Below are positions 1 to 64,000 of a stretch of DNA of 64,000 nt, piece after piece. The notes under the pieces are model-generated. The model saw nothing but the letters and a program-made list of their open reading frames with translations, did not search any database and was not told where the DNA came from. Origin of the DNA: Leptolyngbya sp. FACHB-261 (GTDB taxonomy: Bacteria; Cyanobacteriota; Cyanobacteriia; FACHB-261); assembly GCF_014696065.1 (NCBI RefSeq), contig NZ_JACJPL010000031.1:310001-374000 (forward strand). Direction: 5' to 3'. Positions within the stretch are counted from its first letter, which is position 1. Each line of letters begins with the position of its first letter. Made by a program: the position numbers and the translations under genes.

Positions 1-2
1 GA

Positions 3-2786
3 GCTATTGTCGGAGTCGTGATCTGGTCAGTGTACTTTCTGCTGCTGCTTTGGGTGAGTTCGCAAGCAGTTGGCTCTCTGGTCAGTTCTGTTGTTGATAC
101 GGCAAGCTCAGGTTTACAGGGCGTGATGGGCACAGCAGCAACCGCCCTCAGTGGTCGGGCCATCAATAACCAAGTGGTCAATACGGTGGAAGCTTCTGTT
201 GAGGCAGCCACTCGAGAATTGCGCTCAGCAATTGCGCCAGACCGGGTGCGAGACGGCGTCGAAGATTACCTCACAAATCTGCAACTTCCTGGGTTAAATC
301 TGGGAGCAGTTCGGAGCGGCTTTGAAACCTTGCTGCGGAGTTCGGACTTGCAATCGCTTGCTGATAGTGACCTATTGAAGCAGGTAAACCGCGAGACGTT
401 TGTGAATTTGGTCAGCCAACGCACCGACTTCTCGAAACAAGATGTGGAGCGGGTGGCAGACCAATTAGAGACGGCCTGGAATCAGGTGGTTAAACAAGGA
501 CGACCGCCAGAACTTCAAGCGAACCTGTTGGACTTCGTCCAATCTGCACTGCCAGAGGAGTTGAAAGGAGGGCAACTGCGGGATCGTCTTGAGCAGCTTA
601 TTCAGCCACAGCAAAACCAGCAAAATCAACAAGATCGCCAAAACCCGCAGAAGCAAGGTAGCCTAACCAACCGAGCTTTACAGATGGGAATCGGTACTCT
701 CATGTCGACTTTGTCTAAGAGAGTAGACCTGTCTGATCTAGGCCTGGAGAAGATTGCCGGACAGCTGAATTCTCTCAGTCAACAACTCACTGAGCAAGCT
801 AGCAAAGTTGGCAGTGGCGCGGATGGCAATGCCTCAGCCGGGCAACCTCCCTTCAGCACCATCCGGACCGATATCGAAAGCTACCTGCTCAATTCTCCAC
901 CCTGGCATTTGAACCGGGAAACTCTCGATCTCGAATTCAGAGAGACCATTTACGATCCAGAGGCAAACCCAGGCAACGTTCGGCAACAGTTAGAGTCACT
1001 CAATCGTGACTACTTCGTGAACGTGCTAACTCGGCGGGAAGGCATTACCCCTGAGAAAGTTAACGAAGTCGCTGATCAGCTCGAACAGATTCGCCAAGAC
1101 GTTTTTGAAACGGTGCGCACGGCTGAAGAACAAGAGCGGTCGCAGGATCTGCGCCAGCGCCTTGAAAATTATTTGCGCTCCACCTCAAAAGAGGAACTGA
1201 ATCCAGAAAACATTGAGCGCAGCTTTACCCAGTTACTGGCGGACCCAGAAGCCAGTTATGAAATACTGAGCAACCGTTTGTCTCAATTCGATCGGGAAAC
1301 GCTCAAGCAAATTCTAGTAGCCGGACGGCAAGATCTGAGCCAGGAAGAGGCAGACCAAATCTTGACTCAGCTTGAAAGCAGCCGGGATCGCTTTTTGAGT
1401 CAGTCTCAAGAAACCTGGAACCAGGCGCAAGCCCAGGCAGGCGAGTTGCGGCAACGGGTCGAAGCCTATTTGCGCGATACCAATCTAGCGGAGTTAAATC
1501 CTGAAGGCATTCAGCAGGAGCTCCGAACCTTACTCGATGATCCTCAAGCAGGATTGTCCGCATTACGAAGTCGGCTCTCACAATTTGACCGGGACACGCT
1601 GGTGCAACTGTTAACCCAGCGGGGCGACCTCAGTGAGGAGCAGGTCAACCAAGTCATCGATCAGATTGAATCAGTCCGGGATAGTATCCTGGGAGCTCCG
1701 CAACAGTTAGCCGGTCAGGCGAAAGAGCAGTACGACCGCGTCACTACTCAGATTGCAGAGTACCTACGAGGCACCAACTTAGAAGAACTCAACCCGGAAG
1801 GGATTCAGCGTGATCTGCTCACTCTACTCAGCGATCCAACCACCGGAACTTCAGCGCTGCGAGAGCGGCTCTCACAAGTAGATCGAGAAACTCTGGTGAA
1901 GTTGCTGAGCCAACGGGGCGATCTGAACGAGGAGCAAGTCAATCAGATTATTGATCAGGTACAAGAAGCCATTCGCAGCATTATCAAAGCGCCGCGGCGT
2001 TTAGCCATTCGGGCTGGAGAGCGGGTGCGAGATTTCCAAAGCGATTTGACAGGCTACCTGCGCAACACCAACAAAGAAGAACTGAATCCAGAAGGCATCA
2101 AACGAGACTTGCAATTGTTGCTCAGGCAGCCGCAGGCAGGCATGAGTAGCCTAGGAGATCGGCTCTCGCAGTTTGACCGCTCTACCCTTGTTGCTTTGCT
2201 ATCACAACGAGAGGACATTAGCGAAGAAGAAGCCAATCAGATTGTGGAGCAGATTATCTCTGTTCGGGATCAGTTAGATGAACAGATTCAAGCGGTTCAG
2301 CGTCGGGCACAAGCAGCCCTTGACAGCGTTTTTACCAGAACCCGGGATTACCTCAACTCTCTCGATCGTCCTGAACTTAACTACGAGGGTATTCAGCACG
2401 ACTTCCGCAAGTTGTTTGACGACCCGGAGGCTGGATTTGATGCCCTACGCGACCGCCTCGGCCAGTTTGATCGCGATACTCTCGTTGCCCTGCTCAGTTC
2501 TCGCTCAGATATCTCTGAGGAGCAAGCCAACCGAGTCGTTAACCAGATTGAAGGGGTGCGGGATGGCGTTCTCAATCGAGCAGAACGGCTTCAGCAACAA
2601 GCGCAAAAACGCATTAAAGAGCTGAAGCACAAGGCTAAAGCACAAGCAGAAGAAGCCCAGAAGACAGTTGCAACCGCTGCGTGGTGGCTATTTGGGACCG
2701 CAGCAACCTCTGTGGCAACCGCAGCAATTGCGGGGGTGATTGCGGCAGGAGGTTTAACTGCCTTGGGTCTCAGAGGTTCAATCTAG
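3..2786 (+). CDS. Membrane-anchored helical-repeat protein, N-terminus cut by window edge
   Basis: I do not recognise a named family. The frame is open to the left edge, so the true start may lie outside; the first candidate start inside is GTG at 18. Numbering from that GTG, residues 1-17 form a hydrophobic segment, followed by a degenerate repeat (about 79-157) and a Gln/Asn-rich stretch (about 195-212). Six clearer repeats of about 98 residues then begin near 283, 377, 475, 575, 675 and 773. Each carries a YLR-like helix, an ELNPEGI motif, an LSQFDRxTLVxLL motif and a DISEExxNQI segment ending in VRD. A basic, Ala/Lys-rich helix precedes a C-terminal hydrophobic segment (about 887-915). 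Hydrophobic segments at both ends with about 870 mostly helical residues between them suggest a tethered scaffold or spacer. Function is unknown. That it is one real gene is near certain. Confidence 0.85.
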   Translation, partial: AIVGVVIWSVYFLLLLWVSSQAVGSLVSSVVDTASSGLQGVMGTAATALSGRAINNQVVNTVEASVEAATRELRSAIAPDRVRDGVEDYLTNLQLPGLNLGAVRSGFETLLRSSDLQSLADSDLLKQVNRETFVNLVSQRTDFSKQDVERVADQLETAWNQVVKQGRPPELQANLLDFVQSALPEELKGGQLRDRLEQLIQPQQNQQNQQDRQNPQKQGSLTNRALQMGIGTLMSTLSKRVDLSDLGLEKIAGQLNSLSQQLTEQASKVGSGADGNASAGQPPFSTIRTDIESYLLNSPPWHLNRETLDLEFRETIYDPEANPGNVRQQLESLNRDYFVNVLTRREGITPEKVNEVADQLEQIRQDVFETVRTAEEQERSQDLRQRLENYLRSTSKEELNPENIERSFTQLLADPEASYEILSNRLSQFDRETLKQILVAGRQDLSQEEADQILTQLESSRDRFLSQSQETWNQAQAQAGELRQRVEAYLRDTNLAELNPEGIQQELRTLLDDPQAGLSALRSRLSQFDRDTLVQLLTQRGDLSEEQVNQVIDQIESVRDSILGAPQQLAGQAKEQYDRVTTQIAEYLRGTNLEELNPEGIQRDLLTLLSDPTTGTSALRERLSQVDRETLVKLLSQRGDLNEEQVNQIIDQVQEAIRSIIKAPRRLAIRAGERVRDFQSDLTGYLRNTNKEELNPEGIKRDLQLLLRQPQAGMSSLGDRLSQFDRSTLVALLSQREDISEEEANQIVEQIISVRDQLDEQIQAVQRRAQAALDSVFTRTRDYLNSLDRPELNYEGIQHDFRKLFDDPEAGFDALRDRLGQFDRDTLVALLSSRSDISEEQANRVVNQIEGVRDGVLNRAERLQQQAQKRIKELKHKAKAQAEEAQKTVATAAWWLFGTAATSVATAAIAGVIAAGGLTALGLRGSI

Positions 2787-2794
2787 ACAGAGCG

Positions 2795-2824
2795 AGCCCA
2801 GGGGTTACTGTTGACCCCTGGGCT
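2795..2824. terminator. Perfect hairpin between convergent genes
   Basis: An 11-bp perfect stem (2795-2805 with 2814-2824) encloses an 8-nt loop. It lies just after the stop of the repeat protein and before the end of the convergent small ORF. No T-run follows on the plus strand, so this is a terminator-like hairpin rather than a textbook intrinsic terminator. It could serve either strand. Confidence 0.5.
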
Positions 2825-2895
2825 AAACCAAATCTCAATCAAAGCGAATTGCTAATTCTAGGGTTGCGGTTGCTTTTTGTTCGGTTGAAAACAAC

Positions 2896-3078
2896 CTAAA
2901 CTGCTGAAGTAGACTTCAGAACCCAACGGTAGGGCGTATCTTGCTTGCGAAGCAGACCATTTAGCCGGTCATTTTCCTCTCTTGAGGCATAATTAACCGC
3001 TAGCGGCGGCTCATTCTCGTTCTCAAGATTTTGCAGGATGTAAAAAAGCTTTGAATCAACAGTCGTGCTCATCTTCAT
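2896..3078 (-). CDS. Small hypothetical protein (60 aa)
   Basis: A 60-codon ORF starts at ATG 3078, with a second in-frame ATG at 3072. It is preceded by a purine-rich stretch (GGGTGAAAGAGAA) that could act as a ribosome binding site. The product is soluble and charged, with a run of Glu/Asn in the middle and the C-terminal segment RKQDTPYRWVLKSTSAV. No known motif is seen. It ends convergently with the repeat protein, with a hairpin between them. It could be a chance ORF, but no other frame competes for this stretch and the composition looks protein-like. Confidence 0.45.
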   Translation of the reverse strand: MKMSTTVDSKLFYILQNLENENEPPLAVNYASREENDRLNGLLRKQDTPYRWVLKSTSAV

Positions 3079-3540
3079 TTCTCTTTCACCCTGACGCGTT
3101 ATATTAATTCTCTAATAGTCATCAATGTAATTTTGACTTCCAAAATTGACTATCGGTCCGGAGTTGGATTCTTGCAACTAGCAAGAAAAGCGGTAATCTT
3201 ATCAGGGATCATAGATTTTGATAGGTTAACTCTTGACCATTGCGGCAAATAGGCTCTTTATGTGCTGATCGATACACCCAGGCTTAATCTTAACCCATGC
3301 TCAGCTTTCTGAAGATGTTACCGGTAGCAGGGGATACAGGCTGGTCCAGATCACGGACTGAAGTTGGCGCGTTGGCTCAAGCCAATTCTCTCATTGAAAG
3401 AAGTAGAAACAGAGAGCTAGATTACCTCTAGCTCTCAAACTTAAACTACACCTTGGAAGTCACCCTGGAGAAATCCCCTTGATTAGTTCAGGCTAAGACT
3501 TTAAACCCTTTTAAGCTTGAACACCTTAGATCTGAACACC
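3079..3540. other. Intergenic region downstream of RTX gene
   Basis: About 460 bases without a gene. It holds the hairpin at 3412-3436, the tandem 15-bp duplication at 3518-3547, and whatever promoter drives the small minus-strand ORF. No other structure was recognised. Confidence 0.6.
3412..3436 (-). terminator. Probable terminator of the RTX gene
   Basis: A 10-bp perfect stem (3412-3421 with 3427-3436) encloses a 5-nt loop, about 105 bases past the RTX stop codon. On the minus strand it is followed by a pyrimidine/U-rich stretch (TGTTTCTACTTCTTTC), which fits an imperfect intrinsic terminator. Confidence 0.5.
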
Positions 3541-3547
3541 TTAGACC
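3518..3547. repeat. Two tandem 15-bp units across the RTX stop codon
   Basis: TGAACACCTTAGATC (3518-3532) is followed directly by TGAACACCTTAGACC (3533-3547), with a partial third copy (TGAACA) at 3548. The second unit contains the last codons and stop of the RTX gene. The unit length is a multiple of three and each copy carries an in-frame TAA on the minus strand, so the 3' end of the gene looks slip-duplicated. Confidence 0.8.
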
Positions 3548-6522
3548 TGAACAAAGAAATTAGATGCCGACAGGAAGGCGAGGTTGGCTAAGCTTGCAAA
3601 GTGAGTGCCAGTTCCCAAACCTGCCTCAGCTCCATTCTCGTTGTAGAACAGCTTGCCTGTTGTGTTGTTGTAGACGATCAGCGCTCCGCTAGCACCTGCA
3701 CTGGCTAGCTCCGACGCAATGTCATTATTGATTACCGCAAACTGAGTATCTGTCAGCGCGTTACCAACTTGCACGGCAAGACGATCAAACTTGGTTGCAT
3801 CCAGAACAATGCGATCTACCTGAGCAACACTGAAGTCAGTGATAATGTCAGCCAGTTGGAGACCATCATCAATGACAAAGTCATCGTTACCAGAGCCACC
3901 AGTCAAGTTATCAGCGCCAGTGCCACCGATCAGAATATCAGAGCCAGCGCCACCGTTGATGATGTCATTGTCCCTACCGCCACTGATCGTGTCATTGCCA
4001 TCTCCACTAATCAAGGTGTTTTTGCCGTCATTGCCCGTGATCGCGTTATTTAGTGCATTGCCGGTGCCGTTGATATTGCCATAGGCACTTAAGACCAGAT
4101 TCTCAAGGTTGGCGCCTAAAGTGTAGTTATTGGCTGTTGAGAAGACAGTATCAAGTTCACCGCCATTGAAATCTTCGACAACAACGTCAGCGAAAGAGCT
4201 GACCTGATAAGAGTCATTGCCTAAGCCACCCTCAAGCCGATCATCACCCGATTCACCGATTAGCGTGTCGTTACCAGCACCGCCGATTAGAGTATCGTTA
4301 CCGCTGCCACCTTTGAGCTCGTTGTTGCCGTCATTGCCTACGATCGTGTTTACAGAATCATTACCAGTACCATCAACATTGGCTGTACCTGAGGCGAGGT
4401 ATAAAATCTCGACGTTAGCGCTCAGAGTATAGTCAAGGTTAGCCTGCATATAAACGGTATCGGCATTGCCCTCCCCTGCTTCTTCGATAACGGTGTCTAG
4501 AGTAGCATCTACAAGGTAGGTATCATTACCTTCGTTGCCAATTAGAGTATCGTTACCACCGTTGCCATTGATGACGTTGTTACCGCTATTGCCGATGATG
4601 AAATTGTTGCTGGCGTTGCCAGTCGCATCGATGTTAGCAGTACCCGTTAGAACCAGGTTTTCGATAACATTAGTCAGGCTAGCAATCGAGAAGGTAATAT
4701 TCGTCTCAATGGTGTCGTTGCCGTTACCGCCTGACTCAAGGATGGCATCTGAACCATCAGTTACATAGGTGTCGTTACCTGCGCCGCCGATCAAAGTATC
4801 AACACCTTCTCGACCGTCCAAGCGGTTATTGCCAGCGTTACCAGTAATCGTGTTATTGCCCGAATTACCTGTGCCATCAATGCTGGCACCACTCATCAAG
4901 ACCAGGTTTTCAACTCCCTCTGAGAGCGCGAACGAGGCATAAGCTTCAACCACGTCGAAGCCACTGCCGCCTTCTTCACTGACAACATCTTGGCTAGCAT
5001 TAATGACGTAAGTGTCATTGCCTGCACCGCCAATTAGCGTATCAGCACCGCCCTTGCCATCTAGACGGTTGTTGCCATTATTACCCTGGATAATATTGTT
5101 ATCCGCATTGCCGGTACCGTTGCGATTGGCATTACCGATCAGGGTCAGGTTCTCAACATTGGCACCTAAGACGTAAGATTCACTAGAGATAACGGTATCA
5201 ACTAAACCGCCGTTGAGTTGCTCAACAACAACATCCCCAGCAGAGTTGACATAATAAGTGTCATCCCCCTTACCGCCTTGGAGGTTGTCGTTACCGCCAC
5301 TGCCATTCAGAATGTTGTTGTTATCGTTGCCAATGATTGTGTTGTTAAGACCATTGCCAGTCCCATAAATAGCTGGACCGAGCAGCGTTAGGTTTTCGTA
5401 AGTGGCACCTAAAGCGTAGTCAAAATTGGCAACGACTGTATCGATGCCACCGGCATCTGGTTCTAGAGGAGCATCAGCACTGTCAATGGAATAAGTGTCA
5501 TCTCCCATACCGCCAATCAGGGTATCAGCACCTTCGCCACCAACTAGAGTATCGTTGCCGCCTAAGCCACTGAGAATGTTGTTGTTGCTGTTGCCGAAGA
5601 TGCGATTATTAAGTTCGTTGCCTGTACCATGAGAGGCACCGAACTCCAGAATTAAGTTCTCTAGGTTAGCGCTCAAGGCGAACCGGAACGCTGAAGATCG
5701 AACGATATCAAAGCCGTTGTTAAAGTCTTCAACAATGCGGTCGCTGCCAAGATTAACAAAGTAAGTGTCGTTGCCAGTGCCACCGATTAATGTGTCTGCG
5801 CCTATACCACCATCAATAGTGTCATTACCATCCAGCCCGTTGAGAATATTATTGAAGCCGTTCCCGGTGATTTGGTTGTTATTCTCGTTGCCGTTACCGT
5901 TACGACCACGACCAGCCAAAATCAGAGCTTCGAGATTTGCTCCTAAAGTGAAGTTTAGGGCGAGTGAGCGGACTGTATCATAGCCCGCAGCGATCCCTTC
6001 ATTCACCTGATCGGCAGCGACATTGACTACATAAGTGTCATCGCCCTTACCACCTTGTAAAGTATCAATGCCACCGCCGCCGTTTAAGACATTGTTATTG
6101 TCATTGCCAATAATTGTGTTATTGAGACCATTGCCGATGCCAAAAATAGCTGGACCGACTAACCTCAAATTTTCATAGGTTGGGCGCAAGGTGTAGTCAA
6201 AATTAGCGATGACGGTATCAACGCCTGCGGCATCTGCATTGAGTGGCGTATCCGTACTATCAATGACATAAGTGTCGTTGCCCACACCACCAACATAGGT
6301 GTCAACGCCATCGCCACCGACCAGCCGATCGTTACCACCACCACCCACTAAGCGGTCATTGCCAGACGCCCCAAATAGGCGGTCGTTACCAGCAGCACCA
6401 TTTAAAAAGTCATTATCATCGAGTCCGTCTAAAAGATCGTTTCCGGCTAATCCAGAGATGGAATCGCCGACTGGCGTGCCCTTAAGGACGTTGTTGCCAG
6501 GATTACCATTAACAATTGCCAT
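3541..6522 (-). CDS. RTX-type calcium-binding repeat protein
   Basis: A 993-aa protein made almost entirely of haemolysin-type calcium-binding (RTX) nonapeptides of the form GGxGxDxLxG. About nine larger modules of roughly 95 residues each contain an NDTYxV strand, a VExLxL strand and one or more nonapeptide runs. The N-terminus (MAIVNGNPGNNVLKG) goes straight into repeats and has no signal peptide. The last ~110 residues are non-repetitive, acidic then hydrophobic, and end in ASNFFVQV; family knowledge places the type I secretion signal in such a C-terminus. No catalytic domain is seen, so a surface-layer or matrix role is more likely than a toxin. The gene lies downstream of the subtilase gene on the same strand, separated by a strong terminator. 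No HlyB/D/TolC genes are in the window. Confidence 0.92.
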   Translation of the reverse strand: MAIVNGNPGNNVLKGTPVGDSISGLAGNDLLDGLDDNDFLNGAAGNDRLFGASGNDRLVGGGGNDRLVGGDGVDTYVGGVGNDTYVIDSTDTPLNADAAGVDTVIANFDYTLRPTYENLRLVGPAIFGIGNGLNNTIIGNDNNNVLNGGGGIDTLQGGKGDDTYVVNVAADQVNEGIAAGYDTVRSLALNFTLGANLEALILAGRGRNGNGNENNNQITGNGFNNILNGLDGNDTIDGGIGADTLIGGTGNDTYFVNLGSDRIVEDFNNGFDIVRSSAFRFALSANLENLILEFGASHGTGNELNNRIFGNSNNNILSGLGGNDTLVGGEGADTLIGGMGDDTYSIDSADAPLEPDAGGIDTVVANFDYALGATYENLTLLGPAIYGTGNGLNNTIIGNDNNNILNGSGGNDNLQGGKGDDTYYVNSAGDVVVEQLNGGLVDTVISSESYVLGANVENLTLIGNANRNGTGNADNNIIQGNNGNNRLDGKGGADTLIGGAGNDTYVINASQDVVSEEGGSGFDVVEAYASFALSEGVENLVLMSGASIDGTGNSGNNTITGNAGNNRLDGREGVDTLIGGAGNDTYVTDGSDAILESGGNGNDTIETNITFSIASLTNVIENLVLTGTANIDATGNASNNFIIGNSGNNVINGNGGNDTLIGNEGNDTYLVDATLDTVIEEAGEGNADTVYMQANLDYTLSANVEILYLASGTANVDGTGNDSVNTIVGNDGNNELKGGSGNDTLIGGAGNDTLIGESGDDRLEGGLGNDSYQVSSFADVVVEDFNGGELDTVFSTANNYTLGANLENLVLSAYGNINGTGNALNNAITGNDGKNTLISGDGNDTISGGRDNDIINGGAGSDILIGGTGADNLTGGSGNDDFVIDDGLQLADIITDFSVAQVDRIVLDATKFDRLAVQVGNALTDTQFAVINNDIASELASAGASGALIVYNNTTGKLFYNENGAEAGLGTGTHFASLANLAFLSASNFFVQV

Positions 6523-6653
6523 ATCAGAGTGATCCGTAGAATTCAGTACTAGCTCTATTTTTTTATACTTTGATTAAAGCTTGTGTTCAGTAAAGCTACG
6601 CAGAAAATTTGATGAAGGTTTCCTGGCGAGCCCTTTGCAGCCGTAGAGCTACA

Positions 6654-6712
6654 GAAAAACATCCAGTTCTCAGAGCCTTCTTCGAGTCAAGACTTTGGGA
6701 ACCGGATGTTTT
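6654..6712 (-). terminator. Intrinsic terminator after the subtilase gene
   Basis: On the minus strand an inverted repeat (6657-6664 with 6704-6711, extended with one mismatch by 6666-6671 and 6697-6702) forms a stem with a ~25-nt loop. It is followed directly by a run of five U residues (the A-run at 6655-6659 on the plus strand). It lies about 40 bases past the subtilase stop and should separate that transcript from the RTX gene. Confidence 0.7.
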
Positions 6713-6750
6713 GAGGTTTTACTGGAGAGTTCTTTCTAAAACGGTGTGGG

Positions 6751-9700
6751 CTAGGTAAGCGTGAGATTAAGTGCCCAGCTATTAAACCGCCCAGTGTCAT
6801 TGGTAACTAGATCGCTCACGGTGATTCGCCACTCACCAGCCGCAGGGGTGTTAGCCAGGGAAGCTAGGGCTGGACTATCGGGAGCAGTAAACGTTTTCTT
6901 GAGGCCAGAGGTAGCTCCACCCTGAAGATCGTGCAGAAGCACAGTCTGCCCGCCTGAGGCCAGCAGCTTGATCCGCAAATCACCACTAAACGGATGGGTA
7001 ATATCAACCTCAACCGTGACACTGCGGATCTTGCCTGCTTGAGTAACCGTCAATGTGCTGGTGACCCCCTTCGGGTCGCCATCCGGGATGGGCTGATCAA
7101 CACGAGCGGTAAGCCGCAGCGGAGCAGACGTTGCAACTGCGGGAGTCGGTGTGGGCGCAGGGGCTGGGGCTGGCGCAGGTGTGGGCGTAGACGTAGAAAC
7201 AGGTGCTGGCGTAGCCGTTGTTGGTGTCAGCGTCGAGATTAGGGCTGGTATGGGAGATGAGGAAGGCGTGGGTACTAGGACTGGAATGGGGACAGGAATA
7301 GGGGTAGGAGTTGGCGCAGGCCCAGAAGTTTGAGCGGGCGCAGGAGAAGGCTTAGGAGTTGGGGCAGCCGCAGGAGTTGGAGTGGGTGCAGGTGTTGAAG
7401 CAGGTGCAGGAGCCGGGGCAGGTGCAGGTGTTGGGGAGGATGCGGGTGCTTGGATAGAAGCAAGAGTTGGGGTTGGAGTTGACGGCGCAGAGGCTGAGGT
7501 TGGGGCGGGCGCAGGCGTTGGGGCGGGTACTGAGGTTGAAGTTTGGGCAGGCGCAGGCGTTGGTTTTGGAGTGGAAGTAGGGGCAGGCGCAGATGCTTGC
7601 GTAGAAACAGATGCCTGCGTAGGAGCAGGAGCAGCGCTTGGGGTTGGGGTTGAGATTGACGGCGCAGAGGCCGCTGCGGGAGTAGGGGTAGGCGTTGAAG
7701 CAGGTGCAGGAGCCGGAGTGGCTACCGGAGCCGGAGTCGGAGCCGGAGCCGGAGTCGGAGTCGGAGCAGGAGTTGGGGCTTGTGTGGGTGCTGGAGTGGG
7801 GGCCTTGAGCGCAGCAGCAGGAGCAGGTGTCGAAGTTTGAGCAGTCGCAGGCGTAGGAGCAGGCGCGGCAGACTGGGCGGCGGGTACTGGCGTGGTTGCA
7901 GGACCCGCACTAGGCGCACGGCTAGTGCCAAGCAGCAGCCCCAACTTCCAACTGCGCAGCTTCCCAACATCGTCTTTAACGCTATCAACCACTCGCAAGG
8001 ACCACTTGCCCAGGCTAGTGGTATTACGTGCCGTCTCTAAACCAGGCGTGTCTTGAGGGGTAAATTTCTTCTGGAGACGAACGTTGCGACCCCCAGACTT
8101 AGATTGCAAGGTAATCGCGTTGCCTGACGGTGGAATCAAAATGACGTCGAGATCGCCCACAAAGGAGTCATGCTCAATATCAACCTCAACCTCAATGTCC
8201 TGAACATTGCCCGGTTGCAGACATTGAATACTGCTGGTTACGCCGGCGGGGGTGGCATCTGGAATGGGCAAGATCGTCGAATTTTCCAGGCGTAGCCAAC
8301 CCGTTACAGGTGTCGGCGTGGTGGGGGTAGTGGGCGTAGTAGGCGTAGGCGTGGGGGTAGTAGGCGTAGTAGGAATGGGCGTAGGTGTAGTAGTAGGAGG
8401 GGCCGCGCGACGGGCAGCTTCCTGAACAGCCTTAGCCGCGTTGACCCGACCATAGCCAAACCATTGGGAATGCCCTTTAGCGTCGTAATTCCCCCGGTTG
8501 ACGTTAAATTGCGGATCAACGCTGTTGTCCACAATCTTGTCAGCAGTCTGCTCAATAATCTGCCGCACTTCGCGAGCAGTCAGGTTGGGATTGGCCGAGA
8601 TCACCAGGGCAGCAACACCAGCGACAATTGGTGCTGCGCTGGAGGTACCACCAAAGGTGCTGGTAAATTCACCCGGACCATAACCAGCTGGCCCAGTGCG
8701 GTCAGTGGTATAAATGGCCCGACCCACCAGCAGGCTATCGGCAATCGATGGCCCCGTACGGGTGTAGCCAGTGCGCTCCAGGAAAAGACCGGGGTGGGCA
8801 TTGTTGCTAGGCGCACAAACGGAAACTTCAGGCCCCCAGTTGCTGTAGGCCGCTTTTTTGTTCAAGCTGGTGATCGCTGAAATTGCCATCACATCGGGGT
8901 TGGTGCAAAAGCCATCGAGCCACTGAGTCGCTCCTTTAATGGCATCGCGTGGCCAGCCTTGCTCATCCACCGCCCCTTTGATCGGACGATTGGCATTGCC
9001 GCAGGCGAAGACAACCACGCAGCCCTTGCCCCTGCGACCATTATTCACAACGTTCCGAATCGCCGCCTGTTGTCGAATGGACAGCGGAAAAGTCAGCGTG
9101 CTAGGACCCCAGCTACAGGACAGAACAGCTGCACCATTCTGCGTCACATGGGCGAACAGAGCCTCAATCGTGTTGTCATCCAGGAAACCGGAGGTGCGAA
9201 TCGGCATGAAGGCGCAGCCTGGGGCTACCCCTACTGAGCCGTAACCGTTTTCTTCGGCTATCGCTAAACCGGCACAGGCAGTACCATGCTTTTCTTGGGC
9301 CGAACCAGGATTTGGGTCAGCGTCACGGTCGCTAAAATCACGAGGGGCAACAATTTTGCCCGTTCCTTGAAAGTCGCGATGGCTGAGGTCAAAACCGTCG
9401 TCAGCTACAGCAACAATTACCTCGCGCTTACCGCGAGTGATATCCCAGGCCTGGTCCGCGAAAATATGAGAGTTAGGTGCTAATTGAGCTCCACCGTTGT
9501 TGCTGAGATGCCACTGCTGCAAATAGCCCTCATCTTTGGGTTGATAACGAGCAGAGGCCTCAACTACCATCTCCGGCTCAGCCTGCGAAACCTCTGGCAT
9601 AGCCGCGAGGCGGTTGGTGATTTTGACCGGGTTCTCGGTGGCCCGACGCGTCACCAAAAACACAGAAGTTTTATCCAATCCCTCTACTGGCTTTAGAAAC

Positions 9701-10089
9701 TGAAGTCCAAAGCGATTGGCGATTTCTTCAATGGTTGAATCGTCAGTTCCTGGGGCAAATTGCACCGTAATTTGATCGGTAAAGTAGACAAATGCGCCCG
9801 GATTGTCGCGTAGTTTGTAAACCCGGCTGACAAAGGCAACATCTTCCTGCTGCCGAAGATCGGCGATTGCTGCCTCAGCCTGGCCTGGATCAACGCTGAA
9901 TTCGTCCAGGTTTGTGTTGGGAATGGCCCGAACAAAGGTAGCTGAGACAGTTTGGCCTAAGTCTTCAGGAGAGCGGGGAGCAGCGGTAGCAGGAGTCGTG
10001 CGAACGATGAAGCGATCATCGACGCGCTGCAAGTCCAGCTCCTGTCCTCCCCGCTGTAGAACTCTGCCTAAATCTGCCTCGTCCACCAT
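6751..10089 (-). CDS. Subtilisin-like (S8) serine protease with two P domains
   Basis: The longest frame opens at a GTG at 10104, but the ATG at 10089 (MVDEADLGRV) has GAGG nine bases upstream and is preferred. Numbered from the GTG, residues 1-190 form a prodomain-like N-terminal region. The peptidase S8 catalytic residues are visible: Asp235 (VAVADDG), His273 (HGTACAG), Asn370 of the oxyanion hole (ACGN) and Ser488 (GGTSSAAP). A Thr/Pro linker follows, then a proprotein-convertase P domain (about 605-730), about 260 residues of Ala/Pro/Thr low complexity (nt about 7140-7900), and a second P domain (about 1000-1117). No Sec signal peptide is seen. P domains normally stabilise or target secreted subtilases. 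All catalytic residues are intact, so an active enzyme is expected. Confidence 0.93.
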   Translation of the reverse strand: MVDEADLGRVLQRGGQELDLQRVDDRFIVRTTPATAAPRSPEDLGQTVSATFVRAIPNTNLDEFSVDPGQAEAAIADLRQQEDVAFVSRVYKLRDNPGAFVYFTDQITVQFAPGTDDSTIEEIANRFGLQFLKPVEGLDKTSVFLVTRRATENPVKITNRLAAMPEVSQAEPEMVVEASARYQPKDEGYLQQWHLSNNGGAQLAPNSHIFADQAWDITRGKREVIVAVADDGFDLSHRDFQGTGKIVAPRDFSDRDADPNPGSAQEKHGTACAGLAIAEENGYGSVGVAPGCAFMPIRTSGFLDDNTIEALFAHVTQNGAAVLSCSWGPSTLTFPLSIRQQAAIRNVVNNGRRGKGCVVVFACGNANRPIKGAVDEQGWPRDAIKGATQWLDGFCTNPDVMAISAITSLNKKAAYSNWGPEVSVCAPSNNAHPGLFLERTGYTRTGPSIADSLLVGRAIYTTDRTGPAGYGPGEFTSTFGGTSSAAPIVAGVAALVISANPNLTAREVRQIIEQTADKIVDNSVDPQFNVNRGNYDAKGHSQWFGYGRVNAAKAVQEAARRAAPPTTTPTPIPTTPTTPTPTPTTPTTPTTPTPVTGWLRLENSTILPIPDATPAGVTSSIQCLQPGNVQDIEVEVDIEHDSFVGDLDVILIPPSGNAITLQSKSGGRNVRLQKKFTPQDTPGLETARNTTSLGKWSLRVVDSVKDDVGKLRSWKLGLLLGTSRAPSAGPATTPVPAAQSAAPAPTPATAQTSTPAPAAALKAPTPAPTQAPTPAPTPTPAPAPTPAPVATPAPAPASTPTPTPAAASAPSISTPTPSAAPAPTQASVSTQASAPAPTSTPKPTPAPAQTSTSVPAPTPAPAPTSASAPSTPTPTLASIQAPASSPTPAPAPAPAPASTPAPTPTPAAAPTPKPSPAPAQTSGPAPTPTPIPVPIPVLVPTPSSSPIPALISTLTPTTATPAPVSTSTPTPAPAPAPAPTPTPAVATSAPLRLTARVDQPIPDGDPKGVTSTLTVTQAGKIRSVTVEVDITHPFSGDLRIKLLASGGQTVLLHDLQGGATSGLKKTFTAPDSPALASLANTPAAGEWRITVSDLVTNDTGRFNSWALNLTLT
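7140..7900 (-). repeat. Ala/Pro/Thr low-complexity linker inside the subtilase gene
   Basis: A purine/pyrimidine-skewed, slippage-prone coding repeat encodes irregular PAP, PTP and PAPT units. It separates the two P domains. On the opposite strand it creates long Gly/Ala/Val ORFs that are not genes. Confidence 0.8.
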
Positions 10090-10171
10090 TCCAGCAATCC
10101 TCACCTGTGCAGTGCCACGATTTTAGTACGCGTCTAGCCTACAGGCTGGCAGTGATGGCGAAATCCTGCCT

Positions 10172-11140
10172 CTACGAGTTTCCTTTGCGCTTCAGGCGAT
10201 TAATCTCATCCTGCAATTCCTGAATCTGGCGCTGAAGTTCAGCCGCTTCACTCGGAGCTGGGGGCGTGGAATTGATGTCAATGGTTGAGTCTTCGCCCCG
10301 AACGTAATTGCCAGACTTGATGTTGTAATACTCAGAAGACAGAGACCACTCGCGCAAATAATGCACTCGATCCACTGGAAAGGGATGGCTCAGAATCGCG
10401 CCTTGCCCACCGTTATAAAGCAAAAACTTATAGACCTGATTTAAGCCGTCACTGTCGAGCTGCTGAAACTGCTCAGACTGTTTAATGAACTCCTCCAAAC
10501 TGCACTCATGGCCAAATTGGTGACAGCCACCCGAGAACTTCATCATTGAGCTGACCACGACATTGAGATCATCGAGTGCCAGTAGGGCCGCTCGGTCACA
10601 GGAGAGTTCTGCTTTACGCTTCCATTCATGAAAGGCGTAAATGAGCCCGGTACCCACTACGTTACCAATACCAAAGGTGAGTTCGCCGATGGTCGTAATT
10701 GCGCCCATCACCCACATTGCCATCTGAATCAAGATCGTATGGCCACACTTAATGTGGCCAAGTTCATGCGCAAGAACGGACCGAATCTCGTCCTCGTTCA
10801 TCAAATCCAGTAGACCAGAATTAATGACGATATAAGGCCGTTCCTGTCCTAGTGAGTAGGCATTAGCAATTGGGTTTTGGGTGGCAAACAGGATGGGTTC
10901 TGGATGCACATCTAGATCGCGAACACACTCACGAAAAATGCGATAGAGCGTTGCATACTGTCGTGGGCCAACTTGAATGCTATTACCAGAGTGATAAATC
11001 AGCTGTGGGCGTTCATAAATAAACTCGACAAACTTGCGAGCCACCAAGTTAAAGCCCGGTAGATTGCGCAACGCTAGTTCCGCTTGCGCATCGAGAGGGT
11101 GTCTGAAGGCTTCGCTAGAAAGGCCAGGGTAGGTAGGCAT
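10172..11140 (-). CDS. M48 family zinc metalloprotease
   Basis: Start chosen at ATG 11140 (MPTYPGLSSEAF), which has GAAGGA six bases upstream; the open frame extends nine codons further to 11167. The peptidase M48 signature VLAHELGHIKCGH gives zinc ligands His125 and His129 with catalytic Glu126, and KAELSCDRAAL supplies the third ligand Glu. A hydrophobic segment (MAMWVMGAITTIGELTFGIG) follows the HExxH helix, as in HtpX-like enzymes. The C-terminal ~30 residues (AAELQRQIQELQDEINRLK) form a short coiled coil, unusual for HtpX and possibly a partner-binding tail. At 322 aa the length is normal for the family. The gene is divergent from the metallophosphoesterase. A role in membrane protein quality control is inferred. 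Confidence 0.9.
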   Translation of the reverse strand: MPTYPGLSSEAFRHPLDAQAELALRNLPGFNLVARKFVEFIYERPQLIYHSGNSIQVGPRQYATLYRIFRECVRDLDVHPEPILFATQNPIANAYSLGQERPYIVINSGLLDLMNEDEIRSVLAHELGHIKCGHTILIQMAMWVMGAITTIGELTFGIGNVVGTGLIYAFHEWKRKAELSCDRAALLALDDLNVVVSSMMKFSGGCHQFGHECSLEEFIKQSEQFQQLDSDGLNQVYKFLLYNGGQGAILSHPFPVDRVHYLREWSLSSEYYNIKSGNYVRGEDSTIDINSTPPAPSEAAELQRQIQELQDEINRLKRKGNS

Positions 11141-11454
11141 CGCAATTCCTTCACGCTCTGCCCTCACATTCTCGCTAGATTTTTTGATTTTGGGTACCGG
11201 CCAAGACCTTGAGCCCTCTGAGATGAGGCAAATCAGGTTTTGCGCAGCAACAAGGCCTCAAGTCCCCAAGCGCCTTTTGCCCTCCAGAGCTGCAGGCAAC
11301 CCAGGCCTAAATCACAGGGATAAGGCTACATCACCAACAAACGATAGATGCCAGGACAATCGATCGCCGCTAGGATCAACGTGCTACACCTGGTTTGCCC
11401 CAGTGCGCCGACTGCCTATTCCGGCCTCCTACGCCGATCCCTGGAGCATTACTC
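11141..11454. other. Divergent intergenic region
   Basis: About 314 bases between two divergently transcribed genes (M48 protease and metallophosphoesterase), so it should hold both promoters. I could not assign -35/-10 boxes with confidence and see no gene. Confidence 0.5.
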
Positions 11455-13029
11455 ATGGAGCTTGTTACCGATCCACCCATTTCCGTCAAGATCCGCAAAA
11501 TGAAAGAGCGGGTGCGATGGCAAGAGCCAGAAATGGTTAAACGGGGCATCGATCAGACTCGCATGGTCCTGGACGATGGTCAGCAGGACAATCCAGACTT
11601 CTCTTTTATTGTTTTAGGGGATAGTGGTTCGGGGTCCTATCGAGGTTATAATCCCCAGCGCCGAGTCGCTGAACTCATGCTGGAACAGCGGGACGGCTGT
11701 CGGTTTGTGCTACACACCGGCGATGTCATTTATTTCGTCGGCTCAAGCGAGTTTTACCCCAAAAACTTTATCGAGCCCTATCGGGAATTTCTAGTAGGTG
11801 GCGAAAATCACGAGCGCATTGCCTATGACCAAATGGTTTTCAACTTGCCTATTTTGCCCGTCTTAGGCAACCACGATTATTACGATCTGCCGCTGCTCTA
11901 CGGCCTGCTGGCTCAAGGCACCCGACCCCTGCGTCGCTTGCTTCGATCCAAGATTGATTTTGATATTGGCTTGCATGGCTCGCATCAAGGCGATGCCTAC
12001 GCCCGGGCCTTTCTGGATTACCTCAAAGCGCTGCCCAATCCCGCTGATTTAAGCGCTCACCTCGATCAGCATTACACAGCCAAAACCGAGACTGGTTTCT
12101 GTCTGCGTTATGAACCGGGGCAATTCACTCGCCTGCCCAACCGTTACTACAGCTTCCGCTACGGCGGCATCGATTTCTTTGCCTTAGATTCCAATACGTT
12201 CAATGCACCGCTACCTTTGCCAGCGACCCGAGAGGGTGACGCTTACCGGCACACGCTCGAACAGCGACGAGCTGAACAAGCGCAAAAGAAACAGGAACTC
12301 ATGAATGCTGGCATGAGCCTCAGCTCCAACCCGCCGGAACAAGTAGAAGAACACGACGACTTGCGCACCAAGATTGAGCAAATTGACGAGGTAATCCACG
12401 ACATCGATCAGCAATTAGCCGCTAATGAAACAACGGTCACGGATACTGAGCAGTTGAAGTGGCTGCAACAAGGGCTAATCAAATCCTGGAACACTTCCGA
12501 GGTGCGTGGGCGGATCATCTATTTCCACCATCCTCCCTATGTCACTGAGGCATCTAAGTGGCATCAGGCCCAAACCCTCGCCATTCGCCACCGCTTGCGT
12601 CAAGTTCTGGACAACGTTGCCAAGGCCGTCGGCGCTCAGGCTCAGGACCGCCCGCTGGTCGATCTGATCTTGAATGGTCATGCCCACTGTCTGGATTATG
12701 TTCGGACTCTGGACACGGGTCATGCTGATGCCAACTTAAACTGGATTGTCTGCGGTGGCAGTGGCTTCAGTCTCCGTCGCCAACGCACGGAAGGGCCGGA
12801 ACTCATTGAGGGGGTTGGGGGTCTTGGAAGTAGCCAAACTCGCCTAGTGGCAAAGTCTCTGCTCTACGTTGGCCGCAATGGCCACGGCTATCAGAAGCGA
12901 CGCCCCTACTCCTTCTTGCGCATTGATGTTCAAGATGGGCGACCGCCCAAATTCACAGTGCGGCCCTTTGCAGCGGAGCGAACCCAAAGACAGTGGCAAA
13001 CCCAAGCAATCAAGCCGTTTGTAATTTGA
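11455..13029 (+). CDS. Calcineurin-like metallophosphoesterase
   Basis: Start chosen at ATG 11455 (MELVTDPP), which has GGAG nine bases upstream; the open frame runs 20 codons further 5'. The 524-aa product has the full metallophosphoesterase motif set: VLGDSGSGS (Asp56), HTGDVIYF (Asp90), LGNHDYYD (Asn139, His140), YFHHPPYV, and NGHAHCLDY near the C-terminus. A charged insertion with predicted coiled coil (about 270-325, rich in Glu, Gln and Lys) lies between the third and fourth motifs and is longer than in typical members. No signal peptide is seen. The substrate cannot be told. It lies 49 bases before the diacylglycerol-kinase-like gene on the same strand and may share its transcript. Confidence 0.88.
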   Translation: MELVTDPPISVKIRKMKERVRWQEPEMVKRGIDQTRMVLDDGQQDNPDFSFIVLGDSGSGSYRGYNPQRRVAELMLEQRDGCRFVLHTGDVIYFVGSSEFYPKNFIEPYREFLVGGENHERIAYDQMVFNLPILPVLGNHDYYDLPLLYGLLAQGTRPLRRLLRSKIDFDIGLHGSHQGDAYARAFLDYLKALPNPADLSAHLDQHYTAKTETGFCLRYEPGQFTRLPNRYYSFRYGGIDFFALDSNTFNAPLPLPATREGDAYRHTLEQRRAEQAQKKQELMNAGMSLSSNPPEQVEEHDDLRTKIEQIDEVIHDIDQQLAANETTVTDTEQLKWLQQGLIKSWNTSEVRGRIIYFHHPPYVTEASKWHQAQTLAIRHRLRQVLDNVAKAVGAQAQDRPLVDLILNGHAHCLDYVRTLDTGHADANLNWIVCGGSGFSLRRQRTEGPELIEGVGGLGSSQTRLVAKSLLYVGRNGHGYQKRRPYSFLRIDVQDGRPPKFTVRPFAAERTQRQWQTQAIKPFVI

Positions 13030-13078
13030 GGGTGCAGACCAGTTACTCTGCTCTAAATCTGAACTCAAGGAGGGCAAG

Positions 13079-14047
13079 GTGGATACACTTTTAATCGTCA
13101 ACCCAACCTCTGGACCTAATGACCAAGCCAGTTTGCTACGCGATATTATCAAAGCTCTCCAAGACCAAAACATTCGGGCTGAGGTTAGCCTAACCACCCC
13201 GGATTCTGATGGGCAAGCTCTGGCTGCTGAGGCCGCGCAAGCAGGAACTAAATTGGTGATTGCGGCGGGTGGCGATGGCACTATCGAAGCAGTAGCTCGG
13301 GGTTTAATTCACACCTCAACGGCCCTAGGTATTATCCCTCTGGGAACCCGGAATAACATTGCGGCCAGTTTGAGTATCCCCAACAACTTAGAGCAAGCCG
13401 CTCGAATTTTGGTAGAAGGGGAAAGCTGCCAAATTGATGTGGGCAAAGCGAACGATCACTACTTTCTAGAAGTGGTTGGTATAGGCCTTGAGGCAGTTCT
13501 CTTTCCCTGTGGCGATGAAGTCAAAGAAGCGGTCAAGAAAAATCGTCTGGCTCTACTCAGGAGTGTGTTGAGTGGCCTCAAGATCTTTTCAGAGTTCCGG
13601 TCTCACCGCTTAGTCCTACGGCTCAATGGTCGACGCCTGCTACGGCTACGCACTCTTCAGGTCAACATCTGCAATAGTCCGCGCTATGGTATGGAATTTG
13701 CCTTAGCTCCTAATGCCAAAATGGACGACGGCAAGCTGGACGTAATCTACCTTGACAACGCTTCCAAATGGGAGCATCTTCAGCACTTTTTCACTGCCAT
13801 GCGCGGTCAGCCTCTATCCCGCGAACAACTCCGAACTTATCAGGCTGCCAGAATCGAAGTTAGAAGCTACCATCCCCTAAAAGTCCACGCCGATGGTGAC
13901 TGTATAGGCAATACTCCACTCACAGTTGAGGTTGTACCCAAAGCTCTCCGGGTGCGCGTCCCGACCCCTGAGTTACTGACAAAATTTGCCGAAGAGGAAG
14001 GTCAGAGCAGCATTCCAGCCCTTAGCGAGCTGCCTGGAGGGGCATAA
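13079..14047 (+). CDS. Diacylglycerol kinase-like lipid kinase
   Basis: Starts at GTG 13079 with a perfect AGGAGG five bases upstream. The 322-aa protein has the DAGK catalytic fold signature: the N-terminal phosphate-binding IVNPTSG, the GGDGT nucleotide loop at residues 64-68, and GIIPLGTRNNIAASLSIP. The YegS/DgkB-like C-terminal domain contains VHADGD. Such enzymes phosphorylate diacylglycerol or related lipids with ATP at the inner membrane face. Length matches the family. The downstream SPFH/zinc-ribbon genes also look membrane-related, so a lipid or envelope theme is possible for this stretch. Confidence 0.9.
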   Translation: MDTLLIVNPTSGPNDQASLLRDIIKALQDQNIRAEVSLTTPDSDGQALAAEAAQAGTKLVIAAGGDGTIEAVARGLIHTSTALGIIPLGTRNNIAASLSIPNNLEQAARILVEGESCQIDVGKANDHYFLEVVGIGLEAVLFPCGDEVKEAVKKNRLALLRSVLSGLKIFSEFRSHRLVLRLNGRRLLRLRTLQVNICNSPRYGMEFALAPNAKMDDGKLDVIYLDNASKWEHLQHFFTAMRGQPLSREQLRTYQAARIEVRSYHPLKVHADGDCIGNTPLTVEVVPKALRVRVPTPELLTKFAEEEGQSSIPALSELPGGA

Positions 14048-14131
14048 AACAGTCTCCGCTTCCGAGGAATCACGGTGCGGCAAGCCGAGGCTCTAAGTTA
14101 GCTTAGACTCATCTCAAACTGGAGGCGAGTC

Positions 14132-15235
14132 GTGGGCATCATCGACAAGATTAGATGCGAGTTTGTTGACATCATCGAATGGTTGGACCCCACCAACGAT
14201 ACGATGGCTTACCGCTTCGAGCGCTTCCAGAACGAGATCAAAAGGGGCTCCAAATTGACGGTACGGCCTGGTCAAATGGCCGTGCTTGTTAATGAAGGTC
14301 GCATTGCCGATGTTTTTGCGCCAGGGCTTTACCCACTCAGCACTCAAAACTTACCAATTCTCAGTACTCTGATGGGTTGGAGCTATGGCTTCAACTCGCC
14401 CTTTAAAGCTGAGGTTTACTTCTTTAGCACCCGCACATTTACAAACTTGAAATGGGGAACCTCTAACCCCGTTATCGTGCGCGACCCAGAGCTAGGGCCG
14501 GTACGTCTGCGTGGCTACGGTACCTATGGGGTGCGAGTGGCTAAGCCAGAAGAGTTTTTGCAACAACTAATCGCTACCGATGGCCTATTTCAGGTCAATG
14601 AAATCAGTGGTCAAATTCGCAACTTGATTGTGACCCAGGTTGCCACCTGGCTTGGACGGTCTAACATTCCCCTGCTAGACTTTGCCGCGCACTACAGCGA
14701 CATGGGAGAGACGATTCGAGCAGGTATTCAGCCTGAATTGGATCGCTTCGGCCTAGAAGTCACCCAGTTGTTAATCGAGAACATTTCACTACCCGCAGAA
14801 GTCGAAGCTGCTTTAGACAAGCGCACCTCAATGGGCTTGCTAGGAGACTTGCAGCAGTACGCACAGTTCCAGGCAGCCAATGCTATTGAAACCGCAGCCA
14901 AAAATCCTGGAGGCGGTAACTCCCCGCTAGAATTCGGGGTGGGCCTCGCCATGGGACAGCAGATGGTGGCGGCCATGCAACCGAAAGCACTGCAGCCCCT
15001 CCAACCAGTTTCACAACCTCAAGCCGCACCGCCTCCGCCTGTGCCCTCCACTCAGTGGTACTTGTCGCGAGACGGGCAAAACTTCGGTCCCTTTGCGGCT
15101 GATCAACTGCTGGCTCAAGGCTTGACGGCTCAGTCCTATATCTGGCGAGCAGGGCAAGACGGCTGGAAGCGAGCAATAGAGCTCCCAGAACTAGCCTCGC
15201 TGTTGGCAGCAGTGCCGCCTTCCCCGCAGAGCTAA
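14132..15235 (+). CDS. SPFH-domain protein with C-terminal GYF_2 domain
   Basis: Starts at GTG 14132, with GGAGG six bases upstream. Residues about 25-240 match the SPFH/'virion core protein' group (COG4260, e.g. Bacillus YdjI): an IIEWLDPTNDTMAYRF N-terminus, then LTVRPGQMAVLVNEG and VFAPGLYPLSTQNLP. A Gly/Gln/Pro-rich linker (about 265-308) leads to a GYF_2 domain (about 309-357; WYLSRDGQNFGPF and SYIWRAGQDGWKRA), a fold that usually binds proline-rich peptides. No transmembrane segment is present, so membrane association would be peripheral. The next gene, 16 bases on, encodes a zinc-ribbon membrane protein, a pairing like ydjI/ydjG in Bacillus. Domain calls are confident; the envelope-stress role is inference. 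Confidence 0.88.
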   Translation: MGIIDKIRCEFVDIIEWLDPTNDTMAYRFERFQNEIKRGSKLTVRPGQMAVLVNEGRIADVFAPGLYPLSTQNLPILSTLMGWSYGFNSPFKAEVYFFSTRTFTNLKWGTSNPVIVRDPELGPVRLRGYGTYGVRVAKPEEFLQQLIATDGLFQVNEISGQIRNLIVTQVATWLGRSNIPLLDFAAHYSDMGETIRAGIQPELDRFGLEVTQLLIENISLPAEVEAALDKRTSMGLLGDLQQYAQFQAANAIETAAKNPGGGNSPLEFGVGLAMGQQMVAAMQPKALQPLQPVSQPQAAPPPPVPSTQWYLSRDGQNFGPFAADQLLAQGLTAQSYIWRAGQDGWKRAIELPELASLLAAVPPSPQS

Positions 15236-15251
15236 ACGCCACAGGCTCACT

Positions 15252-16400
15252 ATGGACCCGTCAAAACTTGTCAACCGCTTTCCCTGTCCAGGTTGCGGTG
15301 CGGATTTGGAATTTCAACCCAAAATTGGGCGGCTCCAATGCCCTTACTGTGGGCGCGAGGAGCAAATTCAGCACGGCAATCAGGCAGTCGAAGAACACCC
15401 CTACAGCCAAGCCCTTAACTCACTGACGGGCCAAACCTCTCTATTATCCAGCCAAGCTTTAGAAGTCGCCTGCTCTGACTGTGGGGCCAGCATCACGTTT
15501 GAACCGCCTGAAGTGGCAGGCAAATGTCCCTTTTGCGCAGCCAATATTGTCACGCAACCCAAGTCAGCTCACCCGGTTTTAACCCCTGGAGGAGTCCTAC
15601 CTTTTGCAATGCAAAAACAAGAGGCACGCACTAATATTCAGCAGTGGCTAGGCAATCGTTGGTTCGCCCCCAACAGCCTCAACAAAATAGCCCAGCAGGA
15701 AGAACTTTCTGGCGTCTATTTGCCCTTTTGGACCTACGATTGTCAAGCCATCAGTGATTACCGGGGGGAGCGAGGCGAACACTATTATGTCACCGAAACC
15801 TACACAGAAATTGAGGATGGCAAGAGCGTCACCAAAACACGTCAAGTCCAGAAAACTCGCTGGCATCCAGCCTCTGGCAGGGTATCTCGGTTATTTGATG
15901 ATGTCTTAGTTGCTGCTACCCAAGTTGTAAACAAGAAGCGATTAGATGCGTTAGAGCCTTGGGATTTGTCAGCCTTGTGTCCTTACCAGCCCTCTTACCT
16001 AGCAGGTTTCAAAGCTCAACGTTACCAAGTCAAATTAGACGAGGGCTTTGAGGTCGCCAAGCAATGGATGACTTCGGTCATCCATCAAGATGTCTGTCGC
16101 AATATCGGTGGCGATGAGCAGCGAGTGCATCACATTGCCACTACGCACCGAAACACCACGTTTAAACACATCTTGCTACCAATTTGGATCTCGGCCTATC
16201 GCTTCAACAACCAGCAATATCAAGTACTGGTTAATGCCCGCACAGGCGAAGTATTGGGCGACCGCCCCTATAGCGCTTGGAAAATTCTCAGCTTCGCCCT
16301 TCTCTGTACTGCTGTATTGGCAGGAGTGCTGTGGCTCCTGAATCCTCAGCAGCAAAACGACCTACCTTTGCCTGTCCCGCCTTCGGACCAGCCTCCTTAG
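15252..16400 (+). CDS. Double zinc-ribbon membrane protein (YdjG-like)
   Basis: The 382-aa protein begins with two rubredoxin/TFIIB-like zinc ribbons: Cys12, Cys15, Cys30, Cys33 (CPGCG and CPYCG) and Cys74, Cys77, Cys92, Cys95 (CSDCG and CPFCA). A ~220-residue middle domain contains YLPFWTYDCQAISDY, a conserved type in such proteins, and a single transmembrane helix lies near the C-terminus (about 348-366, ILSFALLCTAVLAGVLWLL) followed by a short Pro-rich tail. Annotation pipelines often mislabel relatives as PriA-like because of the ribbons; no helicase motif is present. It follows the SPFH gene by 16 bases, so co-expression is likely. An adaptor between membrane and SPFH scaffold is inferred. 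Confidence 0.82.
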   Translation: MDPSKLVNRFPCPGCGADLEFQPKIGRLQCPYCGREEQIQHGNQAVEEHPYSQALNSLTGQTSLLSSQALEVACSDCGASITFEPPEVAGKCPFCAANIVTQPKSAHPVLTPGGVLPFAMQKQEARTNIQQWLGNRWFAPNSLNKIAQQEELSGVYLPFWTYDCQAISDYRGERGEHYYVTETYTEIEDGKSVTKTRQVQKTRWHPASGRVSRLFDDVLVAATQVVNKKRLDALEPWDLSALCPYQPSYLAGFKAQRYQVKLDEGFEVAKQWMTSVIHQDVCRNIGGDEQRVHHIATTHRNTTFKHILLPIWISAYRFNNQQYQVLVNARTGEVLGDRPYSAWKILSFALLCTAVLAGVLWLLNPQQQNDLPLPVPPSDQPP

Positions 16401-16411
16401 ACTACCAATTC

Positions 16412-16470
16412 ATACAGTTTGTATTAGTACAGTTCTATGTTACACCGGAGGAGTAGAAAATACAGTTCTA
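16412..16470 (+). promoter_or_regulatory. Repeated TACAGTT sites upstream of the dioxygenase gene
   Basis: The gap before the LigB-type gene contains an inverted repeat ATACAGTTTGTAT (16412-16424) and two exact copies of TACAGTTCTA (16428-16437 and 16461-16470), 33 bases apart start to start. This spacing of similar sites just upstream of a gene resembles an operator cluster. The regulator is unknown. Confidence 0.4.
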
Positions 16471-16489
16471 GACAGCTCTAGGAGGTCAC

Positions 16490-17320
16490 ATGCTTGAGGC
16501 TCAGCATCAGCTGGTAGTCGGCTCTCCTGACCTGGTTGGGACTACCTTCCCCAGCCTGTTCGTTTCCCACGGAGCCCCCAACTTGGTGTTTGAAGATGCT
16601 CCTGCCCACCATTTTCTTAAGCAGTTGGGCACTCAAGTTGGGCGCCCCAGTGCGATCTTGGTGATTTCAGCCCACTGGGCCACAGCCTGTCCTACCGTGA
16701 GTGCTGCATCCCAGCCAGAGACCATTCACGATTTTTCTGCCTTTACCCCGGAGCTTTATCAGTTGCGATACCCAGCAGCTGGTGCGCCAGATCTAGCTGA
16801 GCGGGTAGTGAACTTGCTGGTCACGAGCGGCATTGAAGCTGAATTAGACCCCAGCCGTGGTTTAGACCATGGCGCCTGGAACCCTCTGCTCCTGATGTAT
16901 CCAGATGCCGAGATTCCAGTAACGCAACTGTCGCTTCAGCCTCGCTTAGGTCCTGCACATCACCTCGCAATCGGACAAGCTTTAGCGCCTCTACGTCACG
17001 AAGGGGTGCTGATGCTGGCCAGTGGCAGCCTCACCCATAACCTCTGGGAGCTAGAAGCCAACCGCTCCAATGCTCAAGCTCCAGTTTGGGCCAGCGAGTT
17101 CGTTGACTGGATCACCGCCGCTGCAACTGATCACAAGCTTGAGCAACTCCTCAACTACCGGCAACTCGCGCCCCATGCAGAACGCAACCATCCCACCGAA
17201 GAGCACTTACTACCCCTGTTTGTGGCCATCGGCGCAGGCAACTTAGGAGTCAAAACCCGGCTTCTCCATTCCAGCTTTACCTATGGCAGCCTCAGCATGG
17301 CCGCCTATGCCTTTGCTTGA
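16490..17320 (+). CDS. LigB-family extradiol dioxygenase (YgiD/DODA-like)
   Basis: Starts at ATG 16490 with AGGAGG four bases upstream. The 276-aa product matches class III extradiol ring-cleavage dioxygenases of the 4,5-DOPA dioxygenase (YgiD) type: FVSHGAPN (His27), VISAHWAT (His62), the RGLDHGAWNPL motif, SGSLTHNLW, and HAERNHPTEEHLLPL near the end. The conserved histidines are the expected metal ligands (zinc or iron). Members open catechol rings such as DOPA; the natural substrate here cannot be told. It stands alone between the zinc-ribbon gene and glyS, with its own upstream repeats, so independent regulation is likely. Confidence 0.9.
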   Translation: MLEAQHQLVVGSPDLVGTTFPSLFVSHGAPNLVFEDAPAHHFLKQLGTQVGRPSAILVISAHWATACPTVSAASQPETIHDFSAFTPELYQLRYPAAGAPDLAERVVNLLVTSGIEAELDPSRGLDHGAWNPLLLMYPDAEIPVTQLSLQPRLGPAHHLAIGQALAPLRHEGVLMLASGSLTHNLWELEANRSNAQAPVWASEFVDWITAAATDHKLEQLLNYRQLAPHAERNHPTEEHLLPLFVAIGAGNLGVKTRLLHSSFTYGSLSMAAYAFA

Positions 17321-17409
17321 TTCGGGTTATCTAACGTTTAGCCAAAAGCTGGACCTTCAACAGACCAACTCCGCTGATAAACTGAGGGAGTTTACGTTTC
17401 GGGGATCTT

Positions 17410-19542
17410 ATGGCAACGTTTCTGCTGGAAGTGGGCACCGAGGAACTGCCAGCCAGTTTTGTCAGTGAGGCCCTCGTCCAGTGGCAAGAGCGCATTCCCC
17501 GCTCTCTCAAGGAGGCCTTTCTAGAATCTGCTCAGGTTTCGGTATACGGCACGCCTCGTCGTCTGGCAGTTCTGATCTCCGGACTACCAGCGCAACAGCC
17601 CGACCGCGAGGAGGAAGCCAAAGGCCCAGCGGTGCAAGCCGCCTTCAGAGAAGGTGTGCCGACCAAAGCCGCTGAAGGTTTTGCCCGTAGCAAAGGGGCA
17701 AGCCCCAGTGACCTCTATGCAAAGAACACAAACAAAGGCGAATTTGTCTTTCTGCGCATCAAAACCCCAGGTCGTCCCACCGCTGAGGTACTTAAGGACC
17801 TAGCTCCTGGCTGGATCACGGGCCTAGAGGGCAAGCGCCTGATGCGTTGGGGCAACGGCGATCTTAAATTTCCTCGTCCGATTCGCTGGTTGGTCGCCCT
17901 GCTCGATACCCAGGCCTTACCCCTCAGTATTGGTGGGGTAGATGCGGGACGCTTGAGCCGAGGCCACCGCGTTCTCTGCCCGAGTGAAACAGTCGAAATT
18001 GCCAGCGCCGATACCTACCTAGCCACCTTAGAAGCTGCCTTTGTGCTGGCCGATCCTCAGGAGCGTAGCCGTCGCATCCAAGCACAGCTACAGAGTGCAG
18101 CTGTCAGGACTGGTAGTGAAGTCGAAGTGCTGCCCGATCTGCTGGCAGAAGTGGTGCATCTGGTCGAGTGGCCAACTGCAATTGTGGGGCAGTTCGAGCC
18201 GGAATTCTTGGAACTACCAGCGCCTGTAATCAAGACCGAAATGGTCAGTCACCAGCGCTACTTCCCCTTGCACGATGCAGGCAAGCCCGAGGCAATAAAA
18301 CCGAGCTTTATCACGATTTCCAATGGCGACCCCGCTAAGGCCGATATCATCGCGGAAGGCAATGCGCGGGTGATTCGCGCTCGGCTCTCTGATGGCCGCT
18401 TCTTCTACACCGAAGACCGTCAGCAACCCCTGGAAAGCTATGCGCCTCGCCTGAGCAAAGTTACCTTCCAGGAAGATCTCGGTTCAGTCGCGGACAAAGT
18501 CGAGCGCATCGTTACTGTTGCCAGTTGGGTTGCCGAGCAGCTGAGTTGCTCTACAGAGGAACGCCATCTGATTGAACGCACGGCCCGACTTTGCAAGGCT
18601 GATCTAGTCACCCAAATGGTGGGTGAATTCCCTGAGCTTCAGGGCATTATGGGCAGCGATTACGCTCGGAACACTGAACCAGAAGCGGTAGCAACAGGCA
18701 TCTTTGAGCATTACTTGCCGCGCGGTGCTGAAGACGCTCTACCACAGAGTCTGACCGGGCGAGTAGTGGGTATTGCCGATCGGCTGGATACCCTAGTCGG
18801 TATTTTCGGCTTGAGCATGTTGCCGACTGGCTCCTCCGATCCCTTTGCCTTGCGGCGAGCTGCTAACGGCATTCTCAACGTGGTTTGGAACGCAAATTAT
18901 GCCCTGAACTTGGGCCAGCTTCTAGACCAGGCGGTTGCTCGATTTACGCCGGTCAAATCCACCCCAGAAGTTCTGCGCCGACAACTGACTGACTTTTTCA
19001 GCCAGCGCATTCGCACCCTACTTCAGGATGAGCAGGACATTGATTATGACTTGGTCAATGCTGTTTTGGGCGAAGGCGATGCTGAATATATTGCTCGGGC
19101 TTTGGCCGATTTATTAGATGTGCGCAAGCGGGCTCAGTTTCTCCAATCAACCCGTCAAGACGGTACTTTGGAGCGACTCTACGAAAGCGTCAATCGAGTT
19201 GCTCGACTGGCTACTCAGGGTTCCCTGCCCACCGACGTTCTCGATCCGGCTCAAGTCGTAGACCCCAGCCTATTTCAACAGCCCTCCGAGCAGGCCTTGT
19301 ACGAAGCGGCTGTCCGTTTAGCGGAGCGGGCTACTACAGCGCGTCAAAGCCGAGACTATGGCCTGTTAGTACAAGCCTTAGCTGAAGCAGCCCCAGCCGT
19401 GAGCCAATTTTTTGACGGACCGCAAAGCGTTTTAGTCATGGACCCAGACCCTAAGCTCAAGCAGAATCGTTTGAACTTGCTGGGAGTTCTGCGCAACAAC
19501 GCTCGGTTGCTAGCTGACTTTGGTCCAATCGTTAAGCCCTAG
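17410..19542 (+). CDS. glyS: Glycyl-tRNA synthetase beta subunit
   Basis: The 710-aa protein starts at ATG 17410 (MATFLLEVGTEELPASF, the hallmark N-terminus of bacterial GlyS). It has the expected internal blocks: RPIRWLVALLD, ETVEIASADTYL, a VVHLVEWPTAIVGQF segment, KTEMVSHQRYFPL, and the HD-like/anticodon-binding half with PFALRRAANGI and AEYIARALADLLDVRKRAQFL. In alpha2beta2 GlyRS the beta subunit provides tRNA recognition while GlyQ provides the active site; glyQ is not in the window, as is common in cyanobacteria. Length is normal and there is no sign of damage. A terminator hairpin follows. Confidence 0.97.
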   Translation: MATFLLEVGTEELPASFVSEALVQWQERIPRSLKEAFLESAQVSVYGTPRRLAVLISGLPAQQPDREEEAKGPAVQAAFREGVPTKAAEGFARSKGASPSDLYAKNTNKGEFVFLRIKTPGRPTAEVLKDLAPGWITGLEGKRLMRWGNGDLKFPRPIRWLVALLDTQALPLSIGGVDAGRLSRGHRVLCPSETVEIASADTYLATLEAAFVLADPQERSRRIQAQLQSAAVRTGSEVEVLPDLLAEVVHLVEWPTAIVGQFEPEFLELPAPVIKTEMVSHQRYFPLHDAGKPEAIKPSFITISNGDPAKADIIAEGNARVIRARLSDGRFFYTEDRQQPLESYAPRLSKVTFQEDLGSVADKVERIVTVASWVAEQLSCSTEERHLIERTARLCKADLVTQMVGEFPELQGIMGSDYARNTEPEAVATGIFEHYLPRGAEDALPQSLTGRVVGIADRLDTLVGIFGLSMLPTGSSDPFALRRAANGILNVVWNANYALNLGQLLDQAVARFTPVKSTPEVLRRQLTDFFSQRIRTLLQDEQDIDYDLVNAVLGEGDAEYIARALADLLDVRKRAQFLQSTRQDGTLERLYESVNRVARLATQGSLPTDVLDPAQVVDPSLFQQPSEQALYEAAVRLAERATTARQSRDYGLLVQALAEAAPAVSQFFDGPQSVLVMDPDPKLKQNRLNLLGVLRNNARLLADFGPIVKP

Positions 19543-19597
19543 GCTCTTTAGCAAGCCTTAGCTAGCCCTTTAGCGGATTGAACTCTAGATAAACTAT

Positions 19598-19635
19598 GCA
19601 GCCCCTAGGAAAACCTAAGGGCTGCAAGTTTTATA
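19598..19635. terminator. Bidirectional-looking terminator after glyS
   Basis: A 12-bp stem with one mismatch (19598-19609 with 19614-19625) and an AAAA loop is followed on the plus strand by AAGTTTTATA. It lies between convergent glyS and the PEP-CTERM gene and may stop transcripts from both sides, more strongly on the plus strand. Confidence 0.7.
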
Positions 19636-19643
19636 CGAGGCGT

Positions 19644-20423
19644 TTATTCAACGTTGAAACGCTCAACGCGACCACCGGCAGTCCGACGGCGTAAGGCCAT
19701 CGCACCGGCTACTGCAACTGCACCTAGAGCAGCAGTCATGCCAGGTTCAGGAACTGACTCAGTTTCAGCCGACTTAGCTTCTACTGTGACTTTGAAGTCG
19801 TTGTAGTCTACCAGGGCTTGTCCAACCTTTAGAGGCTGCGTTCCCTTGTTCTTCTTAGTTACGGTGTCCTCAAAGCCAACCGCTGCAGAACTAGCGAAGG
19901 GATCAGCGCTAGAACTACCCACAACAGTACCCTTAGCTGGCTCAGCGTTCAGGTCATTGCTGAAGTAGACCTGGGTGCCAAACAGACCCTTATTGAGCGC
20001 AGTGGTTGAGTAGACAGTCGGCCGGACAATATTACCCGAGAGAGACTGTAGACCAAAGGTATAGTTCACGCCTTTAAGGAACGTGAACGAGTTGCTGCAG
20101 GTGAGGACCGTCTTGCCGCAGGTGCCAATCCAATCATTCGCGCTGCCGCTGTCGCTTGGCTTGACTTCCTCGAACAACTTCGTGAAAGTCCCTACCTCGC
20201 CATCCGTATCGACTTCATACACACCGAAGGTCGATTGGAATTTACCGTGCGACTCAACGAAGTTGAAGGTGCCAATCGTATCCTTGTCGAAGCGGATGCC
20301 ATCGGTACCGAAGTCAAAGGTACCGGCTTGGGCTGGCGAAGCAACGGCTGCTGTTGCCGCCATCGCAGCGAAGGCCATGAAGCCGTGGGTGAGGCGCTGC
20401 TGAGTTAGTGAAGAGGTGCTCAT
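19644..20423 (-). CDS. PEP-CTERM secreted protein
   Basis: Start chosen at ATG 20423 (MSTSSLTQQRL). From there a good Sec signal peptide follows (MAFAAMAATAAVASPAQA, cut before GTF); the frame itself is open to a GTG at 20474. The C-terminus carries a PEP-CTERM sorting signal: SVPEPG, a hydrophobic helix (MTAALGAVAVAGAMAL) and a basic cluster RRRTAGGR. By family knowledge such proteins are processed by an exosortase and placed at the cell surface or in exopolymer. The ~200-residue mature domain is beta-rich, with two Cys (GTCGKTVLTC) that may form a disulfide, and its fold is not recognised. No exosortase gene is in the window. Confidence 0.87.
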   Translation of the reverse strand: MSTSSLTQQRLTHGFMAFAAMAATAAVASPAQAGTFDFGTDGIRFDKDTIGTFNFVESHGKFQSTFGVYEVDTDGEVGTFTKLFEEVKPSDSGSANDWIGTCGKTVLTCSNSFTFLKGVNYTFGLQSLSGNIVRPTVYSTTALNKGLFGTQVYFSNDLNAEPAKGTVVGSSSADPFASSAAVGFEDTVTKKNKGTQPLKVGQALVDYNDFKVTVEAKSAETESVPEPGMTAALGAVAVAGAMALRRRTAGGRVERFNVE

Positions 20424-20474
20424 AAAATTAGGAGACTCCAGAAAAGTTGAGAATTTGATTTGAGCCTGTTCCAC

Positions 20475-20883
20475 AACAAGACTTCCGGCTTGAGCCAGAG
20501 AGAGTTATGGAAGCGTCTCCGTAATCTCTAGGTAAATCTAGGCACTGCCTGCGTTGGGGGTAACTCTGGGCAGCGTAAGATTCCTGAGTCAGCTACCGAG
20601 CAATGTTCAAGGGTTAGAACCAGTCTCGTGAAGCAAAGCAGGTAAATTACGTGGCAGAATTCCCCTAACTCATACACCCCCCGATGCATGAGGCATCAAT
20701 ACTCTATACAGTATCTACAGGCACTAGGTGGTGTCACGGGTTAAGGCCGAACTTCACTCGAAATTTAAGAGAGTTCACTGAGAACAATTCCGCTCAACCA
20801 CCGTAAATACTCTTGTCTAGGCTTGGTTAGTGCCTGTTGTAGCCGTAAAACCACTGCAAAAACACTGCGGAACGAAGTATGAA
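20475..20883. other. Intergenic region upstream of PEP-CTERM gene
   Basis: About 400 bases with no credible gene. It contains short repeats such as TCTAGG twice near 20527-20542 and a small inverted repeat GATGC-ATGAG-GCATC near 20683. It probably holds the PEP-CTERM promoter on the minus strand and the 3' end of the M23 transcript. No clear promoter boxes were found. Confidence 0.5.
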
Positions 20884-22071
20884 CTAGAGGTAACCCAGAG
20901 GATCTACAGGCGAACCGTTAACCCGAACTTCAAAATGCAGATGCGGTCCTGTTGATAGTCCCGTTGAGCCAGCAGCAGCAATAGGCTGGCCTTTGGCAAC
21001 GCCTTGGCCTTCGCCCACATAGAGCGCACTGCAATGACCATAAAGTGTAGTGAGTCCACCACCATGGTCAATCACCACTGCATTGCCGTAACCACCGTAC
21101 CAGCCAGCAAAAATCACTGTGCCATTGTCGGCTGCTCGAATCGTGCTGCCATAGGCTGACCCAAAATCAATACCAGCGTGGAAACGGCGATAGCCCAAAA
21201 TTGGATGTACTCGCCAGCCAAAGTAGCTAGTCAATGGAGCATCTGTGGGCAAAGCCAGTTGCCCCGTACCACGCACAATGGGGCCACCCGTCCGACTTTG
21301 CTCTGCTGCGACTCGCCGTTGAATTAGACCGGTCAGGGCAGCAGACTCCTCCGCTAACTGCGTCTCCGCCGCTTCTAGAGCCTGACGATCATTAGCCAGC
21401 CGATTCACGGTTTCAGTCTGAGCTGCCGCTTGGGCCTGGAGCTGAGCTTTCTGGCCTAGGAGTTCCTGGGTAAGCAGGGCAATCTGGTTTTTCTGCCGCT
21501 CGATCACAGTCTTACGGCGGTTCAGCTCAGCCGCCGCTCGCGTCAGGTCAGACAGAATTTGGCGGTCTGCACCATAGAGCAAACGCAGTTGATAGCGTCG
21601 GTCTAAAAACTCGTTGAGATTGCGGCTCGCTAACAACAGCGTCCACCAACGCCCCGATTGCTGTCGCTGCAAGTAGCGCAGGCGAGCAACGGTAGCTAAG
21701 CGTTGCTGTTCGTAGCGTTCCTCATAAACCTTGAGGTCAGCCAGCAAATCCTGCAACTGCTGCTCCGCTTGCGCCAGTCGGTACTCGTTGTCCTTAATCT
21801 GGCTGTCAGTCGCACGGATATTAGTCTTAAGATTGTTGAGCAATTGCTGCGCCGGTTTTTCCTGCTGTTGCACCGACTGGCGCTGCTGCTGCACCGACTG
21901 GCGCTGCTGTTCCACGCTCTGCTGACGTTCACGCAGTTGCTTGAGGCTCTGAGCGGAAACTGGTTTCCAGGACAAGCAGCTCAGCAGGAGCACTAGCAGG
22001 AGTGCCAGCAACCAACGCCAGCGGTTGTTGCCCAATTTCCCTAGTAGCCTCACGATCCTACCGCCCCCCAA
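20884..22071 (-). CDS. Murein hydrolase/activator, M23 (LytM) domain with coiled coil
   Basis: The 395-aa protein begins with a basic stretch and a signal/anchor helix (WLLALLLVLLLSCLSW region, about 17-35). A long Gln/Arg-rich coiled coil (about 42-250) follows, as in EnvC/NlpD-type activators, and the C-terminus is a peptidase M23 domain (about 270-395). The M23 zinc motif is intact: RFHAGIDFG (HxxxD) and GPHLHFEV (HxH). An intact motif suggests an active endopeptidase, unlike E. coli EnvC, which is degenerate. The likely role is cell-wall remodelling at division. The ferredoxin gene ends 32 bases upstream on the same strand, so co-transcription is plausible. Confidence 0.92.
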   Translation of the reverse strand: MGGGRIVRLLGKLGNNRWRWLLALLLVLLLSCLSWKPVSAQSLKQLRERQQSVEQQRQSVQQQRQSVQQQEKPAQQLLNNLKTNIRATDSQIKDNEYRLAQAEQQLQDLLADLKVYEERYEQQRLATVARLRYLQRQQSGRWWTLLLASRNLNEFLDRRYQLRLLYGADRQILSDLTRAAAELNRRKTVIERQKNQIALLTQELLGQKAQLQAQAAAQTETVNRLANDRQALEAAETQLAEESAALTGLIQRRVAAEQSRTGGPIVRGTGQLALPTDAPLTSYFGWRVHPILGYRRFHAGIDFGSAYGSTIRAADNGTVIFAGWYGGYGNAVVIDHGGGLTTLYGHCSALYVGEGQGVAKGQPIAAAGSTGLSTGPHLHFEVRVNGSPVDPLGYL

Positions 22072-22103
22072 ATGCCGGCCATCGTAACACCTGGTTCCGG
22101 CAT

Positions 22104-22460
22104 CTAAGACTGAGTAGGAGCATAAAGCGCTTGGTTATAAGCCTTCTGTTCTTGATGGGTCAGAATTGTGCAGTTGGACCGGGGGTAAGCCACGCAGGTC
22201 ACTGCATAGCCCTGAGCAATCTCAGCACTCTGCAAAAAAGATTGCTCATGCTGGTCAACCTCGCCTTCCAAGATCTGCCCCAGACACGAAGAACAGGCTC
22301 CTAAACGGCAGGACCACGGTAAAACCAGCCCTGCATCTTCAGCGACATCAAGGATGTACTGGTCTGCAGGGACTGAAAGGGTGGTATCTAGACCTCGCTC
22401 AGGATTGAGCAGACGGACCTGGTAGGTGGCAGGGTTGGACAGCTCCATGACCTCAGGCAT
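22104..22460 (-). CDS. Plant-type [2Fe-2S] ferredoxin
   Basis: The 118-aa protein has the plant-type ferredoxin cluster motif CRLGACSSC (Cys-x4-Cys-x2-Cys) and a fourth Cys in AVTCVAYP about 29 residues later. The surrounding [17 protein letters not shown] is typical of the family. It carries a ~15-residue N-terminal extension ([15 protein letters not shown]) and a ~20-residue C-terminal tail compared with PetF, so it is probably one of the divergent cyanobacterial ferredoxins rather than the main photosynthetic one. A second ATG five codons in is an alternative start. It lies between a 36-aa membrane peptide gene and the M23 gene, all on the minus strand with short gaps. Confidence 0.92.
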
Positions 22461-22512
22461 TGCACAAATCAGCCAATCCAGATTAGTTTACTGCCAACCC
22501 TGCCAGTCCCAA

Positions 22513-22623
22513 CTAGCCGCTAAAGCCCGCAAGCAATATAGCCAAGCCACCCAGCAACGCCAAGATAGCTAATACTAAACCCGCGTTTGGGCTACCTTTC
22601 CACGAATAGTTCTTATCGCTCAT
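22513..22623 (-). CDS. 36-aa single-helix membrane peptide
   Basis: A short ORF starts at ATG 22623, with GAGGAAA about seven bases upstream. The peptide has a polar N-terminus (MSDKNYSWKGSPNAG), then one hydrophobic helix of about 20 residues (LVLAILALLGGLAILLAGF) and stops. The good ribosome binding site, clean topology and position 52 bases before the ferredoxin gene on the same strand argue that it is real. It does not match the small photosystem or cytochrome b6f subunits I can recall (PsbX/Y/Z, PetG/L/M/N, PsaI/J/M). Function is unknown; an accessory subunit of a membrane complex is one guess. Confidence 0.7.
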   Translation of the reverse strand: MSDKNYSWKGSPNAGLVLAILALLGGLAILLAGFSG

Positions 22624-22917
22624 CTAAAGTTTCCTCTCGTATCTTTTTCTGAGTTCTATAGTTACATTTTTTAACGCGGACGAAGCCACCCAGCCTGAAA
22701 ACCTAGGCCTGATAACCAGACTTGATTATCGAGCTGGCGCCTCGCTTGAGCAGACAGCAAGCAAATACAGCTAGAGACAGCATTAGTTGGTACTTAGAGT
22801 ATCCATAGGTAGATACTTTGAAGGCAACTCAGCCTGAGAATTAAAGATAGACCTGTGGTTAAGTCGAGTTTGTAGCTCCAGGTCAAAACTGATCAAGGTT
22901 TCCCTTAAACAAGGTAG

Positions 22918-23223
22918 GTGAGACCGGTGCAATCACTTCCCCCGTCAGTCCCTTCTGAGTCTGTGAGCCAGGAATCGCATGATTTGATTCTGCGCTCTTG
23001 GCAGCGTCAGAACAAACGTCGCCAGTTCATGCGTCAACGCTTGGGGCGTCTAACTTGGCGCTCGGCTCAGGAGCAGTTCGTCTCCCTGAGCGCACCAGGC
23101 TGTATGCCTTTCTGCCTCACCTGCCTCTACTATGCAGCGGAGCCCTGGTTTGTCTGTGCTCCCAATCCTCAGGGACCCAGCGCCCCTACCTGCCGGGACT
23201 GGCGCGAGATTCAACCCTCCTAA
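22918..23223 (+). CDS. Small Cys-rich hypothetical protein (DUF6464-like?)
   Basis: An ORF of about 100 aa opens at GTG 22918 with an alternative GTG at 22927. The N-terminal half is polar and Arg/Gln-rich. The C-terminal half has five Cys in the pattern C-x3-C-x2-C-x10-C-x11-C (CMPFCLTC, FVCAPNPQGP and CRDW). The CAPNPxGP...CRDW ending resembles small cyanobacterial proteins grouped as DUF6464, but this is from memory and untested. The cysteines may bind a metal or form disulfides; no signal peptide is seen. No competing ORF explains the stretch better. Confidence 0.55.
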   Translation: MRPVQSLPPSVPSESVSQESHDLILRSWQRQNKRRQFMRQRLGRLTWRSAQEQFVSLSAPGCMPFCLTCLYYAAEPWFVCAPNPQGPSAPTCRDWREIQPS

Positions 23224-23458
23224 CCAGACTTTGGGGTAAGACTTTTAGACACAACCCCTAGGCCCTGACGCGAACCCAGCCACTCAGCCTGAGTGCGTTG
23301 TGAATTGGGCTAGCCAATAAATGTGTCAGAACTGCAAACATAAAAAGAGGGAGTGCTGAAATCCTGACCAAATACGATACAAACGGTAAAACTGGATACA
23401 GATTTTTCTGATATATTAGATAAGTAAGCACGGCACTGACTCATACGGAGACAACGCC

Positions 23459-23659
23459 ATGACAGTTCAAGACCAAGCTCGTTCGCTGATGACGCGCCAT
23501 CACACGGCCATCAAGCATCGCCAGCAATCGCTGCTGGGCCGCTCTGCCATCGAAGTTGGCCTACCTGTTGAGGCAGCTCAATACTGGAACCATATTCAAG
23601 GCAAGCCTCATCCCTCATTTCGCGCTACCTATGACCGTAGTGGCGCAACGATGAGCTGA
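23459..23659 (+). CDS. Small conserved-looking protein (66 aa)
   Basis: Starts at ATG 23459 with CGGAG eight bases upstream and is followed by a strong intrinsic terminator, so it is almost certainly a monocistronic gene. The product is basic and soluble, with His-rich DSxHH-like text (MTRHHTAIKHRQQSLL) and a C-terminus HPSFRATYDRSGATMS. I have the impression of similar small proteins in other cyanobacteria but cannot name a family or function. Confidence 0.78.
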   Translation: MTVQDQARSLMTRHHTAIKHRQQSLLGRSAIEVGLPVEAAQYWNHIQGKPHPSFRATYDRSGATMS

Positions 23660-23706
23660 GAGGCTACTCACCTCAGATTAGCCTTGTATCTAATCGGCTA
23701 TTTAAC

Positions 23707-23746
23707 CTGCGCCTGCTCAGTTATCTGAGTAGGCGCAGAGCTTTTT
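23707..23746 (+). terminator. Strong intrinsic terminator
   Basis: A 14-bp stem with a single G-T wobble (23707-23720 with 23725-23738) and a TTAT loop is followed by AGCTTTTTGG. It ends the 66-aa gene transcript and lies just before the convergent glycosyltransferase stop. Confidence 0.88.
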
Positions 23747-23755
23747 GGGGCTATT

Positions 23756-24910
23756 TTATGGATTTTGACTCAGTAGCTTGAGATAGCGACGGGCAATGGT
23801 AGTTGGCTCGTAGGCTGCTCTGACTTGAGCCACTGCTTCTGCTGAAGGTACAAATTGCGAACGATGGCGCAACATTTCGGTCAAATGTTCAGCCATCTCT
23901 TGGGGATCCAACGGATCGTCAACGTATTGGGCCAGATTTAACGTGACTTCTGGAAGCGAAGTGCAACGGGTAGTGAGGGTTGGTAGCCCCATGCCCAAAG
24001 CCTCCACAGCAGGCATGCCAAAGCCCTCAAATAAGGATGGGAAGGCAAAGATAGCAGCGTGATGATAGTACCAAGCCAACTCCCCATCGCTGATATGACC
24101 TGTAACCAGCACTCGCTGCTGCAAGCCCAACTGGCTCACGAGAGCGGGAATATCGTCGCACTGCTCGCGGCGGACACCCATCAAACTTTGGGGAAATTGT
24201 CCTACCAGAACCAGTTGAACCTCAGATAAATCGTCAGGCAATTTCTGAAATGCCTGGAGTAGAATTCTGAGATTTTTGTGCTGGTAATGGTTGGCAACAC
24301 ACAGAACGAAAGGTTGTTCAGGTTGCACTGAGGGCGTTGTGACAGTCTCCAGGCGTTGCCAAAGAATAGGAACGGGCAGCGTCACTACTGGGTGCTTGGT
24401 TTTAATGGCATAAGTTTGCTCGATATCCTGGCGCACAAAATCTGAAATCGTGGCTGTGAAATCGGCATTCAGCAGTGTTGCCCGATGTATTACATTCAGC
24501 CAGAGCCTTCGCCGCAAAGAAAAATATTGTGGATAATGTCGATGATTCAGATCCAGAATCAAGGTCACAGTTGGTACTGGCTGCCGCCACTGCCAGGGCG
24601 TGAAATAGTTGGGATAGATGAGTCCATTCAAGGCTAGTTCGTAGCTGTAGCGAGGAATTTGAATAGCTTCACTGACAAAGCGATTGCCCTGAATAGGGAT
24701 CGAAATAATGGTGATGTGCTCCTTCAAACTCCGATAGGCAGGATCACCCTGCTCTAACTCTGCAACCCAGTCAGTAATGTGAGCTGGCAGAAATAGGAAC
24801 GTTTCCACCTCTGAAATCTGGGCCATGCCAATGAGCAAACCTCGCAGCAAGAACTCTGCCCCACCCACTTGGGCTGGTTTCAGAAACAGGCCACTGATGC
24901 CCACTTTCAT
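23756..24910 (-). CDS. Glycosyltransferase family 4 (GT-B)
   Basis: The 384-aa protein starts at ATG 24910 (MKVGISGLFLKPAQVGGAEF) with the GT4 N-terminal Gly-rich loop. The C-terminal Rossmann half contains FVLCVANHYQHKNL, the VTGHISDGELAWYY block and the donor-binding motif FPSLFEGFGMPAVEALG (an EGFGxPxxEA form of E-x7-E). It should transfer a sugar from a nucleotide-sugar donor to a glycan or lipid at the cytoplasmic face. It is divergent from the ABC exporter genes and opens the glycan cluster. Its base composition resembles the GC-richer flank more than the genes to its right. Sugar specificity cannot be told. Confidence 0.92.
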   Translation of the reverse strand: MKVGISGLFLKPAQVGGAEFLLRGLLIGMAQISEVETFLFLPAHITDWVAELEQGDPAYRSLKEHITIISIPIQGNRFVSEAIQIPRYSYELALNGLIYPNYFTPWQWRQPVPTVTLILDLNHRHYPQYFSLRRRLWLNVIHRATLLNADFTATISDFVRQDIEQTYAIKTKHPVVTLPVPILWQRLETVTTPSVQPEQPFVLCVANHYQHKNLRILLQAFQKLPDDLSEVQLVLVGQFPQSLMGVRREQCDDIPALVSQLGLQQRVLVTGHISDGELAWYYHHAAIFAFPSLFEGFGMPAVEALGMGLPTLTTRCTSLPEVTLNLAQYVDDPLDPQEMAEHLTEMLRHRSQFVPSAEAVAQVRAAYEPTTIARRYLKLLSQNP

Positions 24911-25350
24911 TGCTCTATCCCTCTAACCGGTCGAGAAGCCACAGCCTCAAGCGTACCCACCTATGCAGTTGGTTCTACCCAACCTGCTGCCTACCAGCAC
25001 AAAGAAGCAGTGAGGCTACTGATATCAGTAGGTGAGTTCTGCCTTTGAGCAAAGGCAGTATAAGTTCGCACAGGGTTTTGCTTTAGAAATCTTGCGAACC
25101 TAAAGTTTTAGATGAATGCCCTCTAAACTAAAGTGACGAAATATACAGTGAAATGAACAGCAGAACACTGAGCTTGTACTTTCCGCCCTAACCTTATTCA
25201 CCGAAGAAATCCGGTTGCCATGTGATTGTGTCAGAGGCTACTGGGTATCCTTCCTGTAGCAGTCAAAGCAGTCAAGCTTGATCAGGAGTGGGTGGCATTC
25301 TTGGCAGCATAGACTGAGATGTACTCTTTTTGTTGCCCCGAGAGGAGTCA
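24911..25350. other. Divergent intergenic region of the glycan cluster
   Basis: About 440 bases between the minus-strand GT4 gene and the plus-strand ABC permease gene. It should contain promoters for both directions. No gene and no clear promoter boxes were recognised. Confidence 0.5.
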
Positions 25351-26175
25351 GTGAGCACTAGAGAGCTGATTATCGAAGCAGGTCGAACCGAAGGTCAGTA
25401 TTGGAAGGATCTATGGCGCTATCGGGAGCTATTTTATTTCCTGGCTTGGCGCGATATCTTGGTGCGCTACAAGCAGACAGCGATCGGTATTGCTTGGGCG
25501 CTGATTCGGCCCTTTTTAACAATGATTGTGTTCACGATTGTGTTTAGTCAGTTGGCAAAATTGCCTTCGGGAGGTGTTCCCTATCCAATTTTAGTTTTCG
25601 CTGCTATGTTGCCCTGGCAGTTTTTTGCTAATGCGCTATCAGAATGTAGCAACAGCCTGATCACGAACTCAAATTTGATTTCAAAAGTCTATTTTCCTCG
25701 TTTGATTGTGCCTGCCAGTGCAGTGATTGTCAGTTTTGTCGATTTCTTAATCTCTGGCATGATCCTATTAGCATTGATGATTTGGTATAGTTTTGTTCCT
25801 GATTGGCATATTGTGTTTTTGCCACTGTTCACAGTGATTGCCATTGCAGCAGCAATGGGGGTAGGGCTCTGGCTAGCTGCTTTAAACGTTAAATACAGAG
25901 ACTTCCGCTACATCGTGCCGTTTATTGTTCAATTTGGTTTGTACATCTCGCCAGTAGGCTTCAGTAGCAGTGTTGTGCCACCGCAGTGGCGATTGCTCTA
26001 CTCACTCAATCCGATGGTTGGTGTAATCGATGGTTTCCGCTGGGCGATCTTGGGTAAGGACGCTGAGATTTATTGGCCTGGCTTTGCACTGTCCTTGGGA
26101 TTAGTAGCTTTTGTACTCTACACCGGCATTTGGTATTTTCGCAAAACAGAACGCACATTCGCAGACGTCATTTAG
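25351..26175 (+). CDS. wzm: ABC-2 polysaccharide export permease (Wzm-like)
   Basis: Start chosen at GTG 25351 (STRELIIEAG), just after GAGAGGAG; the frame also opens at TTG 25330. The ~274-aa protein has the amphipathic N-terminal region and about six membrane helices of the Wzm/TagG/RfbA family, with the typical RDILVRYKQTAIGIAWALIRP motif, PWQFFANALSECSNSLI, and LNVKYRDFRYIVPFIVQ. With the following ATPase it should move a completed lipid-linked polysaccharide across the inner membrane. The ATPase gene begins 15 bases after its stop, a standard wzm-wzt arrangement. Confidence 0.94.
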   Translation: MSTRELIIEAGRTEGQYWKDLWRYRELFYFLAWRDILVRYKQTAIGIAWALIRPFLTMIVFTIVFSQLAKLPSGGVPYPILVFAAMLPWQFFANALSECSNSLITNSNLISKVYFPRLIVPASAVIVSFVDFLISGMILLALMIWYSFVPDWHIVFLPLFTVIAIAAAMGVGLWLAALNVKYRDFRYIVPFIVQFGLYISPVGFSSSVVPPQWRLLYSLNPMVGVIDGFRWAILGKDAEIYWPGFALSLGLVAFVLYTGIWYFRKTERTFADVI

Positions 26176-26189
26176 GCAGGTTTAGACTT

Positions 26190-27482
26190 GTGGCTGATAC
26201 AGTGATTCGAGTCGAGGGTCTCGGTAAGAAGTACACTCTTGGTCGCCAAGCAGGGGGGCGCAGCCGTTACATAGCTCTTCGAGATGTGATGGCTGATAGC
26301 GTAAAATCTCTTGGGCGAAAGCTTTTTAGAACGTATGACCAGCAGCAAATCAGCTTGACTTCTGAAGAATTCTGGGCACTCAAAGATATTTCTTTTGAAA
26401 TCAAGCAGGGAGATAAAGTTGGTATTGTCGGGCGCAACGGAGCAGGCAAGTCTACACTTTTAAAGATACTTAGCCGGATTACGGACCCAACACTGGGGCG
26501 AATTGTTATTAGGGGAAAAGTAGCCAGTCTTTTAGAGGTGGGAACAGGCTTTCACCCAGAGCTAACTGGCAGAGAAAACATTTATCTCAACGGCGCGATT
26601 TTAGGAATGAGCAAAGTGGAGATTAGCAGAAAATTTGATGAGATAGTTGATTTTGCTGAAGTTGAAAAGTTTTTAGATACACCTGTTAAGTATTACTCGT
26701 CTGGGATGTATGTGCGTTTAGCCTTTGCCGTCGCCGCTCATTTAGAGCCGGAGATCTTAATAGTGGACGAAGTACTAGCAGTAGGGGATGTTGCTTTTCA
26801 AAAAAAGTGTATGGGGAAAATGAGCGATGTTTCCGAAAAGCAGGGCAAGACCATACTTTTTGTAAGTCATAATATGACAGCTATAAAAAGTTTATGTGAA
26901 AGAGCAATTTGTATGAGCAGAGGGACTTTAGTAGACGAAGGAGAAGCTAGCAGCATTGTTGCGAAATACATCCAATCCTATTCTTCCAATGAGCTAGAGC
27001 GAGTTTGGGAGGATCCAAAAACTGCTCCTGGGAACGAGCAAGTGCGGCTGTATCACGTCCGGCTTTCAACTACTCAAGATATTCCAAAAGAGAGAATGAC
27101 AGTTTGCGACTCACTAAAATTAGAATTTAAATACTGGAATTTTGTTGCTGGCTCTTACTTGAATCTCAGCCTTGTACTCTATACGCTTGAAGATATTTGC
27201 GTTTTTAATTCGATATCAGAATCGAAATTCTCTCCAGCAGGTTTGATTTGTGAAACTTGTTATATTCCTAGTAACTTCTTGAACAATTCTACGTACCGAG
27301 CCAGGTTGTTGATCGTAAAAGATGCTTCAGTCCCACTTTTAGATCAGGAAGAACTGTTCACATTCGAGATTCATGACGCGGAGCGAAAGGGAGGCTGGTA
27401 TGGCAACTGGATTGGTGTTATTCGTCCTGACCTTAAATGGAATACTGAATTAGTCGAACCGATAACAGGCAGTCAATCATGA
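26190..27482 (+). CDS. wzt: ABC polysaccharide export ATPase with Wzt C-terminal domain
   Basis: Start chosen at GTG 26190 (ADTVIRVEGLGKKY), with AGG nine bases upstream; the longer upstream frame overlaps wzm and has no family match. The 430-aa protein has Walker A (GIVGRNGAGKST), the ABC signature (YYSSGMYVRLAFA), Walker B (EILIVDEVLAVGD) and the H-loop (ILFVSHNM). Residues beyond about 255 form a separate beta-rich domain like Wzt-C, which in O8/O9a-type systems binds the capped non-reducing end of the exported chain. This predicts export of a terminally modified polymer. The next gene, overlapping by four bases, is a methyltransferase that could add such a cap. Confidence 0.94.
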   Translation: MADTVIRVEGLGKKYTLGRQAGGRSRYIALRDVMADSVKSLGRKLFRTYDQQQISLTSEEFWALKDISFEIKQGDKVGIVGRNGAGKSTLLKILSRITDPTLGRIVIRGKVASLLEVGTGFHPELTGRENIYLNGAILGMSKVEISRKFDEIVDFAEVEKFLDTPVKYYSSGMYVRLAFAVAAHLEPEILIVDEVLAVGDVAFQKKCMGKMSDVSEKQGKTILFVSHNMTAIKSLCERAICMSRGTLVDEGEASSIVAKYIQSYSSNELERVWEDPKTAPGNEQVRLYHVRLSTTQDIPKERMTVCDSLKLEFKYWNFVAGSYLNLSLVLYTLEDICVFNSISESKFSPAGLICETCYIPSNFLNNSTYRARLLIVKDASVPLLDQEELFTFEIHDAERKGGWYGNWIGVIRPDLKWNTELVEPITGSQS

Positions 27483-28168
27483 ACTTGATTTCCATTAAAA
27501 GCTTAGCTAAGAGCAAAATCAAAAGATCGTTAAGGGAAGCGTACGAAGTTTGTCATTCTGTACCTAATAATCTTGCTCTGCAATGGCGAAAGAAGCAGTT
27601 CGCAAAAAAGCTGTCTAATTTTGAAGCTCCGTACAAGCTACATTTAGGATGTGGAGCCATTAAATTTGAGAGCTGGGTTAATATTGATTTGCATTTGTCA
27701 TCTAGAGCAGCTGATATATCCTGGGATTTGAGCCAAGGGATACCTCTTGAAGATGGCTCCTGTGAGTTTCTCTACTGCGAGCATTTCCTAGAACACATGA
27801 ACGCTGAGCAGGGTGTAGCCTTTCTAAGGGAATGCTATCGTGTACTTAGGTCGGACGGAGTAATCCGAATTGCTATGCCTTCTCTTGATGTTTTGATTGA
27901 AAAGTCTTACCAGGGCAATTGGCGAGAGCAGGATTGGTTGACTTGGCCCGGATTTGAATTTATTCAAACTCGTGCAGAGATGCTAAATATTTGTTTTCGT
28001 TCGTGGGGTCATCAATGGCTTTACGATCGCGAGGAACTATATCGTAGGCTGAGTGAAGCTGGATTTGAGAAGATTAGGGATGTTGAATGGCGTGTCAGCG
28101 ACATTGCGGAGCTGAGAAACCGGGAGACACGCAAAGATTCTTTCTTAATATGTGAAGCTCAGAAATAG
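27479..28168 (+). CDS. SAM-dependent methyltransferase
   Basis: ATG 27479 overlaps the wzt stop in an ATGA, indicating translational coupling. The 229-aa protein has a class I methyltransferase core: LHLGCGAIKFESWVNIDL (motif I), a conserved YCEHFLEHMNAEQG block and ECYRVLRSDGVIRIAMPSL. Members of this group act in cell-surface glycan loci. Tight coupling to a Wzt with a C-terminal recognition domain suggests chain capping or sugar O-methylation; this is inference. The gene is AT-rich like its neighbours. Confidence 0.88.
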   Translation: MNLISIKSLAKSKIKRSLREAYEVCHSVPNNLALQWRKKQFAKKLSNFEAPYKLHLGCGAIKFESWVNIDLHLSSRAADISWDLSQGIPLEDGSCEFLYCEHFLEHMNAEQGVAFLRECYRVLRSDGVIRIAMPSLDVLIEKSYQGNWREQDWLTWPGFEFIQTRAEMLNICFRSWGHQWLYDREELYRRLSEAGFEKIRDVEWRVSDIAELRNRETRKDSFLICEAQK

Positions 28169-28233
28169 CGAACAGTCAGACAGTTACTGTTCACTATTCT
28201 TTGATCTTCCCTACTACGCTTAATCAAAATTTT

Positions 28234-28890
28234 ATGGTACGAAAGCTAGTGATTTGGGGTACTGGAGGGCATGCTTTAGTCGTTGCTGATATTATTCGCC
28301 TTGGTGGAGAGTATGAGATCGTTGGCTTTCTAAGCGATTCAGATTCATCCCACTACGGTTCTAATTTCTGCAAAGCTCCTATCTTGGGTGGGCGGGAGCA
28401 ATTAGACAACCTTATTTCAGAAGGGGTTAAGTATTTAATTTTGGGAATTGGAGATTGTCTAACTCGGCTAGAATTAGCTGAGTTAGCTCGACTAAAGGGC
28501 TTATCCTTGGCCACTGCAATTCATCCTCGAGCAGTTGTTGCATCTAGTGCATCGATAGCTGCTGGAACAGTTATTACAGCTGGAGCAGTTATCAATCCCA
28601 GCGCAAAAATTGGATCCAACGTTATCATTAATACCTGTGCCAGCGTTGATCATGAATCTATTATAAAAGACGGAGTTCATATTGGACCAGGAGTTCATTT
28701 AGCGGGCAAAGTTACTATAGGACGTGCAACTTGGATAGGAATTGGGGCAACAGTTGTAGACCGTGTGCGAGTAGGATCAGGCACACTAATTGGAGCAGGC
28801 GCTGTTGTCGTAAACGATATCCCCGACAACGTAGTAGCTTACGGAGTTCCAGCTAGAGTAATACGCGAGATTGTGAAAAATGTTAATTGA
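28234..28890 (+). CDS. NeuD/PglD-type sugar O/N-acyltransferase
   Basis: Start chosen at ATG 28234 (MVRKLVIWGTGGHA), which matches the N-terminus of the family; the frame opens earlier at TTG 28201. Residues 1-85 form the small Rossmann-like nucleotide-sugar-binding domain (GTGGHALVVADII), and the rest is a left-handed beta-helix of hexapeptide repeats (e.g. AAGTVITAGAVINPSAKIG and NTCASVDHE with the catalytic His). It ends with GVPARVI, standard for hexapeptide acetyltransferases. In PglD the partner aminotransferase PglE makes the amino sugar first; the next gene here is exactly such an enzyme, overlapping by 11 bases. Confidence 0.92.
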   Translation: MVRKLVIWGTGGHALVVADIIRLGGEYEIVGFLSDSDSSHYGSNFCKAPILGGREQLDNLISEGVKYLILGIGDCLTRLELAELARLKGLSLATAIHPRAVVASSASIAAGTVITAGAVINPSAKIGSNVIINTCASVDHESIIKDGVHIGPGVHLAGKVTIGRATWIGIGATVVDRVRVGSGTLIGAGAVVVNDIPDNVVAYGVPARVIREIVKNVN

Positions 28891-30085
28891 GTCTCAACTA
28901 GAAAGTTTGGCAATATTTAGTCATGCACCTGCCTTTAGGGAGGGATTGCATGTAGGCCGTCCAAACATCGGCAGACGCGAACGGTTTCTGGAACGTGTAA
29001 ATGACATGTTCGACAGAAGATGGTTGACCAATAATGGCCCTTATACACAGGAGTTAGAGCAGCGAATTGCTGATCTCATTGGAGTGAAGCATTGTGTTGC
29101 TATGTGTAATGCTACGGTAGCACTTGAGATTGCGATTAGAGCCACTGGTTTAACTGGAGAGGTTATTGTACCCTCATTTACCTTCATTGCGACAGCTCAT
29201 GCACTCCAATGGCAAGAGATTACACCCGTCTTCTGTGATATTGATTCCAAGACCCATAACTTGAATCCTCATCAAGTTGAAAAGATGATCACACCGCGTA
29301 CCACAGGGATCATTGGAGTTCATCTGTGGGGGCGGCCTTGTGATGTGGAGCAACTCTCAGAAATTGCGCACCATCACAATCTGACATTAATGTTTGATGC
29401 AGCTCATGCATTTGGATGCTCCTATAAAGGGCAGATGATTGGTAACTTTGGTGATGCCGAGGTTTTCAGTTTTCATGCCACTAAATTCTTCAACACCTTT
29501 GAAGGTGGAGCAGTAGTCACTAATGATGATGAGCTAGCAGAGAAGATGCGCCTTATGAAAAATTTCGGCTTTTCTGGATATGACACAGTTACATATATTG
29601 GAACTAATGGGAAGATGAGCGAAGTGTCCGCGGCAATGGGACTGACATCTCTAGAAAGTTTGCCAGAGTTTATTGATACAAATTATCGAAATTATAAGCA
29701 GTATCAGAGAGAGCTAGAAGATGTTCCAGGTGTTCATTTAGTAATTTATGATGAAAGCGAAAAATTCAATTACCAATATGTCATTCTAGAAGTTGATGAG
29801 CTTACAGCACAATTGAGCCGTAACCAATTGCAAAAGGTTCTCATAGCTGAAAATATTCTGGCAAGACGTTACTTCTATCCTGGTTGCCATCGGATGGAGC
29901 CCTATCGCTCCTACTTCCCTCATGCTGGTCTTCTGCTTGCTAATACAGAGCACTTAGCAAAGCGTGTGCTTTCTCTACCTACTGGTACAAGTGTTGGTTC
30001 CAAAGAGATAAGTGTGATCTGTAGCATAATCAGGCTAGCGGTGAGATATGCCACAGAAGTACGAGAGCAATTACAGCAAAGGTAA
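28880..30085 (+). CDS. DegT/DnrJ/EryC1 sugar aminotransferase
   Basis: Starts at ATG 28880 inside the end of the acyltransferase gene. The 401-aa PLP enzyme has the family blocks: NNGPYTQELEQRIADLIGVKH, IVPSFTFIATAHA, Asp173 in FDAAHAFGC (pairs with the PLP ring nitrogen) and Lys202 in FHATKFFNTFEGG (Schiff base lysine). It should transaminate a nucleotide-bound keto-sugar using glutamate. With the adjacent NeuD-type acyltransferase it predicts an N-acylated amino sugar in the surface polymer. Length and motifs are intact. Confidence 0.94.
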   Translation: MLIESQLESLAIFSHAPAFREGLHVGRPNIGRRERFLERVNDMFDRRWLTNNGPYTQELEQRIADLIGVKHCVAMCNATVALEIAIRATGLTGEVIVPSFTFIATAHALQWQEITPVFCDIDSKTHNLNPHQVEKMITPRTTGIIGVHLWGRPCDVEQLSEIAHHHNLTLMFDAAHAFGCSYKGQMIGNFGDAEVFSFHATKFFNTFEGGAVVTNDDELAEKMRLMKNFGFSGYDTVTYIGTNGKMSEVSAAMGLTSLESLPEFIDTNYRNYKQYQRELEDVPGVHLVIYDESEKFNYQYVILEVDELTAQLSRNQLQKVLIAENILARRYFYPGCHRMEPYRSYFPHAGLLLANTEHLAKRVLSLPTGTSVGSKEISVICSIIRLAVRYATEVREQLQQR

Positions 30086-30195
30086 AAGCAAGAAGCAATG
30101 AGCTAAAGTAGGGATAGATTTTAACAGATTATATAAGCTGAGATGACCTCAGAAAGACCTTAAAGAACTAGACCATCAACAACTTGTATCAGAAT

Positions 30196-31287
30196 ATGCC
30201 AAGAGTATCGGTCATTATTCCATCTTATAACCACGAAAAGTATATAGCCGAAACAATTGAAAGTGTCTTAAATCAAAGTTACCAGGATTTTGAGATAGTG
30301 ATTGTGGATGATGGGTCAAGTGACAAAACTGTAGATATCATCAGCCAGTTTTCTGACGAAAGAATCAGGCTTTTTCAGCTTGAGAAGAATCGAGGCGCAT
30401 CTGTCGCTGCTAACAAATGTGTCCGTGAGGCCAAGGGCGAGTTCGTTGCAATGTTAAGCTCGGACGACATTTTTATGCACGACAAACTAGAAAAACAAGT
30501 TGCTTTTTTAGAGAAGAACACGGAAATTGCTGCAGTCTTCAGCTACGCTCAAATAGTTGGTGAGGATGGTAGAAATTCTGTTGGCGAACAGAATTTCTAC
30601 CAAAAAGCTTTTATACAACCTAACAGAACAAGATTTGAGTGGCTAAACCATTTCTTTTTCTACGGCAACTGTTTGTGTCATCCTAGTGTTTTAATTCGGA
30701 AACAATGCTATGGAGTCGTTGGCTCGTATGATGAGCGTTTTGCTCAACTACCAGATCTCGACTTCTGGATAAGGCTTTGTTCGAAATACGATATTTACGT
30801 AATACCAGAGAATCTGATCAAGTTCCGTGTTAGAAAGCATCAAGAGAACGCTAGCGGCAACAGACCTGAAGTTAAAATTCGCCACATGATAGAGCTTTCC
30901 CAAATTTTAAAGAACTATCTAAGCCTGGAGAACCGCGATAATTTCTCTAAAATCTTCCCCGAAGCCGCTGGCAGCAAGACTGGATTTAGAAATGAGCTTT
31001 TACCTTTTTATATTGCTAATTTTGCACTCAAGGTAAATAGTCCTTCGCATAAATACTTTGCTATCAGTACATTTTATCAATTATTTAATGATACAGATAT
31101 TGCTCAAAAGTTAAGAAGTGACCACTCTTTTGACTTTGCTGATTTGATTCGACTAAGTGGAGAGTATGACGTTTTTGGGACAATAGCTCAAGAAGAGATT
31201 GAAAGATTAAAACATAGCAAATTCTGGAAGATAAGGGCACAGTGGCTTACATTCAAAAAGCTATTAGGTCTTACAAAGCATGATTGA
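30196..31287 (+). CDS. Glycosyltransferase family 2
   Basis: Start chosen at ATG 30196 (MPRVSVIIPSYNHEKYI), the usual GT2 beginning; the frame opens four codons earlier at TTG 30184. The GT-A fold motifs are visible: VSVIIPSYNHEKYIAETIES, VDDGSSDKT, and the acidic SSDD sugar-nucleotide site around residue 98, with PDLDFWIRLC as the acceptor-side block. The last ~90 residues are helical and basic. Probably an inverting transferase adding one sugar of the exported glycan. No predicted membrane helices. AT-rich like the neighbouring genes. Confidence 0.9.
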   Translation: MPRVSVIIPSYNHEKYIAETIESVLNQSYQDFEIVIVDDGSSDKTVDIISQFSDERIRLFQLEKNRGASVAANKCVREAKGEFVAMLSSDDIFMHDKLEKQVAFLEKNTEIAAVFSYAQIVGEDGRNSVGEQNFYQKAFIQPNRTRFEWLNHFFFYGNCLCHPSVLIRKQCYGVVGSYDERFAQLPDLDFWIRLCSKYDIYVIPENLIKFRVRKHQENASGNRPEVKIRHMIELSQILKNYLSLENRDNFSKIFPEAAGSKTGFRNELLPFYIANFALKVNSPSHKYFAISTFYQLFNDTDIAQKLRSDHSFDFADLIRLSGEYDVFGTIAQEEIERLKHSKFWKIRAQWLTFKKLLGLTKHD

Positions 31288-31446
31288 AAGGCAAGACGCA
31301 AAAAGATTATCCCCAAAACTATCGTGAATCGCCACCTAATTCTTGACAAGGTTTCGCCCGAACAGGATAGGCTCTCCGGAGAAATATAGCAAGATTCAAC
31401 TATCGCTCTTCATAATCTATTTGCGTTTAAAAAACATACAGGAAAA

Positions 31447-33342
31447 ATGAGTTTTAGAAAGCTAGGAACGGAGCTTAGGTATCTTTATAATTCCATCACT
31501 AGTGGAAGAGCACTATTCGTTGTGCTTCATACTCTTCGGGAAGAAGGCCCCGTCCACCTGCTAAGAAAACTAATCACTAAATTCGTCCCCACCTCTATTA
31601 GGGTCCTCTTCAGTGACCATCGGAAACTACCAGATGGGATCCCTCTGAGTAATGACTTCGCATATCAAAGATGGCTTATCAACAACTATCCCAGAAAAGC
31701 TGATCTTCAGAGGATGTCTAACACGGTCACGATGTTCAATTACAGGCCAGTTATAAGCATTATCATGCCAGTCTTCAATACTCCTGAATCCTTCTTAAAG
31801 GAGGCTATTGAATCTGTTCTGAGCCAGATATATCAGCACTGGGAGCTATGCATTGCCGATGATGCCTCGACAGAAAGCCATGTGGGACAAATTTTGAGTG
31901 AATATTCATCAAAGGACTCTCGCATCAAAGTTGTTTTCAGGGAAGAGAACGGACATATTTCTCTATCTTCTAATTCAGCTTTGGAGATAGCAACAGGTGA
32001 GTTTGTAGCACTGCTTGATCATGATGATTTGTTAACGCCAGATGCCCTTTACGAAGTAGCCTACTTGCTTAACCGACATCCTGATGCCGATATGATCTAC
32101 TCGGATGAGGATCAGATTAATGAGCGAGAACAGCTTAAGTCTCCGTTCTTTAAACCTGATTGGTGCCCTGACTCGTTTTTATCTAGAATGTACACCTGCC
32201 ATTTCAGTGTGTATCGAAAGGTTCTTATCGAACAGATCGGCGGTTTTAGAGAGGGATACGAGGGATCTCAGGACTACGATCTTGCCCTTAGATTTACAGA
32301 ACAGACTAAAAAAATATTCCACATCCCCAGGATTTTATATCACTGGCGCATTCACCCTAATTCTACTGCATACAGCCTCGCCTGCAAAAGTTATGCAGTA
32401 GAAGCAGCGATTAAAGCTCTTTCTGATGCTCTTGATCGAAGAGCAGAGCCTGGAGTAGTGGTACCTATCCCAGCTGAGGGTCGTTATATTATTCGTTACA
32501 AGATAGAAAAACTTGACTTAGTCAGTATTATCATCCCGACAAGAAATTTAGGAAAAACACTAGACAAATGTTTAACATCTATTTTTGAAAAGACCGTGTA
32601 TCCTAATTACGAAGTTTTATTAATTGATAATGGCAGCACTGAAGTGGAAACAATCGGTGTTATTGACAAATGGAAAGAAAAGGAGCCAACCAGGTTTAAA
32701 TCTCAGTCCTTGGATATTCCTTTCAATTACTCCAAAATCAACAATCATGCAGCGAAGGCAGCTTCGGGGCGGTATTTATTATTTCTAAATAATGACACTG
32801 AGGTCCTGACCTCAGATTGGATCAATGCCTTGGTTGAACAGGCACAAAGGCCTAGTATAGGAGCAGTTGGAGCATTACTGCTATATCCAGACAATACAGT
32901 TCAACATGCTGGACTAGTCATAGGAATTGGTGGTTTGATTGACCACGGACACAAGCATTATCCTGCAAAACACCTCGGCTACTTTGGTCAACTTCAAACT
33001 ATAAACAATTATTCTGCCGTAACAGCAGCTTGTTTAATGTGTAGACGGGAAGTTTTTGAAGAGGTTGGAGGCTTTGAAGAAGAACTTGCAGTTGCCTTTA
33101 ATGATGTAGATCTTTGTTTCAAAATGGTCGAGAAAGGTTATAGAAACATTTACCTTCCTCACGTCATACTTTATCATTATGAATCCAAGAGCCGGGGTTA
33201 TGACACCACTTCAGAGAAGCATAATCGGCTTGTTAAGGAAATGGAATATCTGAAAAGCAAGTGGGGAAAACACCTCGACTACGATCCTTGTTACAGTCCA
33301 AATCTAACTAAGTCTCGTTATGATTTCAGTATTGATATATAG
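31447..33342 (+). CDS. Two-domain GT2 glycosyltransferase
   Basis: The 631-aa protein contains two GT-A domains in tandem. The first (about 100-330) has ISIIMPVFNTPESFL, ADDAST, LLDHDDLL and SDEDQI. The second (about 355-600) has VSIIIPTRNLGKTLDKC, LIDNGST, FLNNDTEVL and a conserved NDVDLCFKMVEKGYRNIYLPH block. This architecture is common in rhamnan/O-antigen polymerising enzymes, where the two sites add alternating linkages. The N-terminal ~95 residues are basic and may contact the membrane or another transferase. A 159-base gap separates it from the previous GT2 gene. Substrate is unknown. Confidence 0.9.
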   Translation: MSFRKLGTELRYLYNSITSGRALFVVLHTLREEGPVHLLRKLITKFVPTSIRVLFSDHRKLPDGIPLSNDFAYQRWLINNYPRKADLQRMSNTVTMFNYRPVISIIMPVFNTPESFLKEAIESVLSQIYQHWELCIADDASTESHVGQILSEYSSKDSRIKVVFREENGHISLSSNSALEIATGEFVALLDHDDLLTPDALYEVAYLLNRHPDADMIYSDEDQINEREQLKSPFFKPDWCPDSFLSRMYTCHFSVYRKVLIEQIGGFREGYEGSQDYDLALRFTEQTKKIFHIPRILYHWRIHPNSTAYSLACKSYAVEAAIKALSDALDRRAEPGVVVPIPAEGRYIIRYKIEKLDLVSIIIPTRNLGKTLDKCLTSIFEKTVYPNYEVLLIDNGSTEVETIGVIDKWKEKEPTRFKSQSLDIPFNYSKINNHAAKAASGRYLLFLNNDTEVLTSDWINALVEQAQRPSIGAVGALLLYPDNTVQHAGLVIGIGGLIDHGHKHYPAKHLGYFGQLQTINNYSAVTAACLMCRREVFEEVGGFEEELAVAFNDVDLCFKMVEKGYRNIYLPHVILYHYESKSRGYDTTSEKHNRLVKEMEYLKSKWGKHLDYDPCYSPNLTKSRYDFSIDI

Positions 33343-33471
33343 CCCTGGCAAAGCTTTAAACCTTCATCAGCTTCTCATCAAACGTCAGTCCGACCACCCC
33401 AAATACATTTAAGTCAGGTTGGACTAACAGCCTTAGAAGAATTTCTCCTTGATATTTGAGCCAATTGGTTC

Positions 33472-33592
33472 GGATAGGAAAGGTGTGCCAGAGAGACCAA
33501 GTGAGTTAGTCCAGTGGTAGGCCACACCCGTAGCCCGGAACTGACCCCAATTCTGAGATTGAGAAGGCACGGGTGTGTAGTTATCGCTATCC
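33472..33592 (+). promoter_or_regulatory. Nested inverted repeats in leader of the M48-like gene
   Basis: In the 280-base gap before the M48-like gene, CACACCCGT (33523-33531) pairs perfectly with ACGGGTGTG (33569-33577), and outside it GGATAG (33472-33477) pairs with CTATCC (33587-33592). The nested arrangement ends about 30 bases before the start codon and could fold in an mRNA leader. It matches no riboswitch known to me. Confidence 0.35.
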
Positions 33593-33622
33593 TATTGAAT
33601 GCTTCCAGCCCGGAGGGGGAAC

Positions 33623-35764
33623 ATGCAATTGCTGCAAGCTGCCGTTGATGCACTCAAACAGCAGCACTATGCCAGGGCAGTCGAACTGCTGCGTGACCTA
33701 GCGCAACAAGCGACGGCTCAAGGCGACCATCGCACTCAAATTCAAGCGCAAATCTATCTAATCCAAGCTTATGAAGGCTGTGGACGGCGCAGTGAGGCCG
33801 TGCGTCTCTGCCAGAGTTTGCTCAGTTACCCAGAGCCCAAGCTACAAGCTTGGGCTCAAAAAATGTTGGCTACGCTGTCTCCGACTGATGTGCAGTCCGA
33901 GCCCACTAAGGCACGAGAGTTAGAGCCAACTGTCAGCCAGTACCCCTCGGAACCTGAAGCCTCACCCCCTGAGGCTCCACCTGTTGCCCCCACTCAAACT
34001 CATTATTTGGGATTTGAGTTGCCAGTCAAAGACCGTTACCACCGGCAAGGGGCACCGCTGCGCATCGTTCGGGTGGGTGTACTCTGGCCTGTTATCGGCC
34101 TGACCTTACTTTGGGAAGTCTGGCTCACGCTGCTCCTCCTGGGGTGGATGCCAATTTTTCAGCAGTCCAACCCACTGGTGGGGAGAGTTCCGATTCTGCT
34201 GTTCCTGGGCGGTGTTGCAGCTCTCTCACCGTGGCTGATGGATTGGCTATTGGGGTATTGGACCCAAGCTTGGGGAGGATTGCGCCCATTACCCTTAACC
34301 GAGCTGAGCCGTAGAAGCTCAGAAGCCTATCGGCTGGTACAGCGGTCGAGTGAGCGTCGCGGTCTAGGGCTGAAGCGGGTGAAGTTGGCCTTGGTTGAAA
34401 CAGACATGCCCCTCGTCTTCAGTTATGCAGGCTTGCTAGGAACAGGACGGCTGGTGGTGAGTAGTGGGCTGTTCTCGGTTTTGGAACCAGACGAGCTAGC
34501 TGCTGTCGTCGCCTACGAAGTAGGGCAAATCGCCTATTGGGACGCAACAGTCATGACCCTGGGACTGCTGTTAGGGCAACTGTTTTATCTGCCTTACATT
34601 GGCCTGGTCGCTCTCAACAACCGCTACTTGCAACAGAGTTGGACCAAATGGGGGATTCTACTGCTGGCGGCAGGTTTTCACCAGCTATACCGCTTGAGTC
34701 TGTGGCCCTTGCTCTGGCTGTCCCGTCGCCGGACTCATTTCGCAGACCACTTCGCAGCGGCCAACACCGGCAACCCCAATGCTCTGGCGCGGGCCTTGGT
34801 GAAAGTTGCGTTGGGGCAAGCAGATCAAACTGCTGATCCCGCCATAGGTCAGGCTGACCCCATGGCAAGGTTGTTAGAAGCGATCCGGCCTTTAAGTCTG
34901 TGCGATGACCAAGCCGCTTTGCCCCTCGGACGCTTGCTCTTAGCTCAGCCCACAGAGCCCTTGGTTTTGGAGCGCTGGCTACTTTGGGAGCTCTACAATC
35001 CCTGGGTGAACTGGAGTGAACTGAGCACCACTCATCCCCTTCTCGGCAAGCGATTGGGAGCGCTCAGCGGCTATGCTCAGCAGCTCGCTCTCCCCACCCA
35101 AATCGACTTGGATGCAGTAGTTGCCTTGAGTAGACGCTTGGAGAAGCCCGTCTACGAGCAGTTTCAACTCAGGCGCGCTCTTTTAGCGGCACCTTGGTTG
35201 GGGTTAGGACTGGGGTTAGTTCTAGGCTGGGTACTCAGTTTGCTATTCCAAGACAGCTGGCTGATCCTGTCACTGGTCTTGATTGGTACAGGCACTGGGG
35301 TTTTGCTGAGAGTCAACACGCTTTATCCGGACGTGCTGGCGGAGCGTTTCCAGGATGCCAGCCTGAGCCAACTACTACTGAATGCATCTGCCGAACCCCT
35401 GCGTGGTCTGCCCGTGCGTCTTCAGGGGAAAGTCATACTGCCCTTAGATTTTGGTAGCGATCCGGATGGAGCAGTCACATTTGAGGATGAGGCAGGCAGA
35501 CGGGTTGCTTTGCGCTATCAAGCAGCCGCAGGACCAGCTGGCAGCTTGCTAGTCGGCTATCCGCTAATGCGACAGTGGACGGCAAAACCAGTCACGGTTC
35601 AAGGCTGGTTCCGACGAGGGCCTTTGCCCTGGGTCGATGCGCTAACTCTAGAGGCAGCCTCTGGGGAGCAACTCAAGAGTAACTTTCAACTTTGGACTTA
35701 CGGTTTGGGGAGCAGTCTAATACTGGCAGGGCTAACCACACTGTGGTTTTTCGGCCAGGTCTGA
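33623..35764 (+). CDS. M48-like membrane protein with destroyed zinc motif (pseudoprotease)
   Basis: Start chosen at ATG 33623 (MQLLQAAVDALK), with GGAGGGG four bases upstream. The 713-aa product has an N-terminal TPR-like region (1-85), a Pro/Glu-rich linker, two hydrophobic segments (about 155-205), an M48/HtpX-like domain with more membrane helices, and further hydrophobic segments near 565-600 and the C-terminus. Where M48 enzymes have HExxH, this protein reads YEVGQ (VVAYEVGQIAYWD, codons 34514-34528): both zinc-binding His are replaced, Tyr and Gln, while Glu and the surrounding DELAAVVAYE helix remain. The third-ligand region (THFADHFAA) has Asp but not the canonical Glu. A non-catalytic scaffold or chaperone role is likely. 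The reading frame is intact and long, so it is not a decaying pseudogene. Confidence 0.8.
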   Translation: MQLLQAAVDALKQQHYARAVELLRDLAQQATAQGDHRTQIQAQIYLIQAYEGCGRRSEAVRLCQSLLSYPEPKLQAWAQKMLATLSPTDVQSEPTKARELEPTVSQYPSEPEASPPEAPPVAPTQTHYLGFELPVKDRYHRQGAPLRIVRVGVLWPVIGLTLLWEVWLTLLLLGWMPIFQQSNPLVGRVPILLFLGGVAALSPWLMDWLLGYWTQAWGGLRPLPLTELSRRSSEAYRLVQRSSERRGLGLKRVKLALVETDMPLVFSYAGLLGTGRLVVSSGLFSVLEPDELAAVVAYEVGQIAYWDATVMTLGLLLGQLFYLPYIGLVALNNRYLQQSWTKWGILLLAAGFHQLYRLSLWPLLWLSRRRTHFADHFAAANTGNPNALARALVKVALGQADQTADPAIGQADPMARLLEAIRPLSLCDDQAALPLGRLLLAQPTEPLVLERWLLWELYNPWVNWSELSTTHPLLGKRLGALSGYAQQLALPTQIDLDAVVALSRRLEKPVYEQFQLRRALLAAPWLGLGLGLVLGWVLSLLFQDSWLILSLVLIGTGTGVLLRVNTLYPDVLAERFQDASLSQLLLNASAEPLRGLPVRLQGKVILPLDFGSDPDGAVTFEDEAGRRVALRYQAAAGPAGSLLVGYPLMRQWTAKPVTVQGWFRRGPLPWVDALTLEAASGEQLKSNFQLWTYGLGSSLILAGLTTLWFFGQV

Positions 35765-35813
35765 GTTTCGGGTGTGCCTGCCCTAGACTTGAGTGAGCAA
35801 CGGAAGAACTGCG

Positions 35814-36293
35814 GTGAGTTTTGATTTACCTGATGATCTGATGGGGCTTTTAAAGGCTTTACGTCAGGACAATGAACGAGTGCGTCTGCACGCTACCCGT
35901 GCTCTGTGGCAGAGGTGGTATGCAGAAGCAGGACCAGAGGCTGAACGACAACTGCTAGCGGGTACAGCCTCGATGGAACAGCAACGCTTTGCTGAGGCGG
36001 AACAGGAGTTCAGCCAACTCATTCAGCAGCATCCAGATTTTGCAGAGGCCTATAACAAACGAGCAACCCTGCATTACATATGCCACCGTTATGACCGTTC
36101 CCTCCGTGACTGCCACCGCGTTGTGGAACTCAACCCACATCACTTTGGGGCCTGGCATGGCATGGGCCTCTGCTACTTTGCCTTGGATCGCTATCCAGAA
36201 GCGCTACCCGCTTTTCGCCGGGCCTTGGAGATTCAACCCTTTGCCCAAATCAATCAGGCCATGAGCCTAGAGTGTCTGGTGCGGATGAGCTAG
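35814..36293 (+). CDS. TPR-repeat protein
   Basis: Start chosen at GTG 35814, with GGAAGA six bases upstream; GTG 35793 is an in-frame alternative seven codons earlier. The ~159-aa protein has two to three tetratricopeptide repeats ([19 protein letters not shown], then [20 protein letters not shown] and [19 protein letters not shown]). It is soluble and presumably binds a protein partner. It follows the M48-like gene by about 50 bases on the same strand and converges with obg, overlapping its stop by four bases. Specific function unknown. Confidence 0.87.
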
Positions 36294-37303
36294 GGCAGGC
36301 TGGGCTCTGGAACGCCAGCTTCGAGCAAAGGCCAAATGGCTTGGAGAAGTTCGCCGAGGCCCTGACGGCTCACTGCCGAAATGCCCAGGACTGGCTGCTT
36401 CAGGTGGGCACTCAAGTCAGCTTTGATCTCAGCAGCAACAGATTCCTCAACGGCATCTAATTTGGATACAACGACCAACTGTGGCTTAGTGCTAAGGCCA
36501 TGGCCATAGGCTTCAAGCTCAGCCTCGATGGTCTGATAGTCATGTAGGGGATCAGGGGCAGTACCATCAACGAGATGCACGAGCACTCGGGTGCGCTCAA
36601 TGTGGCGTAAGAAATCGTGGCCCAGACCAGCACCTGTATGAGCGCCTTCGATCAAGCCGGGGATGTCAGCAAAGACAACGCCGTCGCCTGTGGGCCGGCG
36701 CACTACACCCAGGTTAGGCACCAACGTGGTGAAGGGATAATCAGCAATTTTGGGCCGAGCTGCCGACAGCACAGAGATCAGGGTCGATTTACCAGCATTG
36801 GGTAAGCCGATCAGACCGACTTCTGCCAGGAGTTTCAGCTCTAGACGTAGCAAGCGACTCTCGCCCGGTAAACCAGGCAGAGCTTGTTCGGGAGCTCGAT
36901 TCTGATTGCTCAGAAAACACCGGTTACCGAGTCCGCCTTTGCCACCTTTCGCGACCCGCAGCTCCTGGCCAACATCGGTCAAGTCACCCAGAAACTCACC
37001 AGTCTCAGCATCGTAGATTACGGTGCCGCAGGGGACTTCGATAATGCGGTCCTCACCGCTAGCCCCGGTCATGTTCTTGGCACCGCCGCGCTCCCCGTTC
37101 TCGGCTTGAAAGCGGTGAGCATAGCGAAAATCCAGCAGAGTTTGCAGGTTCTGGGTTGTCCGCAGAATCACATTTCCACCCCTGCCACCGTTGCCGCCCG
37201 CCGGACCACCCGCCGGTACATACTTCTCCCGCCGGAAGGCAACGATGCCATCGCCACCATCGCCCGCCTTGATTTGAATTTCTGCCTGGTCAATAAATTG
37301 CAT
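36290..37303 (-). CDS. obg: GTPase Obg/CgtA
   Basis: Start chosen at ATG 37303 ([17 protein letters not shown]), the canonical Obg N-terminus; an upstream TTG extends it by three codons. The Gly-rich Obg fold (1-158) holds [14 protein letters not shown], and the G domain has G1 [10 protein letters not shown]2 in [11 protein letters not shown]3 DIPGLIEGA and G4 VVSKLDAVE. No C-terminal OCT domain is present, which is usual in cyanobacteria; 337 aa is a normal length. Obg binds the large ribosomal subunit and acts in ribosome assembly and stress signalling. Confidence 0.97.
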
Positions 37304-37436
37304 GCGTTCCAATTGGCTAAAGGCACAAGCCTCTAGCCCACCTCATTATCTTTATGGTAGTGAGGGTAGTCACGCTGATCGCCTTTACGCTGAAACTACT
37401 CCAAAAGGAGAGTGGATTTAGCGTTACTAGAAGCGC

Positions 37437-38960
37437 TTAGTCTGGCCCAGTAAAGCGACGCTGGAGTCGGTCGGAAAGGGCATTGTAGCGAGAGGCAAGT
37501 CGAGCTTTGCCTGCAGCGGCCCAATCTTGAAGCAGTTGAATCTGTTCTTGGGCGGTACGAGCGAGAGGTACAACTTGACTGGCGGACTCTAAAACATCGT
37601 CAGTAGTGAAGTCGCGGTTCTGGCTGAAGCCCAGGTGCATGGCTTCGATGATTGTCTGCTCGATCTCAGCTCCCGAAAAGTCCGGCGTTTCGTAGGCTAG
37701 GCGCTCCAGATCATAAGCGCGAACGTTATGGGGCCGCAGGCGGTTGAGGTGCACCCGGAAGATTTCTCGTCGTTCCTCAGTGCTGGGCAAACCGACGAAA
37801 AAGATCTCGTCAAAGCGGCCTTTGCGCAGCATTTCGGGTGGTAGGGCGCCAATGTTGTTGGCCGTTGCAACCACAAACACAGGAGACTTTTTCTCTGCCA
37901 TCCAAGTAATAAACGTACCGAAGACCCGAGAAGTGGTGCCGGAGTCACCACGGCCATCGCTGCCAGCAAAGGCTTTATCAATTTCGTCGATCCAGAGAAC
38001 ACAGGGAGCTAGCGCCTCAGACAACTGAATCATCTGACGGGTTCGAGACTCAGATTCGCCTACCAGCCCCGCAAACAGGCGCCCTACATCCAAGCGTAGG
38101 AGGGGCAGATGCCAGTGATGGGCAATGGCTTTGGCAGTGAGGGACTTACCTGTGCCTTGAATGCCAACCAGTAGCAGCCCTCGCGGATGAGGGAGACCAT
38201 AACTGCGTGCCCGGTCAGAGAAGGCGTTGCCTCGGCGCAACAGCCAGTCTTTGAGGTTGTCCAACCCGCCAATGTCTGAGATCTCTTCAGTGGCAGGGTA
38301 AAAGTCGAGGATTTGCGTTTGACGAATGGTCTGGCGCTTTTCCTCCAAAATCAGATCTACGTCTTCAGGCCGCAGTTCGCCATGCAGGGCAATAGCTCGG
38401 CCTAATACCCGTCGGACGCGTCCCTGAGAAAGCCCCTGACAAGAGCGCACCAAGTCGTCCATAGCACGGGCTTCCAAAGTTCTGCCCATGCTGCCCAGCA
38501 AACGCTCGACCTCAGCTCGAATTTCAGCGCCATTGGGCAAAGGAAATTCCAGGACAGTCAGCACCTCACTGAGATCGTCCGGAATGTTGAGCTGAGGTGA
38601 GAGGATTACTACATTCTTAGGCTGCGATTGAAGTAACCGGGTCAAGTTGCGCAGCTTACGCCCCACAGCGACATCTTCTAAAAAGCGATGAAAATCTCGC
38701 AGGATAAAGATCCCCGGTGCTGTAGCCGGTAACTTTTCTACGAGTTCCAGGGCTTGCAAAGGATTGCGTCGGCCAAAGCCAGCATCTGTGGGGTTGCCCT
38801 GGTAACCGTCCACAAAGTCCCAGGTGTAGACCGCCCGGTTGCCGCTCTCCTGAGCAATTTCAGCGATAGTTGCCTCTACCCGCTCTTCTTCGCGCGAGGG
38901 AATGTAGATAACCGGATAGCGGGCACGCAGCAGTAGGGCAAATTCTTCGCGAAAGCTCAT
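37437..38960 (-). CDS. ycf46: AAA+ ATPase, Ycf46-type
   Basis: Start chosen at ATG 38960 (MSFREEFALLLRARYP), the usual Ycf46 beginning; the open frame runs 22 codons further to 39026. The 507-aa protein has an N-terminal degenerate RecA-like domain (IYIPSREEERVEATI, FILRDFHRFL) and a canonical AAA+ module with Walker A GIQGTGKSLTAKAIA, Walker B CVLWIDEIDKAF, sensor 1 VVATANN and an arginine-finger region RKGRFDEIF. Ycf46 is conserved in cyanobacteria and plastids and has been linked to inorganic carbon use and stress. It ends about 130 bases from obg. Confidence 0.94.
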   Translation of the reverse strand: MSFREEFALLLRARYPVIYIPSREEERVEATIAEIAQESGNRAVYTWDFVDGYQGNPTDAGFGRRNPLQALELVEKLPATAPGIFILRDFHRFLEDVAVGRKLRNLTRLLQSQPKNVVILSPQLNIPDDLSEVLTVLEFPLPNGAEIRAEVERLLGSMGRTLEARAMDDLVRSCQGLSQGRVRRVLGRAIALHGELRPEDVDLILEEKRQTIRQTQILDFYPATEEISDIGGLDNLKDWLLRRGNAFSDRARSYGLPHPRGLLLVGIQGTGKSLTAKAIAHHWHLPLLRLDVGRLFAGLVGESESRTRQMIQLSEALAPCVLWIDEIDKAFAGSDGRGDSGTTSRVFGTFITWMAEKKSPVFVVATANNIGALPPEMLRKGRFDEIFFVGLPSTEERREIFRVHLNRLRPHNVRAYDLERLAYETPDFSGAEIEQTIIEAMHLGFSQNRDFTTDDVLESASQVVPLARTAQEQIQLLQDWAAAGKARLASRYNALSDRLQRRFTGPD

Positions 38961-39108
38961 GGCTGGGGCAGAGAACGGGGCTGAGCTGCAACAGACTGCA
39001 ACAATAGTTATCGTCCCACGTTGCACCTGTAGTGCAACTCTCTCTAGCTAGGTGACAGTGCCCTAAATGTCGGGGAGAAGCCGTACAGTTAGGGGGCGGA
39101 CAGCCAGG

Positions 39109-39137
39109 TAGACAAGTTCTGGCAAAGACCCTATACT
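39109..39137 (+). promoter_or_regulatory. Sigma70-type promoter of the STAS gene
   Basis: TAGACA (39109-39114, five of six matches to TTGACA) and TATACT (39132-39137, five of six to TATAAT) are separated by 17 bases. A start near 39144 would leave a leader of about 35 bases carrying the perfect AGGAGG at 39169-39174. Confidence 0.7.
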
Positions 39138-39179
39138 GTAACCTCGACTTGAGGGGTAGGAGACCCGCAGGAGGGCATT

Positions 39180-39548
39180 ATTCCGGAGCCGCTGACCCTG
39201 ACCGTGAGTTTGAGAGGCACCCATGACGTTAGGGATAATTGCCAAATTTTTCGCCTCGCAGGCTTACTAGACGCGTTCTCTGAGCCTGTTTTTCGGAAGA
39301 CTATTGGCAAATATGTGGATGATGGCCCTAAGCACATCATCCTTGACCTTTCAGCTATTGATTTCGTAGATAGCTCTGGTTTGGGCGTCCTGGTGCAAAT
39401 GGCGAAGAAAGCCCAAAATGCAAAAGGATCGCTACAAATTATTAGTAACCCACGTGTTACTCAAACCGTAAAGCTGGTTCGCCTAGAACAATTCTTGGCA
39501 CTTCAACCCTCGGTTGAGGAAGCCTTGAAGAACGTGCCAAAGGACTGA
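39180..39548 (+). CDS. STAS-domain anti-sigma factor antagonist
   Basis: The STAS fold is clear: CQIFRLAGLLDAFSE, HIILDLSAIDFVDSSGLGVL with the phosphorylatable Ser pair in DSSG, and ISNPRVTQTVKLVRL. The first standard start codon is GTG 39204, but it lacks a ribosome binding site at proper distance. A perfect AGGAGG (39169-39174) instead sits five bases before an in-frame ATT (39180), giving MPEPLTLTVSLRGTHDVRDN, which looks like a full N-terminus for the family. ATT is a rare initiator (known for infC). By family, the unphosphorylated protein sequesters an anti-sigma factor or acts in a phosphatase/kinase switch. The Mini-III gene overlaps its stop. Confidence 0.85.
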   Translation: MPEPLTLTVSLRGTHDVRDNCQIFRLAGLLDAFSEPVFRKTIGKYVDDGPKHIILDLSAIDFVDSSGLGVLVQMAKKAQNAKGSLQIISNPRVTQTVKLVRLEQFLALQPSVEEALKNVPKD

Positions 39549-39940
39549 GCCCCCTGTTTGGCCTGAACACTCTCTCATCTGCGGAGGTAGCTAAGCTTTC
39601 CCCCGCAGCTCTGGCTTATTTGGGTGATGCTGTTTTTGAGCTTTACACCCGTCAGATCTTGATTTTTCCCCCCTGCCGAATTCAGGATTACCATAGGCAG
39701 GTGGTGGCTCATGTCCGAGCCGAGAGTCAAGCTTTGAGCTTAAAACGTTTAGAGGCCCACCTGACAGAAACCGAGCAGGAATGGGTGCGTCGGGGACGTA
39801 ATGCCGCTACCAATGCGCCTCGCAGGCTAGATCCTGCTACTTACCAACAGGCGAGCGGTTTAGAAACCCTGATTGGCTATCTCTATCTCACTGACCCCGA
39901 ACGACTACGCCAGCTTCTGGCCGTTCTGGGTTCCGAATAA
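39545..39940 (+). CDS. mrnC: Mini-ribonuclease III
   Basis: The product has the Mini-III signature LSPAALAYLGDAVFELYTRQ with the catalytic Asp in GDA, then YHRQVVAHVRAESQA, EWVRRGRNAATNAP and YQQASGLETLIGYLYL. It is a single RNase III catalytic domain without dsRBD that matures 23S rRNA in the family. The first standard start (TTG 39620) would remove the conserved LSPAALAYL block. No ATG, GTG or TTG lies between the upstream stop (39515) and that point. CTG at 39545, overlapping the STAS stop as CTGA, would give 131 aa, a normal length. I therefore suggest translation coupled to the STAS gene with a CTG start. Confidence 0.85.
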   Translation: MSPLFGLNTLSSAEVAKLSPAALAYLGDAVFELYTRQILIFPPCRIQDYHRQVVAHVRAESQALSLKRLEAHLTETEQEWVRRGRNAATNAPRRLDPATYQQASGLETLIGYLYLTDPERLRQLLAVLGSE

Positions 39941-39961
39941 CTACTTTTCTGGTGGACCGTC

Positions 39962-41338
39962 ATGCCTGCTCGCGATTCTCAAAAACGTCCTCAAAAAGCT
40001 CATCCTCAAAAGCCTCAACTGCGTAGAGCGGCTGAGAGTGATAGACCCCGTCGCCGCGATCGGGATGGCAATTCTGAAGCTGGGTCCAATGCTAGTCAGG
40101 ACCGGCGTTTTCGCCGTGAGGCTAGCGGTTCCTCAGGAGACCGTAGTTTCCGCCGCGAGGCCAGTGGTTCCTCGGGAGACCGTAGTTTTCGTCGTGAGGC
40201 TGGCGGTTCATCAGGTTCGTCTGCATCCGGAGAGCGCAAGCGTCTCCCCAACCCAGCTAAGCCCCTACCGCCTCGCAAGAACAATGCTGATGCGGCAGGG
40301 GAGAGGAGCCAGTCGCAGGGCCAATCACAGGGCCAGTCGCAGGGCCAGTCGCAGAACGGCTACGCCAAGCGCTCACCTATCCGCAAAGATGGGCAGCCCA
40401 AACGTGAACGCACTCAGGGTCGGCGGCAAGGTGAGTCACAAGACCGGCGCGAGCCGCGGGAACGTCGTGACTTCAACCGTGCCCCCCGCCCCCAAGCCTC
40501 TTTTAGACCCAATCAGGACGAGAGAGCGGCGGAACCACAGGAAGCGGCTGGGGACAACCTAGAAGCAGAACTGATCTACGGCAGGCATTCAGTGATAGCG
40601 GCGTTAGAAGCGCAACGGCCCTTGAACCGGCTCTGGATTGTGCCGCACTTACGTTATGACCACCGCTTCCTCGGTCTGCTAGATCAAGCTAAAGCAGCAG
40701 GCACAGTCATTGATGAAGTAGAACCGCGTCGCCTCAACCAAATCACCAGCAATGCCACGCACCAGGGCATCGCCGCTCAAGTCTCTGCACATGAGTATTT
40801 GGAACTGGCCGACTTGATTGAAAGAGCCAAAGCGGCCTCCAACTCGCCGGTGATCATTGCCGCAGATGGCATTACTGATCCCCATAACTTGGGAGCGATC
40901 CTACGCACGGCAGAGGCAATTGGTGCTCAGGGATTGGTGATCCCTCAACGTCGAGCTGCTGGGATCACGGCCACAGTAGCCAAAGTTGCAGCAGGCGCCC
41001 TGGAGCATTTGAGCGTTGCACGCGTGGTGAATCTGAATCGCGCTCTAGAAGAGCTGAAGAGTGCTGGCTTCTGGATCTACGGTACGGCCTCGGAGTCGGG
41101 GCAACCCATTCATCAGGTGAAGTTTGCTCCCGCTGCCGTGCTCGTGATTGGGGCAGAAGGCGAGGGGCTAAATTTATTGACACAGCGCTCCTGCGATGAG
41201 TTAGTGTCGATTCCTTTACACGGCAAGACCCCTAGCCTCAATGCCTCTGTCGCTGCGGGTATGGCACTGTACGAAATTTACCGCCAAAGGTGGACCCAAA
41301 CCCTTTCACTAGGCAGTTTGAAAAAGGCAGCAACCTGA
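39962..41338 (+). CDS. rlmB: TrmH/SpoU rRNA 2'-O-methyltransferase (RlmB-like)
   Basis: The 458-aa protein has an unusual N-terminal ~195 residues, disordered and rich in Arg, Ser, Gly and Gln, with three exact-frame repeats of [13 protein letters not shown] and four of QSQG. The rest is a standard RlmB: the substrate-binding domain ([22 protein letters not shown]) and the SPOUT/SpoU knot with [31 protein letters not shown] and [23 protein letters not shown]. RlmB methylates the 2'-O of a guanosine in 23S rRNA (G2251 in E. coli) with SAM. It follows the Mini-III gene by 21 bases; both act on 23S rRNA. Confidence 0.93.
40100..40216 (+). repeat. Three 39-bp in-frame tandem repeats
   Basis: Units at 40100-40138, 40139-40177 and 40178-40216 encode near-copies of [13 protein letters not shown] in the basic N-terminal tail of the TrmH-family methyltransferase. 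They differ by silent and a few replacement changes. Confidence 0.85.
40310..40357 (+). repeat. Four 12-bp in-frame tandem repeats
   Basis: CAGTCGCAGGGC occurs at 40310-40321, 40334-40345 and with small changes at 40322-40333 and 40346-40357, encoding QSQG units. This is a likely slippage site that can change tail length between strains. Confidence 0.85.
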
Positions 41339-41388
41339 AGTATAAAAAAGTGTGAATTCTTAACGTCTACTCATCCCACAGGTTCCTC

Positions 41389-41703
41389 ATGGCAATGCTC
41401 GACGTTGTTAAGGGTGTGTTCACGAACTTCGTGACTGGTTTTAAACGTGGTCGCGGTAGCGCTTGGTGGGCGGAGATTTCGACAGCTGAGCCCCGTTGCA
41501 CCTACTACTTTGGCCCCTTCCAGAACGAGGCTGAGGCTGAGTCAGCCCGTCCTGGTTACATCGAAGATCTAGAAAGTGAAGGGGCACAGGGCATCAAGGT
41601 AGTCGTCAAACGCTGCGATCCAACTGTGCTGACTGTGTTTGATGAAGAGCTAGAACCAGCTGAGCGCTCCGTATCCAAGCGGAGCTTCAGCAGTCAGTTC
41701 TAG
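41389..41703 (+). CDS. DUF1816 domain protein
   Basis: The 104-aa protein matches the small cyanobacterial DUF1816 family: WWAEISTAEPRCTYYFGPF, then EAEAESARPGYIEDLESEGAQGI and VVVKRCDPTVLTVFDEEL. Two ATGs lie at the start (41389 and 41395); the first is used. Members are found near phycobilisome and linker-like contexts (CpcD-like text), but the function is not established. It stands alone between the rRNA methyltransferase and a convergent hydrolase. Confidence 0.9.
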   Translation: MAMLDVVKGVFTNFVTGFKRGRGSAWWAEISTAEPRCTYYFGPFQNEAEAESARPGYIEDLESEGAQGIKVVVKRCDPTVLTVFDEELEPAERSVSKRSFSSQF

Positions 41704-41754
41704 CTAGCTCCAACCAGCCCTCTAATTAACCCTTTGAGCTCTGAGGCTGCTGCC

Positions 41755-42606
41755 TTACTCCATCCCCATTATTGATGCCTGGCTGACCTGTGGGTGTCTG
41801 ACCAGCCAGTCGTCAATGTCTCTAAGCACCTGCTCTGGGATTTCCCAGGGAAAGAGGTGAGCGACGTTTGGGTAGCAGTGCCATTCAGCATTGGGTAGGG
41901 CTTGTGCCGTTTCCTCACTGGAAGCAGCCGTAATGTGACGGTCTTCAGCACCCGCGAGAACCAGAGCTGGCACCCGAAGAGAAGGCAGGTCGTCTAAGCG
42001 GCTGTATCTTTGCTGCAGGGCCTGCGACAGAGCTGCAATTGCGGGGCGTGAAGTGGTCAGATAGGCTTCCAACGCTTCAAAGGCCAAGCGCCGGTAGGCG
42101 TGAGCATTATGCTGCTGGATTAGATAGCGGTACAGCGACCGCTTGCCGAAGGTTTCAATGTTCCAGTCCCAAGCCGGATAGATCCGGTTGAGAATCGAAG
42201 CAACGCCAGTAAAAGCTTCATCCTGCCAGCTGACCGGCGGGTGGTTCCCGCGAGGTCGCGCAGCAGTCGCTACCAGAATTAGGCCACTCACCCGGTCGCC
42301 GAGTCGCAGCGCTAGCTCCATAGCCAAGATGCCGCCCAGAGACCAGCCCAGCACTAAACAACGCTGAATCTGATGGCGATCTAGCAGGTGCTCTAGGTCC
42401 GGAAGGTGATCGGTCATGCTGAACGCATCCTCCGTACGTGAACGGCCATAGCCGCGGAGGTCGGGCGCTAGAGTCCAGAAGCGGCGAGACAGGTGTTCGG
42501 TGAAGACACTCATGCTGCGTCCATTACCAGGGTGACCGTGCAAGCAAAGGATAGGAAAGCCCTGACCAGCGGTGTGAGCGTGCAGTGGGAGGGGAACTGA
42601 AGTCAT
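41755..42606 (-). CDS. Alpha/beta-fold hydrolase
   Basis: The 283-aa protein has the fold's landmarks: LCLHGHPGNGRS (oxyanion loop), the nucleophile elbow LGWSLGGILA (Ser89), LVLAGAEDRHI (acid Asp) and NVAHLFPWE (catalytic His). DLRGYGRS is typical of esterase, epoxide hydrolase and haloperoxidase-like members; substrate cannot be assigned. No signal peptide. It is divergent from the gas-vesicle-type gene pair, with 142 bases between the starts. Confidence 0.9.
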   Translation of the reverse strand: MTSVPLPLHAHTAGQGFPILCLHGHPGNGRSMSVFTEHLSRRFWTLAPDLRGYGRSRTEDAFSMTDHLPDLEHLLDRHQIQRCLVLGWSLGGILAMELALRLGDRVSGLILVATAARPRGNHPPVSWQDEAFTGVASILNRIYPAWDWNIETFGKRSLYRYLIQQHNAHAYRRLAFEALEAYLTTSRPAIAALSQALQQRYSRLDDLPSLRVPALVLAGAEDRHITAASSEETAQALPNAEWHCYPNVAHLFPWEIPEQVLRDIDDWLVRHPQVSQASIMGME

Positions 42607-42748
42607 GGGTTAAGCGACAGTACCAGGAAGCTATAATCAACAAAAATTTGCGCTTTTAAAGGCAAAGCGGGGCAACGGAGCCAGTCAGGAACGGGCTACC
42701 TTAGAAGCAGGAGCCCAAGCTTTCTCCCCATCCTGGCACTGTATACAG

Positions 42749-43441
42749 ATGGTCTACACCTTTGCCTTCCTGAGTGCGCCACCCCCGCGCCAGAAGCCTC
42801 GGGGTCTTCAGGATACTGCGATTGAGTACATCGTTGTCGGTGACTTAGCAGCAGCCGTGGAATCAGGCATTTCGTTGGACGCGCTGCAACAGTCGGACGA
42901 GCGTCTGCTAGAGGCAGCGGTTCGGCACGACCAGGTAATTTGCCATCTGTGTCAGGACCAGACTGTGTTGCCCCTGCGCTTTGGCACGGTATTCATCTCC
43001 GAAAGCCGCCTACGTGAGCATCTGAGCCAGAACCAACAGGCCTATCAGTTGCGCTTGCAAGAACTTCAAGGCGCTGGGGAATATCTGCTGAAAGGTCGAA
43101 TCGAATGGCCAGAGCCAGAACGTGGCTCAGCCTCCGGACGGGCCTATCTGCTAGCGAAGAAACAACAGTATGAAACCCAGCAGCAACGCGCACAGCAGCA
43201 ACAGCAGGAGTGTGAGACTCTGGTGCAGACCCTAGCACAGCAATTTTCGCTTGAGCTTGGCCGAGTCCAGGCCGAGGAACTGCTCCGCTTGCATGTACTG
43301 CTCCGGGAGGAGCAACGGCAAAGTCTGAAGACAGTCCTAGAACAGTGGCAGCGGGATTATCCACACTGGCGGTTGGAATTGGGAGGGCCTTTACCGCCTT
43401 ACCACTTCACCCATCTGAGCGGCGCAGGTGTGGACGCGTGA
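42749..43441 (+). CDS. Gas vesicle protein GvpF/GvpL family
   Basis: The 230-aa protein has family blocks: an N-terminal VYTFAFLSAPP strand, ERLLEAAVRHDQVI, the strongly conserved VLPLRFGTVF, GAGEYLLKGRIEW, GRAYLLAKKQQYE with a Gln-rich coiled coil, and ELGGPLPPYHF near the C-terminus. In gas vesicle clusters GvpF/L are accessory assembly proteins that bind the structural protein GvpA. Here the only gvp partner is gvpK, whose GTG start overlaps this gene's stop by four bases. No gvpA/C/N/J is in the window. The F versus L assignment is not resolvable by eye. Confidence 0.87.
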   Translation: MVYTFAFLSAPPPRQKPRGLQDTAIEYIVVGDLAAAVESGISLDALQQSDERLLEAAVRHDQVICHLCQDQTVLPLRFGTVFISESRLREHLSQNQQAYQLRLQELQGAGEYLLKGRIEWPEPERGSASGRAYLLAKKQQYETQQQRAQQQQQECETLVQTLAQQFSLELGRVQAEELLRLHVLLREEQRQSLKTVLEQWQRDYPHWRLELGGPLPPYHFTHLSGAGVDA

Positions 43442-43905
43442 GTGATCCCCTAGAATCTCAGCCTGAGGCGGGTCCACTGAAATTGAAGCAGAGTGAGTCA
43501 GGACTAGCGCCCCTAGTGCTGACCGTGGTGGAATTGCTGCGTCAGCTGATGGAAGCGCAGGTCATCCGCCGTATGGAAGCTGAACAACTCAGCGACGCCG
43601 AGATCGAGCGAGCAGCCAATAGTTTGCAAGCCATTGAGCAGCAAATTTTCAATGTCTGTGAGGTGCTCGATATTGATCCCGAGAAGCTAAATCTTGATTT
43701 GGGCGATGCAGGTTCGCTGTTGCCTAAACCGGGTAGTTACTATCCAGGACGGCCTTCTGAAAAGGCGTCTATTTTGGAACTGCTCGACCGGCTGATTACG
43801 ACTGGTGTTGTCATTGAAGGTGACATTGATCTCGGCGTCGCTCAACTTGACCTTATCCACTTGAAGCTGCGCCTGCTACTCACTTCTAGTTCAAAACTTC
43901 AGTAA
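43438..43905 (+). CDS. gvpK: Gas vesicle protein GvpK
   Basis: Start chosen at GTG 43438, overlapping the upstream stop as GTGA; the frame runs further upstream inside gvpF/L but that part has no match. The 155-aa product has the GvpK core: LAPLVLTVVELLRQLMEAQV, RRMEAEQLSDAEIERAANSL, LDIDPEKLNLDLGDAGSLLP, and RLITTGVVIEGDIDLGVAQLDLI. GvpK is an essential accessory factor for gas vesicle assembly in the organisms studied. The short Gln/Pro-rich N-terminus (SDPLESQPEAGPLKLKQ) is variable in the family. Absence of gvpA nearby is notable. Confidence 0.93.
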   Translation: MSDPLESQPEAGPLKLKQSESGLAPLVLTVVELLRQLMEAQVIRRMEAEQLSDAEIERAANSLQAIEQQIFNVCEVLDIDPEKLNLDLGDAGSLLPKPGSYYPGRPSEKASILELLDRLITTGVVIEGDIDLGVAQLDLIHLKLRLLLTSSSKLQ

Positions 43906-43997
43906 GCGAAGAGGATATTTTTCTCTTACTGAGACAACGAGTGTGCAGCACAAATCCTGCACAGGCTGCTAAAAAAACACAGCCTTAAAACAGAGTT

Positions 43998-44020
43998 GCC
44001 CTCCCCAAAATGGGAAGGGC
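43998..44020 (-). terminator. Hairpin after gnd
   Basis: GCCCTCCCC (43998-44006) and GGGAAGGGC (44012-44020) form a GC-rich stem with one irregularity about 25 bases past the gnd stop. On the minus strand the next bases are AACTCTGTTTTAAGG, a weak U-tract. It probably ends the gnd transcript and may also affect gvpK from the other side. Confidence 0.55.
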
Positions 44021-44044
44021 TAGGCGCAGAAGCTTGGCAGAACT

Positions 44045-45493
44045 TTAGTCTGTGGTTCCGAGTGAGAGCGAAGCCTGATCGACAGGGGTCCATTCGGTGT
44101 GGAAGCTGCCAGGTTGATCAACACGCTCGTAGGTGTGAGCCCCGAAGTAGTCGCGTTGGGCCTGGGTGAGGTTCTGCGGCAGACGGGCGCTGCGGTAGCT
44201 GTCAAAATAATCTAGCGAGGCGCTGAAAGCAGGACAGGCAACGCCGAGTTTGGCCGCTGTTGCAATGACGTTCCGCCAAGCAGCCTGCTTCGCTAGGATC
44301 GTCTCACGGAAGTAGTCGCTGAGCAGCAGATTGGGCAGTTCGGGGTTTTGACCAAACGCCGTCTGAATTTTGTTCAAGAAGCCCGCTCGGATAATGCAGC
44401 CACCCTTCCAGATACGGGCGATCTCACCGAGGTGGAGTTCGTAACCAAACTCCTTCGAGGCTTTCTGCAACAGTGCCATGCCCTGAGCGTAGGAGCAGAT
44501 TTTGGAGCAGTACAGCGCATCACGGACATCGTTGACAAAGGATTTGATGTCCCCACTGTACTTACCTTCCGGACCCGGCAGACTCTTGGAGGCAGCGACG
44601 CGCTCATTCTTGAGCGACGACATCACCCGCGCATTCACCGCCGCGACAATCGTGGGGATCGGTACGCCCATTTCTAGCGAAGTCATCACCGTCCAGCGTC
44701 CGGTGCCCTTTTGACCAGCCGCATCGAGGATCACTTCCACCAGGGGTTGCCCTGTTGTGTCATCCAGCTTGGTGAAAATATCTGCCGTGATCTCAATTAG
44801 GAACGACTCCAGTTCTTCTGTCGTGTTCCACTCCTTAAAAGTCTCGTGCAGGTCTTTGCGATCCAGCCCAGCGACGTTTTTGAGCAGGTCATAAGCCTCA
44901 GCAATGAGCTGCATGTCGCCATACTCAATGCCGTTGTGCACCATCTTGACGTAGTGACCGGCGCTCTTAGGACCGATGTAGGTCACACAAGGGCCGTCAG
45001 ACACCTGAGCCGCAATCTTATTCACGATCGGCTCGATGGATTGATAGGCAGACTTTTGTCCACCCGGCATCAGACTGGGACCATGTAGGGCGCCTTCTTC
45101 GCCGCCGCTCACACCCATACCGATGAACTGCAAGCCCGCCGCTTCAAGTTCTACCGTGCGCCGGTCAGTGTCGTTAAACAGCGAGTTGCCGCCGTCAATA
45201 ATAATGTCTCCTGGCTCTAGCAGAGGCTTGAGCTGGTTGATCACCGCGTCCACCGGTCCGCCGGCTTTCACCATGATCATCACTTTGCGTGGGCGCTCCA
45301 AGGAGTCGACCAGTTCTTCGAGGGAATAGGTAGGCTTAACTTGCTTGCCACCCGCCCGCTTCTTCATGAACTCATCGGTTTTTTCGGAGGTCCGGTTATA
45401 GACCGCGATAGGGAAGCCGTTGCGCTCGATGTTGAGCGCTAGGTTTTCACCCATTACAGCTAGACCGATTAGACCAAAGCTTTGCTTTGTCAT
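44045..45493 (-). CDS. gnd: 6-phosphogluconate dehydrogenase (decarboxylating)
   Basis: The 482-aa protein is full length: NADP-binding GLIGLAVMGENLALNIE, VYNRTSEK (the NRT of NADP preference), the 6PGDH signature IIDGGNSLFNDT and GMGVSGGEEGALHGPSLMPGG with the catalytic Lys in HYVKMVHNGIEYGDMQ, and TGRWTVMTS. It converts 6-phosphogluconate to ribulose 5-phosphate, CO2 and NADPH in the oxidative pentose phosphate pathway, which feeds night-time reductant in cyanobacteria. No other pathway genes are adjacent. A GC-rich hairpin follows its stop. Confidence 0.98.
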   Translation of the reverse strand: MTKQSFGLIGLAVMGENLALNIERNGFPIAVYNRTSEKTDEFMKKRAGGKQVKPTYSLEELVDSLERPRKVMIMVKAGGPVDAVINQLKPLLEPGDIIIDGGNSLFNDTDRRTVELEAAGLQFIGMGVSGGEEGALHGPSLMPGGQKSAYQSIEPIVNKIAAQVSDGPCVTYIGPKSAGHYVKMVHNGIEYGDMQLIAEAYDLLKNVAGLDRKDLHETFKEWNTTEELESFLIEITADIFTKLDDTTGQPLVEVILDAAGQKGTGRWTVMTSLEMGVPIPTIVAAVNARVMSSLKNERVAASKSLPGPEGKYSGDIKSFVNDVRDALYCSKICSYAQGMALLQKASKEFGYELHLGEIARIWKGGCIIRAGFLNKIQTAFGQNPELPNLLLSDYFRETILAKQAAWRNVIATAAKLGVACPAFSASLDYFDSYRSARLPQNLTQAQRDYFGAHTYERVDQPGSFHTEWTPVDQASLSLGTTD

Positions 45494-45619
45494 GGTGTCA
45501 CTCTTTCAATGTGCCAAGGCACAAACCCCCTGGGGCAAGGGCTGGCCTCTCCCAAGGGTAGCCCGATCTCATCTGAGCGCTCTGGAAGCAGAGCTTAAGT
45601 CTCTGTAAAACTGTGGCTC

Positions 45620-45682
45620 TTATCGGGCAAATGCCGCAGATTAAGGCATTATCAGAGGCATTATCGGGAAAATTGCCGCCAG
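45620..45682. repeat. Imperfect direct repeat upstream of the amidase gene
   Basis: TTATCGGGCAAATGCCGC (45620-45637) recurs as TTATCGGGAAAATTGCCGC (45661-45679). Between and overlapping them AGGCATTATC occurs twice (45644-45653 and 45656-45665). They lie 70-130 bases before the amidase start and may be a duplicated regulatory site or replication slippage. Confidence 0.5.
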
Positions 45683-45753
45683 AAGCAGAAGTGGTTAAGA
45701 GTAAGCGCTGGTGTTAGAGCTGGACTAGGTTTGCGTGGGCGAGGAGCGATAGT

Positions 45754-47160
45754 ATGGCACAGATTTTTATTTCGGCGGGGCATGGGGGTCTAGAGAACGG
45801 CCGCCGCGATCCAGGCTTCATTGTGGCAGGTCTCGTCGAGGCCGATATTCTGATCCAGATTCGCGATTTGCTAGCAGAGCAACTCAGAGAGCGCAAGCTG
45901 CCGTTTCAATCAGTACCCGACAACCTAAGTCAGGCGCAATCGATTGCCTGGATTAATGCTCGGGGCAATCGCGAAGATATTGCCCTGGAAATTCATTTGG
46001 ATTCATTTGCAAATACCATGGCCCGAGGCATCACAGCCTACTACATCGTCAATAATGCTGAGCGGCGACGTCAGGCAGAAACCTTAGTGACTAAGGTGCT
46101 CCAACGCATACCCACTCTGCCTGATCGAGGTGCCCAGCCTGATACCAATACAGCGTTGGGGCAGCTAGATTTTTGCCGCCAAACGGTGCCTGGTGCCGTA
46201 TTGGTGGAACTGGGATTTCTCACTAATGCTGAAGACCGAACGCTGATTCAAAACCGCAGGCGAGACTACGCCCTAGGCTTAGCCGACGGCTTACAAACCC
46301 TGCTGGTGGGGACCAGTCCCAGTCCAGCCCCTCAAAATCCAACCCCTCAAACCCCGACTACTCCCCAAGCCCCAACCTCTACGCCTGGAGCGACGCAGCC
46401 TTACCCCGAGATCACAATCAGTCTTAACGGACGAATCTACGGTGAGAGAGGGGTAATTGCTTCGGGCAATGCTTACCTTCCAGTTGACCTAGTTGATCAG
46501 CTCAAGTTGGGTCTCTCGCAATCTAGCAATATCCGCCGCATTACCTATCGGGGCATTACTTATATGCGGGCGGTAGATTTGCGGGAATTTAATATTGCAG
46601 TGAGTTGGGATGCAACAACGAGAACCCTATCTTTGCGTTCACTCACTGGCCTCTGCCCCGGACAATTTGATCAGATCAATAGCAGTGGCGTGACCACTGA
46701 GGTTCAACTCAAGCTATTTCTAAAAAATAGCAATGACAAAGCGCTGGGACGCTACGATGAGCTGCCCAAGCTTTATCGCCAGGAAGCCTCAATTGAAGGC
46801 ATTAATTACGATATTGCTTTTGCTCAAATGTGCGTTGAAACCGGCTTTCTCAAGTTTGAAGGCGATGTGAAGCCAGAACAAAATAACTTTGCTGGACTGG
46901 GAGGGGTGGGCAGTGGCGCGCAAACCGCTTCTTTCGAGACGCAGACCCTCGGCGTACGGGCCCACATTCAACATCTCAAAGCTTATGCCAACACCGCCCC
47001 TCTAGTGCAGGAGTTGGTGGATCCTCGCTTCGGATTTGTCACCCGCGGCATTGCACCACTTGTGGATCAGCTCAGTGGTCGCTGGGCGGCCGACCCCAAC
47101 TACGGCACCAGGATCAAAGCCGTCCTGCGGCAACTTTATGAGTCAGCAGGCATCCTCTAG
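45754..47160 (+). CDS. Amidase_3 cell-wall hydrolase fused to a glucosaminidase domain
   Basis: Starts at ATG 45754, with GAGGAG seven bases upstream. Residues 1-190 are an N-acetylmuramoyl-L-alanine amidase (Amidase_3) with zinc motifs SAGHGG (His9), the Glu in VEADI, LEIHLDS and the catalytic Glu in LVELGFLTN. A Pro/Thr linker (about 190-210) leads to a copper-amine-oxidase-N-like beta domain (about 215-300), then a glucosaminidase (GH73-like) domain (about 320-468), whose catalytic Glu is probably in MCVETGFLKF. The enzyme could cut both the stem peptide link and the glycan strand. There is no Sec signal peptide, so how it reaches peptidoglycan is unclear. Confidence 0.9.
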   Translation: MAQIFISAGHGGLENGRRDPGFIVAGLVEADILIQIRDLLAEQLRERKLPFQSVPDNLSQAQSIAWINARGNREDIALEIHLDSFANTMARGITAYYIVNNAERRRQAETLVTKVLQRIPTLPDRGAQPDTNTALGQLDFCRQTVPGAVLVELGFLTNAEDRTLIQNRRRDYALGLADGLQTLLVGTSPSPAPQNPTPQTPTTPQAPTSTPGATQPYPEITISLNGRIYGERGVIASGNAYLPVDLVDQLKLGLSQSSNIRRITYRGITYMRAVDLREFNIAVSWDATTRTLSLRSLTGLCPGQFDQINSSGVTTEVQLKLFLKNSNDKALGRYDELPKLYRQEASIEGINYDIAFAQMCVETGFLKFEGDVKPEQNNFAGLGGVGSGAQTASFETQTLGVRAHIQHLKAYANTAPLVQELVDPRFGFVTRGIAPLVDQLSGRWAADPNYGTRIKAVLRQLYESAGIL

Positions 47161-48004
47161 CCCCAAACCACATGCCCTCAGTTGCGTAGAAACTGGGGGT
47201 GAGGCTTGCCTTGTGTAATTTCTGTCACTATATTAGGATTCGTACGGTTCAGGGTTGCGCTCCTCATACCTGACTTTTGGCGCCAAACCGCCAACTGAGC
47301 ATCTTCCAGGGGTGGCTTGCAAGTTTTTGAGAGACAAATGGTGTTGGGTGACCAGAGTTGGCTCTGGTTATCTCGGCTAGGTTGCTGTTGAGCAAGCTGT
47401 GAGCAATTGGCAGTTTTATTGCTGAGTTCTGATGCCTCAGTTGCAGCTGACTCGAAGCTTTCGAGTGGTTGTCAGTTGAAATTTTGGAGGTGCCACGAAT
47501 TGAGCCAGTAGCGCAGCTCATTGTTGCTAATGATACTAAAGCCTGACAATTGCTACCCTAACCTGGTAAGGGAAATTTGACTGTTCCCTATGGAATCTTT
47601 GAATGATGGAATTTGCTGCCTACATTACTTAGGTTAGTCTCGCTTGGTCTAATTCAACTTTCAACAGTCTTACAGTAGGAAAAACGAACCAGCGACTCAA
47701 AAGTTCTTCACTGCCAAACAGTTGAGCCGGCTAGCTGCTATGGCCATCAGTAGCGGCAATTGGCCAGCGCGCCAGCAACTTTGAACGCAGCTTAAAATTC
47801 CTTTACTTTAAAGCTTGAGTGACAAACTCAGTGCGAATCCGGATTTGGCTTGAACCTAGAGAATTAGAATCGTAAATCGCCATAAACTCGTTGCTCCCCA
47901 GCCGGCAAAAGAGTTCCAGAAGTCTATCACTTCGGAGCATCCAAAACTGCCCTTTTAGAAAGCACAGATCGCTTTGACAAGCAAGGTTGTTCTCAGAGGT
48001 TGAC
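47161..48004. other. Long gene-free region before the chemotaxis operon
   Basis: About 840 bases with no credible gene on either strand; the short ORFs present have poor composition. It holds a hairpin after the amidase stop (about 47176-47202) and a perfect inverted repeat ACTCGAA-gct-TTCGAGT (47450-47466) flanked by two TCAGTTG copies (about 47437 and 47472). It likely contains the chemotaxis operon promoter and a long leader, or an unrecognised small RNA. Confidence 0.5.
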
Positions 48005-49177
48005 GTGAGCATCACGAGCAAGATCCGAACTGGAGCAGTTATTCAAGCGGTACCTCTGCATGTGCTGTTAGCATCTGTGCGAGTGTTAGCACGCTCTTGC
48101 GGGATCCTGCGCATTGAAACCGAGCACCACTGTTGGAAACTCCTATTGCAAAATGGGGTGGTCTTGGTTGAAGAGGGCCGCATTCTGGAGACCTTTGCTG
48201 GCAAGCTGAAGTCACAAAAAATTCCGCTGCCGCCTGCACCACCCGCTCACCAAACCAATCCGGTTGGGCTTGATTGCTATCCAGTCATTGAGCAAGCCTA
48301 CCGCCAGAATCCTGAGATTGTGGCTCAGGTTCTTAAAAGCATTTTGCTGGAAACGTTTTTGGCGCTACATCTAGGAGAACATTTTTCCTTTGTCTGGGAA
48401 CCCAGCCCAGAAGTTCAGCTCCCCTTACCGACCTGGCCACTAGCGGCTCTAGAGCAAGCCTCTAATCAAGAAGCCAAGCAATGGCAACGGTTGCAACGGG
48501 TAGAGCATCCCTATCAGCAGGTTCAGCTAGCCGATGCCGAGGGCTTATTAGAACGGGTTGGCAATCGACACTTTCCCTTGTTTGCCCGGCTCACTACTGG
48601 GCAGCAACGACTGAGCGAAATTGCCACTGAATTAGGACAGTCTTTGTTTCGAACTGCCTTTTTCTTTGATCAACTAGCGCAGAAGGATATTGTGCATGTG
48701 TTGCCGCTATCCGCCCATCAGTCACAGGATAGTTTATACACAGGCCAAGCCAAAGCTAAGCCAGCCGCCAAGCTAGAACCTGAGGTTTTTGTGGTGGATG
48801 ATTCACCTGTGTTGCTGAGCCAGTTCCGCGATTTACTGCTGAGTTGGGGCTATCGGGTGAGTTGTACCGAACAGGCACAGCAGGCTGTTTCGTTGATGAT
48901 GGCCCGAAATCCATCAGTTGTTTTCTTAGACATTAATATGCCAGGAGCATCAGGCTTTGACTTACTAAAGCAGATCCGCCGCCAGCCTAAATTTTCATCT
49001 GTGCCATTAGTACTTATGACTGCTGAGAGGAATAAGGCCAACCAATGGCGAGCCCAGTGGGCAAATTGCCGGTTTATTGCCAAGCCAAGAACACTAGCAG
49101 AAACTAGTACTTTTCGAGCTGAACTTCGTATAATCTTGCGCAATCTTGCTCCCCTATCTACCGATGTTCTGCTTTGA
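48005..49177 (+). CDS. PatA/PixG-like response regulator (DUF4388 + receiver)
   Basis: Start chosen at GTG 48005 (SITSKIRTGAVIQAVPL), with AGAGG five bases upstream. Residues 1-250 form the PatA-type N-terminal region with a DUF4388-like part (GILRIETEHHCWKLLLQNGV). The C-terminal CheY-like receiver (about 260-385) has VVDDS, phosphorylation site Asp in VVFLDINMPG (about residue 307), MTAERNK and the conserved Lys in FIAKPR. PatA/PixG proteins lead pix/pil-type chemotaxis operons in cyanobacteria and act with type IV pili. It is the first gene of a six-gene operon here, so an output role in motility is expected. Confidence 0.9.
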   Translation: MSITSKIRTGAVIQAVPLHVLLASVRVLARSCGILRIETEHHCWKLLLQNGVVLVEEGRILETFAGKLKSQKIPLPPAPPAHQTNPVGLDCYPVIEQAYRQNPEIVAQVLKSILLETFLALHLGEHFSFVWEPSPEVQLPLPTWPLAALEQASNQEAKQWQRLQRVEHPYQQVQLADAEGLLERVGNRHFPLFARLTTGQQRLSEIATELGQSLFRTAFFFDQLAQKDIVHVLPLSAHQSQDSLYTGQAKAKPAAKLEPEVFVVDDSPVLLSQFRDLLLSWGYRVSCTEQAQQAVSLMMARNPSVVFLDINMPGASGFDLLKQIRRQPKFSSVPLVLMTAERNKANQWRAQWANCRFIAKPRTLAETSTFRAELRIILRNLAPLSTDVLL

Positions 49178-49283
49178 TCAAGCTTGGTGGTTTGAATGAA
49201 CTGAACCCATTCTCTACCTGAGATTCTGTTACCTTTCTCGTGTGAAGTCCGTTTGAAGTTCGTGTGTTTAAGAGGAGTTGCAG

Positions 49284-49640
49284 ATGCGTTTTTTGGTCGT
49301 TGATGACAGTGCTCCTGATCGGCACTTAATAACCTCTTTGCTGGAGGAGTTAGGTCATCAAGTAGACACCTGCACCTCAACGGAGGGAGCCCTAGACAAA
49401 ATTGAGCGTGGGGGCTATGCGGCAGTGTTTCTCGATATTGTCTTGCCCGACCAGGACGGCTACAAATTTTTGAGAACGGTGCGTTCTAATCAGCTGACGG
49501 CCCAGCAGTACGTAATTCTCTACTCCAGTAAAAAAACGCCCCTGGAAATCTCCTACGGTTTGAAGCGGGCTGGAGCCGATAACTACTTAACTAAACCCGT
49601 AACCCGTGAAAACTTGTCTCAAGCCTTGCAGCGAGTTTGA
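49284..49640 (+). CDS. CheY-like response regulator (PixH-like)
   Basis: Start chosen at ATG 49284 (MRFLVVDDSAPDR) with AGAGGAG six bases upstream; a TTG two codons earlier is the alternative. The 118-aa protein is a single receiver domain: Asp7-Asp8 acidic pair, phospho-Asp51 in VFLDIVLPDQDG, Tyr/Ser switch region VILYSSKK, and Lys104 in YLTKPVT. It has no output domain, as in CheY or PixH, and should receive phosphate from the CheA at the end of the operon. 107 bases follow the PatA-like gene. Confidence 0.92.
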   Translation: MRFLVVDDSAPDRHLITSLLEELGHQVDTCTSTEGALDKIERGGYAAVFLDIVLPDQDGYKFLRTVRSNQLTAQQYVILYSSKKTPLEISYGLKRAGADNYLTKPVTRENLSQALQRV

Positions 49641-49714
49641 CGGAACCCATTGGCTCACATTGGATCAGCCTGTTAATGCCCTAAATTAATGCATTAAATC
49701 AATGCAGCAAGCTA

Positions 49715-50200
49715 ATGACTGAACCTGCCCTCGTCCCTTTGGCTCTTGCTGCGGATAACTCCAATCAGGAAGTATCCATTGCTGAACGCTTTATTCTGGC
49801 ACGCTGGGGAGAACAAACGCTGGCATTTTCAGCGGCTTTGGTGCTGGAAATTATGGTGGTAGAGCGTTCCCATTTATTACCTCTACCGTTTTATGCTGCC
49901 GGCGTTCTAGGGGTGGTTCATCATCAGGGCAGCATTGTGCCCCTGATCTCTTTGCAGATTCAGGAAAGCCAAGGTATTTTGCTTGCGGAAAGTTTGACTG
50001 CTGTCCGGCTAACCACATTAGCTGGGGCTTTGGCAGGGGCAGGGTTAGTCATAGACCAAGTTTTAGGAGCCGTTTCCTCACAACAGCTCACAGCTGAGCC
50101 ATTGGGGGAAGCAGGCCCCATTCGCATTTTTCAACCCGAAGATATTCCATCTACCGTTTGGCAGCCTCAACGATGGCAGGTAGGGGTGCGTGCAAGCTAA
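49715..50200 (+). CDS. CheW-like coupling protein (PixI-like)
   Basis: The 161-aa protein has a CheW fold: FILARWGEQTLAFSAALVLEIMVV, LLPLPFYAAGVLGVVHHQGSIVPLISL, and LVIDQVLGAVSSQQL. It should bridge the two chemoreceptors and CheA. The gene begins 75 bases after the CheY gene and is followed by three tandem 14-bp repeats. A conserved N-terminal extension of about 25 residues is typical of cyanobacterial PixI/PilI. Confidence 0.9.
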   Translation: MTEPALVPLALAADNSNQEVSIAERFILARWGEQTLAFSAALVLEIMVVERSHLLPLPFYAAGVLGVVHHQGSIVPLISLQIQESQGILLAESLTAVRLTTLAGALAGAGLVIDQVLGAVSSQQLTAEPLGEAGPIRIFQPEDIPSTVWQPQRWQVGVRAS

Positions 50201-50206
50201 CCGAGT

Positions 50207-50245
50207 TCAAATTTGCCAACTCAAATTTGCCGGTTCAAACTCGCC
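50207..50245 (+). repeat. Three tandem 14-bp repeats between cheW and the first receptor gene
   Basis: TCAAATTTGCC occurs at 50207-50217 and 50221-50231 and as TCAAACTCGCC at 50235-50245, with a strict 14-base period. They lie 34-72 bases before the receptor start. A related TTCAAACTTCGGCTCAAAC stretch lies in the gap before the second receptor. Confidence 0.6.
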
Positions 50246-50278
50246 AAGGCTTAGCATTCGTTTTCTAAAGGACTCTCT

Positions 50279-52771
50279 ATGACCTCTACTCAACCACGCA
50301 CCCCTCAGGCGACTGAGACTGCCCAAGCCACGGTACCTGCTCCAACCGCAGCCTCTGCCGCCCGCTGGCAGCGCCGCTTTAGCCTGTCTCCTAGCAACTC
50401 AGTTGGCTCTCGCCTCTTCCTGTACGTGCTGGGTGGAGCACTGGTGGGGTTGGGCGGTATGTCCCTGCTGTTTTATCAAGAGCTGGAGCGGCAGGCCAAA
50501 GATGAAGTGCAGAGCGTCTTAAGCAACCGGGTTGGCACCGTAGAAGGGCAGCTCACCCAAGTCGAGCAGTCGGTGCTGGACATGGCCTCCTCCGTCCGCG
50601 TTCTGCGACAAGCCGGCATCAGCGACCCAGAAACCTATAAGAAGCTGGCCTTTGAGTATTTCCAAAAGCGGGTGGGCCTGACGATGGGGGTTGGCTTCGG
50701 GCAGATGCCCTACCAAGTCACCCGCAGCCGCCAGTGGTATTACCCCTATTTCTACACGGTCAAAGGCTTCCCTGATGCCGCCGGAACAGGACAAGCCTTG
50801 CCTGCTCCCTACAACAACGTTCGCTACTCAGAGCTGTTCCAAGACGACAGTTATCAGACCAAGGAATACTTCACCAAACCGACTACGGCTCGCCAGAAAG
50901 TGTGGCTGGAGCCGTTCGACTGGCATGGCATTTCCATGACCAGCTTCATGCAGCCTTTCTTCGATGACCAGGGCAAGCTCTTGGGCATCACGGGCAACGA
51001 TGTCAACGTCACTGCGCTAGGGGAGCAGGTCGAAGGCCCAGTGTTCAGAGGCGCTGGCTACTTCGCCATTCTCAGCAGTCAGGGCAACCTTGCGGCTTAC
51101 CCGGCTGACCCTGAGAAAGCGAAAACCCGCGAGAACTACCAGAGGATCCCGGAACTGAAGACGGTGTGGCCGCTGTTGCAGAAGGGCCGTTCCGGGCTGG
51201 TATCAGCGGAGGGCAAGTTCTGGGCTTACCAGCGCATCGACAACACCAACTGGCTGATGATTGCTGCGGTGCCGCAATCAGTAGTGGTCGGTCCAGTATT
51301 AGGGATCACTCTGGGCGGCACCCTGTTTGCTGCCGGGATTTTAGCGGTGATGGTGTGGTTGTTTGTGAACTGGCTCAACCGTCGCTTGCAGCCAATTTTG
51401 GATGAATGTAACAAGCTCGCCGCAACCGAAACGGAGGTCGTTGGTTCTCAAGACGAAATCGGACGGCTCTCGACCTCGTTCTATAACCTGCTGGCCCAGG
51501 TAGCAGCCAACGAAGAGCGCATTCGGGAGGAAGTTGCCCGCTCAGTGCAGGCACAGGAGCGGCTTAATCAGGTCAGTGCAGCAGAGCAGGAGAGCGAGGC
51601 GCTGCAAGCTGAGGTGGGACATCTGCTAGATGTGGTATCGGCTGTAGAGGACGGCGATTTGACCGTGCAGGCTGAGGTCAGCCCCCGCACCACCGGCTTG
51701 GTCGCTGACACGCTCAACCGACTGATCGAGCAGCTTGCTCAGGTGCTCGGGCGCGTGCTGGGTACTGCTGAGCAGGTGTTGCGAGGTGCGGAAGGACTAG
51801 AAGAGCTATCTAAGACCGTGGCCATCAACGCCGAACAGCAGGCGGTGGCGGTGAGTGAGGTGCAAGCCTTGACCGAGCAGGTGGAATACTCAGCCCGCAA
51901 CTCAGCGCAGCAGGTAGGGCTCGCCAACCAAGCCCTACTCTCAGTACGAGAAGCTGTCGAACAGGGCCAAACCGCAATTGATAACCTGACCCAGGGTATC
52001 GATGTATTGCAAACTGGCACCGCTCAGATCGTGCAACGGATGAAAACCCTGGGAGAATTCGTTGGCTTGGCCGACCAGTTCGTGCAGGACCAGGGGCAGA
52101 TCGCCTCACTCACTCAAGTACTAGCGATCAACGCCACGCTGGTTGCTGCCCGAGCCGCCGAGCAGCGAGATCCCAAGCAGTTCATTGTGGTGGCGCGGGA
52201 ATTCGAGACGATCGCGGCTCAGGTCAGCACCTTAGCAACCCAAACCAACGACGGCCTTGGGGCCCTGCAACAGAGAACCGCTCAAATTCACTCGGTGGTC
52301 TCCGCCATTGATGCTGATGTGCAGAGCCTGGGTGGTTTGGTGGCAGGCTTTAATGCTGGCGTTGAGCAGTCCAGCCAAGTATTCAGCAACGTGCAGACGG
52401 TCACGGAGCAAGTGGTGCAGGTGGGTCAGGACGTAGCCCGCTCCAGTGAAGGCATTGTGAATGCTTCTTTGGGTAGTGCTCAGGCAATGCGCGAAATTGC
52501 CGGTCTTGCTGAGCGCACCGCTGAGCTGACCCGCCGAACCCGATTGCAATCGGAGCGCATGGAAGATCTGGCTCGTCGTCTGCTCACCAGCATTCAATTC
52601 TTCCGTCTACCTGACATGATGCCGCCTGATCTGCAAAGTGATGAGCTGGAAATGCGCGTAAATCTGGCCAATGCCAGTTTGAACACGCTCAATGTCAAAG
52701 CCGAGCCCAGTGATCACAACCATCCCCCCCACAACTTGCTGAGTTCTGCGTCGGCTTCCCAGCGTCCCTAA
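50279..52771 (+). CDS. Methyl-accepting chemotaxis protein 1 with periplasmic Cache-like sensor
   Basis: The 830-aa receptor has a ~45-residue cytoplasmic N-terminus, TM1 (about 46-66), a ~270-residue periplasmic domain of dCache type (YYPYFYTVKGF, then WLEPFDWHG and LLGITGNDVNVTAL), TM2 (about 337-366) and a HAMP-like region followed by a coiled-coil signalling domain. The signalling tip is non-canonical: VLAINATLVAARAAEQ replaces the usual LLALNAAIEAARAGE text, as in the divergent PilJ-type receptors of cyanobacteria. No GAF/bilin-binding domain is present, unlike PixJ. The sensor nearly equals that of the next gene at DNA level. Ligand unknown. Confidence 0.92.
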   Translation: MTSTQPRTPQATETAQATVPAPTAASAARWQRRFSLSPSNSVGSRLFLYVLGGALVGLGGMSLLFYQELERQAKDEVQSVLSNRVGTVEGQLTQVEQSVLDMASSVRVLRQAGISDPETYKKLAFEYFQKRVGLTMGVGFGQMPYQVTRSRQWYYPYFYTVKGFPDAAGTGQALPAPYNNVRYSELFQDDSYQTKEYFTKPTTARQKVWLEPFDWHGISMTSFMQPFFDDQGKLLGITGNDVNVTALGEQVEGPVFRGAGYFAILSSQGNLAAYPADPEKAKTRENYQRIPELKTVWPLLQKGRSGLVSAEGKFWAYQRIDNTNWLMIAAVPQSVVVGPVLGITLGGTLFAAGILAVMVWLFVNWLNRRLQPILDECNKLAATETEVVGSQDEIGRLSTSFYNLLAQVAANEERIREEVARSVQAQERLNQVSAAEQESEALQAEVGHLLDVVSAVEDGDLTVQAEVSPRTTGLVADTLNRLIEQLAQVLGRVLGTAEQVLRGAEGLEELSKTVAINAEQQAVAVSEVQALTEQVEYSARNSAQQVGLANQALLSVREAVEQGQTAIDNLTQGIDVLQTGTAQIVQRMKTLGEFVGLADQFVQDQGQIASLTQVLAINATLVAARAAEQRDPKQFIVVAREFETIAAQVSTLATQTNDGLGALQQRTAQIHSVVSAIDADVQSLGGLVAGFNAGVEQSSQVFSNVQTVTEQVVQVGQDVARSSEGIVNASLGSAQAMREIAGLAERTAELTRRTRLQSERMEDLARRLLTSIQFFRLPDMMPPDLQSDELEMRVNLANASLNTLNVKAEPSDHNHPPHNLLSSASASQRP
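50583..51273 (+). repeat. Near-identical ~690-bp block shared by the two receptor genes (copy 1)
   Basis: Aligned by eye with 53144-53834 at a constant offset of 2561 bases and no gaps, this block shows one mismatch (near 50887/53448). It covers most of the Cache sensor; similarity drops quickly outside it apart from a second short conserved stretch near 51642/54206. Confidence 0.8.
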
Positions 52772-52851
52772 CTAAGCACTCGACAGAGCCCAAATTCAAA
52801 CTTCGGCTCAAACACTTCAACCTTCAGCGATCACTGTCCCCCCCTGACCCT

Positions 52852-55323
52852 ATGACCTCCATTCGCCCCAGGTCTTCACTGGCAACACCTCCAGTTGCCT
52901 CAATGCAGAAGTTGATCACCCCTTCAGGCTTCAGCTTGAATAGGCTTTGGGCTCCCAAATCTGTAGGCTTTCAGCTCTTCCTGTACGTGCTGGGTGGAGC
53001 CCTGGTGGGGTTGGGCAGTATGTCCCTGCTGTTTTATCAAGTGCTCGAGCGGCAGGCCAAAGATGAAGTGCAGAGCGTCTTAAGCAATCGGGTTGGTGCC
53101 GTAGAAGGGCAGCTCACCCAAGTCGAGCAGTCGGTGCTGGACTTGGCCTCCTCCGTCCGCGTTCTGCGACAAGCCGGCATCAGCGACCCAGAAACCTATA
53201 AGAAGCTGGCCTTTGAGTATTTCCAAAAGCGGGTGGGCCTGACGATGGGGGTTGGCTTCGGGCAGATGCCCTACCAAGTCACCCGCAGCCGCCAGTGGTA
53301 TTACCCCTATTTCTACACGGTCAAAGGCTTCCCTGATGCCGCCGGAACAGGACAAGCCTTGCCTGCTCCCTACAACAACGTTCGCTACTCAGAGCTGTTC
53401 CAAGACGACAGTTATCAGACCAAGGAATACTTCACCAAACCGACTACAGCTCGCCAGAAAGTGTGGCTGGAGCCGTTCGACTGGCATGGCATTTCCATGA
53501 CCAGCTTCATGCAGCCTTTCTTCGATGACCAGGGCAAGCTCTTGGGCATCACGGGCAACGATGTCAACGTCACTGCGCTAGGGGAGCAGGTCGAAGGCCC
53601 AGTGTTCAGAGGCGCTGGCTACTTCGCCATTCTCAGCAGTCAGGGCAACCTTGCGGCTTACCCGGCTGACCCTGAGAAAGCGAAAACCCGCGAGAACTAC
53701 CAGAGGATCCCGGAACTGAAGACGGTGTGGCCGCTGTTGCAGAAGGGCCGTTCCGGGCTGGTATCAGCGGAGGGCAAGTTCTGGGCTTACCAGCGCATCG
53801 ACAACACCAACTGGCTGATGATTGCTGCGGTGCCGCAATCAGTGGTGGTGGGTCCAGTATTAGGGATCACCCTGGGCGGCACCCTGGGTGCTGCTGTAAT
53901 TCTGGCGCTGATGGTGTGGTTGTTTGTGCGTGGGCTTAACCGTCGCCTGCAACCGATCTTGGATGAGTGCAACAAATTGGCTGAGACTGAAGATGGCGAA
54001 GGGCAAGCTCAGCAGGATGAGATCGGACGCCTTTCCACCTCGTTTTACAACTTGCTGGCCCAGGTAGCAGCTAACGAGGCCCAAATTCGTCAGGAAGTAG
54101 CAAGGGCGGTGCAGGCTCAGGAGCGATTAAAACAAGCGAGTGCCTCTGAACAAGAAAGTGAAGCGCTTCAGGCGGAAGTGAGTCACATTCTGGACATTGT
54201 GTCAGCTGTAGAGGACGGCGACCTGACCGTGCAGGCTGAGGTCAGCCCCCGCGCTACCGGCTTGGTCGCTGACACGCTCAATCGCTTGATCGAGCAGTTG
54301 TCTGAGGTGATGGCGAACGTACTGAGCACAGCGCAACAGGTAACCCGGGGGGCTGAAGGTCTGGAACAACTGGCCGTTTCCGTGTCCCGAAATTCTCAAC
54401 AGCAGGCACAATCGGTGACCCACGTGCAAGCTCTGGTGGAAAACGTCAGCGACCTAGCTCAGGGAACGGCGCAACAGGCAGGCGCAGCCTATGAGTCCAT
54501 GCAGTTAGCCCAAGTCGCCGTCGGCCAAGGCCAGCAGGAAATGCTCAACCTGAACAGCCGCATTGACGTTCTGGAACAGGGGACAGAACAGATGGTGCGT
54601 CGGGTTAAAACGCTCGGGGACTTCGTGCAACTGGCAGCTCAGTTTGTGCAAGACCAGAAGCGCGTCGCCTCACTCACGCAGGTGCTCGCGATGAATGCCT
54701 CCATGATTGCTGCGCGCGCGGCAGGGCAGCAGGATCCTGAGCAGTTTATTAGCGTCGCACGGGAATTCGAAGCGATTGCTGACCAGGTGAATAATCTAGC
54801 AGTGCAGACCAATCAGGGTTTGGTGGTTCTACAACAGCGGACCGGCCAGATTCAAACTGTGGTGTCAGGAATCGATCAAGACGTGCAGAGCGTGAGCAGT
54901 CTGGTGTCCGGCTTCACCACAGGGGTTGAGCAATCTAGCCAGGCATTTGAGCGCATCCAGGCAGTGACCGAGCAGGTGGCACGGGTGGGGCAAGAAGTCA
55001 ACCAGTCGGGACGGGCAATCGCCGAGGCAGCAGAAACCACGCTGCAATCAATTCGCGATATTGCCAGCGTGACTGAACGCACGGTGACTCAAGCCCGCTT
55101 TACTCGCGAACAGTCAGGCCAGATGGGAAGCTTGGCTCACCTGCTGCTGGAGAGAATGCAGTTTTTCCGACTCCCCGCTGGCAAACTGCAAGGGCCAGAA
55201 GTTATTGGCCATCTTATGCCTCGCCCCCAACCCACTCAGAGCCAAGCTGAGATTATCGAGCCACCCACCCAGGAAATGCCTCCCTTGCCGCCTCTACCGT
55301 TCAACCTACGCCACTCCCGTTAA
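52852..55323 (+). CDS. Methyl-accepting chemotaxis protein 2 with duplicated Cache-like sensor
   Basis: The 823-aa receptor has the same plan as its neighbour: TM1 (about 40-62), periplasmic Cache-like domain, TM2, HAMP-like segment and signalling coiled coil. Its N-terminal tail and most of its cytoplasmic part differ, and the signalling tip reads VLAMNASMIAARAAGQ. The C-terminal ~45 residues are Pro-rich and end in PPLPPLPFNLRHSR, unlike receptor 1. Same sensor with different signalling half suggests the two may report one stimulus to different arrays or with different gain. It begins 81 bases after receptor 1. Confidence 0.92.
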   Translation: MTSIRPRSSLATPPVASMQKLITPSGFSLNRLWAPKSVGFQLFLYVLGGALVGLGSMSLLFYQVLERQAKDEVQSVLSNRVGAVEGQLTQVEQSVLDLASSVRVLRQAGISDPETYKKLAFEYFQKRVGLTMGVGFGQMPYQVTRSRQWYYPYFYTVKGFPDAAGTGQALPAPYNNVRYSELFQDDSYQTKEYFTKPTTARQKVWLEPFDWHGISMTSFMQPFFDDQGKLLGITGNDVNVTALGEQVEGPVFRGAGYFAILSSQGNLAAYPADPEKAKTRENYQRIPELKTVWPLLQKGRSGLVSAEGKFWAYQRIDNTNWLMIAAVPQSVVVGPVLGITLGGTLGAAVILALMVWLFVRGLNRRLQPILDECNKLAETEDGEGQAQQDEIGRLSTSFYNLLAQVAANEAQIRQEVARAVQAQERLKQASASEQESEALQAEVSHILDIVSAVEDGDLTVQAEVSPRATGLVADTLNRLIEQLSEVMANVLSTAQQVTRGAEGLEQLAVSVSRNSQQQAQSVTHVQALVENVSDLAQGTAQQAGAAYESMQLAQVAVGQGQQEMLNLNSRIDVLEQGTEQMVRRVKTLGDFVQLAAQFVQDQKRVASLTQVLAMNASMIAARAAGQQDPEQFISVAREFEAIADQVNNLAVQTNQGLVVLQQRTGQIQTVVSGIDQDVQSVSSLVSGFTTGVEQSSQAFERIQAVTEQVARVGQEVNQSGRAIAEAAETTLQSIRDIASVTERTVTQARFTREQSGQMGSLAHLLLERMQFFRLPAGKLQGPEVIGHLMPRPQPTQSQAEIIEPPTQEMPPLPPLPFNLRHSR
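53144..53834 (+). repeat. Near-identical ~690-bp block shared by the two receptor genes (copy 2)
   Basis: Partner of 50583-51273. The tract is too similar at silent sites for an old duplication, so recent gene conversion or selection on this domain is likely. Confidence 0.8.
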
Positions 55324-55402
55324 GTCCCACCTGCGATAACCTTGCCGTTCCTTTTTGTTCCCGTTCGCACTGCTTTGACCTTGCCCACCTCGCCAGTCAC
55401 CC

Positions 55403-58159
55403 ATGCTCACCTCAGAAGCCGATTTTTCTGAGTTTGACTCAGTCGCAGAAGCTCAGCTCCAGCAAGAGTTGCGCAGCCTGTTTGAGCTAGATACCCAAAA
55501 GTATCTGCAACTCTACGTCAGCACTGCTAAGCAACTGCGAGAGACTGCTTGGGTCACTGACATTCAGCAGCTCTACCGCTGTGTGCACACCATTAAAGGC
55601 GGGGCGGTCACGGTCGGTGCAGAAGCCATCCTACAAGTGGCAAGCGTGCTGGAGGATTTGCTCTCCGATCTGCGCTACCGCTCACCAGCACCGCCTCTAG
55701 CTGATGGTCAGTTGCGCCAGATTTTGCTGGAGGGGGGCGAACTGCTAACCGGCAGCTTGCAGGTGCCTGCCACAAGTAACGCCAGCTTAGTGGTACAGCC
55801 AACCGTCGAGCGCATCGAAGCACTACGGGAGCTAGTCCGCCAGCGCTACCTACCGGAGTGGGATGAGCAGCAGCAACTCTGGCAGGAGTTCGCTGAGCAA
55901 GGCTTTGATTTAGTAGTCCTAGAGCTGGAAATGGCGCTTGAGCAACTGCCAGCGCAGGGGTCGGTACCCCCCACGATGCTTGAGGTTGCCAAGCGAACTT
56001 TGCGACAGTTGTTGCAAATCGGCAAGGACCTAGAGTTTGAGGGCGATTGGGTGCCTCTGCTCAAGCGCAGCCGAGTTCTGCTAACCACGCAGTTAGAGAA
56101 CCGAATCTGGCGCTCAAAGTGGCCAGGCTATCTGCTGAAACTGAAGGATTGTGCCCGACGTGGCGGACGGCTGGCTGCACCAGCCCTAGCGGTGCCAACG
56201 CCAGCAGCAGTCATAACGGCTGTGCCGGAAGGAGCCGAGGCCACACCAGAGGCGCCCCAGCCAACCCTGCCTCAGCCAGCCCTACCCAGCCTTGAGCCTC
56301 CAGAGACCGCTGCCAGCCTCGCGGTCGATATCCAGATTCCCGTGCCGCTGGAGCGTTTGGACCGCTCAGCCCAACAGCTGGTCGAAACCCTATTAGCAAC
56401 CCGCGCCACGCAGGGCTTTTATCAAACGCTGCAATCGCAATTGCTGCCTCTAGTTACCTTGGCTCAGGAAAGTGTGCAGTACATCGCGCGACTGCGGGAA
56501 ATGCAGGACGATTACGCCCTCCTGGACCGAACCCAAAAAACGACAGGACCAACCCCAGAGCGCTATCGACAGGGCTACACAGCCGTCAACCGCCTGCTCG
56601 AAACTAGCCTGCGCCTAATCGAGTTAGGGGCTGAGACCGAAAAATCAGCGCGTCAAACGACTGAAAGTCTGCAACGCCTGGATCACAGCATTCGAGGCTT
56701 GCAGCAGACTCTTGAGCAAACCCGTCTGGTGCCCTTCGAAACCCTCAGTTTTCGGGCACGGGGAATTTTACGAGACCTGACCAACCGCTATGGTAAGCCT
56801 GCCCAGTTGGTCGTGCAGGGCGAACGGCTAGAACTTGATGCGGGCACCATGCGCAGTTTGGAGCCTGCCCTGTTGCACCTTTTGCGGAACGCCTACGATC
56901 ACGGCCTTGAACCACCCGCGCAACGGGTTGCCAAGGGAAAACCGGAGCAGGGCACAATTACGCTGTCACTGGTGCGGCGGGGTAGCTTGTTTGTGGTGCA
57001 GGTGCAGGATGACGGTCGAGGAATTGATGCTGCTGCAATTGAGAAAGTTGCCCGAGCCAACGGTCTGCCCCGAACCCAGACCCGAACCCCTGCGGAACTG
57101 CTAGCGGTTCTCTGTCAATCTGGCTTTAGTTCACAGTTAGAAGTCAGTGAGTTATCTGGTCGCGGCGTAGGCATGGACGTGGTGGCGACTCAGGTTGCCA
57201 GCATGGGCGGACGTCTGAGCTTGAGCACAAGCCTAGGTGCGGGCACCACCTTCCGGCTACAAATCCCCGTGCCCCATCTCCTGGTGCGTTGCGTGATTTT
57301 GCAAGCGGGCAATCGCAGCTTTGCAGTGCCGGCGGAAGAAACTTCAATCACCCGGCTACTGAGCGATCTACAGGTCCACCCGGCACCACCCCATCGACTT
57401 TATAACTTGAGCATCCAGGAAGATGGCAACCCGACACCAGCCTTGGACCTATTCCACTACTGGCAACCCACTAAAACAACCCGCTTGCTAGCCGCAACCG
57501 CCGTCTGTCTCCGCATTCAGTCCCAGGTCAATCAGCAGCAAGCCTGGTTGGTAGCGGATGAACTGCTGGGGCAAAGTGACCTGTTGATCAATGCCCTGCC
57601 TAACCCTTTGCAGGCTCCCCTCGGTTTAATGGGCGTGAGCCTGCAAGCGGATGGCAAGTTGATTCCGGTTCTAGAACCTTCGGCCCTGGTTGAAGGGCTG
57701 TTGACCCTCTCTGAGGGCGAGAGTGTGAATTCTCTATTCTCAGGGCCGTCTGAGCCATTTAGGACGATATCAACCGCCAACCCACTCACGCAACGCATTC
57801 TGGTAGTCGATGACGCTGCCCTGGTACGGCGCCGAATTGAGCGGAGCTTGTCTGCCCACGGCTACGACTTGAGCACCTGCGGCGATGGCGTAGAGGCGTG
57901 GAATTGGCTGCAAAGCCACAGTTTGCCTGCTCTAATGATTACAGACATCGAGATGCCCGGCATGGACGGCTTTACCCTGATTGACCGTTGTCGGCAGGCA
58001 GGCATGACTATGCCGATCTTGGTAATTTCTTCCCGGCTCTCAGAAGAATGGAACCAGGAGGCGCGACGATTGGGGGCAACCGACTACCTGACCAAAGGCT
58101 TTTCCACACCGGAACTGCTCAAAAAAATCGCCACGCTGCTGCAAGCTGTCCCAGTTTAG
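55403..58159 (+). CDS. CheA-type hybrid histidine kinase (PixL/PilL-like)
   Basis: The 918-aa protein starts at ATG 55403. The Hpt domain has His62 in CVHTIKGG. A ~250-residue middle region includes an Ala/Pro-rich linker (about 255-300), then the dimerisation helices and the ATP-binding domain with N-box HLLRNAYDHG (about 490), G1 DDGRGID (about 536), GRGVGMDVV and GAGTTFRLQIP. A CheW-like domain follows (about 630-775), then a receiver domain (about 795-918) with VVDDA and phospho-Asp in MITDIEMPG (about 848). It should autophosphorylate His62 and pass phosphate to the operon's receivers and its own. Single Hpt, as in PixL. It is the last gene of the operon. Confidence 0.94.
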   Translation: MLTSEADFSEFDSVAEAQLQQELRSLFELDTQKYLQLYVSTAKQLRETAWVTDIQQLYRCVHTIKGGAVTVGAEAILQVASVLEDLLSDLRYRSPAPPLADGQLRQILLEGGELLTGSLQVPATSNASLVVQPTVERIEALRELVRQRYLPEWDEQQQLWQEFAEQGFDLVVLELEMALEQLPAQGSVPPTMLEVAKRTLRQLLQIGKDLEFEGDWVPLLKRSRVLLTTQLENRIWRSKWPGYLLKLKDCARRGGRLAAPALAVPTPAAVITAVPEGAEATPEAPQPTLPQPALPSLEPPETAASLAVDIQIPVPLERLDRSAQQLVETLLATRATQGFYQTLQSQLLPLVTLAQESVQYIARLREMQDDYALLDRTQKTTGPTPERYRQGYTAVNRLLETSLRLIELGAETEKSARQTTESLQRLDHSIRGLQQTLEQTRLVPFETLSFRARGILRDLTNRYGKPAQLVVQGERLELDAGTMRSLEPALLHLLRNAYDHGLEPPAQRVAKGKPEQGTITLSLVRRGSLFVVQVQDDGRGIDAAAIEKVARANGLPRTQTRTPAELLAVLCQSGFSSQLEVSELSGRGVGMDVVATQVASMGGRLSLSTSLGAGTTFRLQIPVPHLLVRCVILQAGNRSFAVPAEETSITRLLSDLQVHPAPPHRLYNLSIQEDGNPTPALDLFHYWQPTKTTRLLAATAVCLRIQSQVNQQQAWLVADELLGQSDLLINALPNPLQAPLGLMGVSLQADGKLIPVLEPSALVEGLLTLSEGESVNSLFSGPSEPFRTISTANPLTQRILVVDDAALVRRRIERSLSAHGYDLSTCGDGVEAWNWLQSHSLPALMITDIEMPGMDGFTLIDRCRQAGMTMPILVISSRLSEEWNQEARRLGATDYLTKGFSTPELLKKIATLLQAVPV

Positions 58160-58293
58160 TCCTGACTTAGCTCCAACTTAGCCCTGGCATAAATCACCTC
58201 CCTGCCGCTCTGTCCAACCCAGCGCACAGGTCAATCCACAGTTCCAAGAAGGGGCATGGCAAGCTAGAAAATGCCAGACGTGGGGGAGCCAAA

Positions 58294-58596
58294 ATGAGCC
58301 GAGCCGCTGCCAAGGCAGTATGTGAACTCTGCCAGCGAGAGTTAGAGGCTTTAACCGTTCACCATCTAATTCCCAGGCAAAAAACCAAGCGTCAAAAAGC
58401 CGACCCCGGTCCAACGATTCAGATTTGCTCGGCCTGTCATCGCCAAATCCATACACTATTTGACAACACGCGCTTGGCTCAGGAGCTTAATTCATTGGAC
58501 AAGCTCAAGTCTGAGCCAGAACTAGACAAATTTCTGGCTTGGTTGCGCAAACAAGATCCCAGAAAACGCGTGAAAGTGGATCGCAAAAAGCGTTAG
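58294..58596 (+). CDS. Small HNH endonuclease
   Basis: Starts at ATG 58294, with GGGGGAG five bases upstream. The 100-aa protein is a minimal HNH domain: CELCQRE zinc knuckle, the catalytic VHHLIPRQK, and CSACHRQIHTLF with the last His. The C-terminal ~35 residues are Lys/Arg-rich (DPRKRVKVDRKKR), suited to DNA binding. Such stand-alone HNH proteins are common in cyanobacteria and often not linked to restriction or phage. No partner is visible. Confidence 0.88.
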   Translation: MSRAAAKAVCELCQRELEALTVHHLIPRQKTKRQKADPGPTIQICSACHRQIHTLFDNTRLAQELNSLDKLKSEPELDKFLAWLRKQDPRKRVKVDRKKR

Positions 58597-58650
58597 TCGG
58601 TCCGGTAGGATGACTCCAAGTTCCCACCTCAAAGTTCACCAGGACTAGCG

Positions 58651-59508
58651 ATGAGCAGGTCAGTTGAACCCACCCGTGAGCAGGCTAGAGCCTGGTCTAC
58701 ACAGGCGATTGAACCGATTGAATTACTCCATGCCACCTACGTGACCCATACCTTTCCCCGGCACAGTCACGAGGAGTTTTGCATTGGGGTAGTGACGCGT
58801 GGCGCGGAGACTGTGCTTTACCGGGGCACCACTCACTTCGCGCCTGCAGGCAGCCTGATTGTAATCAACCCTGGCGAAGTTCACGCCAATCATGCCGCCG
58901 ACGCTAGGGGCTGGACCTACCGCATCTTTTACCCCCAGCCTCGACTGATGCAGCAGGTGGCCTCTGAGATAGCGGGACGGACGCAGAATGTTCCGTTTTT
59001 CCTAGAGCCGGTGCTTCAGGATCCCAGGCTGTTTCAAGCGGTGCTCCAATTGCACATTGCCTTGGAACAATCCAACTCAGCTTTGGAGCGTGAGTCATGC
59101 CTAGTTCTCGGTTTAGCTCAGTTGGTCAAACATCATGCAGACTCTCGCTGTGCAGAGCAAGCGTTGGGGCAAGAAAACCGGGCAGTGCAACAGATTCGAG
59201 ATTACCTGGAGACTCACTACCCAGAAAACGTGTCCCTAGCCCAATTGGCTCGCATCGCCGAGTTAAGCCCCTTTTACTTAACGCGGGTCTTCAGTCGAGC
59301 TGTAGGCTTACCGCCTCATGCTTACCTCACCCAAGTTAGAGTCACCCGGGCAAAAAGCTTGCTTTCCTTAGGCTGGTCAATTTTGGAGGTAGCGGCTGAA
59401 ACTGGCTTTGCCGATCAGAGCCATTTAACTCGTCAATTCAAGCGTTTGGTAGGGGTAACCCCTGGCCAATATCAGCTAGGGAGCAAGAATCTTCAAGACA
59501 AGCTATGA
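58651..59508 (+). CDS. AraC-family transcriptional regulator
   Basis: The 285-aa protein has an N-terminal cupin-like AraC_binding domain (HTFPRHSHEEFCIGVV, GSLIVINPGEVHANH) and a C-terminal pair of helix-turn-helix motifs (VSLAQLARIAELSPFYLTRV and SILEVAAETGFADQSHLTRQ, then FKRLVGVTPGQY). AGGA lies six bases before the ATG. The DMT exporter gene begins 39 bases after its stop on the same strand, so it may regulate export of the compound it senses. Effector unknown. Confidence 0.94.
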   Translation: MSRSVEPTREQARAWSTQAIEPIELLHATYVTHTFPRHSHEEFCIGVVTRGAETVLYRGTTHFAPAGSLIVINPGEVHANHAADARGWTYRIFYPQPRLMQQVASEIAGRTQNVPFFLEPVLQDPRLFQAVLQLHIALEQSNSALERESCLVLGLAQLVKHHADSRCAEQALGQENRAVQQIRDYLETHYPENVSLAQLARIAELSPFYLTRVFSRAVGLPPHAYLTQVRVTRAKSLLSLGWSILEVAAETGFADQSHLTRQFKRLVGVTPGQYQLGSKNLQDKL

Positions 59509-59547
59509 GCAGAGATTTAAGCTCTAGTCAACTTGTGTCTTGGCATC

Positions 59548-60456
59548 ATGAACAAACAAAATAAATCCTACCTGTACCTGGGGTTATGCATCTTACTCTG
59601 GGCTTCGATTCCAGTTGCCTCCAAAAAGATCTTGGTGGAGTTAGACAACTTGCAAATGTTGTTCTACTCGACTATTTTTTCGTGTCTAATTATGAGCAGC
59701 TTGCTGTTGCGGCAGCGCAAAGTAACTCTGAGTAGAAAGTATTCCCTCAGAGATTACTCAGTCATGGTTTTTCTAGGCTTCCTAGGCAATTACCTTTACT
59801 ACATTTTTCTCTATGGAGCTCTGGCTCTCACCACTGCTTCCGAAGGGTTTATTCTGGCCTACACCTGGCCAATTCTGGTCTTGGTGCTAGCCTCAGTAAT
59901 TCTCAAGGAGAAGATGACCTTGAAGCGGCTAATTGCTATCGCGATCAGCTTCTTGGGCATCGTGCTCATCGTCACCCGAGGTAATCTTTTAGCCGTAAGT
60001 TTCACCAACCTAACTGGTGATGTAATGGCTGTAGTTGGGGCTTTTGTCTTCGCTCTCTTCTCAGTGCTGGGCAAGAAATACAATTTCGATAAAACATTGA
60101 GCGTTTTTGTATACTTCGCCTCGGCTCTATTTTTTGTGACGCTGACCATGTTTGCTTTTTCGTCCTTTCAATGGCCTTCGAGTCCAGTCTTCTTTTGGTT
60201 GCTCTATAACGGTTTTCTGGTCAACGGCATCTCCTATATTTTCTGGTTCAAAGCCCTTGAATATGGGGATACGGCAGTCATTTCCAATGCGCTTTACCTG
60301 ACGCCATTTTTATCGCTCGTCTATATCTCACTATTTCTGTCAGAGTCGATTGCCTGGAGTTCAATCCTTGGCTTGATTGTGATCGTGTCTGGCATTATCC
60401 TCCAATCAGTGGGCCAATCTCGAAAATCGGCGTCTTTAGAAGCGAATCGCTACTGA
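59548..60456 (+). CDS. DMT (EamA) family transporter
   Basis: Start chosen at ATG 59548 (MNKQNKSYLYLGL); the frame opens five codons earlier at TTG 59533. The ~302-aa protein has about ten membrane helices in two EamA repeats, e.g. LCILLWASIPVASKKILV and VVGAFVFALFSVLGKKYNF. Members export amino acids or metabolites by proton exchange. It follows an AraC regulator gene, a common regulator-exporter pairing. It is slightly AT-richer than its neighbours. Confidence 0.9.
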   Translation: MNKQNKSYLYLGLCILLWASIPVASKKILVELDNLQMLFYSTIFSCLIMSSLLLRQRKVTLSRKYSLRDYSVMVFLGFLGNYLYYIFLYGALALTTASEGFILAYTWPILVLVLASVILKEKMTLKRLIAIAISFLGIVLIVTRGNLLAVSFTNLTGDVMAVVGAFVFALFSVLGKKYNFDKTLSVFVYFASALFFVTLTMFAFSSFQWPSSPVFFWLLYNGFLVNGISYIFWFKALEYGDTAVISNALYLTPFLSLVYISLFLSESIAWSSILGLIVIVSGIILQSVGQSRKSASLEANRY

Positions 60457-60507
60457 GACTTAATTGCCAACACTAAAATCAACACTAAAATACTGGGGAA
60501 GTTGACC

Positions 60508-61374
60508 ATGAAACTGGGATGGTTAGGCACAGGGCTCATGGGACTACCCATGGCGCAAAGGCTAGTGGCGGCTGGACTCCCCTTAGTGGCCTACAATCGC
60601 ACGGCTGCTAAGCTAGAACCTCTGCGTTTGGCTGGAGCCGAAATTGCCACGCAACCGCAGGCTGTGCTCGCCAATGCCGACTGCATTATGCTCATGCTCA
60701 CCAATGCTCAGGCAATCCGAGACACGCTGCTCAATGAGCAAATTCGGTCTCAACTTCAGGGTCGAACGATCATTCAAATGGGCACCATTGCGCCTACGGA
60801 AAGCAAAGACCTCTGTGCTCAAATTCAAGCCGCAGGGGGCGACTATTTTGAGGCTCCAGTTTTAGGCAGTATCCCGGAAGCTCAGACGGGGAAATTGATT
60901 GTCATGGTCGGAGCGACACCAGAGCAATTTGAACGCTACCAAGAGCTATTGCAACACTTTGGACCTCAGCCCCAATTGCTTGGTCCAGTCGGTTCAGCAT
61001 CAGCGATTAAGCTAGCGCTGAATCAACTAATTGCCTCTCTCACCACCGCTTTTTCCCTCAGCTTGGGCTTTGTACTGCGCCAGGAAGCTGACGTTGAAGC
61101 CTTCATGAGTATCTTGCGCGGCAGTGCTCTCTACGCCCCGACTTTTGACAAAAAATTGCAGCGTATGCTCGATCGCAATTACGATCAACCCAATTTCCCA
61201 ACCCAACATTTGCTCAAAGATGTCAACCTGTTTCTGGCAGAAGCGCAAGCTGTTGAGCAAAACACCAGTAGTTTAGAAGGCGTACGCACAATTCTAGAAA
61301 TTGCTTTAGAACAAGGTCTTACCCATGCTGACTACTCAGCGCTATTTTCTGCAGTTAATCCGAGTCCTGAATAG
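60508..61374 (+). CDS. NADP-dependent beta-hydroxyacid dehydrogenase
   Basis: Start chosen at ATG 60508 (MKLGWLGTGLMGLPMA) with GGGGAAG six bases upstream. Residues 1-160 form a Rossmann domain with GTGLMG (9-12 region) and YNRT, the NADP-preferring form. The substrate motif is GTIAPTES and APVLGSIPEAQTG, and the catalytic Lys168 lies in SASAIKLALNQL. This is the 3-hydroxyisobutyrate dehydrogenase/glyoxylate-succinic semialdehyde reductase family; the exact substrate is unclear. It lies 51 bases after the DMT transporter gene. Confidence 0.92.
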   Translation: MKLGWLGTGLMGLPMAQRLVAAGLPLVAYNRTAAKLEPLRLAGAEIATQPQAVLANADCIMLMLTNAQAIRDTLLNEQIRSQLQGRTIIQMGTIAPTESKDLCAQIQAAGGDYFEAPVLGSIPEAQTGKLIVMVGATPEQFERYQELLQHFGPQPQLLGPVGSASAIKLALNQLIASLTTAFSLSLGFVLRQEADVEAFMSILRGSALYAPTFDKKLQRMLDRNYDQPNFPTQHLLKDVNLFLAEAQAVEQNTSSLEGVRTILEIALEQGLTHADYSALFSAVNPSPE

Positions 61375-61493
61375 CTTAGTACCCAATAGGATTCAGGCAA
61401 AGTGAGCCTGGCTGAGGCCCCTCAGTGCACGCCCTTGGCATTCTGACTTAAACTGTAAGTTAGCATCTAGTAACAGACCCAATGGAGCAACTG

Positions 61494-61778
61494 ATGGCTA
61501 AAGCAACTTGGAATGGCGTGGTTGTGGCGGAAAGTGACCGCTTTGAAGTCGTTGAGAACAACTACTACTTTCCACCAGACGCAATCAAGAGCGAATATTT
61601 CAAGCCTAGCAACACCCATACGACCTGCCCCTGGAAAGGGGTTGCCAGCTACTACACGATTGAGGTCGATGGCAAAGCTAATCCTGATGCTGCTTGGTAC
61701 TATCCCACCGCTAAAACTGCCGCAAAAAACATTGAGGGATACATTGCCTTTTGGAAGGGCGTGAAAGTAGAAAAGTAG
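61494..61778 (+). CDS. DUF427 domain protein
   Basis: Start chosen at ATG 61494 (MAKATWNGVVVAES), with GGAG six bases upstream; the frame opens at ATG 61482. The 94-aa protein matches DUF427: ATWNGVVVAESDRFEVVENNYYFP, THTTCPWKGVASYY, AAWYYPTAKTAAKNIEGYIAFWKGV. The fold is a small beta-tent; function unknown. A perfect-stem terminator follows, so it is likely monocistronic. Confidence 0.92.
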   Translation: MAKATWNGVVVAESDRFEVVENNYYFPPDAIKSEYFKPSNTHTTCPWKGVASYYTIEVDGKANPDAAWYYPTAKTAAKNIEGYIAFWKGVKVEK

Positions 61779-61788
61779 CAGTATTAAT

Positions 61789-61833
61789 ATCAGGCTGATG
61801 ATTCAAATCATCAGCCTGATAATCTTTCTTTTC
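61789..61833 (+). terminator. Intrinsic terminator after the DUF427 gene
   Basis: A 14-15 bp perfect stem (61789-61803 with 61806-61820) is followed by AATCTTTCTTTTCTAAGTTTT. It lies 11 bases past the DUF427 stop. Confidence 0.88.
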
Positions 61834-61919
61834 TAAGTTTTGGGTTCTAAGTTTCGAGCCCTAACTTTTAATTTCTAACTTCGGTGGCTCTATATCTTGC
61901 AGCTCAAGCTTGCGCCTGG

Positions 61920-62882
61920 TTAACTCCAGTTCCAGAGGACGGGGCTATCATCCAGGTGATCGGTCACAATGCGGCCAATGGCATCGATCTCGGCTAGCTC
62001 ATCCGCTGAGAGGTGCACTTCACCAGCTTTAGCATTTTGGCTGGCCTGCTCAGCATTACGGGCTCCTACAATCGCGTTGGCTTGGGGTTGAGCAATCAGC
62101 CAGGCCAACGCTAGATTACTCAGGCTAATTTGATGCCGCTCTGCAATCGGACGTAGCTTCTCTAGAGCTTGCTGGGCTCGTTTGTAATTCTCTCCGGTGA
62201 ACAACTTGTTCTTAACTCGGTGATCGCCAGGTTCAAACTGATGATTTGGACCGAACTTGCCAGTCAATAAACCCTGGGCGAGAGACGAATAGGCCAGGAT
62301 AGAAATGTTGTTTTCAATGCAATAGGGCGCTGCATCCTGTTCGACCTGCCGCCAAAACAGCGAGTACGGCGGTTGTAAACTGTCGATTCGACCAAACTGG
62401 CTGGCCTCTTCAAGTTGAACCCGGGAAAAATTAGAAACACCAATCGCGCGGATTTTGCCCTGCTGTTTGAGTTGATTCAGTGCTCCCATTGTCTCCTCAA
62501 TAGGCACAATGCTACTTTTGAATGCGCCGGAAGGCCAGTGAATTTGATAGAGATCAATATAATCAGTTTTCAGGTTTTTGAGGGAATGCTCACAGGACTC
62601 AATTACCTTTTCCGCCTTGAGATGATTGGCAAAAACCTTGGTTGCATAGACCACTTGCTCTCGGACATCGGCCAGCGATTGTCCAACAATTTGCTCTGAA
62701 TGGCCATTGCCATAAACTTCAGCGGTGTCGAAGGTGGTAATCCCGGCATCAAAAGCTGCGCGCATTGCCTTCGTTGTCTCAGCATCTTCGATGCCCACCC
62801 ACATGCTTTTACCAGCCTGCCAGGTGCCCATCAGAATGGGAGAAATTTGTACATCAGAGGTGCCTAGGGGTCGCTCGTCCAT
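61920..62882 (-). CDS. Aldo/keto reductase
   Basis: The 320-aa protein has the catalytic tetrad: Asp52 and Tyr57 (TTFDTAEVYGNG), Lys82 (VVYATKVF) and His115 (LYQIHWP). Further family text is GKIRAIGVSNFSR and the phosphate-binding C-terminal end AIVGARNAEQASQNAKA. It is an NADPH-dependent carbonyl reductase of the AKR11/12-like, YhdN/IolS-like group; substrate unknown. Two tandem AGACAACATTGCA-like repeats lie in its 5' leader. Confidence 0.93.
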   Translation of the reverse strand: MDERPLGTSDVQISPILMGTWQAGKSMWVGIEDAETTKAMRAAFDAGITTFDTAEVYGNGHSEQIVGQSLADVREQVVYATKVFANHLKAEKVIESCEHSLKNLKTDYIDLYQIHWPSGAFKSSIVPIEETMGALNQLKQQGKIRAIGVSNFSRVQLEEASQFGRIDSLQPPYSLFWRQVEQDAAPYCIENNISILAYSSLAQGLLTGKFGPNHQFEPGDHRVKNKLFTGENYKRAQQALEKLRPIAERHQISLSNLALAWLIAQPQANAIVGARNAEQASQNAKAGEVHLSADELAEIDAIGRIVTDHLDDSPVLWNWS

Positions 62883-62893
62883 GCTGCTCTTAA

Positions 62894-62923
62894 TGCAATG
62901 TTGTCTAGTGCAATGTTGTCTTT
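62894..62923 (-). repeat. Tandem 15-bp repeat upstream of the aldo/keto reductase gene
   Basis: TGCAATGTTGTCT occurs twice at exactly 15-base spacing (62894 and 62909), 12-41 bases before the ATG on the minus strand. It may be a duplicated operator or slippage product. Confidence 0.6.
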
Positions 62924-63105
62924 AGTCAAGTTGAACCTGGGTCTAAAAGCATCAGTGCTTGGTACTGCACCTGAAGCTTTGCAGGTATCAATGGTTGATT
63001 TACTTAAAAAGCGCAAAACCAACACAACTCATTCGGTCCCCCACTGGCTATATAAACCACAGCAGGGAACCGAAGCGTGAATTTGGGCGCAAATTCGGGT
63101 GCAGC

Positions 63106-63990
63106 TTAATCTTGCAAAGTATCGCCGATGGTTTCGCCGTTGTGATAGGCCGCTAACAGCACTTCACTGGTTTTGCCCCAGGCGATCTCACCTGCTGCAT
63201 CTAGACCAATCGCACCAAAGTAGCGGTTGCGGTCGCGAGCCTCAGAGAAGGATTTCTCAAATGCAGCCGACAAGCTCAGGCCGTCAGTCACTCGAACTAC
63301 AATGCGGCTAGCCAAGGCTTCGTCGATGATATGTTCGCCAATTCCGGTGCAGCTTACGGCAGCATGGGCATTGCCATAATTGCCTGCAGGCATAGCCGAA
63401 TCGCTAACTCGGCCAATCCGCTCGAAGCCACGACCACCGGTCGAAGTAGCCGCGGCCAGTCGCCCGGCTTGATCCAGCGCAACTGCGCCAATCGTACCCA
63501 CACCTGCGGTGACTGAGCCCATGCGCTTCTTAAAGTCATGGTGGCTTTCAACGCGCCACTCTTCCAGCCGTTGCTCGGTCAGCGGATTGTAGGGCGGAAC
63601 ATGCAATTCGCGGGCCAACTCGCCTGCCCCATAGTCCGAGAGCACCCGGTCGTCCGATTGCTGAAGGTGGTGAGCGAGTTCGATGGGATGTTGGACACGG
63701 GAGACGTTAATAACGCCGCTAAAACTTTGCCGCGCCCCATCCATTAAGGAGGCGCTCATGCGAATCTGTCCATCGGACTGGAGAACCGAGCCAGTACCCG
63801 CATTAAACAGGGGATCATCTTCCAAAAGCTGCGCTGCTCGCACCACAGCTTCCGCAGAACTGAGACCCTGTAGTAATAATGGATACACCGTATCGAGAAC
63901 GGCATAGAGCGACTTGCGGACTGCGCCTACGCCTCCTTTGCCATCCAATGCGCTACCCGCGCCGCCGTGAATAATTAGCCTCGGTTGCAT
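63106..63990 (-). CDS. Isoaspartyl peptidase/plant-type L-asparaginase
   Basis: The 294-aa protein is a type 2 (Ntn-hydrolase) asparaginase: LIIHGGAG at the N-terminus, PLFNAGTGSVL, MDG, and the autocleavage site GVGTIGAVALD where Thr166 becomes the N-terminal nucleophile of the beta subunit, followed by STGGRGFERIGRVSDS and the GNYGNAHAAVSCTGIGE block. It hydrolyses beta-aspartyl dipeptides and asparagine; in cyanobacteria a suggested role is degradation of cyanophycin breakdown products. No cyanophycinase or cyanophycin synthetase gene is in the window. The start (MQPRLIIHGG) lies 10 bases from the window edge. Confidence 0.95.
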   Translation of the reverse strand: MQPRLIIHGGAGSALDGKGGVGAVRKSLYAVLDTVYPLLLQGLSSAEAVVRAAQLLEDDPLFNAGTGSVLQSDGQIRMSASLMDGARQSFSGVINVSRVQHPIELAHHLQQSDDRVLSDYGAGELARELHVPPYNPLTEQRLEEWRVESHHDFKKRMGSVTAGVGTIGAVALDQAGRLAAATSTGGRGFERIGRVSDSAMPAGNYGNAHAAVSCTGIGEHIIDEALASRIVVRVTDGLSLSAAFEKSFSEARDRNRYFGAIGLDAAGEIAWGKTSEVLLAAYHNGETIGDTLQD

Positions 63991-64000
63991 GCAAAGTCGC

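Follow-up and report, generated by a model that had tools for sequence, protein, structure and literature searches.

The closest described system is the pspA-ydjGHI locus of Bacillus subtilis, which encodes PspA together with the SPFH protein YdjI, the zinc-ribbon membrane protein YdjG and the TPM protein YdjH. Two-hybrid data from B. subtilis place YdjH between YdjG and YdjI, with YdjH rather than YdjG as the contact of YdjI (Scholz et al., PMC8581546). DNA binding has been proposed for YdjG (PMC9239133). Among the cyanobacteria, five SPFH proteins of Synechocystis are recorded in PMC9950537. Further relatives occur in Rhodobacterales and in some Gammaproteobacteria, whose XpaC-TelA-DUF2927-SPFH/GYF_2-ZnR operons present an SPFH-GYF_2 gene and a zinc-ribbon (ZnR) gene in the same order as described below; another is a Novosphingobium plasmid locus (L076) that combines an SPFH-SHOCT gene with DUF4178 and polyamine genes. 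The SPFH fold itself is shared with the stomatin, prohibitin, HflK/C and flotillin scaffolds.

The window analysed here, a stretch of 64,000 nucleotides from Leptolyngbya sp. FACHB-261, carries a gene for an SPFH (Band_7_1)-GYF_2 protein followed after a stop-to-start gap of 16 bases by the gene of a double zinc-ribbon protein with one transmembrane (TM) segment (Table 1). This arrangement, already described in an earlier note, was confirmed by the open reading frame positions, Pfam matches, cysteine pairs and hydropathy. As in the B. subtilis locus, a soluble Band_7_1 SPFH protein stands beside a double zinc-ribbon protein with a TM helix; in contrast, YdjI ends in a C-terminal zinc ribbon where the SPFH protein of the window has GYF_2, and the module consists of two genes only, with neither a TPM nor a PspA gene alongside. 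The additional upstream genes of the proteobacterial operons were not found beside the cyanobacterial pair, and TelA was rejected as a cyanobacterial partner, none of 145 cyanobacterial genomes presenting a match over the cut-off. An Rfam search of positions 11000-20000 revealed no regulatory RNA, and promoter and terminator scans yielded no more than shuffled sequence. Membership in a defense system was rejected: PADLOC matched neither the kinase nor the SPFH protein, and its hits to the ZnR protein were weak ones to the ribbons (best E 0.002).

Table 1. Features of the SPFH/zinc-ribbon locus and its upstream neighbor (positions in the window)
Feature	Position	Strand	Remarks
YegS/BmrU-type lipid kinase, upstream neighbor, judged outside the module	13079..14047	+	DAGK_cat 110.8 bits, YegS_C 89.8 bits
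SPFH (Band_7_1)-GYF_2 protein, YdjI-like scaffold subunit (putative)	14132..15235	+	367 aa, without TM segment
Band_7_1 (SPFH) domain, residues 27-235	14210..14836	+	Pfam 301.4 bits
Proline-rich linker before GYF_2, residues 300-305 (PPPPVP)	15029..15046	+	P301, P302 invariant in 32/32 rows of alignment A4
GYF_2 domain, residues 309-354	15056..15193	+	Pfam 49.9 bits
Proline-containing C-terminal tail, residues 362-367 (PPSPQS)	15215..15232	+	P362, P363 invariant in 32/32 rows of alignment A4
Double zinc-ribbon single-pass membrane protein, YdjG-like probable anchor	15252..16400	+	382 aa
Zinc ribbon 1, cysteines 12, 15, 30, 33	15285..15350	+	invariant in 42/42 rows
Zinc ribbon 2, cysteines 74, 77, 92, 95	15471..15536	+	invariant in 42/42 rows
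Middle domain, residues about 107-340	15570..16271	+	long beta strands; model pLDDT mostly >90
Single TM helix, residues 345-363	16284..16340	+	mean hydropathy 2.49; model helix 342-363

Both domain assignments of the SPFH protein lay well above the curated cut-offs of Pfam (24 bits for Band_7_1, PF13421; 25.8 bits for GYF_2, PF14237). Its fold matches stomatin, prohibitin and HflK/C, but Band_7_1 was the top Pfam match, and no 19-residue segment exceeded a hydropathy of 0.92, thus the protein differs from the stomatin, prohibitin, HflK/C and flotillin scaffolds by the lack of a membrane segment. GYF domains are readers of proline-rich ligands, and the GYF_2 domain of this protein, the only one found in the genome, is putatively of the same type. 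In an alignment of the window's protein with 31 SPFH proteins hand-picked for spread (A4), the GYF_2 residues G319, P320, W338 and W345 were invariant in all 32 rows. Sequence comparison with solved structures gave a single match below E 0.01, the GYF-containing gliding-motility chain 7z3c (E 0.0017).

The ZnR protein has one strong hydrophobic segment, and its four cysteine pairs (12/15, 30/33, 74/77, 92/95) were conserved throughout an alignment (A3) of the window's protein with 41 of the 80 ZnR proteins from genome contigs, again hand-picked for spread. Its middle domain matched no curated Pfam family. With the model of the whole protein, Foldseek obtained no match at E <= 0.001 (best E 0.021, probability 0.20), a second structural comparison no solved chain at Z >= 5, and sequence comparison with solved structures a best E of 0.14. 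The weak Foldseek matches to pore-forming proteins (probability about 0.2) were given no weight. Among viral contigs, 5 and 115 pattern matches were examined for ZnR relatives and none was confirmed.

Both proteins are homologous to their Bacillota counterparts. Profile comparison by hhalign, for which an Enterococcus SPFH-ZnR-TPM operon and a second contig like it supplied YdjI- and YdjG-like proteins in place of the B. subtilis proteins themselves, gave E values of 1e-39 and 4e-17, the former for the ZnR protein against the YdjG-like proteins. The genes are also kept as a pair. A strong Band_7_1 gene (>250 bits) occurred in 21 and a ZnR gene likewise in 21 of the 145 cyanobacterial genomes; 20 genomes had both, always adjacent and on the same strand. 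The SPFH gene without ZnR (G084) belongs to a locus that stops at a contig edge, and the ZnR gene without SPFH (G017) is a decayed remnant. The neighborhood thus exceeds chance, with no clean exception in the cyanobacteria (Fisher p 2e-22 for co-occurrence, a value which ignores shared ancestry). The partnership occurs across many bacterial phyla: an SPFH gene lay upstream on the same strand in 61 of 80 ZnR loci, five of the 61 being cut by a contig end, and was not adjacent in the other 19. Fifteen of these unlinked cases were tested, omitting four loci that start at or near a contig end (L112, L143, L153, L162), and 14 had a Band_7_1 gene elsewhere in the genome. One unlinked genome (G145) lacked an SPFH gene altogether, and in another (G148) the sole SPFH protein belonged to a different clade. 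Hence neither outcome that the earlier note had named as speaking against the module was seen: both proteins are related by profile to the YdjG/YdjI type, and the adjacency is conserved within the cyanobacteria and beyond.

The C-terminal module of these SPFH proteins is interchangeable among GYF_2, zinc ribbon, SHOCT and HTH. Such a small, swappable module is also found in the Novosphingobium protein, whose partner is however DUF4178 and not ZnR (17 bits to the ZnR profile) and which falls into a separate SPFH clade. The dyad of SPFH-GYF_2 and ZnR was present in at least seven phyla, and GYF_2 occupies the place of the zinc ribbon in YdjI; the description of the module as reduced, with an added GYF_2 domain, is therefore misleading. 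Newly seen here is a tie between GYF_2 and proline segments: a poly-Pro linker (PPP) preceded the domain in 87 and a poly-Pro tail followed it in 85 of 88 GYF_2-bearing SPFH proteins, and neither was present in the 16 SPFH proteins without GYF_2 (full-length frames only, one per identical last 150 residues). A tail of this type was not found in six non-SPFH GYF_2 proteins that were read; a seventh candidate (L208) had no readable frame. Only 31 of the 88 tails end in PPG plus alanine or a hydrophobic residue, nearly all of them proteobacterial, and the tail of the window's own protein (VPPSPQS) is a weak example. On a tree of 64 SPFH rows, from which 42 loci, mostly near-duplicates, had been dropped by a hand list, the coupling amounts to just one to three independent contrasts. 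For this reason it is not claimed as independent statistical evidence; the Fisher p is blind to ancestry.

With middling confidence we regard the two proteins as a membrane-anchored scaffold module of the YdjI/YdjG kind, in which GYF_2 possibly clasps proline segments of neighboring subunits. On the cytoplasmic side of the membrane, the soluble SPFH protein would build a ring or cage, and the YdjG-like single-pass protein, its zinc ribbons in the cytoplasm, would anchor it. Since no YdjH partner is encoded alongside, SPFH and ZnR probably touch directly, a guess in view of the B. subtilis contacts, where YdjH and not YdjG meets YdjI; GYF_2 may possibly also take over the task of the missing YdjH adaptor. 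The scaffold reading is favored by the conserved pairing and the Band_7_1 genes of the unlinked cases, the homology to YdjI and YdjG, an oligomeric-family SPFH fold without TM segment next to a partner with one, the proline segments that track GYF_2, and the proteobacterial operons that add XpaC-like, TelA and DUF2927 genes to the pair. It is weakened by the few tree contrasts, the weak tail of the window's protein, the limited number of PPG tails, the two genomes with no or only other-clade SPFH, and the lack of TelA in cyanobacteria. By analogy with YdjGHI and the proteobacterial operons, a likely role in cyanobacteria would be the organization or protection of membrane patches under envelope stress.

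The most speculative step concerns the terminal GYF_2 domain, which may grip a neighboring subunit by its proline linker or tail and clasp the assembly from outside, while a proline-rich client or a stress signal could compete with this grip. Tentatively, then, SPFH-GYF_2 proteins may be self-clasping scaffolds, cross-linked through the proline ligands on both sides of GYF_2, opened by competing proline-rich clients, and held by a YdjG-like anchor without YdjH or PspA. A GYF_2 domain that faces outward as adaptor for a separate proline-rich client, with its own proline segments as spacers or weak autoinhibitors, appears rather unlikely. The ligand preference of GYF domains, the exchange with zinc ribbon, SHOCT and HTH, which would fit a targeting module, and the gliding protein as nearest solved chain are consistent with it, but no conserved proline-rich neighbor was found beside the cyanobacterial pair, and proline segments flank GYF_2 in nearly all members.

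The earlier note took the pair for a possible counterpart of YdjGHI, which in B. subtilis brings PspA to membranes under stress; on this view PspA/Vipp1 would be recruited by the pair in a like manner. The homology of both proteins to YdjI/YdjG-like proteins, two tandem PspA/Vipp1 genes in the genome and the presence of PspA in 20 of 21 genomes with a strong SPFH gene point in this direction. However, the two tandem genes are situated on another contig, and no PspA gene adjoined the pair in the window or in any other locus examined. The overlap says little because PspA/Vipp1 was present in 56 of 59 searched cyanobacteria with or without the pair, whereas the pair itself was scattered (12 of these 59 genomes and, as a remnant, one more). 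One draft genome (G048; 20 contigs, 99% complete) yielded no match to PspA although it has the pair, a weak exception because its six searched sister genomes have PspA. TPM genes adjoined the pair in Enterococcus only, among the loci examined; the genome of the window has three, all elsewhere. The search for a PspA/Vipp1 partner thus lends no support to a local link, recruitment of PspA is quite unlikely, and PspA/Vipp1 is not presumed to be a client of the scaffold.

It is very unlikely that ZnR serves as a regulator tethered to the membrane, with TFIIB-like ribbons for binding nucleic acid, and is sequestered by SPFH: DNA binding was suggested for YdjG and TFIIB-type matches exist, but these are weak, under the curated cut-offs and scattered across many unrelated ribbon families, and in the model a confident beta domain follows the ribbons. 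The lipid kinase lies directly upstream, as had been noted, on the same strand and separated by 84 bases from the SPFH gene, but was rejected as third component, as no homologue (E 1e-3) stood beside the pair in any other locus examined; a kinase that supplies a phosphorylated lipid recognized by the scaffold is extremely unlikely.

If the scaffold reading is right, the core of YdjGHI would be a widespread two-gene SPFH/zinc-ribbon scaffold rather than an accessory of PspA, and PspA and TPM in Bacillota as well as XpaC-like, TelA and DUF2927 proteins in Proteobacteria would be lineage-specific additions to it. Roles of YdjI and YdjG independent of PspA would become testable, and a candidate way to lock SPFH assemblies without a client would be at hand. 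For cyanobacteria, a further SPFH type would join the five Synechocystis proteins recorded in PMC9950537. If the self-clasp is true, bacteria would employ GYF recognition to assemble membrane microdomains.

Genes for an SPFH (Band_7_1)-GYF_2 protein and a double zinc-ribbon membrane protein (ZnR) form a real and conserved two-gene module, a variant of an already known kind. Among 145 related genomes, 21 contained a strong Band_7_1 gene (>250 bits) and 21 a ZnR gene; both were present in 20, with the SPFH gene first and on the same strand (Fisher p 2e-22, shared ancestry ignored). The SPFH gene of the only genome lacking ZnR (G084) lies at a contig end. In the only genome with ZnR alone (G017), the beginning of the SPFH gene continues directly into the final portion of the ZnR gene. 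This remnant (locus L066, 11690-12350), in which the ZnR part also has a stop codon, looks as if one deletion took out the middle of the module, or it may be a misassembly, since the assembly is a fragmented draft. A wider scan of genome contigs, which is not a census, kept at least 80 ZnR loci. Among the matches listed, 61 of 80 had an SPFH gene upstream on the same strand, and by record titles these belonged to phyla including Cyanobacteriota, Armatimonadota, Kiritimatiellota, Bacteroidota, Planctomycetota, Pseudomonadota, Actinomycetota and Delongbacteria. The conserved adjacency expected from the earlier note, which had proposed a possible reduced YdjGHI-like envelope module, was borne out in both samples. 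Over all loci examined, at least 82 pairs had strong matches to both genes, and the intergenic gap was at most 250 bases in 65 of 82 (median 35). Nineteen of the 80 ZnR loci among the matches listed had no adjacent SPFH gene; 15 of their genomes were searched, and 14 had a Band_7_1 gene (>240 bits) elsewhere, which in one (G148) falls in a different SPFH clade. No Band_7_1 gene was found in genome G145, which also has a ZnR gene without adjacent SPFH. All 12 plasmid records with a ZnR gene were also among the 22 records with an SPFH gene.

Features of the window around the SPFH-ZnR pair
Feature	Position	Strand	Domain matches
YegS/BmrU-type lipid kinase	13079-14047	+	
SPFH-GYF_2 protein	14132-15235	+	Band_7_1 301 bits, GYF_2 50 bits
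Double zinc-ribbon membrane protein (ZnR)	15252-16400	+	

The domain searches confirmed that the SPFH protein bears a GYF_2 domain, as had been read from the sequence; it was the only GYF_2 found in the 6.95 Mb source genome, where a genome search revealed no second copy of the SPFH protein. The description of its neighbour as a zinc-ribbon membrane protein also held, with eight ribbon cysteines invariant in 42 of 42 homologues and one TM segment, while no Pfam or NCBIfam family scored above cut-off. In the confident ZnR model (mean pLDDT 90.7, pTM 0.83), the two zinc ribbons come first, then a middle region that includes three strands at least 30 residues long, and last the TM helix. Foldseek yielded no PDB match at E <= 0.001 and a second look none with Z >= 5; with the whole protein and not an isolated domain as query, these results fall short of proving a new fold. 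The SPFH model was middling (pLDDT 73) and matched stomatin, prohibitin, HflK/C and flotillin, with which the protein would share a common fold. Four other cyanobacterial ZnR proteins (L054, L055, L061, L063) extend about 110 residues past the TM helix in a helical-looking conserved domain without Pfam match, which the protein of the window lacks. Between the ZnR gene and a LigB-type dioxygenase gene at 16490, TACAGTT occurs three times (16413-16467), possibly as a regulator site of the dioxygenase gene.

In B. subtilis, pspA shares an operon with genes for a band-7 and zinc-ribbon protein, YdjG and the TPM protein YdjH, and YdjG combines a pair of zinc ribbons with a domain related to YpeB and a TM segment (excerpt of PMC11237479). 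As stand-ins for these sequences served an SPFH/ZnR/TPM operon of Enterococcus gallinarum (L078) and the related contig L084, whose proteins were called YdjI/YdjG-like from architecture. Profile comparison with these Enterococcus-type stand-ins bore out the proposed relationship for ZnR (100% probability, E 1e-39, 338 columns) and SPFH (98.9%, E 4e-17, 267 columns). A weak PepSY/YPEB match at ZnR residues 317-337 (E 0.0095) agrees with the published remark on YdjG (excerpt of PMC11237479). On these matches, the pair is by sequence of the YdjI/YdjG kind. In contrast to the Bacillus module, its SPFH protein lacks a C-terminal zinc ribbon, and neither YdjH nor PspA is encoded alongside. Contig L084 (OR846934.1, 1-8925) is labelled Listeria phage, but looks like bacterial chromosome, since dnaX, recR, tmk and holB, identified by eye, adjoin its pair.

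The PspA/Vipp1 partner sought by the earlier note was absent from the locus: none of the loci examined had a PspA homologue adjoining the pair, and in the source genome two tandem PspA/Vipp1 genes lie on a different contig. TPM adjoined the pair only in Enterococcus among these loci; the three TPM genes of the source genome lie away from it. Overlap of pair and PspA carries little information, because PspA is near-universal (56 of 59 genomes searched) while the pair is patchy (12 of the same 59, plus a remnant). Genome G048 (20 contigs, 99% complete) has the pair and no PspA match, while its six searched sister genomes have PspA; this makes an obligate link less likely, although the missing match could also reflect a gap in the assembly. 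YdjI is needed for PspA foci in B. subtilis, and two-hybrid tests placed YdjH between YdjG and YdjI/PspA (excerpt of PMC8581546). The pair may or may not recruit PspA.

In Rhodobacterales and some Gammaproteobacteria, genes for XpaC-like (PF10112; 35 loci), TelA (27) and DUF2927 (32) proteins precede the pair, as seen at L083 and many of L101-L164 (Rhodobacterales, Granulosicoccus); some Rhodobacterales have a cytochrome b561 gene between SPFH and ZnR. Listeria TelA/XpaC have been tied to nisin and tellurite tolerance (excerpt of PMC12791056), and by analogy such neighbours may give the pair an indirect link to envelope stress. TelA was above cut-off in none of the 145 cyanobacterial genomes searched.

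Related SPFH proteins end in GYF_2, two GYF_2, zinc ribbons, SHOCT or HTH_17. The association of SHOCT with band-7 has been published (excerpt of PMC3581485); for SPFH-GYF_2 proteins no paper was found in the open-access literature searched. A quick tree built from 64 SPFH domains requires 7 changes among the four C-terminal states and places 46 of 48 GYF rows in one group, with Tsukamurella and Bacteroides falling outside; its deep order is unsure because branches are long. The SPFH of Enemella evansiae (L100), an actinobacterial record, nests within Rhodobacterales, which points to transfer or contamination. On a Novosphingobium plasmid (L076, 6001-12759), SPFH-SHOCT is accompanied by genes for polyamine synthesis and for two DUF4178 proteins; this module is related to, but separate from, that of the window. 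In the small cyanobacterial genome G025, a divergent Band_7_1 protein ending in a SHOCT-like segment (L065, 7467-8483) had no ZnR partner; the genome also gave no PspA match.

Of 88 GYF-bearing SPFH proteins, 87 had PPP in the linker and 85 a proline tail; both were absent from all 16 GYF-less SPFH proteins, and the tail from six non-SPFH GYF_2 proteins. Only 1-3 independent contrasts on the tree stand behind this coupling. In 31 of 88 the tail ended in PPG followed by Ala or a hydrophobic residue, resembling the ligand type of eukaryotic GYF domains. As a proline tail, the VPPSPQS of the SPFH protein in the window is a weak case. The best mechanism would be a membrane-anchored SPFH scaffold in direct contact with ZnR, to which a GYF_2/proline clasp would be a bold, testable addition.
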